Source: an archaeon
GTDB lineage: Archaea; Nanobdellota; Nanobdellia; SCGC-AAA011-G17; GW2011-AR20
NCBI GenBank assembly: GCA_002688355.1
Contig: NZCT01000027.1
Span: 1-33,326 of the forward strand
DNA: 33,326 bases
Direction of reading: 5' to 3'
Both the position numbers and the translations under genes were made by a program. The notes under the pieces are model-generated. The model saw nothing but the letters and a program-made list of their open reading frames with translations. It was not told where the DNA came from and ran no database searches. Positions 1-33,326 of this stretch are shown here, one piece after another. Numbering within the stretch: position 1 is the first letter of the stretch; each line of letters begins with the position of its first letter.

Positions 1-44
1 ACAATTATTACATAATATTGTTGTGTTAAACATATCTTCCATTT

Positions 45-134
45 TGTGTATACATGATGTGTATACGTTAAATATATAAATGTAACTATTAAAATGACTT
101 TGCATAATAATTAAACCTATTTTTGTGCAAAGTC
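45..134. repeat. Short direct repeat and stem-loop in the leader region
   Basis: The first 192 bases hold no gene that I can see. TGTGTATAC occurs twice, at 45-53 and 58-66, with a 13-nt period. GACTTTGCA at 96-104 is the exact reverse complement of TGCAAAGTC at 126-134; the stem can grow to about 12 pairs with one G-T pair, leaving a loop of about 15 nt. Either could belong to the 3' end of an upstream transcript or to regulation of the gene starting at 193. Function is not known. Confidence 0.4.
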
Positions 135-163
135 TATTAAAATTTTAAATAAGTAAAGAAAGT

Positions 164-177
164 AATTTATATTTATG
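164..177 (+). promoter_or_regulatory. TATA-like promoter of the RadB-like gene
   Basis: An A/T-only TATA-like stretch (AATTTATATTTATG) is centred about 24 nt before the ATG at 193. This spacing predicts transcription starting at or very near the start codon, a leaderless message. No Shine-Dalgarno motif lies before the ATG, which agrees. Confidence 0.4.
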
Positions 178-192
178 TAATATTTTATCAGT

Positions 193-843
193 ATGATTAT
201 AACACATAATAAAGAAATTGATAGTTTTTTTAAAAAAGGTGGAACTGGTTTAGCTGTTTTTTATGGTGAAGGAGGTAGTGGAAAATCTTGTTTTGTTTTA
301 ATGAATGTTTTAGAAAAACTAAAAGAAAAGAAAAGAGTTTTATTTTTTGATACTGAAAATAGTTTTTCTTTAGAGAGATTTCAACAAATTTCAGATAATA
401 ATTATAAAAAATATATGGATAATTTAATTTTAATTAAAATAAGTAATTTTAGTAAGCAGCATAAACAATTAACAAGTATAGATGAAAAATTATTAAAAGA
501 TGTTTCTTTAATTGTTGTAGATTCTATGAATAATTATTTTAGAAGATTATTTGGAAAGAAACAAGACTTATCTAAAGGTATGTTGGGTAAACAATTAAGA
601 TGTTTAAGATTAATATCTAAGAAAATTCCAGTTATAGTAACAAGTCAAGTTTATACTGATTTTAAGAAAAAAGATATAAGAATGTTTGGAGATGATATAT
701 TTAAAAAGTTTTGTGATGTTAAAGTAAAGTTAGATAAAGGTTTACGAAAGAAAATTTTCATTCTTGAAAAACCAATAAAAAAAGAGGTTTTATTCGATAT
801 TGTAAATACTGGTGTAAAGTATTATGAGGAAACTGAATCGTAA
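193..843 (+). CDS. radB: RadB-like RecA-family ATPase
   Basis: This 216-residue protein is a short RecA/RadA-fold ATPase without the N-terminal helix-hairpin-helix domain of RadA, matching the size of archaeal RadB (about 210-230 residues). The Walker A motif GEGGSGKS is at residues 25-32. A Walker B strand, LIVVD, is at 106-110. A conserved TSQV stretch follows near residue 150, where RecA-family proteins often have a sensing motif. RadB is regarded as a recombination mediator acting with RadA; that role is family knowledge. The gene is leaderless by promoter spacing and its 3' end overlaps the next gene by 20 nt, so the two are probably co-transcribed. A more general KaiC/RadA-like ATPase is the alternative. 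Confidence 0.7.
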   Translation: MIITHNKEIDSFFKKGGTGLAVFYGEGGSGKSCFVLMNVLEKLKEKKRVLFFDTENSFSLERFQQISDNNYKKYMDNLILIKISNFSKQHKQLTSIDEKLLKDVSLIVVDSMNNYFRRLFGKKQDLSKGMLGKQLRCLRLISKKIPVIVTSQVYTDFKKKDIRMFGDDIFKKFCDVKVKLDKGLRKKIFILEKPIKKEVLFDIVNTGVKYYEETES

Positions 844-1588
844 AAAAGTATTATTTGGATATATCATTGTGTTAGTTATCGGATTTTTGATTGGTTCTTT
901 TTTAACAAGTGATTCTTTAGATGATTTTAATATTAATTTTCAAGGAAATTTTTTGAAGAATGACTTAAAGGGAAATTCCAATATTGTTGCTGTTTCTGGT
1001 AATGGTTTTGGAATTATTGGAAAAGTGAATGTTGATATTGTTGATGGCGAAGGTTTAGTTTTAGTTAATACAAATCCTTTTTTAGAAGCTGATACTCAGT
1101 TAAGTGCTGTTACAGCTGTTAATGTTGCTAAGGGTTTAACGCAAGTAAATTTAGAGAATAAGAATGTTATAATTGATTTTAATGTTCCCAATATTAATTT
1201 AGAGAATCAAGGTGTTGTAGGCGGTCCAAGTGCTGGTGTGGCGATGACTTTAGCGGTTGTAGCTGCATTAAATCAAGAAGAGGTTAAAGATATTATAGTA
1301 ACTGGTGCTATCTTGCCAAATGGAAATATTGGTCAAGTTGGAGGTATTGTTGAGAAAGCAGATATAGCTGCAGATACTAATCACACTTTGTTTATAATTC
1401 CAAAAGGACAAGGTGAATTTATTTATTATGAAAGACAAGTTAGAACTAGAAATGTTCGTGGATTTAATATTAGAAATTTTGTTTTAGTTCCTAAATCTTT
1501 AGATTTAATTGAATATTTTCAAGAAGAAAAGAATTTAACTATGGTTGAAGTTAATAATATTCAAGATGTTTTAGAACTAGCTTTTTGA
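824..1588 (+). CDS. Membrane-anchored Lon-type (S16) serine protease domain protein
   Basis: This 254-residue protein has a basic N-terminus, one membrane segment at about residues 10-28, and then a Lon-like proteolytic domain without any AAA+ ATPase. The catalytic serine sits in GGPSAG (Ser136), and the partner lysine is Lys178 in the segment after GQVGG, giving the Ser-Lys dyad of family S16. It resembles the archaeal stand-alone predicted proteases once grouped as COG1750. The anchor suggests the protease domain lies outside the membrane, but topology is inferred. The ATG at 824 lies inside the previous gene and is preferred because it gives a coherent anchor. The 3' end overlaps the convergent topoisomerase gene by 28 nt. 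Confidence 0.8.
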   Translation: MRKLNRKKVLFGYIIVLVIGFLIGSFLTSDSLDDFNINFQGNFLKNDLKGNSNIVAVSGNGFGIIGKVNVDIVDGEGLVLVNTNPFLEADTQLSAVTAVNVAKGLTQVNLENKNVIIDFNVPNINLENQGVVGGPSAGVAMTLAVVAALNQEEVKDIIVTGAILPNGNIGQVGGIVEKADIAADTNHTLFIIPKGQGEFIYYERQVRTRNVRGFNIRNFVLVPKSLDLIEYFQEEKNLTMVEVNNIQDVLELAF

Positions 1589-3663
1589 TTATTTTTATCT
1601 TTCTTTTCGCCCCAAGATTCTTTAGATTTACATTCGAATTCTAGACACATTTTAAATGGTCTTCTTCCTGTTCTTTGGACTTGTATAATTGGTGTGTTAC
1701 AAAATTGGCAAACTTCTTCAGTTGGAGTTATTTTTCCTGTTGTTAAACTAAAGGTGTTTCTACATTTTGGATAAGCGTTACAGGCTACAAATTTCTTCTT
1801 AGTTTTTCTTGAATATAAAATTCTTAAATCTCCTTCGTTACACTTTGTACATTTACCTAAAATTGAAACCTTATCTCTTGTTTCTTTTAATGCTTTAACT
1901 AAAGAATTTCCGATTTTCTTTTCATGTTTTTTAAAATTATCATAAGTTTTTGTTAAGAAAGTTCTAGTTTCTTCTAAAACTTCTTCTTCTGTAACTTTTG
2001 ATCCTTGTATTTTTTCTAGATGTTCTTCAAAATGTCTTGTCAATTTTTCTGAAATTAAATCTGGAACGTATTTTTCTAGAACGTTAATAACTGACTTTCC
2101 TAAATCTGTTATTTCAATTGACTTCTCTTCAATATAATTTCTATCATATAGAATTTGTAATATATTTGCTCTAGTTGCACGAGTTCCTAAGTTTCTTTTT
2201 TCCATTTCAGAAATAATAGAACCCTGGGTGTAATGTGCAGGAGGTTTAGTTTGATCTTCTTTTAATATTAAATCTTTTACATTAAACTCTTGACCTTCTT
2301 TTAATGCTGGTAATTGAACGTCTTTGAACTTAACGTAAGGTTCGTACATTGAAATCCAGTTTTTCTCTAACGTACGGGAGCCTTTAGTTTTGAATATTTC
2401 ATTGTTAATATCAAATTGAATTTCCATTGATTCACGTAAAGCAGGATCTGAAAATGTTGCTAAGAATCTTTTTGCAATTATTAAGTATAATTTTTTCTGT
2501 ACATCACGTAATTTTTCTAATTTTGGAATTGTATGTGTTGGATGTAATGCAATATGTGCTGGATCTGTTTTAAATCCTTGATTTGGTAGTAATGTTTTTT
2601 TAGCTAATAAAATTGAAGTTGATTCTTTTAATATTGATAATTTTGATAATGATTGTATTATTTTTTTATAGCCAATAGATGGTGGTAATTTTTCTGAAGA
2701 TGTTCTTGGATAACTTATGTAAGCTTTTAAATAAAGAGATTCTGCTATATCTAAAGTTTGTTTTGGTGAAAACCCAAAGTTTTTGTAAGCTTCTGTTTGT
2801 AATGATGTAATGTTGAATGGTTTTGGTTGTTTAGTTTGACTTTGTCTTGTTTTTACTTGTTTTACTATAGCGTTTTTATCTTTAGTATTTTCATAGATTG
2901 CATCAACTTGTTTTTTGTCCCAGAACTTGTCTTCTTTATGTAATGCTTCTAAGACTTGTTCTTTTGTATCTACTTTAGCTATTAATTGCCAAAAATCTTT
3001 AGGTTTAAATGCTTGAATTTCTTTTTCTTTTTCTGAAATTAGAGCTAGGATGGGGCTTTGTACGCGACCTGAAGAAAGTAATTGAAATAAACCTGCTGTT
3101 TTTACTGCTGATGTTAGTGCTTTACTAGTATTAACACCAAAATAATGATCCATGAAATGTCTTGTTTCTCCAGCTTCCACTAATTTTAAATCCATAGATT
3201 CATCTGCGTTGTCGTAAGCTTCTATTAATTCTTCTTTTGTTAATGTGGAAAATTTCATTCTCTTTGCATTTTCTTTTTTACAAATGAATTTTAGAATATT
3301 TCTTCCTATCAATTCTCCTTCAGCATCAAGATCTGTTCCAACTGTAAATGTTGAAGCTCTCTTTGTTAATTTGGTTAATAAATCATAATAATTTTTTGTG
3401 TATAATGTTTTTTTTGAAACTTCTGAGCTTGGTTTCCAAGCAATATCGAAATTAGGATAGCCTTTAATTTTTTTAGTTTCAGATAAAACAAATAAATGAC
3501 CAACTGCTGTTGCAACTAATATTTTTTTATTATTGTGAGTAATTTCAAAATAAGGGATTTTATTTACGATTTCTTGTTTTGGCTTTTCATCTGCTAAAGC
3601 TTCAGCTATTCTTTTTGCTGCATCTTTCTTTTCACAAATTATTAAATCGTATTCTTTTTTCAT
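1561..3663 (-). CDS. topA: DNA topoisomerase I (type IA)
   Basis: A type IA topoisomerase of about 700 residues, which cuts one DNA strand through a tyrosine linkage to relax negative supercoils. Numbered from the upstream TTG at 3675, the TOPRIM domain starts near residue 8, with the metal-binding D115/D117/E119 in TDLDAEGE. The catalytic tyrosine is Tyr322 in the ISYPRTSSEKLPPS motif. The C-terminus carries two Cys4-like zinc modules (CTKC...CNAYPKC and CQFC...CLEFEC). I chose the ATG at 3663: it lies one nucleotide after the stop of the upstream phosphoesterase gene, while the longer version begins at TTG inside that gene. The tight junction suggests one operon. The 3' end overlaps the convergent protease gene. 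Confidence 0.92.
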   Translation of the reverse strand: MKKEYDLIICEKKDAAKRIAEALADEKPKQEIVNKIPYFEITHNNKKILVATAVGHLFVLSETKKIKGYPNFDIAWKPSSEVSKKTLYTKNYYDLLTKLTKRASTFTVGTDLDAEGELIGRNILKFICKKENAKRMKFSTLTKEELIEAYDNADESMDLKLVEAGETRHFMDHYFGVNTSKALTSAVKTAGLFQLLSSGRVQSPILALISEKEKEIQAFKPKDFWQLIAKVDTKEQVLEALHKEDKFWDKKQVDAIYENTKDKNAIVKQVKTRQSQTKQPKPFNITSLQTEAYKNFGFSPKQTLDIAESLYLKAYISYPRTSSEKLPPSIGYKKIIQSLSKLSILKESTSILLAKKTLLPNQGFKTDPAHIALHPTHTIPKLEKLRDVQKKLYLIIAKRFLATFSDPALRESMEIQFDINNEIFKTKGSRTLEKNWISMYEPYVKFKDVQLPALKEGQEFNVKDLILKEDQTKPPAHYTQGSIISEMEKRNLGTRATRANILQILYDRNYIEEKSIEITDLGKSVINVLEKYVPDLISEKLTRHFEEHLEKIQGSKVTEEEVLEETRTFLTKTYDNFKKHEKKIGNSLVKALKETRDKVSILGKCTKCNEGDLRILYSRKTKKKFVACNAYPKCRNTFSLTTGKITPTEEVCQFCNTPIIQVQRTGRRPFKMCLEFECKSKESWGEKKDKNNQKASSKTS

Positions 3664-3664
3664 T

Positions 3665-4267
3665 TTAAATTTCAATTATTTTTCCTAATCTTCCTACGTT
3701 CATGACTAATGTATTATTAATTTTTTCTTCAATACCTGCTGCTTCGTGAACATGGCCACATAAAAGTAAGTCCGGTTTGAATTGATTAATTGCTTTTGTT
3801 ACAGCATTACTTCCTGGAATAAAATCAGATAACTTTTCCATTGCTGATCCTTTTGGATGTACATGAGTAACCATTATTTTCTTTTTTGAGTCTTTAATAT
3901 ATTTATATGATTTCTTTAATGAATCAAAGATTTCATTTTCTGAAATTTGGAATGGGCCTATATTTGCAGAACCACAACCAAATAAACCTATATCACTTAG
4001 TTTGTAAGAATAACCATGTAAGTTTAATGCCCCATAGAGATCGGCTAAAAAATCTGCTGTAGCTACTGATTCATGATTTCCAGGAATTAAGATAACTTTT
4101 TTATTTAATTTAGCAAAGGGCCCTATAATTCCTTCTGTAGATTGCTCAAAATGTGTTAAATCCCCACATAAGACAATTAGATCTACATTTTCTTTATCTG
4201 CTTTTTCTGCTAGTTTTTTTACTAAGGATAAATCTCCATGTATATCAGATGCTGCTAAAATTTTCAT
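3665..4267 (-). CDS. Calcineurin-like metallophosphoesterase
   Basis: A 200-residue single-domain phosphoesterase. The dinuclear metal ligands are all visible: SDIHG at residues 7-11, CGDLTH at about 34-39, PGNHES at about 62-67, THVHP in the middle and CGHVHE near the C-terminus. This is the compact YfcE/MJ0936-like form of the superfamily. Substrate cannot be told from sequence; small archaeal members are often phosphodiesterases. A TATA-like CTTTTATAAAGG lies at about 4292-4303, about 28 nt before the ATG, so the transcript is probably leaderless and continues into topA, whose ATG follows after one base. Confidence 0.85.
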   Translation of the reverse strand: MKILAASDIHGDLSLVKKLAEKADKENVDLIVLCGDLTHFEQSTEGIIGPFAKLNKKVILIPGNHESVATADFLADLYGALNLHGYSYKLSDIGLFGCGSANIGPFQISENEIFDSLKKSYKYIKDSKKKIMVTHVHPKGSAMEKLSDFIPGSNAVTKAINQFKPDLLLCGHVHEAAGIEEKINNTLVMNVGRLGKIIEI

Positions 4268-4338
4268 TTTTTATATTTATGTATAGAATAACCCTTTATA
4301 AAAGTTTCTTATTTTATTACTAAAGAATGGTATATTTA

Positions 4339-4503
4339 CTAGGAGATTACTTCTATTATGGATGTTTTCTCATTACGACATTCATAAAGTTGTTGAAATT
4401 TTCTTAAGTAATATCTTGTTGATACAGAACTTTTTCTTTTTGCTATACCCATTCCTTCAAAGTATAATTGTTGAAACTCTATTTCATCCTTAGAATCTAT
4501 CAT
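4339..4503 (-). CDS. Small hypothetical protein after SerRS
   Basis: A 54-residue protein read from the ATG at 4503, one base after the SerRS stop (TGAAATG). A longer version of 67 residues starts at an ATG at 4542 and would overlap SerRS by 38 nt. I prefer the short form because the same stop-N-ATG junction is used by the next two genes of this strand. It is rich in charged residues, with a YYLRKFQQLYE segment likely to be helical. I do not recognise a family. Its position between SerRS and the phosphoesterase suggests co-transcription with SerRS. Confidence 0.45.
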   Translation of the reverse strand: MIDSKDEIEFQQLYFEGMGIAKRKSSVSTRYYLRKFQQLYECRNEKTSIIEVIS

Positions 4504-4504
4504 T

Positions 4505-5821
4505 TCATTTAGAATTTTTTCTAGAACGTTTATTTTTTGCATCTTCAGATCCTATTTTTTTAATACCATCCATATATTTTTGTAATACAGTTGGAACTTT
4601 AATTGAACCATCTTTTTGTTGGTAGTTTTCTATAATTGCTACTAAGATTCTAGATGTTGCTATTGCAGTATTGTTTAGTGAATGTAAAACATATTTTTTT
4701 CCTTGTTTATTTTTTCCTTTGATGTTTAAAGATCTTGTTTGAAAATCTGTACAATTACTTAAGGAAGCTACTTCACCATATTCTTTTGTTGTTGGTCTGT
4801 AAACTTCTATATCTTCACTTCTAGCTTTCCAGATTCCTAGATCTCCAGTACACATTTCTAAAACACGATAAGGTAATTTTAATTTTCTCATTAAATCTTC
4901 TGTGTTGTTTCTTAATTCATCATAATATTTCCAAGAATTTTTAGGATGTGAAAAAATAAATTGTTCTATCTTGTTAAATTGATGTGTTCTCCATAACCCT
5001 TTTTCGTTAATTCCGTGAGAACCAATTTCTTTTCTAAAACACATAGAATAGCCGAAATATTTTAAGGGTAGATCTTCTTCAAGAATTGTTTTATTTGTTA
5101 ACATACCTAAAATTGCGTGTTCTGCTGTTGGTATCATGTACGCGTCTTCATCTTCGACTTTGTAAAGAGCTGTTTCAAATGCTGTTAGATCTCCTGCAGC
5201 TTCAACTACTTTTTTATTAACCATTAAAGGCGGCTCAATATATTCATATTTTTTCTTTTGTAGAGATTCTATTGTGAACTTAATAAGAGCTTGATTTAGT
5301 AAACCTAATTCTCCTTTTAGATAATAAAAACCATTTCCAGAGACTTTTGCAGATGCATCAAAATCTATTAAATTTAGAGATTCTAATAATTCTACGTGAT
5401 TTTTAATTGGAAATGAAAATTTTGGAATTGTTCCTACTTTTTTTCTTACAATATTTGCAGTTTCATCTTTTCCGTATTTAACATCCTTGTGTAGAATATT
5501 CGGAATACGCATTAGATAATGTTTAATTTTTTCTTGTATCTGTGTATACTTTTCTTCTGCTAATTGGATTTGTCTTGGCAATTGTTTAGCTTTGTTAATT
5601 TCAGTAGTTGCAGATTTATTTTGCTTTTTTAACTCATTTATTTTTTTGCTAATAACGTTACGCTCGTGACGTAAATCATCAATTTCTTTTTTTAATTTAG
5701 AAGATTCTTTATCTTTCCTTAATAAGTCTTTTAACCAAGTTAATTTTTCTGTATCTTTTCTTTTCTCTAAACTTTTCTTTACTAATTCAGGAGAATTTCT
5801 TATAGTGTTTATATCTAACAT
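4505..5821 (-). CDS. serS: Seryl-tRNA synthetase (bacterial/common type)
   Basis: A class II aminoacyl-tRNA synthetase of 438 residues that charges tRNA-Ser. The N-terminal part (about 30-110) is the long antiparallel coiled coil typical of common SerRS, which contacts the tRNA-Ser variable arm. Motif 2 is in GLWRTHQFNKIEQFIF and motif 3 in SLNNTAIATSRILVAIIEN. The C-terminal tail after DGIKKIG is short and Lys/Arg-rich. It is not the rare methanogen-type SerRS. The gene starts at the ATG at 5819-5821, about 25 nt downstream of a TATA-like TTTATATAAA. Confidence 0.95.
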   Translation of the reverse strand: MLDINTIRNSPELVKKSLEKRKDTEKLTWLKDLLRKDKESSKLKKEIDDLRHERNVISKKINELKKQNKSATTEINKAKQLPRQIQLAEEKYTQIQEKIKHYLMRIPNILHKDVKYGKDETANIVRKKVGTIPKFSFPIKNHVELLESLNLIDFDASAKVSGNGFYYLKGELGLLNQALIKFTIESLQKKKYEYIEPPLMVNKKVVEAAGDLTAFETALYKVEDEDAYMIPTAEHAILGMLTNKTILEEDLPLKYFGYSMCFRKEIGSHGINEKGLWRTHQFNKIEQFIFSHPKNSWKYYDELRNNTEDLMRKLKLPYRVLEMCTGDLGIWKARSEDIEVYRPTTKEYGEVASLSNCTDFQTRSLNIKGKNKQGKKYVLHSLNNTAIATSRILVAIIENYQQKDGSIKVPTVLQKYMDGIKKIGSEDAKNKRSRKNSK

Positions 5822-5840
5822 AAAATTAAAATGAGAATTA

Positions 5841-5850
5841 TTTATATAAA
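5841..5850 (-). promoter_or_regulatory. TATA box of the SerRS operon
   Basis: The A/T-only TTTATATAAA (also TTTATATAAA on the minus strand) is centred about 24 nt upstream of the SerRS start codon at 5821. The spacing predicts a leaderless message. The 126-bp gap 5822-5947 also carries the divergent promoter of the winged-helix gene starting at 5948. Confidence 0.5.
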
Positions 5851-5906
5851 TGTTATGGTATATGTTATATTTTTAAAGGATTATCTTCGAAAGTATATTT
5901 TAATCA

Positions 5907-5920
5907 AAACGTTTAAATAT
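5907..5920 (+). promoter_or_regulatory. BRE/TATA element of the winged-helix gene
   Basis: AAAACGTTTAAATA fits an A-rich BRE followed by a TATA-like TTTAAATA, ending 28 nt before the ATG at 5948. A second A/T run, GTTATATATAC, lies at about 5932-5942 but is too close to the start codon to be the TATA box of a leaderless gene. Confidence 0.45.
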
Positions 5921-5947
5921 TAGTATGTTGAGTTATATATACTAAAC

Positions 5948-6223
5948 ATGATAAATAAAAAGACAGATATTTTTGAGGTATTTTTTAGGAAGAAACCAGC
6001 TATGATGTTGGTGGCTTTGCGCAAAGGGGGAAAGAATAGATATGGTAGTGTTCTAGCAAAAGAAGTTGACTGTACGTATAGTCATGCAGTAAAAATATTA
6101 CAAGAGATGGAGAAATCTAGACTTGTAAGTTTTGAAAAACATGGAAGAATAAAATCTATAACGTTAACAGACGGTGGGAATAAGATTGCAGAGCACATAG
6201 AGAGAATAAAAGATTTACTTTAA
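5948..6223 (+). CDS. Winged-helix DNA-binding protein
   Basis: A 91-residue protein made almost only of a winged helix-turn-helix domain. The segment VLAKEVDCTYSHAVKILQEM (residues about 35-54) has the spacing of HTH helices 2 and 3, and the wing is FEKHGRIKSITLTDGG (about 62-77). It looks like the small MarR/ArsR-like regulators common in archaea, acting as a dimeric repressor in the known cases. It is divergent from serS and has its own promoter; its target is not known. Confidence 0.7.
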   Translation: MINKKTDIFEVFFRKKPAMMLVALRKGGKNRYGSVLAKEVDCTYSHAVKILQEMEKSRLVSFEKHGRIKSITLTDGGNKIAEHIERIKDLL

Positions 6224-6270
6224 TTATTTAATTTATATAAAAACTCCTTTGACTTAATTGGGAATATAAA

Positions 6271-6657
6271 ATGAAATATGAGAGTATTAACTTGTACTTT
6301 AAAAACAAAGATAGATTTGGATATGTTACTAATGATTGGATTGATCTAATTTCTAAAATAGATCAGGAATTTATAGTGGGAGAGTTTGGACTTAAATATC
6401 CTGAAGGTTTCATTCGACCAAGAAATCCACCTGCAGACTATCCTTCTAGAATTAAGTTTGATAGAGAGCAGATTAAATCAATAGGCCATATTTTGGCATA
6501 TCAAGAAGAACCTGCTATAAGTTGTTTAATAATAGATAGAGTAGTTTGGAATGAACAATTCAGAGAAGTTTCCGATAATTTACTAGAAATTGTTGGAAGT
6601 CATTTATGTGAAATATACGAAATGAGCCCGACGGGATTTGAACCCGCGACCACCTGA
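6271..6657 (+). CDS. Hypothetical protein running into the tRNA gene
   Basis: A 128-residue reading frame that I do not recognise. The first 116 or so residues have normal composition (DRFGYVTNDW, GEFGLKYPEGF, acidic and aromatic residues) and look like a real protein. The last residues, MSPTGFEPATT, are the antisense translation of the tRNA-Lys gene, and the stop at 6655-6657 is inside it. So the gene either truly overlaps the tRNA 3' end by 35 nt in convergent orientation, or its original end was lost when sequence next to the tRNA changed. The gene may be a remnant. Confidence 0.45.
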   Translation: MKYESINLYFKNKDRFGYVTNDWIDLISKIDQEFIVGEFGLKYPEGFIRPRNPPADYPSRIKFDREQIKSIGHILAYQEEPAISCLIIDRVVWNEQFREVSDNLLEIVGSHLCEIYEMSPTGFEPATT

Positions 6658-6710
6658 TTAAGAGTTTCATCAATTTTTCAGATGCTCTAACCAAGCTGAG
6701 CTACGAGCCC
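6623..6710 (-). tRNA. tRNA-Lys (CUU) with a 13-nt intron
   Basis: Read on the minus strand, the acceptor stem GGGCUCG pairs with CGGGCUC (two G-U pairs), followed by discriminator A at 6623 and no encoded CCA. The D stem is GCUC/GAGC. The T arm contains GGUUCAAAUCC. The anticodon stem is UCUGA/UCAGG. The 20 nt between its strands are 13 too many; the normal seven-base loop CUCUUAA, with anticodon CUU, is found at the 3' side. The extra bases at about 6665-6677 therefore fall between positions 31 and 32 (or 30 and 31), not at the usual 37/38 site. Canonical 37/38 splicing would remove the invariant U33. Confidence 0.85.
6665..6677 (-). other. tRNA-Lys intron at position 31/32 (non-canonical)
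   Basis: The minus-strand sequence AAAATTGATGAAA separates the anticodon stem 5' strand from the loop CUCUUAA. Because an A is present at both junctions the cut can also be placed one base earlier (6666-6678) with the same mature tRNA. Splicing by the archaeal bulge-helix-bulge endonuclease is assumed; I did not find a clear strict bulge-helix-bulge fold by eye. Confidence 0.65.
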
Positions 6711-6785
6711 ATTTGTTCTTATAAAAATTATAAAGAATATAAAGTTTTTTAATTGTGTTTATTGTAAAATTTTTCTTTTAATTTC

Positions 6786-6904
6786 TGCTTAAAACTTTTA
6801 AGCATTTAAATTTTTAGAAAAGTTTATATATTGGTTATCCTATATATTGTATGTTAAATATATTGATTATACAATAGATTATAGTAAACCTAAAAGTTTT
6901 AAGC
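6786..6904. promoter_or_regulatory. Palindromic operator-like sites before the PadR gene
   Basis: The gap 6711-6915 has no gene. TGCTTAAAACTTTTAAGCA at 6786-6804 is a perfect 19-nt palindrome around a central C. A related half, AAAAGTTTTAAGC, lies at 6892-6904, just before the ATG at 6916, matching 12 of 13 bases of the first site. A TATA-like AGTTTATATATTG is at about 6821-6833. Sites on both sides of the promoter next to a small regulator gene fit autoregulation; this is inference. Confidence 0.45.
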
Positions 6905-6915
6905 GTTGATGAAAA

Positions 6916-7212
6916 ATGAAATTACCAAAATATGTTGATTTGAGAGGGCTACTAAGCTTTCAAATAATGCATGAAATAAAGAAGAAACAGTATTGTGGAG
7001 AGGATTTAGCGTCGATAATAGGGGAAAGGAAAGGTAATAAATTAACTCCAGGGACTATATACCCTACGTTAAAAAAATTAAGAGAAAATAATCTTGTTAA
7101 GTTCAATCAAAATGGAAGAAAAAAGATTTATTGTTTAACGAAAAAAGGGGTAAAAGAATATAAAATATCAAAGAGAATTCTTAATTCCCTTTTTAAGAAA
7201 ATTTCAAGATAA
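6916..7212 (+). CDS. PadR-like winged-helix transcriptional regulator
   Basis: A 98-residue protein with the PadR core: a leading helix (LRGLLSFQIMHEIKKKQYCG), then the recognition region TPGTIYPTLKKLRENNLVKF (about residues 44-63) and the wing GRKKIYCLTKKG. The T-x-GTIYPTLKKL motif is the hallmark of the PadR family, whose members bind palindromic operators as dimers and often respond to small molecules. The dimerising C-terminal helix is short (about 20 residues), as in PadR subfamily 2. A palindromic site lies upstream of its promoter and a second one just before its start codon. Confidence 0.8.
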   Translation: MKLPKYVDLRGLLSFQIMHEIKKKQYCGEDLASIIGERKGNKLTPGTIYPTLKKLRENNLVKFNQNGRKKIYCLTKKGVKEYKISKRILNSLFKKISR

Positions 7213-7356
7213 TTATCTTCTTTTTCTTTTTGATGCAGATTTCTTTCTTTTCCCGCCACGAGCCATTTTAGCTTCGCAAACATTACCTTTTCCATCAACA
7301 TAGTAAAGATAACCAGATTTTCTTTCTACAATTTTTTTAGCTATGATTCTTCCCAT
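7213..7356 (-). CDS. Small basic conserved protein (47 residues)
   Basis: A 47-residue gene, below usual length cut-offs. It begins with an ATG at 7356 preceded by a strong Shine-Dalgarno GGAGGT six bases upstream, and a TATA-like AAGTTTAAATACT lies about 40 nt upstream. The protein starts MGRIIAKKIVERKSGYLYYV, then DGKGNVCEAKMARGG, and ends in a Lys/Arg/Ser tail. The GYLYYVDGKGNV segment resembles short proteins I associate with DPANN genomes, but I cannot name the family. The highly basic tail suggests nucleic acid or ribosome binding. Its stop abuts the PadR stop in convergent orientation. Confidence 0.7.
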   Translation of the reverse strand: MGRIIAKKIVERKSGYLYYVDGKGNVCEAKMARGGKRKKSASKRKRR

Positions 7357-7408
7357 ATTAACCTCCTTTATCGTCGAGAATAACACATTTAGAAGTATTT
7401 AAACTTAT

Positions 7409-7534
7409 CTAATAATAAGCGCCAAGAGCCCACAATAAGACTAGAACTAAGATACCTATGAAAACCCAGAATAAAGCTCTTCCCCTTTTACCTATTTCTC
7501 TTTTCTCTTCTTTAGATATCTTTTTCTTCACCAT
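7409..7534 (-). CDS. Small single-pass membrane protein (41 residues)
   Basis: A 41-residue gene with start ATG at 7534 and stop TAG at 7409-7411. The N-terminus MVKKKISKEEKREIGKRGRA is strongly basic, followed by one hydrophobic helix, LFWVFIGILVLVLLWALGAY. The positive side would stay in the cytoplasm. A TATA-like GTTTATATATT sits about 20-30 nt upstream (about 7552-7563), supporting real transcription. Similar tiny Lys-rich one-helix proteins are frequent in DPANN genomes; some are Sec61beta/SecG-like, which the layout (cytosolic tail then C-terminal helix) would permit, but I cannot confirm it. Confidence 0.6.
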   Translation of the reverse strand: MVKKKISKEEKREIGKRGRALFWVFIGILVLVLLWALGAYY

Positions 7535-7573
7535 AACATTAATTAAATTTTGGAATATATAAACATTATTGTT

Positions 7574-8122
7574 TTATTTGTTTTCTTCTAATCTATCTAA
7601 TGGTGTTTTTTTACCTCTTATTCGTTCTAATCTGTATTTCTTGTATAAATTGAAATATTCATTCCAATTTGGCCCTCTTGCTATTATGTACAGAGGCAAT
7701 TCTTTTACAGGGAACTCATCTTTTTCTGCTTGAGATAGCACCCAGAAGATTAGATTATCAACTTCTAAATATTCAAATACCTTAGTAAACCTACATGCGC
7801 AACATTCTATAGCAAGGATTTCATTGTTGTCAGAATTTATTGCTCTAATGTCTGTTCTCCCACCATTAATAAAAACTTCATATCCTCTAAACATATATCC
7901 TCTCTCTTCAAACAATCTTCTGGCTATTACCTTATAATCTTCTTGTGGTTGGGTGACCCCTCTCATTTCTTTATCAGTCACTTCAATGTCTGTTATTATT
8001 TCTTTTTTTATAATTATAGCCTCTCTTTCCAGGAAAGTAGCAACCATTAATGCACTGTCAAAGTCTTCGTATCTAGAGTCTCCTTGCTGAAAGATATCTT
8101 CAACCATCCTTATTGTCTCCAT
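7574..8122 (-). CDS. Possible PD-(D/E)xK-fold nuclease-like protein
   Basis: A 182-residue protein from the ATG at 8122, seven bases after the recombinase stop. A longer frame to 8233 exists but its N-terminus is only the recombinase gene read in another frame. The middle reads VIARRLFEERG, then GGRTDIRAI, a short turn, and ILAIECCACRF. Helix-Glu, G-x-x-D and a strand ending in Glu-x-Cys follow the order of restriction-endonuclease-like folds (E...D...ExK), but the catalytic Lys is replaced by Cys. It may be a degenerate or divergent nuclease. Position behind a recombinase suggests a mobile or defence-related pair. The fold call is tentative. Confidence 0.4.
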   Translation of the reverse strand: METIRMVEDIFQQGDSRYEDFDSALMVATFLEREAIIIKKEIITDIEVTDKEMRGVTQPQEDYKVIARRLFEERGYMFRGYEVFINGGRTDIRAINSDNNEILAIECCACRFTKVFEYLEVDNLIFWVLSQAEKDEFPVKELPLYIIARGPNWNEYFNLYKKYRLERIRGKKTPLDRLEENK

Positions 8123-8129
8123 TGGAATC

Positions 8130-8744
8130 TCAACCAAATATATCACCAACTTTTTCTCTAAGCTCCTTATCCATCTCAGAAATACTTTTTGTTCCATAAA
8201 GATCCATAGTTGTCTTATATGATAGATGTCCAAGGACTTTTTGAACTACTTCTAAGCTTAACCCCTTATCTTTCAATATTCTAGCACAACTATGCCTTAA
8301 TATGTGAGGGTTAATATTTTTCAATTCAGGATTGGGATTATGTAATTGAGCTTTTTTCCCTGCTTTTGCAACAATTCTATTAATTTCTGTTGGTGATATG
8401 TACCCAACTTGATTCAGGCTCGATACCGCAGGAAATAGATATCCTTGTTTTGCATTTTGTAGTACATATTGTATATACATTTTTAAATCCTCAATTAATT
8501 GATCTGAAAAAATGGTAGCTAGTCTATCGATTTGTTTTTTACCCAAAATCTGAATTTTATTAGAGTTAAAGTCAATATCTTCTATTTTTATCTTGGCTAG
8601 TTCAAATCTTCTTAATCCACAATATGCTAGAATTTTAATAATGACCTTATCCCTAAGTTTATCTGTACTTTTTATCAATAATTTGATTTGATCTTCAGTT
8701 AGATTAAATTGGCTTCTTGAATGTCCCTTTTTTGATATCACCAT
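8130..8744 (-). CDS. Tyrosine recombinase, catalytic domain only
   Basis: A 204-residue integrase of the phage/Xer family. All six catalytic positions are visible: Arg45 in GLRRFE, Lys70 in the beta-hairpin LGKKQ, His147 and Arg150 in HILRHS, His173 in LGHLS, and nucleophile Tyr183 in DLYGT. Known Xer proteins are about 280-300 residues and have an N-terminal SAM-like core-binding domain; here only about 15 residues precede the catalytic fold, so that domain is missing or supplied by another protein. A TATA-like ATTTAAATAAAC lies about 25 nt upstream. An inverted repeat and further GTTAC copies lie just upstream. Confidence 0.85.
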   Translation of the reverse strand: MVISKKGHSRSQFNLTEDQIKLLIKSTDKLRDKVIIKILAYCGLRRFELAKIKIEDIDFNSNKIQILGKKQIDRLATIFSDQLIEDLKMYIQYVLQNAKQGYLFPAVSSLNQVGYISPTEINRIVAKAGKKAQLHNPNPELKNINPHILRHSCARILKDKGLSLEVVQKVLGHLSYKTTMDLYGTKSISEMDKELREKVGDIFG

Positions 8745-8751
8745 ACACTAA

Positions 8752-8836
8752 AATACGTAACTGTTTATTTAAATGTTACCTTTTTAGCATATTTTATTAC
8801 ATATAACGTAATGTTCTGTATAAAGTGTTACGTATT
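8752..8836. repeat. Inverted repeat next to the recombinase gene
   Basis: AATACGTAAC at 8752-8761 and GTTACGTATT at 8827-8836 are exact inverted 10-mers separated by 65 bp, with a related AACGTAATG between them near 8815. They lie in the divergent space between the recombinase gene and the gene starting at 8909. They could be binding arms of the recombinase, an operator, or half of an att site. Confidence 0.4.
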
Positions 8837-8908
8837 AGGTAAATTTATTATATTTTCTTTGTAAATGTTTAAGGTAAATTTTATATATATCTAATGATTT
8901 ATTATCCT

Positions 8909-9328
8909 ATGAATTTAAAGTTTTGGACCTGGTTTGGAAATAAAAAATATGATGGAGAAGAATTCAAAGCTAGAATTCAGGTTTTATTTAAAGATGTTGT
9001 AAATGAATTAAATAATTCTGAATTAAGCGGAAATCCTTTTACTATAAATGGTGATTCTTTCCAAGGATCAAGTAATACTAATGGTTTTTATTTTAGATTT
9101 ATTCTACCTCAAAAAGCTAAAGATGGGAATTGGCGAATTCATTTAAATTATAGCCCGTTGGGAAAAGATGATAAAAGTAAGTCTTATGTGCCAAAAATTG
9201 AAATAGGGCCTGAAGAAGGAATATCAGAACAAAATTGGGACAATGCTAAAAAAGAGATAATAACTATAATTTCCGAATATTTAGCTAAAGAAACCGCTAA
9301 AGCTCAATCTAATTCTCAAGCTGCATAG
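8909..9328 (+). CDS. Hypothetical protein
   Basis: A 139-residue soluble protein that I do not recognise. The ATG at 8909 (second in frame) is preferred over 8894 because the TATA-like TTTATATATAT at 8880-8890 is about 24 nt before it, and the first ATG would fall only four bases after the box. The sequence begins MNLKFWTWFGNKKYDGEEFK and ends in an Ala/Ser/Gln tail (AKAQSNSQAA). Alternating strand-like segments (GFYFRFILP, WRIHLNYSPLG) suggest a mixed alpha/beta fold. It is divergent from the recombinase gene. Confidence 0.6.
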   Translation: MNLKFWTWFGNKKYDGEEFKARIQVLFKDVVNELNNSELSGNPFTINGDSFQGSSNTNGFYFRFILPQKAKDGNWRIHLNYSPLGKDDKSKSYVPKIEIGPEEGISEQNWDNAKKEIITIISEYLAKETAKAQSNSQAA

Positions 9329-9356
9329 TAAATAGTAGGCTTAATATGGATTATAT

Positions 9357-9542
9357 CTACTTTTCAGAATATTCAATAAAACAAGTATAATGCCTTTCCC
9401 CTAATGGAATATGGGTAACTTTATATTCTCTCTTAGATTCAATGCTTTTTTCAGTTAAATCATTAACAAATTTTTCAACTTCTATCTCTAAACCCGTAAG
9501 GGTGATAGATTCTATAACTTTTAATTTAAATTGATTTTCCAT
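9357..9542 (-). CDS. Small protein, possibly Cse60-like
   Basis: A 61-residue protein with the pattern strand (FKLKVIES), helix (GLEIEVEKFVNDL), strand (KREYKVTHIPL), strand (HYTCFIEYSE). This order and the E-x-E-V-x-x-F-V-N-x-L helix resemble small Cse60-type sporulation-linked proteins and similar short ferredoxin-like half folds. That family call is weak. A run TAAATTTATAAA at about 9561-9572 lies roughly 25 nt upstream, supporting leaderless transcription. Confidence 0.5.
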   Translation of the reverse strand: MENQFKLKVIESITLTGLEIEVEKFVNDLTEKSIESKREYKVTHIPLGERHYTCFIEYSEK

Positions 9543-9573
9543 CCTATAAAATACAAAAAATAAATTTATAAAA

Positions 9574-9759
9574 CTACTTATTAGATGGCCACCAAATTAC
9601 GTAGGAAAGATCATTTTTATGTCTACTTGTTTGATACTCTTTAATATCTTCAATACCTTCTAACTTTAACTCAGATATACGAGAATCCATATCATTTCTC
9701 ACATCTTCAATTTCACGATAACAAGCATGAAATATCTCATAATTGTATTTTTCTGTCAT
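9574..9759 (-). CDS. Hypothetical small protein
   Basis: A 61-residue acidic protein that I do not recognise: MTEKYNYEIFHACYREIEDV, a charged helix (RNDMDSRISELKLEG) and a Trp-rich end (SYVIWWPSNK). The ATG at 9759 is chosen; a TTG 18 nt earlier gives a longer frame, but the TATA-like GTTTTAAATAGG at about 9785-9796 lies at the right distance from the ATG. It is in a run of short minus-strand genes, each with its own promoter. Confidence 0.5.
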   Translation of the reverse strand: MTEKYNYEIFHACYREIEDVRNDMDSRISELKLEGIEDIKEYQTSRHKNDLSYVIWWPSNK

Positions 9760-9814
9760 TGTATATATTATGGTCAAAATACCCTATTTAAAACTATCTT
9801 TATGGTTTTAATTT

Positions 9815-10354
9815 TTATCTTTGCTTAAAAGTTTTAAACATATTTTTAATGTCTTGAGAAGATAATTGCTTATTTATGATTTCTAAATTATTTGGTTTTT
9901 TGAGATTTTCATCTTCGAGAACAACAAAACCTGTTAATAACCTAGAGTAAATTGAAGGACTATATGGACTTTGAGCTATTTCTTCTCCATCTAGATAAAG
10001 AATTTGATTTTGGTCTTTTTTATATGTATAAGCAACTTGATGTTTTTGGTTATCAAATAATTTTTCTTTTGATGTTAAAAGAGGTAATCCTGCTTCTATA
10101 ATTGATGTTTTTATGTTATATTTTATAGATAGACCTTTTATTAAATTTGATTTAAAAAAAGTAATATATTCTGTATCTAGTCTTGTATCTAATAATATGT
10201 TAAAAACTATTGTTCCTTCCTCTTTATTTGTGAAATCCCCATCTTGTATAAATTTTACTTCATCTATTTTTAGTAAATTTATTGTTAGTAGAACTAATAG
10301 CAAAAGAGATAATGCTAAAATTATCCTATTTTTTCCGGAAAATTTTCTTGTCAT
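9815..10354 (-). CDS. Membrane-anchored protein with a LamG/concanavalin-like segment
   Basis: A 179-residue protein from the ATG at 10354, which overlaps the previous stop as ATGA; a TTG three codons earlier is less likely. A hydrophobic anchor (IILALSLLLLVLLTINLL) follows a basic start, so the rest is probably outside the cell. The body has FNILLDTRLDTEYITFF and later HQVAYTYKKDQNQILYLDG followed by an IAQSP turn. The H-x-VAYTY...LYLDG pattern is characteristic of concanavalin A-like/LamG folds, which bind sugars or proteins. The domain is a little short for a full LamG (about 130 residues). It is translationally coupled to the membrane protein upstream. Confidence 0.6.
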   Translation of the reverse strand: MTRKFSGKNRIILALSLLLLVLLTINLLKIDEVKFIQDGDFTNKEEGTIVFNILLDTRLDTEYITFFKSNLIKGLSIKYNIKTSIIEAGLPLLTSKEKLFDNQKHQVAYTYKKDQNQILYLDGEEIAQSPYSPSIYSRLLTGFVVLEDENLKKPNNLEIINKQLSSQDIKNMFKTFKQR

Positions 10355-10821
10355 TTTTTCCAATAACTAGAATTCTTATTAAGGAAATATAGAGTTAGTA
10401 TAAATATACCTAATAAGACTACAAAACCTAGTTTGGAACGAGTATCTAGATATCTTAAAGTTGAGATAAATGTAGTAATTACAGCCCCTAAAAATAAACC
10501 AAGGACAATTGGTTCGTTATTTTTTATTAATATAGAAGCTAATATTGTTACTAAAGCTAGGGAAACTATGAATAAGTATTTGTAACCATTATATGTCTTT
10601 TTTTCATTTTCGAATTTAGTTCTTTCTTCTTCATTACATTTTTCTAGTATTTCTTTTTCTGGGTTTTCTTCTAATATTTGTGGAACTGCCCTTCCTGGAA
10701 GAAAACAATCATCGTAAAAATTATCAAAATCTTGAGTAAAGAATACATTTACAGCCATAAATGTTAAGGGGATGTAAAGTAATATTACAATTAATGTTGG
10801 TAATGTTTTTTTGTAATCCAT
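10351..10821 (-). CDS. Multi-pass membrane protein of unknown function
   Basis: A 156-residue protein with four likely membrane helices: LIVILLYIPLTFMAVNVFF near the start, then after a 50-residue acidic loop with two Cys residues (about residues 36-65) KYLFIVSLALVTILASILI, PIVLGLFLGAVITTFIST and LGFVVLLGIFILTLYFL. The loop, if external, could form a disulfide (DDCFLPGR and EKCNEEE). I cannot name the family. Its last codon overlaps the start of the LamG-like gene (ATGA), so both are made together and may act in one envelope complex. Confidence 0.65.
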   Translation of the reverse strand: MDYKKTLPTLIVILLYIPLTFMAVNVFFTQDFDNFYDDCFLPGRAVPQILEENPEKEILEKCNEEERTKFENEKKTYNGYKYLFIVSLALVTILASILIKNNEPIVLGLFLGAVITTFISTLRYLDTRSKLGFVVLLGIFILTLYFLNKNSSYWKK

Positions 10822-10871
10822 TTTTTATTAAATTAAATGGGTATAAAAGGGTATAAAAAGTTTGCTTTTTG

Positions 10872-11096
10872 TTATAAATTATTCTCAAATGTTAATGATT
10901 CATTTTCTTCATCATACTTGATAATAACTTCGTATTCTTTTATTAATTTCAAAGCTATATATTTGTCATAATGTTCATCATAAACCATGTTTTCCTCCAC
11001 TTTATCATTTCTTTGAATTACTCTATCTATCTCCTTGGGTGTCTTAACTTTCAGTAGAGTAATTATAACTTGATCTAAAAATTCTCTATCTTGCAT
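10872..11096 (-). CDS. Hypothetical small acidic protein
   Basis: A 74-residue protein, MQDREFLDQVIITLLKVKTP onward, with a helix-rich first half and a strand pair at the end (EYEVIIKYDEENESLTFEN). No family is recognised. Its ATG lies inside the last codons of the upstream coiled-coil winged-helix gene (overlap 11 nt), so it is very likely translated from the same message and may be a partner of that regulator. Confidence 0.5.
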   Translation of the reverse strand: MQDREFLDQVIITLLKVKTPKEIDRVIQRNDKVEENMVYDEHYDKYIALKLIKEYEVIIKYDEENESLTFENNL

Positions 11097-11667
11097 TCTC
11101 TTTTTTCCTTTTCTTTTCTTGTTTTAATTTTAAATTTTGTATTAAGCCTTTTCCAAATGATGTTAAAGAAACAAAAGTTTGTTTCCCCTTTCTTTTTTTA
11201 GAAATTAAACCTAGCGTCGATAAAACTGTTAAATATTCTGATAAAGTTGATCTTACAGTTTTGTATTTCTTTTGAGGATAAATTACTTTTGATAGAGATT
11301 TAATTGATATGTCTTCAGTTTGTAATTGTTGGCTTAATGAATAAATTGTTTTAAACAAATCTATTTGTGTTGATGTCAGAGATGATAATAATTCATTTGT
11401 GTATTCATTATTTACAGTTGATTCTTTTTTTGTCTCTTTAAATTGCTTTAATTCGTTGATATTTGGACCAATGAGATTAATTTGTTTATCAAAACTATCT
11501 AATTTACCTAGAATAAAGCTGTCAGAATTTTCTAATTTGTTTACTTTGTTATTTATGTCTTTAATGTCCTTTTTGATTAAATTAAAGGATATTTTAAGAT
11601 CATTTGTTAATTTTTCTAGTTTTTCCTCATGTTTTTCTCTTTTTGTTCTAAAAAGCCACCAAACCAT
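11086..11667 (-). CDS. Coiled-coil winged-helix protein A
   Basis: A 193-residue protein from the ATG at 11667; a TTG at 11685 is the longer option. The N-terminal half (about 8-85) is Lys/Glu/Leu-rich and reads as coiled coil. After a short linker a winged helix starts at ELLSSLTSTQIDLFKTIYSL, with TVRSTLSEYLTVLSTLGLIS as recognition part and KKRKGKQTFVSLT as wing. The tail is very basic (KQEKKRKKENAR). It shares order and motif spacing with protein B at 11812-12372 (NEL..LT....F..IY.L, then TIR/TVR and ISKKR), so the two are likely paralogs. A TATA-like ATATTTATATGAT lies at 11686-11698. Confidence 0.6.
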   Translation of the reverse strand: MVWWLFRTKREKHEEKLEKLTNDLKISFNLIKKDIKDINNKVNKLENSDSFILGKLDSFDKQINLIGPNINELKQFKETKKESTVNNEYTNELLSSLTSTQIDLFKTIYSLSQQLQTEDISIKSLSKVIYPQKKYKTVRSTLSEYLTVLSTLGLISKKRKGKQTFVSLTSFGKGLIQNLKLKQEKKRKKENAR

Positions 11668-11718
11668 ATTCTTTATAAAATTCAATCATATAAATATTTT
11701 ACTATTTTATATATAAGT

Positions 11719-11767
11719 TTCGTCGAACATTACCGACGCGTCGTAGACGTCTACGACGTTCGACGAA
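11719..11767. repeat. GC-rich nested palindrome cluster between the paired regulators
   Basis: A 49-bp GC-rich block in AT-rich surroundings. Outer arms TTCGTCGAAC (11719-11728) and GTTCGACGAA (11758-11767) are exact inverted 10-mers, and each contains its own 9-nt palindrome (TTCGTCGAA, TTCGACGAA). Inside lies the perfect 18-nt palindrome GTCGTAGACGTCTACGAC (11740-11757). GACGCGTC (11735-11742) is a third palindrome overlapping the inner one. It lies about 20-70 bp upstream of the promoter of regulator A and downstream of regulator B. It could be a multi-site operator, a recombination or partition site, or the basis of a cruciform or RNA hairpin. Confidence 0.7.
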
Positions 11768-11811
11768 CAGTAACTGATTCTTAAATAAACTTAATTTAAC
11801 GATCGAATTAT

Positions 11812-12372
11812 TTATGCATCAAAAAGAGTCCTTTGATCATTTTTGTTTCTAATGGAGATTAAACGAGAAATTAGAGCTATATCTCTAAATTCAGGCACAA
11901 TTGAGAGTTCAATTTTCTTATTAAATGGCCTTTTTTTAGAAATAGGAAGTCCTTTTGAGATTAGTGAATTGATATATCCCCTAATTGTGATTTCTGAGAC
12001 TTTAAGATTGTTAGAAATATCTGAAAGATTTATTGATCGTCCAAATTCTTCCTCTAAAGTATAAATTGAGACGAAAATAGAGAATTCTCTATCTGTAAGG
12101 CCCTCAAATAGCTCATTTAGCTCCTCTTTGACTAACTTGACTGACTTGTGATCATCGTTGTTGATCGTTGATGATTGTTGTTGATCGTTGATGACCCCTT
12201 TATTTCCAGTGGAAATATCAAAAAAAAGTTCTTTTTCAGATTTGTTTTTTAATTGGGTTAAAACCTCATTAACACGAGATTCTAGCTGTTTTAGAGTATT
12301 TTTGATTGAATTGACTTCTTCCTTGACTTTTGAGAATGAGTTCTTTATCTTTTGATTGTTGTTGATTACCAT
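11812..12372 (-). CDS. Coiled-coil winged-helix protein B
   Basis: A 186-residue protein with a coiled-coil N-terminus (about 8-48), a Gln/Asn/Asp-rich low-complexity linker (about 60-78) encoded by repeated DNA, and a C-terminal winged helix: ELFEGLTDREFSIFVSIYTL, then the HTH NLSDISNNLKVSEITIRGYI, then SKGLPISKKRPFNKKIELSI. The TIRGYINSLISKG part closely follows archaeal regulators that pair an LT-x-x-E helix with this HTH. Related to protein A downstream. The start codon sits inside a 15-nt palindrome. Candidates are a sequence-specific repressor or a replication/partition protein of an integrated element. Confidence 0.6.
   Translation of the reverse strand: MVINNNQKIKNSFSKVKEEVNSIKNTLKQLESRVNEVLTQLKNKSEKELFFDISTGNKGVINDQQQSSTINNDDHKSVKLVKEELNELFEGLTDREFSIFVSIYTLEEEFGRSINLSDISNNLKVSEITIRGYINSLISKGLPISKKRPFNKKIELSIVPEFRDIALISRLISIRNKNDQRTLFDA
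12157..12194. repeat. Tandem 18-bp repeat inside regulator B
   Basis: GTTGTTGATCGTTGATGA occurs exactly twice, at 12157-12174 and 12177-12194, a 20-bp period that breaks the codon phase. Relatives of the core GTTGTTGAT also occur at about 12358-12366 and 12389-12397, around the start codon of the same gene. The pattern resembles iterons or repeated operator sites, but it may be only low-complexity coding sequence. Confidence 0.55.
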
Positions 12373-12384
12373 TGATTATCAATG
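12370..12384. promoter_or_regulatory. Palindrome over the start codon of regulator B
   Basis: CATTGATTATCAATG is a perfect 15-nt palindrome around a central T and includes the ATG of the gene (12370-12372, minus strand). A TATA-like CTTTATAATC lies at about 12404-12413. A protein bound here would block the transcription start, fitting autorepression. Confidence 0.45.
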
Positions 12385-12456
12385 ATGGTTGTTGATTGAT
12401 GATTATAAAGATTCTTCTTGTGCTGAATATATAATAAAATATAGAAAAAAAGCTAG

Positions 12457-12900
12457 TTAGCCAATATAATTATCTGGGTTTACTTTTTTATCTTCTTCTT
12501 TATTTTGAGTTATTATTGGTAATTGGAATGGAGGGGGTAAGTTAATCTCTTGGGATAGTAAAAGTGCTTTTATGTTTGCTCTTAGCAAAATTACATTGAT
12601 AACTTTCATAGAAAATGGTGTTTGTATGCTTTTATCTTTTTTCCATGTTTCTAAGAATTCTTTTATTTCTTTTATTTCATCAACAATTAGAGCATGACCT
12701 TCAAAACTTATGTTGCCAACGTCAATATATTCAACCTTGTAAGTAAAATCTATTTTTAGAACCTCTTGTTTTTTTCCTAATCCTAATTCTTGTAATTCAG
12801 CATTTTTTATATTAGGACTATATCTAACTTGCAGATTTTTAATATCTTTTACCTTCTTTTCTGCTTCTATTTTGTTTATATTAAAGCCTACAACTTGCAT
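12457..12900 (-). CDS. SecB-like conserved archaeal protein
   Basis: A 147-residue cytosolic protein. It begins MQVVGFNINKIEAEKKVKDI, has alternating strands (QEVLKIDFTYKVEYIDVGNI, then EGHALIV), a helix (EIKEFLETWKKD), then SMKVINVILLRANIKALLLS and a proline-rich end LPPPFQLPII. This strand-strand-helix-LPPP layout is that of an uncharacterised archaeal family related in fold to the SecB export chaperone, with the PPPFxLP ending being typical. Whether it binds unfolded proteins is not known. The gene is followed by regulator B and preceded by ArgRS on the same strand with a 43-bp gap. Confidence 0.6.
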   Translation of the reverse strand: MQVVGFNINKIEAEKKVKDIKNLQVRYSPNIKNAELQELGLGKKQEVLKIDFTYKVEYIDVGNISFEGHALIVDEIKEIKEFLETWKKDKSIQTPFSMKVINVILLRANIKALLLSQEINLPPPFQLPIITQNKEEDKKVNPDNYIG

Positions 12901-12943
12901 GATAAAATCTTATTGGGAGTTTATTTAAAGGTTTCCATGAAAT

Positions 12944-14644
12944 TTACATTTCTTTTAAAGAATCAATATTTAATAAGTTTAAACATAATTCTAGGATAGA
13001 TCTAGTGGCTTTTGTTATTGTAATTCTAAATGATTCTAATTCTTTATTATTTTCATTTAATACTCTGTGTTTTTCATAGAAACTATTAAATGTTGTTGCT
13101 AGATTGAAGGCATAATTGCAGATATGATTTGGTTTTAAATCAAGAGAGGCTTTGTTAATTACATCTGGAAACTCTGAAAAAATTTTTATTAAGTTCTTTT
13201 CATCATTGTTTACGTCTTCGTAAGTAAATAGATTTTGATTTTTTGATTTTTTAAGTATACTATTGCATCTTGTTATTGTATACTGAATATATGGTCCAGT
13301 GTCTCCTTCAAATCTTATTGCTTTTTTTGGATCGAATAATTCATCTTTTATTGGGTCTGTTTTTAATAAATAATATTTTATTGACGCTAATGCTATTTTT
13401 TTTGATCTTGAGAGTAATTCTTTGTTTGATATAGATTTATTACGAGATAAGATTTCTTTCTTTGCTAGATCTATTTGAGAACTGATTAAATTATCTGCGT
13501 CTACTATTGTTCCTTCTCTTGTTTTCATTCTTCCAGTTGGTAGATTGACTAAACCATAAGGTAAGTGGTAACAATTTTTATGCCAAGGATGTTTAAGAAG
13601 TTGAAATATTTTGAATAATTGTTTGAAGTGTAATATCTGTTCTGAAGCTACTATGTAAATTAATTTGTTTAATTTGTATTTTTTGAATCTATATTCTGCT
13701 AAGGCTAAATCTTGAGTTATGTAAACTGAAGTTCCATTTGCTCTTAGTACAACTTTATTTGGTAAATCTGGTTCTAGTTGTGCAGTTAAATCTCCTTTTT
13801 CATTTCTTTGGAATATTTTTGATTTTTTTCCTTTCTCTATTGAATTTGTTGCTTTATTATAAATTTGAGATTCATATGTTTTTAAATCGAACTTTGAGTT
13901 AAATGTTTTATAAGTTTCTTCCATTCCTTTTATTACCCAAGAATTCATTTTTTTCCATAACGCTCTTACACTGATGTCATTAGATTCCCATTTTTCTAAC
14001 ATTTCTTGGATCTCATCTTCTAAAGAAGGATTTTGCTTTAATTTTTTTTCAAATAATACATAGAAAGAACCAACAAAATGATCTGGTTTCATCTTTGAAG
14101 AGAGTGGTGTTTTATTTTTACCCCATTTCTTATATGCTAACATTGATTTACAAATATGAATACCACGGTCGTTTATTACTTCTGTTTTAATTGTCTTATT
14201 ACCTATGAATTGTAAAATATTATTAAGAGACATGCCCAGGGAATCGTTTCTTAAATGACCTAAATGTAAAGGTTTATTTGTATTTGGAGAAGAATATTCT
14301 ATCATTACTGTTTGTTTTTTTGTTTTGGGTTTACCATAATTTTTATCTTTGATAACTTGTTTTAGAATTGTGGAAGATAAATCTTGTTTATTGTAGAAGA
14401 AATTTATGTATGGTCCTTTTGATTCTACTTTCTCTATGTTTGGAATATTTTTTAGTTTGCTTGATATATCTTGAGAGATTTCTGCTGGATTTTTTTTGTA
14501 TAATTTTGCTAATGAGAAGCAAGGAAAAGACAAATCTCCTAGATCTTGAGATGGTGGTGTTTCTAGAAGAGATTCTATTTGTTCTTTCTTAAGTTTAGTT
14601 TCTTTTTGTAATGCTGAGATTATTTTATTTTTTATTTGTTGCAT
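12944..14644 (-). CDS. argS: Arginyl-tRNA synthetase
   Basis: A class I synthetase of 566 residues that charges tRNA-Arg. The N-terminal Add1 domain (about 1-100) precedes the catalytic core. The HIGH-like motif is HLGH at 127-130 in SSPNTNKPLHLGHLRN. The KMSKS-like region is GRMKTREGTIVDADN (about 370-385), the degenerate form common in ArgRS. The C-terminal helical anticodon-binding (DALR) domain includes RFEGDTGPYIQYTITRCNSI. The ATG at 14644 is supported by a divergent promoter region of 105 bp shared with the winged-helix gene at 14750. Confidence 0.95.
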   Translation of the reverse strand: MQQIKNKIISALQKETKLKKEQIESLLETPPSQDLGDLSFPCFSLAKLYKKNPAEISQDISSKLKNIPNIEKVESKGPYINFFYNKQDLSSTILKQVIKDKNYGKPKTKKQTVMIEYSSPNTNKPLHLGHLRNDSLGMSLNNILQFIGNKTIKTEVINDRGIHICKSMLAYKKWGKNKTPLSSKMKPDHFVGSFYVLFEKKLKQNPSLEDEIQEMLEKWESNDISVRALWKKMNSWVIKGMEETYKTFNSKFDLKTYESQIYNKATNSIEKGKKSKIFQRNEKGDLTAQLEPDLPNKVVLRANGTSVYITQDLALAEYRFKKYKLNKLIYIVASEQILHFKQLFKIFQLLKHPWHKNCYHLPYGLVNLPTGRMKTREGTIVDADNLISSQIDLAKKEILSRNKSISNKELLSRSKKIALASIKYYLLKTDPIKDELFDPKKAIRFEGDTGPYIQYTITRCNSILKKSKNQNLFTYEDVNNDEKNLIKIFSEFPDVINKASLDLKPNHICNYAFNLATTFNSFYEKHRVLNENNKELESFRITITKATRSILELCLNLLNIDSLKEM

Positions 14645-14749
14645 TTTATTCTTTTTTGTTAAAGATAGAAAGTATAAAAATATGTTTATTCTATTTATTC
14701 TTTATACCGCCTAAGAGATAATATTAAATAATAGTTTAATTTTATTATA

Positions 14750-15022
14750 ATGATGAGTCAAATATCTGAGAAAACTAAATTAGCGTTAAAGGCAGATATA
14801 AGTTCTATATTATATGAGAACCCCTTGCAAGCGATGTTTGCTAAAGAGATAAGTGTTGAGTTAAGAAGAGATAAAGAATTTACTAAGAAATTATTATTGG
14901 AGATGGAGAATGAAAAATTAGTAGAGAGAATCACTAAGAGTAGTAAAGGTATTGATTATAAAAAGAGAATAAGATGGAAGATTCCTGAACGCGTTTTACA
15001 AGTTTATGATGAGAATGTTTAA
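14750..15022 (+). CDS. Small winged-helix DNA-binding protein
   Basis: A 90-residue protein with a single winged-helix domain: [40 protein letters not shown] (likely recognition helix) and the wing [20 protein letters not shown]. It ends soon after with [13 protein letters not shown]. Two ATGs follow each other (14750 and 14753); either may be used. The 3' end overlaps the convergent lonB by 4 nt. It has the look of an archaeal chromosomal or transcriptional winged-helix protein, without a closer family call. Confidence 0.6.
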
Positions 15023-16884
15023 CTTATTTTTTTAAGTAATTCTTTTTTCCCTTTCCAATCTAGAGCTTGTTTTAGAACATCTTGTATTGTTTCAACAGGA
15101 ATTATTTTAATTTTCTTTTTGCTCTCTTTAGAAAGAACAACATCTTTTTCATTTGCTTTTGGAATTATTACATTTTTAATGCCTGCTTCAATTGCTGCTT
15201 CTATTTTTTGCGTTACGCCTCCTACTGCTAAAGTTTCTCCTTTAATTGATAAGGAACCTGTCATTGCGTAATCTTGTCTTACTGGAACTTTTGCAAATGC
15301 TGATATGATTGCAACTGCTATTGCTATAGATGCTGAATCTCCTTCAACTCCAGATTCTATTTGAATGAATTGTACAAAAACGTCATAAGTTTCTTTTATA
15401 TCTTCTCCAAAATATTTTAGGACAATTGCTGAAACATTTTTAACAGCTTCTTTTGCTATTTTGCCTAATTGTCCTGTTGCTATTATTTCAGCTTTTTTTC
15501 CACCAAGAGTAATTTCAGATTCTATTGGTAAAACAATTCCTGAAAAATAATCTTCTGAACCTAGAACCGCTAGACCATTAACACGACCAATAAGTGTTCC
15601 AGTTGTTACAATAATCTGGTAATCTTTTTTACTTTCAATATATTTATCTGCTATTTGTTGTTCAAAAGTTCTTGCTAATGCTTTTGCTCTTTGAATATGG
15701 TTTGGTTGAACGAATTTAGATTTGTCTTCTAACGCGAGGTCTCCTGCTGCTCTTATTAGACCACCAAGTTCTCTTAACCTTAAGGTTAACTTTCCTGCTT
15801 TACCTGAACGTTTTCTTGATTCTTCTAAAATTGCTGTTACAGAATCTTTTGTGAAGTGCGGGATTTTTTTATCTTTGATTACTTCTTGAGCAATAAATTG
15901 AGCCATTTTATTTCTATTTTCTGGATTGTCATCTATGGTTGAGTTCATGTAGACTTCGTAGCCATAACCACGAATTCTGGATCTTAAAGCTGGATGTATT
16001 TTTTTAATTGTTTCAGGATTTCCACTTGCGATGAGTATAAAATCACATGGGACTGGTTCAGATCTTGTCATTGCACCGGATGATCTTTCGGACTGGCCAG
16101 TAATTGAATATTTCTTTTCTTGTAATGCTGTTAAAAGTTCTTGTTGTGATTCTGGTCTTAAATTTGCAATTTCATCTATAAATAAAACTCCACCGTTTGC
16201 ACGATGAATCATTCCTGGAATTACTCTTTCATATGCTGGAGTTCCTAGACCTCCTGACTGTAAAGGATCGTGAAGTACATCACCAAGTAAAGCTCCTGAA
16301 TGAGCGCCGGAAGCGTCAATGAAGGGTGCTATTTTTGTTTCTGAATTATCAATTAGTAATTTTGGAACTCTAGAATCTGGGTTTGATTTTACTCTTTTGT
16401 TTATATTTAGGAAAAGAACAAATGCTGCTAAGAAAATCATTGAACCTATTAATGAAGCTGCTGCTAAAATATCTCCATATTGTTTTCTAATCCACCACGG
16501 AGTTAGAATAGCTATTATTAATAGAATGAAAAAGATGATATTTTGATTTTTTAATGAAGACATAGATTGTATTTTTGCTTTTTGAACTATTTTTTTTCCT
16601 TGACCTCTGGGAATTGTTTTGATTAAAGGAACATTTTCATCAGCTTGATTGTCAAAGGATAAAACATCTGCTAATCTTTCTTTTGAAAGTAATTGTGATA
16701 GTGCTTGACCTAGTAAAGATTTTCCTACTCCTGGTAAACCTATAAGAAATAAGTGTCTTCTTTGTTTTGCTATTTTTTTTACAACTTTGACAGCTTCTTC
16801 TTGACCTATAATTTGATCAACTAGAATTTCTGGAACTTTAATGTCTTTGGTTGTTTTGAACTTTAATTCTTTATTTTTGGGCAT
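15019..16884 (-). CDS. lonB: Archaeal membrane-bound Lon protease (LonB)
   Basis: A 621-residue ATP-dependent protease of the archaeal LonB type. The AAA+ domain has Walker A GLPGVGKS (49-56) and, after the membrane insert, Walker B VLFIDE (233-238) and a sensor/arginine region ALRSRIRG. Two membrane helices at about 115-130 and 138-160 lie between Walker A and B, as is known for LonB. The protease domain has Ser517 in GVEGDSAS and Lys560 in GGVTQKIE. It degrades damaged and regulatory proteins at the membrane. A TATA-like CATATATAAG is at about 16914-16923. The C-terminus overlaps the convergent winged-helix gene. Confidence 0.95.
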
Positions 16885-16955
16885 TTTGGATTAGAATTTT
16901 ACAAAAATAGAACTTATATATGTTTTGCTTGATGTTATATAGTAAAGTTATGTGG

Positions 16956-17309
16956 TTATAATAAATTTTCTAGAATTACTCTAACTTTTTCATTTTCAGT
17001 TTTATTAGTAAGATTTTTCTTTACAAATGATTTTGCATAAAGAGTAATATAATTTTCTATATCACTTTCTTCTTTTATTCCTAAAAAAGGCATTAAACTA
17101 ATAGAGTCATTTACACTTGGTAATCTTTGTCCAGATTCTATTTGAGAAATATATACTGTTGTTTTACCTATTAAATTACCGAGTTGTGTTTGAGTGAATT
17201 CTTCTTTATAACGTAAATTTCTAATAAGTTCTTTATATTCCATCTCTTGGGGTAATCCTCTTTGATTACGTAGTTCAGATTCTAAATTTTCTAATCCTGT
17301 ATATTCCAT
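16956..17309 (-). CDS. XRE-family helix-turn-helix regulator
   Basis: A 117-residue protein with an XRE/Cro-type HTH at about residues 27-75: LIRNLRYKEEFTQTQLGNLI, then GKTTVYISQIESGQRLPSV. The TQxxLGxxIGxxxxYISQIESGxRxPS pattern is the classical five-helix Cro fold, binding operator DNA as a dimer. A C-terminal helical part (80-117) may mediate dimerisation or antitoxin function. The neighbour at 17426-17827 is not overlapping, so no toxin is evident. TATA-like TTTTTAAATATT lies 20-30 nt upstream of the start. Confidence 0.8.
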   Translation of the reverse strand: MEYTGLENLESELRNQRGLPQEMEYKELIRNLRYKEEFTQTQLGNLIGKTTVYISQIESGQRLPSVNDSISLMPFLGIKEESDIENYITLYAKSFVKKNLTNKTENEKVRVILENLL

Positions 17310-17425
17310 TTGTAAAAATATATTAGTAATATTTAAAAAAGTTTCTAAAAATTAAGTATCCCATATATTTGATTAGAAAGGTTATTTTAAAAGATTATTG
17401 TTTACATATAAAATTAAATAAAATG

Positions 17426-17827
17426 TTAAAGGTCTTTTTTAATTATATCATTAACCCAAACTGTAATTTCGTTTATCGCTTTAGTTCTATCCTTCTTTAT
17501 TGTTAAATCTGCTTTGAATTCTCTAGATTTTTCCAAAAATTGAGAGGAATCCGATTTATGAATTTTACATATTCCTTGGATTGTATACCAATCTGGGAAA
17601 TAGAATGAGAAATGGATGTATTTAACATAGTAATTATTATTAGCTATGTTTTTCCCAGATGAATTTGAATATGCTGAAAAGGTGTAACTTTCTGGTGCTG
17701 ATAAATGAATATCTGCTATTGTGTCTCTTGGTTGTATTGTTTTTATATTTGCTATAACAGACTTGATTATTTTTGGGAGTTCTTTTTGTCTTTCTATTTT
17801 TTCTGCTTGTTCTTGAGCTGTATCCAT
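17426..17827 (-). CDS. Hypothetical protein
   Basis: A 133-residue soluble protein not recognised. A charged helical start (MDTAQEQAEKIERQKELPKI) is followed by beta-like stretches rich in Tyr and Ser (SAPESYTFSAYSNSSG, YVKYIHFSFYFPDWY) and a helix at the end. The start codon at 17827 is preceded by a clear Shine-Dalgarno AGGAGG. It lies 12 nt after the PRC-barrel gene stop, so it depends on internal translation initiation in a shared message. Confidence 0.6.
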   Translation of the reverse strand: MDTAQEQAEKIERQKELPKIIKSVIANIKTIQPRDTIADIHLSAPESYTFSAYSNSSGKNIANNNYYVKYIHFSFYFPDWYTIQGICKIHKSDSSQFLEKSREFKADLTIKKDRTKAINEITVWVNDIIKKDL

Positions 17828-17839
17828 TTTATCCTCCTT

Positions 17840-18133
17840 TTATACAATATCTTCTTCAGCTACAACTACAAAATCACCTACAGCTAATACTGAAGAATAT
17901 GGTATTAAGAAATTTCCATTTTTGTCTCTATCTAGTTCTAAACCTTCTGCAAATCCAGTTGTGTTTTTTAATAGAATATGAATTAATTCTCCTGTTTTAA
18001 TATCAAAAGATAGATCATAAACATTACCAAATTTTTTACCAGATTTTGTTACAACTGTTTTACCTAATAATTCTCTAGAGTTGTTTTTTTCTACTCTAGG
18101 CTCTTCTGTTTGCATAGTTAAAGTATCTTCCAT
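17840..18133 (-). CDS. PRC-barrel domain protein
   Basis: A 97-residue protein whose residues about 20-95 form a PRC-barrel: LLGKTVVTKSGKKFGNVYDL, SFDIKTGELIHILLK and a closing FLIPYSSVLAVGDFVVV. The G-x-x-V-x-S-x-x-G-x-x-x-G-x-V start and IPY-x-x-V-x-x-V-G-D end are the family signature. In archaea such stand-alone barrels are common but of mostly unclear role, often linked to RNA or cell-division factors (CdvA and RimM carry the same fold). A TATA-like ACTTAAATAG is 25-34 nt upstream of the ATG at 18133. Confidence 0.85.
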   Translation of the reverse strand: MEDTLTMQTEEPRVEKNNSRELLGKTVVTKSGKKFGNVYDLSFDIKTGELIHILLKNTTGFAEGLELDRDKNGNFLIPYSSVLAVGDFVVVAEEDIV

Positions 18134-18312
18134 TTTTAAATAAAATATCTACTTCTATTTAAGTTTGTTGATTATTTGTTTTATTTATTGTAATATATGT
18201 ATAATAGGATATTTATTGTTTTTTATGTTGTTAGACCCTGAGACCATGGTTTCTACTGGAGTTTTAGTTAGTAAAAATATTTCCATTGGAGCTATTTTTG
18301 TGTTTATTTTAT

Positions 18313-18435
18313 TAGTATAAGGCTTGTATTGTTATTATATTATATAATTGTATATATTATTATTTATTTTATTTACTTTGAAGATAATACAAATATTTAA
18401 TTTGCTAGTATGAGCTTTGTATTGTTATTATATTA
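18313..18435 (+). repeat. 30-bp direct repeat in the AT-rich origin region
   Basis: Positions 18313-18342 and 18406-18435 match in 27 of 30 bases, including a shared exact 19-mer (TTGTATTGTTATTATATTA at 18324-18342 and 18417-18435). The period is 93 bp. It lies between the opposed ORB-like motifs and may be part of the unwinding element. Confidence 0.6.
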
Positions 18436-18643
18436 AAGAATTAATATATTTTATATTATATTATTATTTAAGTTTATCTAATATATATAATATATATAAT
18501 AAATCTTATAATTAAAAATATATATTTTATAGTGTTACTATTTTAAAGTGCAGTTGCAATGAAGGGGATGATTTTGGAATTTTTTAGAAAATATAGTTGC
18601 ATAGGAAATATAGGTCTTGGTGTTTATATTATAATTAAATAAT

Positions 18644-18654
18644 GTTTAAATAGG
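18644..18654 (+). promoter_or_regulatory. TATA box of orc1/cdc6
   Basis: GTTTAAATAGG is centred about 29 nt upstream of the ATG at 18678, so the operon transcript is nearly leaderless. It lies on the gene-proximal edge of the candidate origin, which would couple initiator expression to the state of the origin. Confidence 0.45.
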
Positions 18655-18677
18655 ATTTAGTTAATATTAATAGTAAA

Positions 18678-19877
18678 ATGAAAAAGGGGTTGAATGATTT
18701 TTTTGAAAATTACTTAGGAAAAGATCCATTATTTTTGGATAAGAAATGTTTACAGGCTAATTATACTCCTAATAATATTCCTCATAGAGAAGAGCAAATA
18801 AATCAATTAGCTTCAATATTAGCACCTGCGTTAAGGATGGAAAAACCTTCTAATGTGTTCTGCTATGGGAAATCAGGAAGTGGAAAAAGTCTTTGTAGTC
18901 AATATGTTTTAGATCAAATTTTAGATGTTGCTAAGAAAAAAAAATTGAATGTAAATGGAGTTTATTTAAATTGTAAATTAAAGAAGGTTTCAGATACAGA
19001 ATATAGATTATTAGCCGCTTTGTTAAAAACACTGGATGTTGAGGTTCCAACTACTGGTTTACCGACTCAAGACGTTTATAAAATGTTTACTGAGAAAATT
19101 GATAAGGAAGAACAATTGTTAATTTTGATATTGGATGAGATTGATCAGTTAGTTAATAAAATTGGGGATGAGATTTTATATAATTTGACTAGGTTAAATT
19201 CAGAGTTAAAGAAGTGTCAAATAATTATTGTTGGAGTTTCTAATAATTTAATGTTTACAGATAACCTAGATCCCAGGGTTAGAAGTAGTTTAAGTGAAGA
19301 AGAAATTGTATTTCCTCCGTATAATGCATTACAAATTCAAGATATTTTGAAAGAAAGAGTGAAGGTGGCTTTTAAGAAAGATTCAATTGAAAATGGGGTT
19401 ATTGAAAAATGTGCTGCATATGCTGCTAGAGAACATGGGGATGCTAGACGTGCGTTAGAACTATTAAGAGTTTCTGGGGAATTGACGGAACGAGATGGAA
19501 AAACTAAAATTAAGATTAAATATATAGATGATGCTGAGGAGAAGATTGAGAAAGATAGGGTGTTAGATGTTGTTAGAACTCAGCCAAAACAAAGTCAGAT
19601 TGCTTTGTACTCTATAATGAGAACTTCTAAGAATAGTCAAGTTTTTACTGGTGATATTTTTGAACACTATAAAGAAGTTTGTAATAAAGTTGGTTTGAAG
19701 CCATTGACGCAGAGAAGAATTAGTGATATAATTTCAGAATTAGATATGTTAGGAATTATTCATGCTAAAATTGTTTCTAAAGGAAGATATGGAAGAAGTA
19801 AAGAAATTAGTGTTGATGGTGTTAAACATATTTCAACTAAGATTGATGATATTTTGAAAGAGAGTTTGGGGTTATAA
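18678..19877 (+). CDS. cdc6: Orc1/Cdc6 replication initiator
   Basis: A 399-residue archaeal Orc1/Cdc6 protein, an AAA+ ATPase that binds origin ORB sites and loads the MCM helicase. Walker A is GKSGSGKS at 64-71, Walker B LILDEID at 150-156, sensor 1 GVSNN at 186-190, and the sensor 2 helix is in HGDARRALELLR (about 264-275). The C-terminal winged helix (about 310-399) contains TQRRISDIISELDMLGIIHA and the wing KGRYGRSKEI. It lies directly downstream of the candidate origin. The stop overlaps the next start as TAATG, so it is translationally coupled to the PolD small subunit. Confidence 0.95.
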   Translation: MKKGLNDFFENYLGKDPLFLDKKCLQANYTPNNIPHREEQINQLASILAPALRMEKPSNVFCYGKSGSGKSLCSQYVLDQILDVAKKKKLNVNGVYLNCKLKKVSDTEYRLLAALLKTLDVEVPTTGLPTQDVYKMFTEKIDKEEQLLILILDEIDQLVNKIGDEILYNLTRLNSELKKCQIIIVGVSNNLMFTDNLDPRVRSSLSEEEIVFPPYNALQIQDILKERVKVAFKKDSIENGVIEKCAAYAAREHGDARRALELLRVSGELTERDGKTKIKIKYIDDAEEKIEKDRVLDVVRTQPKQSQIALYSIMRTSKNSQVFTGDIFEHYKEVCNKVGLKPLTQRRISDIISELDMLGIIHAKIVSKGRYGRSKEISVDGVKHISTKIDDILKESLGL

Positions 19878-21367
19878 TGAATATAGCAGAATATTTTCTC
19901 AAAAAAGGATATTTAGTTAATTCTGGATTTAATGTTGAAGGAGCTTATTTTTTTGATGATGAAAATGTTTTTAGTGAGGAATTAGTTTTAGAGAATATTG
20001 GAGAATATAAATTTGATAATATTGTGGTTAAGGAAGTTGAAGAGAAGAAAATTGAGGTAATTGAGAATAAAGAAGATAAAATTGTTTTGGATGTTGATAA
20101 TAATGAGAAAAGGAATATTAAAATTGTAAGATGCTATCGAGAAGATTCTAGAAAAAGAGAAGTTGGAGATTTTGTTACATTAATGAAATATAAGTTTGAA
20201 TATTTGAAGAATATTTTATTGAATAGAGAAGAATTACAAGATACATTATCTATAAATAAAGTTTTAGAAAGGAAAGATAGAGAATATGTTTCGATAATTG
20301 GTATTGTTAAGGAGAAAAGAGAAAATAAAACAGGAAGTTTTACTTTAACTTTAGAAGATGTTACTGGGGAAATTCGTGTTTTGTTTAAGAAGGATTCTGA
20401 ATTTTTTGATGATGTTAAAGATATTGTATTAGATGAGGTTATAGGTGTTACTGGAAGTAAAGGTGATGATATTGTATTTGTAAATAATTTTTACATTCCT
20501 GATATTCCAATTTATAATGAGTTAAAAAAATATGATGAGGAAGAGTATGTTGTGTTTACTTCTGATGTTCATGTTGGAAGTAATGTTTTTTTTGAGGATA
20601 ATTTTAAGAAATTTATTAGTTGGTTAAATTTAGAATATGGAAATGAGAAACAGAAAGAGATTGCTAAGAAAGTTAAACATGTTTTTATTGCTGGGGATTT
20701 GGTTGAGGGCATTGGGATTTATCCTGGACAGGAGAAGGATCTTAAAACTCAAGATATTTATGAGCAGTATGAAGAGTTTGCAAAATATGTAAATAGTATA
20801 AGAAAAGATATTACTGTGGTTTTAATTGCAGGGAATCATGATGCTGTTAGATTGGCGGAACCCCAACCAGTTGTAGATAATAAAACGGCTCCTTCTCTTT
20901 ATAAGAATGAGAATGTTATATTTACAACAAATCCAAGTGTAGTGAATATTTGTGCTAAAGATGGTTTTCCTGGATTTAATATTTTGTTATATCATGGATA
21001 TAGCTTTGTTTATTTTTCTGAAGAAGTTGAAAGTATTCGTAAAAATGGAAGATTAGATAGATGTGATTTAATTATGAAATTTTTATTACAACGTAGACAT
21101 TTAGCTCCTAGTCATGGTTCAAATTTATATATTCCTGATAGTAACAATGATAATTTAATTATTGATATGATTCCTGATTTTTTTGTCTCTGGACATATAC
21201 ATAAAGTTAGTGCTACGAATTATAGGGGAATTACTTTATTGAACTGTGGCTGTTGGATTGATCAAACTGAATATCAAGAGAAACAAGGAATGATTCCTGA
21301 TCCAAATAGAATTATGGTTGCTAATTTACAAACTAGAGATATTAAGATTTTAAATTTTGGTGATTAA
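19877..21367 (+). CDS. polB: DNA polymerase D small subunit (DP1, exonuclease)
   Basis: A 496-residue small subunit of the archaea-specific replicative polymerase D; it carries the 3'-5' proofreading nuclease. An OB fold spans about 135-210 (YVSIIGIVKEKRENKTGSFT). The Mre11-like phosphoesterase domain has SDVHVGS at 229-235, AGDLVEGIG at 272-280, AGNHDAVR at 318-325, a YHGYSF stretch and GHIHKV near the end, supplying the metal ligands. The N-terminal segment is about 130 residues, shorter than in Pyrococcus DP1. It is coupled to cdc6 and its stop lies two bases from that of the convergent lamin-tail gene. Confidence 0.95.
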   Translation: MNIAEYFLKKGYLVNSGFNVEGAYFFDDENVFSEELVLENIGEYKFDNIVVKEVEEKKIEVIENKEDKIVLDVDNNEKRNIKIVRCYREDSRKREVGDFVTLMKYKFEYLKNILLNREELQDTLSINKVLERKDREYVSIIGIVKEKRENKTGSFTLTLEDVTGEIRVLFKKDSEFFDDVKDIVLDEVIGVTGSKGDDIVFVNNFYIPDIPIYNELKKYDEEEYVVFTSDVHVGSNVFFEDNFKKFISWLNLEYGNEKQKEIAKKVKHVFIAGDLVEGIGIYPGQEKDLKTQDIYEQYEEFAKYVNSIRKDITVVLIAGNHDAVRLAEPQPVVDNKTAPSLYKNENVIFTTNPSVVNICAKDGFPGFNILLYHGYSFVYFSEEVESIRKNGRLDRCDLIMKFLLQRRHLAPSHGSNLYIPDSNNDNLIIDMIPDFFVSGHIHKVSATNYRGITLLNCGCWIDQTEYQEKQGMIPDPNRIMVANLQTRDIKILNFGD

Positions 21368-21369
21368 TG

Positions 21370-22701
21370 TTATTTTTTAAATAAACCTAACAAGTTAAAT
21401 AATGATAAACCTAGAACTAAAATTCCTGCAGATATTGACATTCCTATTTTGAAATCTGGTTTTATTTCTATTGTTGGTGTTCCAGTAATTAATGGCGGTT
21501 CTAAATTTTCGTTATTTATTAGTTCTTGGTCTTGTAATTTTGAAGGATTATTAGATATCTCTTTTTCTATTTTGGATTCTACTTCCTTTGTTATTTTGTC
21601 ATTGCTATTTGAATTACTTCCACTACCCTCTCCGCTGGAACTAGAGGAAACTATAATTGATAAAGTGGTAAAATTTTCTTGAATAAGATTACAATTGTTT
21701 GATTGATCACAATAAGTTATGTTGTGATTGTAAAATGTATTGTCTTGTAGATTTTCAAATAATATTGAATGGTTTTTAGAAAAATTTTCATTTGTTAAAG
21801 TACTGTTGTTAAAGAATGAGGAAAAATTAGAATTTTCATTTGTATTGAAATTTATATTTGCTGAATTTATTGTTAGCGTTTCTTCTAAGTTAGTTAAATT
21901 TGGTTTTGTTGTATCTATTGTAAATGTTCTTTGTTTTGTGTTTGAATTTAATTGAGAATCTAAGCATGTAATATTGTAATTGTATTTGGATTCGTTAATG
22001 TTATTTATTGTGAAAGTTGTTAATGTATTATTTAGGGTTGTTCTGTTATTTATTTGGAAAATATTGTTCAAAGAAAAAGTACAATTTAAATTGTTAGAAT
22101 TATCTATTGTTGTAAAAGTGAAATTTATATTTTGAGTATTTAGAAATGAATTATTTTCTGGATAGATTAATGTTAGATTTGGTTCAATATTATCTGTTAA
22201 AGGGTTGATTCTCCCCGGAGTTCCTTCTTGAGTAAGGCTTTGATTAAAGTTAGCATTATCTGTTGAATTTTTGTTTATAGTTAATCTTTCTAAGGAAAAA
22301 CCACTAGAAACTTGTGGAAAATTGGTATAATTTACTTGATCTAGAATTGTTCCTGAAGAATTTTTTATAATTACTATATCTTTACCATTGTTTAAATTAT
22401 TTCCTATTGTTGCCCCAATTGTATAGATAGTAACGTTAATTCCTAATGTGTTAAAACCATCTTCTACGATTAGAGCATAATTACTACTTGTGTTTAGTTT
22501 TGCTAAAATCAATACATCTTCTGAAGTTGAATCTCTTACTATGTAATTTGTTAAATTTTCCCAAGAATCATAATAAAGTTCTACAAATTCCTTGTTATTG
22601 TCAGAACCCTCTGGATCATAGTGTATTTCGTTAATAGATAAAGAACTTACGACTGTAGGAAAAAATAAAATTATAAAGAGTATAATTACCTCTTTTTTCA
22701 T
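21370..22701 (-). CDS. Secreted lamin-tail-domain surface protein
   Basis: A 443-residue surface protein. Residues 1-20 are a signal peptide (MKKEVIILFIILFFPTVVSS). A lamin tail domain follows (about 21-165): SINEIHYDPEGSDNNKEFVE, ELYYDSWENLTNY, then SSGFSLERL and TPGRINP, the usual LTD ends. Next is an Asn/Thr-rich Ig-like region (about 170-345) with many potential N-glycosylation sites, a Ser/Gly linker, and a C-terminal membrane helix (about 421-440) with a short basic end. It is thus a cell-surface anchored protein, perhaps binding nucleic acid or matrix. It is transcribed against DP1 and divergent from DP2. Confidence 0.85.
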   Translation of the reverse strand: MKKEVIILFIILFFPTVVSSLSINEIHYDPEGSDNNKEFVELYYDSWENLTNYIVRDSTSEDVLILAKLNTSSNYALIVEDGFNTLGINVTIYTIGATIGNNLNNGKDIVIIKNSSGTILDQVNYTNFPQVSSGFSLERLTINKNSTDNANFNQSLTQEGTPGRINPLTDNIEPNLTLIYPENNSFLNTQNINFTFTTIDNSNNLNCTFSLNNIFQINNRTTLNNTLTTFTINNINESKYNYNITCLDSQLNSNTKQRTFTIDTTKPNLTNLEETLTINSANINFNTNENSNFSSFFNNSTLTNENFSKNHSILFENLQDNTFYNHNITYCDQSNNCNLIQENFTTLSIIVSSSSSGEGSGSNSNSNDKITKEVESKIEKEISNNPSKLQDQELINNENLEPPLITGTPTIEIKPDFKIGMSISAGILVLGLSLFNLLGLFKK

Positions 22702-22814
22702 ATATTTCTAATGTTTTAATTATTTATATTGATTTAGATTTAGTTTAATATGTTTGAAAATACTTATTCTAGTTACATATTTTATATAAATAATTTAATC
22801 TTTTAGAAAGTAGA

Positions 22815-25800
22815 ATGAATAATGTTCAAGAATATTTTGATGAAATAGAAAAAAATGTAAAGAAGGTTTATGATTTAGTTGAAAAGGTTAGAAAGAAAGG
22901 ATTAGATCCTGTTGATGAGATTGAGATACCCTTGGCTAGAAATATGGCTGAGAGAGTTGTGGGGTTAATAAGCGCAGTTGCTCCTCAAATTAAAGACAGT
23001 AATTTAGTTCCTAGAATACAAGAACTTGAGGGAAAGTATGGGAAACTGGATTGGAGAGTTGCTTTAACGGTTGCTGAGGAAGTTGCTAAACAAGAACTTT
23101 GTAAATTCGAAAATAAGGAAGAGGCAATGGAAGTTGGAATTAGGGTTGGAATTGCTTATGTTACTAATGGTGTTGTTTCTAGTCCTTTAGAAGGTTTTAC
23201 ACATTTACAGATTAAACAAAGAAAAGATGGGAAAGAATATTTTGCTTTGTTTTTCTCTGGACCAATAAGAAGTGCTGGTGGAACTGGGGCTAGTGTTGCT
23301 GTTATAATTGGAGATTATGTTAGAAAGAAAATGGGTTATAGTGAATATGATCCTAGTGAAGAAGAAGTTAAGAGAATGTCTACGGAATTAATTGATTATC
23401 ATGAACGTGTTACAAATTTACAATATTTTCCAAGTACAGAAGAAACTGAATTTATGATTAAGAACTTAGCTGTACAGATTGATGGAGACCCTAGTGAGAA
23501 ATTTGATGTTAGTAACTATAAAGATATTGGGAGGATTGAGACAAATAAAATTAGAAGTGGCGTTTGTTTAGTTACTGGAGAAGGCTTATGTCAGAAAGCG
23601 CCTAAACTTTGGAAACAATTGGGAAAATGGGGTAGTGATTTTGATATGAGTCATTGGAAATTTTTAGAAGAATTTATTAAATTACAAAAGAGAATTAAGA
23701 GTAAGAAAAGTGTTGATGAAGAAAGTGATGAGAAAATTAAACCAGATTTTACATATATTAAAGATTTAGTTGCAGGTAGGCCTGTATTAGCACATCCTTT
23801 AGTTAATGGTGGCTTTAGATTAAGATATGGAAGAGCTAGAAATACTGGATTGAGTAGTTTAGCTATAAGTCCATGTACTATGAAAGTTTTAAGTGATTAT
23901 ATTGCTGTTGGTACACAAATTAAAATTGAAAGACCTAGTAAAGGAACTTCGTTATCTTCTTGCGATAGCATTGATGGACCAATTGTTAAGTTAAATAATG
24001 GTGGTGTTATGTTTTTTGATTCTGAGGAGAAGGTAAACAAATATTACAAAGATGTTGAGGAGATTATTTATTTAGGGGATTTGTTAGTTCCTTATGGAGA
24101 TTTTTTTAATAGAGCACATCCTTTAGTTCCTTGTGGTTATAATGATGAATATTGGTTAAGAGAATTTGAAGCTCCTATAATTAAAAAATATGATGAATTA
24201 AAATTTAAGGAAGTTGCTAAGGTTTTGAATGTTAAAGAAAAATTAATTAAAGATATTTTTGCTAATAACGAAAAGGTTGATGTTGATTTGAGTATTTTAA
24301 TTTCACGAAGATTTAACGTTCCATTACATTCTAGATGGACATATTATTGGGGAAGTATAAATAAGAATGAGTTTGTTAGTTTAATAGAATGGTTAAGAAA
24401 AGCTCAAGTTTCCGAAGATAAAGTTGTGTTACCTTTTGTTTATGATTTAGGAAAAGATAATATTGATCCTAAGAGAGTTTTAGAATTGATTGGGATTGAA
24501 CATCAAGTTATTGCTAAAGAAAATGTTATTATTTCAGGAGATGATGCTCGAGCATTTATTTTTAGTTTAGGTGGTTTGGTTGATATTAAAGGGATTTTAG
24601 AAATTGCTGAGAATAATGAAAATGTTTTAGATTCTATAAATAAAATTTGCGAAGTTGAGATTAGAGATAAGTTGGGGACATTTATTGGAGCTAGAATGGG
24701 TAGACCTGAAAAAGCTAAGAAAAGAAAGATGAAAGGTAGTCCTCATGTTTTATTTCCTGTTGGAGAAGAAGGTGGAAGATTAAGAAGTTTACAATCAGCA
24801 TTACAAAAAGGAAAAGTTAGTGGAGATTTTCCAAATTATTTTTGTGATAAATGTCAAAAGTATTCTGCTTATGGAAACTGTGTTTATTGTAATACTAAAT
24901 TAAAATTAAAATATTTTTGTAGAGAATGTAATAAATTTTATGAAGAGGATAAATGTAATGAACATGAAAGGGTTAATGGTTATAGAAGAGATGAAATAAA
25001 TATTAGAGAATATTTAGATGATAGTTTGAAGTTACTTGGATTGAGTAATTATCCTGAATTAATTAAAGGAATTAGGGGAACTAGTAATAAGGATCATATT
25101 GTTGAGCATTTGGGTAAAGGAATTTTGCGTGCTACTCATGGATTAGAGGTAAATAAAGATGGGACTACTAGATTTGATGCTACTGAAATGGCTATTACAC
25201 ATTTTAGATGTAAAGAGGTTGGGATTTCTGTTGAGAAAATTAAAAATTTAGGTTACGAGAAGGATATTAATGGTTTAGAAATTACTAAAGATGATCAAGT
25301 TATTGAGTTAAAGTGTCAAGATATTATTTTACCTGCTTGTGATGAAGCTTTAGAAGATGGTGCTGATAAAGTTATGTTAAAACTTGGAAGTTTTTTGGAT
25401 GATTTATTGGTTAAATTTTATAAGATGAAAAAGTTTTATAATTTTAAAGATAGAGATGATATTATTGGTCATTATGTTTTGGCTATTGCACCCCATATAT
25501 CTGCAGGTATTGTTGGAAGGATTATAGGATTTAGTAAAACTCAAGGATTTTATGCTCATCCGTTATTTCATTGTGCTGTTAGAAGAGATTGTTTTGGTTA
25601 TGACACCTTTATTCCTGTTTATGATGGTAAATTATGGAAAAACGTTAAAATAGGAGAAGTAGTTGAAAAGTTGAATCCAAGTGTTGTTGACTCTTTTGGA
25701 ACAAAAGCTAAGAAAGTTCAGAATTTTTGGACTTTAGGTTATAAAAATGGAAAAGTTTGTAAGGTTAAAATAAATGAATTTACAAAGCATAGGAAATCTG

Positions 25801-27779
25801 AATTGTTAAGATTTAAACTTGAAGATGGAAGATATATCGATGTAACTAAAGAACATAAATTTTGTATTCTTGATAATGGTAAAATTACAAAGAGGAAAGC
25901 ACATGAACTGAAAGAGAAAGATTTTCTTGTTATTCCTTCTAAATTTTCTATTAAGGAAATAGATATTGATTTTATTAACCTAGAAAATTATTTTTTAGAT
26001 AGAAATGATGTAATGGTTAGAAATATTTCTACTTATTTGAAAAAATTTATTGTTAAAATAGGTGGTATTGCTCATGTTGGTAGAATTTTAAAGTTACATA
26101 AATCAATTTTACCTAATTTCCTTTCTAGGAACAGCTTTCCTTTACCTTTTTTATTAGTGTTACTTGCTTTATTTAGTTTAAATCTAAGTGATCTTCCTCA
26201 ACAAAGAAGAATATCAATAAAAAGAGATAATGTTAAATTACCTTATAAAATTCCACTGAATAATGATGTCTTGTATTTAATTGGTTTATATGTTGCTGAA
26301 GGATACTGTAGAAAGAATGAAAATAAGAAAAAAGGATTTTATCAAATTGGTATATCTTGCACAGAAAAAGAGATAAAGGAAAGTATTGTTAAGACTATGA
26401 AAAGTTATTTTGATTTGAATCCTAGCGAAATTAAAGAAGATGGTTTTACATTTTCAAGTAAAATATTATATGAATTTTTTACTGGAATTTTGAAATGTGG
26501 TTCTAGGGCAAAAGAGAAGAGAATACCAGAGATTATACTTAACTTACCTAAAGAGAAATTAGCATCTTTTTTGAAAGGATATTACGATGGAGATGGAAGC
26601 GTTAGTAAAACTGATTTAAGAGTTACATGTGATAGTATTAGTGGTGGTTTATTATCTGATTTAGAATTTGCATTAAAACGGTTTGGGATTTTTGTAAAAA
26701 GATATACCTATGCAAAAGAACCAGGGCCAATAGTTAGGGGATTTTATATTAGAAAGAAAAGAAAAATTCCTGTGTTTAAAATTACAAAACTCTTGATATT
26801 AAGTGATTATTGTAAATTGTTTTATGATAATATTGGGTTCGGTTTAAAGAGGAAACAAATTATTTTAGAATATCTTTTGAAATCAATGAAACCTTTGGGA
26901 ATGAGAATAAAGAAGGATGGTGATTTTGTTTTGCCAAAGATAAAATCTATAGAAAATTTAGATAAAAATCATAGTTATTGTTTAAATGTCGAAGGTAATA
27001 TTGTTCTTGCTAATGGAATTATGACTGGTCAGTGCGATGGAGATGAACTTGCGTATACTTTATTATTGGACGCTGTGATGAATTTTTCAAGAAAATATTT
27101 ACCTTCACATAGGGGAGCTACTCAAGATGCACCATTAGTTTTAACAACGAAAATAATCCCTGGAGAAGTTGATGATATGGTTTTTGATATGGATATTGCT
27201 GATAAGTATCCTTTGGAATTATATCGGGCTGCAGAAAAATATAAAATGCCTTGGGACGTTAAAGTTGAGCAGTTAAATTCACGTCTTGGAACAAAGGAAG
27301 AATATGGTCCTTTTGGATTCACTCATGATACTAAAGATATTAATGCTGGTGTTTTGTTTAGTGCTTATAAGAAATTGCCTACAATGAAAGAAAAAGTTTT
27401 AGGACAATTTGATATTGCTGAAAGAGTACGTGCTGTGGATCAAGATGATGTTGCACGTTTGGTTATTGAGAGACATTTTATGAGGGATATTAGAGGTAAT
27501 TTAAGGAAGTTTTCTCAACAAGGTTTTAGGTGTAGTGCTTGTAATGCTAAATATCGTAGACCTCCTTTAAGAGGATATTGTTTAAGTTGTAGTGGAAATA
27601 TTATTTTTACAGTTTCTTTAGGTAATATTGTTAAATATTTAGAAAGTACTTTGAGTTTGTCTGAAAAATATAATTTACCAGTTTATTTGAAACAAACTTT
27701 GAAGTTAACTAAAGAGAGAATTGAAAGTGAATTTGGTAAGGATGAAGATAGACAAGAGGGATTAGGTAAGTGGTTTTAG
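22815..27779 (+). CDS. polC: DNA polymerase D large subunit (DP2) with an intein
   Basis: A 1654-residue precursor of the polymerase D catalytic subunit; removal of the 481-residue intein leaves 1173 residues, close to other DP2 proteins. The N-terminal part has the conserved block FFSGPIRSAGGTGASVAVII. The central core includes LRYGRARNTG and zinc modules starting at Cys677 (CDKC...CVYC, then CREC). The catalytic aspartates are in CDGDE right after the intein. A C-terminal zinc module begins at Cys1573 (CSAC...CLSC). DP2 is a double-psi beta-barrel enzyme related to RNA polymerases. A TATA-like TTTTATATAAAT is about 30 nt upstream. The end overlaps the convergent TctA-like gene by 4 nt. Confidence 0.95.
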   Translation: MNNVQEYFDEIEKNVKKVYDLVEKVRKKGLDPVDEIEIPLARNMAERVVGLISAVAPQIKDSNLVPRIQELEGKYGKLDWRVALTVAEEVAKQELCKFENKEEAMEVGIRVGIAYVTNGVVSSPLEGFTHLQIKQRKDGKEYFALFFSGPIRSAGGTGASVAVIIGDYVRKKMGYSEYDPSEEEVKRMSTELIDYHERVTNLQYFPSTEETEFMIKNLAVQIDGDPSEKFDVSNYKDIGRIETNKIRSGVCLVTGEGLCQKAPKLWKQLGKWGSDFDMSHWKFLEEFIKLQKRIKSKKSVDEESDEKIKPDFTYIKDLVAGRPVLAHPLVNGGFRLRYGRARNTGLSSLAISPCTMKVLSDYIAVGTQIKIERPSKGTSLSSCDSIDGPIVKLNNGGVMFFDSEEKVNKYYKDVEEIIYLGDLLVPYGDFFNRAHPLVPCGYNDEYWLREFEAPIIKKYDELKFKEVAKVLNVKEKLIKDIFANNEKVDVDLSILISRRFNVPLHSRWTYYWGSINKNEFVSLIEWLRKAQVSEDKVVLPFVYDLGKDNIDPKRVLELIGIEHQVIAKENVIISGDDARAFIFSLGGLVDIKGILEIAENNENVLDSINKICEVEIRDKLGTFIGARMGRPEKAKKRKMKGSPHVLFPVGEEGGRLRSLQSALQKGKVSGDFPNYFCDKCQKYSAYGNCVYCNTKLKLKYFCRECNKFYEEDKCNEHERVNGYRRDEINIREYLDDSLKLLGLSNYPELIKGIRGTSNKDHIVEHLGKGILRATHGLEVNKDGTTRFDATEMAITHFRCKEVGISVEKIKNLGYEKDINGLEITKDDQVIELKCQDIILPACDEALEDGADKVMLKLGSFLDDLLVKFYKMKKFYNFKDRDDIIGHYVLAIAPHISAGIVGRIIGFSKTQGFYAHPLFHCAVRRDCFGYDTFIPVYDGKLWKNVKIGEVVEKLNPSVVDSFGTKAKKVQNFWTLGYKNGKVCKVKINEFTKHRKSELLRFKLEDGRYIDVTKEHKFCILDNGKITKRKAHELKEKDFLVIPSKFSIKEIDIDFINLENYFLDRNDVMVRNISTYLKKFIVKIGGIAHVGRILKLHKSILPNFLSRNSFPLPFLLVLLALFSLNLSDLPQQRRISIKRDNVKLPYKIPLNNDVLYLIGLYVAEGYCRKNENKKKGFYQIGISCTEKEIKESIVKTMKSYFDLNPSEIKEDGFTFSSKILYEFFTGILKCGSRAKEKRIPEIILNLPKEKLASFLKGYYDGDGSVSKTDLRVTCDSISGGLLSDLEFALKRFGIFVKRYTYAKEPGPIVRGFYIRKKRKIPVFKITKLLILSDYCKLFYDNIGFGLKRKQIILEYLLKSMKPLGMRIKKDGDFVLPKIKSIENLDKNHSYCLNVEGNIVLANGIMTGQCDGDELAYTLLLDAVMNFSRKYLPSHRGATQDAPLVLTTKIIPGEVDDMVFDMDIADKYPLELYRAAEKYKMPWDVKVEQLNSRLGTKEEYGPFGFTHDTKDINAGVLFSAYKKLPTMKEKVLGQFDIAERVRAVDQDDVARLVIERHFMRDIRGNLRKFSQQGFRCSACNAKYRRPPLRGYCLSCSGNIIFTVSLGNIVKYLESTLSLSEKYNLPVYLKQTLKLTKERIESEFGKDEDRQEGLGKWF
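25590..27032 (+). other. Intein with LAGLIDADG endonuclease, C-terminal Gln
   Basis: The intein covers precursor residues 926-1406. Block A starts with Cys926 (CFGYDTFIPVYDG). Block B has T-x-x-H in DVTKEHKFCI. The two LAGLIDADG helices are LIGLYVAEG (1155-1163) and YYDGDG (1256-1261), so it carries a homing endonuclease domain. The end is NIVLANGIMTGQ, with Gln1406 where Asn is normal and Gly where the penultimate His is usual; the next residue is Cys1407 (+1 nucleophile). It interrupts the active site, RRD|CDGDE. Pyrococcus abyssi PolII has a known Gln-ending intein in the same gene. Confidence 0.9.
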
Positions 27780-28969
27780 ATTAAGAATAATATTGTTGGT
27801 AACATTAGAGAACCCATTAAATATATTTTTCTTATGCCTTTTATATGTGGAATTAATCCAATAGATGTTGCTGTAAATAAAATTAATAAACTTGAGAAAC
27901 CATTGATTACTATTGTTAATGCTATTATTATAAAAATTATTATTATTGATAAGATTCTATAATTAATTTTGTTTATTATCTTTGTGAAAATTTTTGCAAT
28001 TTTTATTGTTATTATTGCTGCTACTCCTGCTGCTATTAAAGTTATGGCTATGAATAGTATTAAATGATTAAAAGTAATTGTTTCTAGTAATTCAGAAATT
28101 GCAACTACTGAGCCTGACCTTGTTTTATCTATTAAATACAATGCTATGAATGAAATTATCATTACGAATGTATTTATTGAGCCCATCATGATTAGGAATG
28201 ATTTTGTTTTTAATTCTTTTATAGATGCTGAGATTGTTGCTGCTTGAGATGCACCTAGAGCTGGTAAAAAACCCATAAATATGCTTGATGTTGCTCCTAA
28301 AATTAATGGACTTAAAATTTCTGACTTTTTTAATTTTGGAAATGTGATAATCTGTTTTGGAATTTTTATTTTATTAAATAGGCCATAAATTAATGCTGAT
28401 ATTCCAAATAATCCTGATAGTAAAGGTAACAAAGGTTGTGCTGTGTTTGAGCTTGTAGTTATTAAGCCAAGAATTCCAGATAAGAAAAAAATGAAGATTG
28501 CATAGAATTTTGATTTAGGTTCTTTTATAATTAGAAATAATGCTGCTAGTATTAAAATAAATGGGATGAAGTTAACTATTGAACTATAAGTTTTACTTAT
28601 TATTAAAAAGAAAATTGGAGTTATTAGTATTATAGATAAAACTGCTAATAATGAACCAATTACTGTTAGATAGACTGCTTCAAAACCCTTTCCTTGAAAT
28701 AATAACCTATGTCCTGGTTGAACTGATAGTGCTTGATCTGCATCTGGTGCTCCTAGAAAAATTGATGGAATTGGATCACCTGTTGTGTGCATGATTGACA
28801 TAGAAATAATGAATGCTACTAATATTATTGGATGAAAATAATTTAATGCTATGGCTGAATATGTAATTAATAGAATGCTAATAGTATTAATGTGCAATCC
28901 TGGAGTTATTGCTGTTAAAGATCCAAATAAAATACCGAGTAGAATTGCTAGTAATAATTCTATTAACAT
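27776..28969 (-). CDS. TctA-family (COG1784-like) membrane protein
   Basis: A 397-residue membrane protein with about ten or more helices. The N-terminal LLAILLGILFGSLTAITPG and GLHINT, and GDPIPSIFLGAPDADQALSV (about 64-83), are hallmark parts of the archaeal branch of the TctA family, related to the large membrane component of tripartite tricarboxylate transporters. A second repeat-like GFLPALGASQAATISASI supports an internal duplication. Substrate is unknown, and no TctB or TctC partner is here. It follows the OB-fold gene by one base and so is in its operon. Confidence 0.85.
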   Translation of the reverse strand: MLIELLLAILLGILFGSLTAITPGLHINTISILLITYSAIALNYFHPIILVAFIISMSIMHTTGDPIPSIFLGAPDADQALSVQPGHRLLFQGKGFEAVYLTVIGSLLAVLSIILITPIFFLIISKTYSSIVNFIPFILILAALFLIIKEPKSKFYAIFIFFLSGILGLITTSSNTAQPLLPLLSGLFGISALIYGLFNKIKIPKQIITFPKLKKSEILSPLILGATSSIFMGFLPALGASQAATISASIKELKTKSFLIMMGSINTFVMIISFIALYLIDKTRSGSVVAISELLETITFNHLILFIAITLIAAGVAAIITIKIAKIFTKIINKINYRILSIIIIFIIIALTIVINGFSSLLILFTATSIGLIPHIKGIRKIYLMGSLMLPTILFLI

Positions 28970-28970
28970 C

Positions 28971-29321
28971 TTAGAGAACTTCTATTTTATTTGCTATTAT
29001 TTCTAATTGACCTTTGTAATCTTCAATTTTGCCATAAACATTTATTATATTTCTTTTTGTTAAGTTTAATGGAGAATCTTTAAAGACAACTACTGTAATT
29101 TCTTTTTGTGAATTATCTTTTATGTTTAGTAAATATAAACCAGGTGTTTCTGTAATTCTTGTTATTTCTCCTTTTACTTCTACTTCTTGGTTTATTGATT
29201 CATTTGTTATAGATTCTATGGATGTTGAATCTACTGAGGTTTTTTCATTAATTAGAAATAGTATGTATAGTCCAATGAAAGAGCATAGTATGGCTACTTT
29301 TAATAAAGTATTTTCTTTCAT
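28971..29321 (-). CDS. Membrane-anchored OB-fold protein
   Basis: A 116-residue protein with an N-terminal membrane helix (about 7-24) and a C-terminal OB-fold of the tRNA_anti/nucleic-acid-binding type: QEVEVKGEITRITETPGLYL, LNIKDNSQKEITVVVF, and NIINVYGKIEDYKGQLEIIA. V-x-V-x-G-x-I-x-x-I...G-x-I-x-x-Y-x-G-x-x-x-I is the usual pattern. The OB fold is predicted to lie outside the membrane. It abuts the TctA-like gene and starts 41 bp from the divergent TyrRS, so their promoters interleave. Confidence 0.75.
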   Translation of the reverse strand: MKENTLLKVAILCSFIGLYILFLINEKTSVDSTSIESITNESINQEVEVKGEITRITETPGLYLLNIKDNSQKEITVVVFKDSPLNLTKRNIINVYGKIEDYKGQLEIIANKIEVL

Positions 29322-29362
29322 GAAATGATAAAGTTTATATTGCTTAAATAAATTGTTATAAT

Positions 29363-30379
29363 ATGGATATTAAGGAAAGATTGGAATTGATTAAGAGGAA
29401 TGTTGATGAAGTTATAACAGAGAGGGAACTTGAGGATTTGTTAAGAAAAAAGAAAAAACCTTCTGTTTATATCGGAACAGCTATAACTGGAAGACCACAT
29501 ATTGGATATTTTCCTATAATTTTAAAGTTAGCTGATTTTTTAAAAGCAGGATTTAAAGTTAAATTATTATTGGCGGATTTTCATGGTGCTTTAGATAATA
29601 CTCCTTGGGATGTTTTAGAAAAAAGATATAATTATTATAAGAAAGTTATGCCTTTGATGTTTGAAGCTATTGGAGCTAATATTTCGAATTTTGAAATGGT
29701 TAAAGGTTCTAGTTTTCAGATGGATAAAAATTATTTTGCTGATGTTTTGAAGATGAGTACTTTTGTGAGTATTAATGATTGTAAAAGAGCTGCATCTGAA
29801 GTTGTTAAGTTTGGAGATAATCCTAAATTATCTGGGTTAATATATCCTATAATGCAATCTATTGATGAAGAATATTTAGATGTTGATATGCAATATGGTG
29901 GTGTTGATCAGAGAAAAATTTTAATGTTTGCTAGAGAGAATTTACCTCAGATTGGATATAAAAAAAGAGTTGAAATTATGACACCTTTAATTCCTGGTTT
30001 AATTGGTAAGAAGATGAGTGCTTCTATCCCTGAAAGTAAAGTTGATTTATTAGATAAAGAAGATGTTGTTTTAAAGAAAGTTAATAAAGCTCATTGTTTA
30101 GAGGGTGATGTAGATAATGGGTTATTACCCTTTGTTAAATATGTAATTATGACTTTAAAGAAAGATAGTAAAGAAAGTTTTGTTATTGAGAGAGACAAAA
30201 AATATGGTGGTAACTTGGAATTTAATAATTATGATGAATTAGAGAAAGCTTTTGCTAATAAAGAATTACATCCTATGGATTTGAAGAATAGTGTTGCTAG
30301 AGAAATTAATTTACTTTTGAAACCTATGCAGAAGAAGTTTAAGATTTTGAATAAGTTGGCTAAAGATGGGTTTAGTTAG
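29363..30379 (+). CDS. tyrS: Tyrosyl-tRNA synthetase
   Basis: A class I synthetase of 338 residues, the compact archaeal/eukaryal TyrRS without a C-terminal S4 domain. The HIGH motif is PHIG at 45-48 in TGRPHIGYF, and the KMSKS motif is KMSAS at 217-221. LIYPIMQSIDEEYLDVDMQY with the following GGVDQRKI is the tyrosine and ATP pocket typical of TyrRS, as opposed to TrpRS. A TATA-like AAGTTTATATTG lies at 29331-29342, about 27 nt upstream. The GNAT gene follows after three bases. Confidence 0.93.
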   Translation: MDIKERLELIKRNVDEVITERELEDLLRKKKKPSVYIGTAITGRPHIGYFPIILKLADFLKAGFKVKLLLADFHGALDNTPWDVLEKRYNYYKKVMPLMFEAIGANISNFEMVKGSSFQMDKNYFADVLKMSTFVSINDCKRAASEVVKFGDNPKLSGLIYPIMQSIDEEYLDVDMQYGGVDQRKILMFARENLPQIGYKKRVEIMTPLIPGLIGKKMSASIPESKVDLLDKEDVVLKKVNKAHCLEGDVDNGLLPFVKYVIMTLKKDSKESFVIERDKKYGGNLEFNNYDELEKAFANKELHPMDLKNSVAREINLLLKPMQKKFKILNKLAKDGFS

Positions 30380-30382
30380 AAG

Positions 30383-30892
30383 ATGGTAAGAATAGAAAAA
30401 GATGAATTTATTCTAAGGGATTTGGAAATCAAAGATTCTCAAGGTTATTGGGAAACAATGCAAGATGAAAAAACTAAAGAAGGTATGATGGAAACTCCTA
30501 AAAGTTTTAAACGAGCTAAAATTGAAGTTGAGGATTATATTGAAGATGCTAAAACAAAGGTTAAGGAAGTTTTAACAATTGAAATTGATGGACAATATGC
30601 AGGTAATGTTAGATTAGATTATCAAGGATTTAATACTGATTCAGATGAAGGAAGGGTTCATATGTGGATACATCCAAAATTTAGAAAAAATAAATTAGCA
30701 CAAAGAGCGCTTCAAGCATTAATTAAATATGCTTTTGAGAAAAGAAAATTTAGAGTTTTATATGGGCAATCTAAAGTTTCTAATAAAGCTATGGCAAAAA
30801 TAATGGAAAATCTTGGATTTGAAAAAGAGAAAAAACATCGAATTGTTGATGATATTAAAAAGATTTGGTGGACTTTGAAAAAACAAGTTTAG
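30383..30892 (+). CDS. GNAT-family N-acetyltransferase
   Basis: A 169-residue acetyltransferase of the RimJ/RimL-like group. FILRDLEIKDSQGYWETMQD opens the fold as in RimJ/RimL proteins. The acetyl-CoA loop (motif A) is in MWIHPKFRKNKLAQRALQAL, the R-x-x-x-x-A form of R/Q-x-x-G-x-A. Motif B is SKVSNKAMAKIMENLGFEKE, with the conserved N-x-x-x-x-x-x-x-x-x-x-GF. It adds an acetyl group, probably to a protein N-terminus or small amine; the substrate is unknown. It starts three bases after tyrS and is probably co-transcribed. Confidence 0.85.
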   Translation: MVRIEKDEFILRDLEIKDSQGYWETMQDEKTKEGMMETPKSFKRAKIEVEDYIEDAKTKVKEVLTIEIDGQYAGNVRLDYQGFNTDSDEGRVHMWIHPKFRKNKLAQRALQALIKYAFEKRKFRVLYGQSKVSNKAMAKIMENLGFEKEKKHRIVDDIKKIWWTLKKQV

Positions 30893-30927
30893 TTAGTTTA
30901 ATAAGATTATAGATTTTTAATGTTTAT

Positions 30928-31413
30928 ATGGGAGAACATTTAAAAAAAAGGCCTAAAAAGAAGATTTTTCAAAAAGAAAAAATTGATTTTCTTAGAAATA
31001 AAGCTATTGATAAAATAAAAGTAAAGTTTTTACCTGATGAAAAAATTATAAAAATAATATTGATAGGTTCTTCTGTTAAAAATACTTTTGGAGAATATGA
31101 AAAACCAGGATTTAGAGGTAGTTTATTTTCTGATTTTGATTTTATTATTTTTGTTGAAGATAATTATGGAATTCCTAAATGGCTTGATAAAGAACCAGAT
31201 GGAAAGCCATTTCCTAATGATAAATTGAATCTTGCATATAGAAGTAAGAATTTTCTTGAAAATATGTATGATGTAGAAGTGTTTTTTGTACGTAGAAAGA
31301 CTATGGAAAATCCTGAAATTGAAAATCTTGCAGAAATGCCTGGCTGTGAAATTCCATTCTCAGAGAAAAGTAAATGGAAACAAATTGTAGTTTACTCTAA
31401 AAATGAATATTAA
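30928..31413 (+). CDS. Nucleotidyltransferase-like protein
   Basis: A 161-residue protein with a pol-beta type nucleotidyltransferase core: strand IIKIILIGSS (GSS at 47-49), a loop, and SDFDFIIFV with Asp69 and Asp71, then VEVFFV as third strand. The G-S...D-x-D pattern is complete, but the fold lacks the usual helical C-terminal domain. The N-terminus is very basic (MGEHLKKRPKKKIFQKEKID), suggesting nucleic acid binding. Family roles range from nucleotide tagging of RNA to drug modification; none can be chosen. Its 3' end overlaps the next gene by 11 nt. Confidence 0.65.
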   Translation: MGEHLKKRPKKKIFQKEKIDFLRNKAIDKIKVKFLPDEKIIKIILIGSSVKNTFGEYEKPGFRGSLFSDFDFIIFVEDNYGIPKWLDKEPDGKPFPNDKLNLAYRSKNFLENMYDVEVFFVRRKTMENPEIENLAEMPGCEIPFSEKSKWKQIVVYSKNEY

Positions 31414-31786
31414 AAAAGTAAAAGATGTTATGAAAAAATATGGTAAATCTTGGGAAAATCAAGATTCTAACTTAATTCTAGAATGTTTTACTAAAAATGG
31501 GATTTATCAAGAAAGTCCTTTGTCTAAAAGATATAAAGGTCATAAAGAGATTAAGAAATTTTGGGATAATGTTGTTGGAAAAAATACTAAGAATATTAAA
31601 TTTAAATTAGTAAAATGCTATATTTCTAAAGATGGTAAAACAGGCTTTGCAGAATGGGAATGTAAAAATGAACATAAGAAAGATGATAGATGGAGAAGAG
31701 ATCACATGGTTGGAATTATGATTTTAAAAATGAATGGCGATAAAATTTCTTATTTGAATGAATATTGGAACACTAAGATTAGTTAG
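31403..31786 (+). CDS. NTF2/SnoaL-like protein
   Basis: A 127-residue cone-shaped-fold protein: VKDVMKKYGKSWENQDSNLI, ECFTKNGIYQESPLSKRYKG, HKEIKKFWDNVVG, then strands (AEWECK, HMVGIMILKMNGDKISYLNE, YWNT). The W-x-N-x-D...F-x-x-x-G-x-Y-x-x-x-P...G-x-x-x-I-x-x-F-W pattern is typical of SnoaL-like domains. Function varies widely from isomerase to ligand binder. It overlaps the nucleotidyltransferase-like gene and converges with the TrmB-like gene, the two 3' ends overlapping by 8 nt. Confidence 0.75.
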   Translation: MNIKKVKDVMKKYGKSWENQDSNLILECFTKNGIYQESPLSKRYKGHKEIKKFWDNVVGKNTKNIKFKLVKCYISKDGKTGFAEWECKNEHKKDDRWRRDHMVGIMILKMNGDKISYLNEYWNTKIS

Positions 31787-32516
31787 ATTTATTCCAAATT
31801 TTGAGAAAAAATTCTTTATATTGTTTTGCTAAGTATTTACTAGATATTAAAATTGCAGTTGGTGTTGTATCCCAGCTTATAATTAAAACTTTATTTGGAT
31901 ATATTGCTGTATCTCCTGGGAATGAGATTGAACTGTAACGTAACATTTTTTTCTTTTTCATTATATTTAGATTATCTCTATGTGCTTCTTCAAATATTTT
32001 CTTATTTTCTTTAGAGATTAGTAAATGGTCTTTTATTTTTGAGTAATGTTTTTTCATTCCATACCAATTGTAAAATTCATTTATTTTTGAATGAGCATTG
32101 TAATCTCCTGTTGAAAAGCCATACAGATTTTCATCTTTTTTTAGTTCTTCTATTAAACTTAAAGAAATGTTTCTAATTGATTTTAAACCAATGAATAACT
32201 CAGTTGATTGTTTTTCTATTGCTAATTCTTGTTTTGCTTTTAATTTTGGTATTATAGACTCTAGTTTTCTTTCTTTTTCTTTGATTAATGTTAATATATT
32301 TTTAGGGTCTGTAGCTTGAAAGTATTTTGTTTTTCCTTTTATTATATGAGATGATAATCCTTTCTTATTTAATGATTCTAGAACTTCGTAAATTTTTGAG
32401 TTTGGAACTTCTGATTTTTTAATTAAAGGTCCTGTTGTTGTTGAACCTAGTTCTAATAACGCTATGTATACTTTTGACTCTCTTTCTGTTAATCCTGCTT
32501 CTTGGAGTTCTTCCAT
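31779..32516 (-). CDS. TrmB-family transcriptional regulator
   Basis: A 245-residue regulator. The N-terminal winged helix (about 1-70) begins EAGLTERESKVYIALLELGS, followed by IKKSEVPNSKIYEVLESLNK as the recognition part and the wing KGKTKYFQATDP. A helical linker (about 75-105, KEKERKLESIIPKLKAK) joins the C-terminal effector domain, about 140 residues, shorter than sugar-binding TrmB but matching the short TrmB-like form. Its ligand is not known. A TATA-like ACTTAAATATAC is at 32534-32545. It is divergent from the PHPT1-like gene; a GC-rich hairpin lies between their promoters. Confidence 0.85.
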   Translation of the reverse strand: MEELQEAGLTERESKVYIALLELGSTTTGPLIKKSEVPNSKIYEVLESLNKKGLSSHIIKGKTKYFQATDPKNILTLIKEKERKLESIIPKLKAKQELAIEKQSTELFIGLKSIRNISLSLIEELKKDENLYGFSTGDYNAHSKINEFYNWYGMKKHYSKIKDHLLISKENKKIFEEAHRDNLNIMKKKKMLRYSSISFPGDTAIYPNKVLIISWDTTPTAILISSKYLAKQYKEFFLKIWNKSN

Positions 32517-32558
32517 AGTTTTAGTTTGTTTTTAGTATATTTAAGTGTTTTTATTACT

Positions 32559-32573
32559 ACCCCTCATGGGGGT
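32559..32573. promoter_or_regulatory. GC-rich inverted repeat between divergent promoters
   Basis: ACCCCTCATGGGGGT forms a 5-bp stem (ACCCC/GGGGT) around TCATG. It lies between the TATA boxes of the TrmB-like gene (about 32534-32545) and of the plus-strand gene (CTTTATATGA, about 32581-32590). It stands out in AT-rich surroundings and is a candidate operator for the TrmB-like protein. Confidence 0.4.
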
Positions 32574-32637
32574 GAATAATCTTTATATGATGTTTATAGT
32601 TATTACTTTTTAATGATAATTAAGGAGAATAGATAAA

Positions 32638-33018
32638 ATGGAAAAAAATCAAGATTTAATTGAAAGAGAAGTCCTCATATCCGCTATGGATTATCTAGGT
32701 GAACAACATCAAAAGTACGTAGCAATTGAATTTGGTAATGGAGATTATAAAATTGCCTCCATAAATGAAGAATATCATGAGGGTGTTGCTAAATGGTATG
32801 CTAATTTAACCAATACAAGCATAGAAGAAAATCCAGAAGGAAATTTAGAATTTAAAATACTTGGTGGTGGAATGTTCATGATAAACATGGGAGATAAGAA
32901 AATAGAGATTTATGGTGAAAGCACTCAATATGGCGAGGATCCAAATCGAGAGAAAACATTAGATATGTTAAAAGATGATGATGATCCTGAATGGGATATC
33001 ACCATAAAAAATGATTAA
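32638..33018 (+). CDS. Janus/PHPT1-like protein (phosphohistidine phosphatase family)
   Basis: A 126-residue protein. Strand KYVAIEF, then EEYHEGVAKWYANL (His47), then LEFKILGGGMFMINMGDKKI and IYGESTQYGEDPNREKT line up with the eukaryotic 14-kDa phosphohistidine phosphatase PHPT1 and Drosophila Janus/Ocnus: the GGG-R/M-I, D-KKI-x-x-YG and S-x-x-YG-x-A/D motifs, and the E-Y-H motif whose His is catalytic in PHPT1. So removal of phosphate from histidine is possible, but function is inferred only. A Shine-Dalgarno AAGGAGA lies about 11 bases before the start. The next gene is a receiver protein, 15 bases on. Confidence 0.6.
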   Translation: MEKNQDLIEREVLISAMDYLGEQHQKYVAIEFGNGDYKIASINEEYHEGVAKWYANLTNTSIEENPEGNLEFKILGGGMFMINMGDKKIEIYGESTQYGEDPNREKTLDMLKDDDDPEWDITIKND

Positions 33019-33033
33019 TTAGGAGAGCAAAAA

Positions 33034-33326
33034 ATGGAAAATGAACAACTTGAAAAAATATTAATTGTAGAAGACAACCCAGAACATTTGGAAGATGCAA
33101 GAAGAAAAATGCAAGGAATTGTGAGTGTTGAAGTTGATTATGCAACTAATTTAAATGAAGCTTTACAATATTTGTCAGATAATAATTATGATGGGATAAT
33201 CAGTGATGTATTCTTTCCAATTTCTTTAAAAGATATTAGAGATGAGGAAAAAATAGAAGAAATTTATAGTATCATAAAGGAGCCAATATTAAGAATTAAG
33301 GAATTGATTCCAGATTTTTCTGAAGA
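33034..33326 (+). CDS. Response-regulator receiver protein (cut by window end)
   Basis: The frame is open from the ATG at 33034 to the window edge, giving 97 residues. It starts MENEQLEKILIVEDNPEHLE: LIVEDN holds the acidic pocket, and IISDVFFP (about residues 56-63) the phospho-acceptor Asp in the normal position. The segment after it has an insert (ISLKDIRDEEKIEEIYSII) before any Thr/Lys-containing part, so the Lys site cannot be seen here. A Shine-Dalgarno AGGAGAG precedes the start by about seven bases. It is 15 bases after the PHPT1-like gene and is probably in one operon with it. Confidence 0.75.
   Translation, partial: MENEQLEKILIVEDNPEHLEDARRKMQGIVSVEVDYATNLNEALQYLSDNNYDGIISDVFFPISLKDIRDEEKIEEIYSIIKEPILRIKELIPDFSE

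Follow-up and report, generated by a model that had tools for sequence, protein, structure and literature searches.

An iteron array and a gene-embedded origin recognition box at a probable chromosomal replication origin of a DPANN archaeon

Between two adjacent minus-strand genes of an archaeal genome, here denoted B and A, lies a GC-rich group of nested palindromes, and the question is what this element is for and which protein reads it. We analysed it within the window, the whole stretch of 33,326 nucleotides, and in the corresponding loci of relatives. An earlier note on this DNA, made from the sequence alone, had offered a partition-like centromere, a recombination site or an operator for the neighbouring proteins. 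The anatomy, conservation and uniqueness of the array, its co-variation with a helix of protein A, the codon constraint on an origin recognition box (ORB) in gene B and the skew extremes of relatives lead us to a reading that agrees with these proposals in part. We consider it quite likely that an array of five dyads, predicted to be bound by dimers of A, and the single Orc1/Cdc6 ORB within gene B are two cis-elements of one oriC.

A conserved array of dyads between genes B and A

The features of the B-A region are:

11086 to 11667, minus strand: gene A, 193 amino acids, probable start MVWWLF, encoding the predicted array-binding protein
11688 to 11717, minus strand: TATA-like elements (TTATATATAA / ATATTTATAT) that adjoin the downstream end of the array and form the putative promoter of gene A
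11718 to 11768, minus strand: iteron array of five contiguous dyads of 9-11 bp, without gaps
11739 to 11758, no strand: exact 20-bp palindrome CGTCGTAGACGTCTACGACG, made of array units 2 and 3 plus one base on each side
11812 to 12372, minus strand: gene B, 186 amino acids, encoding a coiled coil, an ORB-encoded linker (STGNKGV) with repeats, a winged helix and a C-terminal QRTLF

The spacer between the two genes measures 144 bp. Read on the minus strand from 11768 to 11718, the units of the array are GTTCGTCGAAC, GTCGTAGAC, GTCTACGAC, GCGTCGGTAAT and GTTCGACGAAA; the dyads are of the type GTTC-N3-GAAC or GTC-N3-GAC, and one or two of the five units are degenerate. The earlier note had placed an exact palindrome of 18 bp at the centre, which is exact as described and in fact 20 bp long. 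The other palindromes that it listed were all found: the 10-bp inverted arms (11719-11728 and 11758-11767), each with an inner 9-bp palindrome (TTCGTCGAA / TTCGACGAA), and a third, overlapping palindrome of 8 bp (GACGCGTC, 11735-11742). So was the contrast in composition with the flanks, the GC content being 52% in the array and 14% in the remaining spacer. That description is real and incomplete, leaving the five-unit array and the nearby ORB unmentioned. The length of the 20-bp palindrome alone is no argument, because shuffles of the AT-rich window matched or exceeded it in 7 of 40 cases. The features that stand above chance are the GC-rich clustering and, above all, the conservation of the array.

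BLAST of the 66-bp element against its own 962-kb genome returned no second match, and the outer array unit is present at this place only in the same genome. The search for further copies that the earlier note had called for therefore yielded a unique element, and a dispersed repeat is ruled out, since the array is single-copy. Rfam reported no element at the array, its sole match in the window being a tRNA elsewhere (6623-6710, minus strand). This tRNA was found by Rfam and missed by ARAGORN and is 88 nt long, for which reasons it probably contains an intron.

Homologues of B were found in 88 of 145 relatives, and a scan of genome contigs with a narrow alignment gave ten named Woesearchaeota loci as the nearest named relatives. 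The array is kept at the same place among the 61 related loci examined, as the centromere or operator of the earlier note would have it. Ahead of gene A these loci hold 195 GTY..RAC dyads against 56 expected from shuffles (3.4-fold), an excess that is individually significant in 39 of the 61 loci and not significant in 22. Self-similarity of the array was maximal at a shift of 11 bp, and the same dyad and period measures were flat in control regions upstream of B and downstream of A. Searching with the 20-mer and allowing up to three mismatches, we found near-identical palindromes beside B homologues, in the same place, in five genomes that represent five families (G065, G083, G006, G068 and G075). 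Arrays of 9-12-bp units precede A in most lineages, with a word that is lineage-specific (CGTCTACGAAC, GTTCTACGAAC, GTTCACCGAAC, CGTCACTGACG, GTTACTAAC). The conserved entity is the array, rather than one fixed sequence.

In most loci the array lies at A's promoter, and the TATA box of A follows just downstream of it in most relatives. The position differs in subclades in which A (there called A') has the opposite orientation and stands tail to tail with B: there, GTTC/GAAC repeats lie within the linker-coding part of A', encoding for example ERSIVHERVQSFNRSNQSFMNVQSL, and two other families carry a repeated GVQTGVQTGVQT-type linker at the corresponding place. Since the repeats of the tail-to-tail loci are inside the A' linker, the element follows the locus, not one promoter. 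Behind the stop codon of B, the spacer of many relatives (L008, L011-L014, L017, L019-L024 and L031) repeats a separate motif, AACTCTCACTTTT, at intervals of 60-110 bp; its copies may be terminators or a further binding site.

The recognition helix of protein A and the array word

The genes on either side of the array are paralogous, as the earlier note had said: HHalign of the A and B profiles gave a probability of 97% (E 5e-11), and both proteins are predicted to consist of a long N-terminal helix followed by a winged helix, consistent with the coiled-coil winged-helix type that it had named. Searches for sequence family names gave only weak, generic HTH matches for either. Protein A comprises a hydrophobic-basic N-terminus, a long coiled coil, a winged helix with the recognition helix at about residues 135-151, and a Lys-rich tail. 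In the AlphaFold model (pLDDT about 90 locally and 77 overall) the YKTVRSTLSEYLT segment is helical and belongs to the winged-helix domain. The best Foldseek match of A is TubR (E 3e-3), with generic MarR/ArsR folds scoring nearly as well, and the best sequence-profile match is AspA (E 1.4e-3), over 40 residues only and with a fold shared with generic MarR/ArsR proteins; TubR and AspA are both centromere-binding winged helices.

Both proteins also have conserved ends. The A homologues share the hydrophobic-basic N-terminus MxFWxFxKK (11640-11667, minus strand), which, at a guess from its sequence, might bind a membrane or a partner. The C-terminus of B and its homologues (11815-11835, minus strand) reads Q-x-x-L-F and resembles a PCNA-interacting (PIP) box, so that B might touch PCNA, again a guess.

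The array word varies between lineages, and its variation follows protein A. Loci with more dissimilar array words also tended to have more dissimilar A recognition helices (r 0.64 between the two sets of distances, 52 loci, permutation p<0.0005), and a partial r of 0.56 remained once the overall divergence of A and B had been removed, a correction by which shared ancestry is reduced, not abolished. For the recognition helix of B the partial r was -0.12. When about 370 windows of 13 residues over A and B were ranked, the top-ranked all covered the YKTVRSTLSEYLT helix of A, a result that survived dropping GC-poor loci and thinning near-identical proteins; the leading co-varying positions include T141 and E144. 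Since the array word co-varies with the helix of A and not with that of B, the array is probably read by A. Thus the earlier proposal of a multi-site element read by the neighbouring proteins is supported as regards A, and B as the reader is not supported.

An origin recognition box inside gene B

Upstream of the array on the same strand, the coding sequence of B contains two further elements, and the initiator gene lies nearby:

12150 to 12193, minus strand: short tandem repeats, a TCATCAACGATCAACAAC-type unit twice, after the G-string of the ORB, putatively DUE-like
12194 to 12215, minus strand: perfect ORB, TTTCCACTGGAAATAAAGGGGT, inside gene B
18678 to 19877, plus strand: orc1/cdc6, the initiator gene, at a distance of 6.5 kb from the ORB and with the genes of PolD DP1 and DP2 behind it

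The distance from array to ORB is about 430 bp in the window. TTTCCACTGGAAATAAAGGGGT agrees at every position with the common ORB motif used by Ori-Finder 2, TCCA[CG]T[TG]GAAA[TC][GA]AAGGGGT (PMC4164010). That program scans intergenic sequence only (PMC4164010) and would therefore miss a site inside a gene. The pattern TCCANNGGAAANNNNGGGG has a single match in its own 962-kb genome and matches 93 of 145 relatives, with almost no matches for a backwards control pattern. A perfect ORB is in or beside B in 72 of 83 B-bearing genomes of the same order, and 80 of the 88 ORB sites of that order are in or beside B. The perfect ORB in B is absent from the remaining 11 of 83; G018 carries its ORB beside cdc6 instead. 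In two other families the ORB is inside B in all eight genomes, which were chosen for carrying B.

The codons that encode this stretch of B are fixed to the letters of the DNA motif: Ser is TCC in 59 of 60 cases (background 10%), and the two Gly codons are GGA in 60 of 60 (32%) and GGG in 59 of 60 (22%). The constraint stops at the end of the ORB, and the third base of the next codon is free. The ORB is the only one within 1.5 kb in 57 of 65 loci, all secondary sites share its orientation, and an inverted ORB pair flanking an AT-rich DUE is absent among the 65. Four loci of one family (L011, L012, L013 and L017, family f9) have a second ORB in the same orientation 326-348 bp upstream, just before gene B. 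The repeats that follow the G-string have a lineage-specific unit and exceed the 95% level of control segments in 62 of 69 loci. In the window the two copies of the repeat are read in different frames, suggesting that the DNA rather than the peptide is what counts.

The cdc6 gene was found 1-15 kb away in the checked genomes with full-length B on the same contig. An origin directly upstream of cdc6, as in Pyrococcus, was considered and set aside: the ORB-like sites just upstream of the gene (18530-18640; TGCAGTTGCAATGAAGGGG, TGCATAGGAAATATAGG) are degenerate, the best having three mismatches. A good ORB upstream of cdc6 was, however, seen in a few relatives (G018, G138 and G378). In the same gene cluster, the gene of the PolD large subunit DP2 (22815-27779) has an apparent intein, a long insert with in-frame continuation.

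Raw GC skew, both in the window and in 20-kb bins, is uninformative because of gene orientation. We therefore computed gene-strand-corrected skew at 4-fold sites in single- or long-contig relatives, covering about half to most of the contig and more densely around B; the window's own genome is too fragmented, so the skew evidence comes from relatives only. In G288, with its ORB at 313,178, the GC minimum (309,796) and the AT maximum (312,098) fall 3.4 kb and 1.1 kb from the ORB, and opposite extremes lie near the antipode. The GC minimum of G016 is at the start of gene B, and G304, with reversed polarity, has its GC maximum (300,496) 0.6 kb from the ORB (299,863). Extremes are weaker or 4-14 kb off in G002, G018 and G378, and by skew extremes gene B and the nearby cdc6 cannot be told apart. 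Around its whole chromosome G018 (L122-L141) shows a net strand asymmetry of one sign after gene-strand correction (GC -0.18, AT +0.19), and it might replicate in one direction from its single ORB.

The perfect ORB inside gene B makes this locus a probable chromosomal replication origin, as judged from sequence.

Alternatives and a proposed working

The array could be an autoregulatory operator of A and nothing more, A being a local transcription regulator whose proximity to the origin is incidental. It is confined to one place in the genome, it tracks the recognition helix of A and in most loci A's TATA box comes directly after it. Yet the tail-to-tail subclades have the same half-site repeats in the A' coding linker, not upstream of the start, B and A remain together with the ORB throughout the order, and the five to eight phased sites exceed a typical operator; we hold this explanation to be unlikely. 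Somewhat better placed, if still doubtful, is a role in replication initiation rather than segregation, the array being a helper-initiator site, a second half of the origin or a copy-control element acting by handcuffing. A single ORB lies 0.4-1 kb away, the array's 11-bp iterons are like those of plasmid origins, B has the PIP-box-like C-terminus, and Sulfolobus provides a case of an essential separate origin motif, ucm, to which a protein other than an initiator binds (PMC12141716). Against this, the likeness of A to centromere-binding winged helices is no weaker than its likeness to any initiator, and the distance between array and ORB is highly variable, unlike a rigid origin element.

Two further explanations were considered. 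The palindromes might act in RNA, as a hairpin, cruciform, terminator or attenuator between B and A, and the folding energy of this strand's RNA (-25.6 kcal/mol) is indeed somewhat below that of shuffles (z -2.2). But there is no T-run behind the array, the arrays of many relatives (L011 and L073, for example) consist of direct repeats without a comparable long hairpin, and the repeats co-vary with the protein helix, not as paired arms; compensatory hairpin changes were not seen in the arrays read. This makes an RNA element very improbable. Fainter still are the prospects of a dif-like recombination site or the scar of a mobile element. A tyrosine recombinase gene of the phage-integrase family (8130-8744) is 3 kb away, but copy number and word of the array vary by lineage and track A, unlike a strand-exchange core, and the loci read had no recombinase linkage, so that the recombination site suggested earlier is left without support.

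We favour the reading of array and ORB as two elements of oriC. Orc1 would bind the ORB within gene B and open the repeat region, while dimers of A would load side by side on the helically phased dyads next to A's own promoter. Such loading would both autoregulate A and build a compact complex, which, through the coiled coil and the hydrophobic-basic N-terminus, may mark the duplicated origin for anchoring or segregation, or control initiation. As the array borders A's promoter, autoregulation by A is likely, and plain autoregulation could account for much of the array. It is the repeats in coding sequence, the link with the ORB and the weak likeness to TubR and AspA that make us favour origin anchoring, segregation or initiation control.

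A Pfam scan of 19 window proteins revealed no ParA, ParM or TubZ motor and no partition NTPase, and no ParB, ParA, SegA or SegB gene was adjacent among the neighbours scanned. Tentatively, and with slightly less than even confidence, we propose for the whole class a DPANN origin in the form of a two-gene module: the ORB and unwinding repeats would lie in the linker of B, and a co-evolving iteron centromere bound by A, either intergenic or within the linker of A, the paralogue of B, would serve a motor-free anchoring or segregation without ParA, ParM or TubZ.

In the literature searched, which excluded subscription papers and preprints, we found neither a replication origin nor a segregation system described for Woesearchaeota and related DPANN archaea. 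The locus offers a concrete, testable origin candidate for a class of mostly uncultured archaea, inside a gene, where intergenic origin-finders skip it. The fast-evolving array, together with a named protein and the helix residues predicted to read it, makes the binding code directly testable. If true, the two-gene module would pair an embedded origin of the lambda-O kind, in a cellular chromosome, with an archaeal system of segregation or initiation control that had not been described before.

The origin of phage lambda lies within gene O, as repeats in that part of a DNA-binding protein's gene which encodes the linker, and O binds its own iterons. The present locus shares an origin sequence embedded in the linker-coding part of such a gene; here, however, the embedded site is one for another protein, Orc1, the array co-varies with A, and the chromosome is cellular. 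The plasmid centromeres tubC and parC are helically phased iterons beside the gene of a small DNA-binding protein, TubR or ParR. They have in common with our locus the phased array beside the gene of its predicted binder, TubR also being the top Foldseek match of A, whereas here no TubZ or ParM was found nearby, the locus is chromosomal and A has a long N-terminal coiled coil. The locus is not a member of the lambda-origin or plasmid iteron-centromere families, and only somewhat alike in its proposed working.

In Bacillus subtilis, RacA binds GC-rich inverted repeats (ram) near oriC. TubY binds membranes and DNA (PMC7762940). Both share with A an HTH plus a coiled coil, with no sequence relation shown, and the sites of RacA are scattered, in contrast to the single array here. 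AspA of pNOB8 is a winged helix with a palindrome upstream of its own gene (PMC5120986). The winged helix is shared, and AspA is the best profile match of A, but unlike the AspA-ParBA system and SegAB of Sulfolobales the locus was found to have no ParB, ParA, SegA or SegB adjacent, A has its N-terminal coiled coil, and there are phased short dyads instead of one 23-bp palindrome. Closest are the ORB-type oriC regions of archaea (Sulfolobus oriC1, Pyrococcus, haloarchaea), with which the locus shares an exact ORB with G-string, cdc6 nearby, one-sided repeats and, in relatives, skew extremes at the locus. It differs from them in that the ORB is within a conserved coding gene, mostly single and not part of an inverted pair around a DUE, and has a pair of winged-helix genes and an iteron array at its side. 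The candidate origin counts as a variant within the ORB type: most of the defining features are present, but it lacks the inverted ORB pair and its place in coding sequence is unusual.
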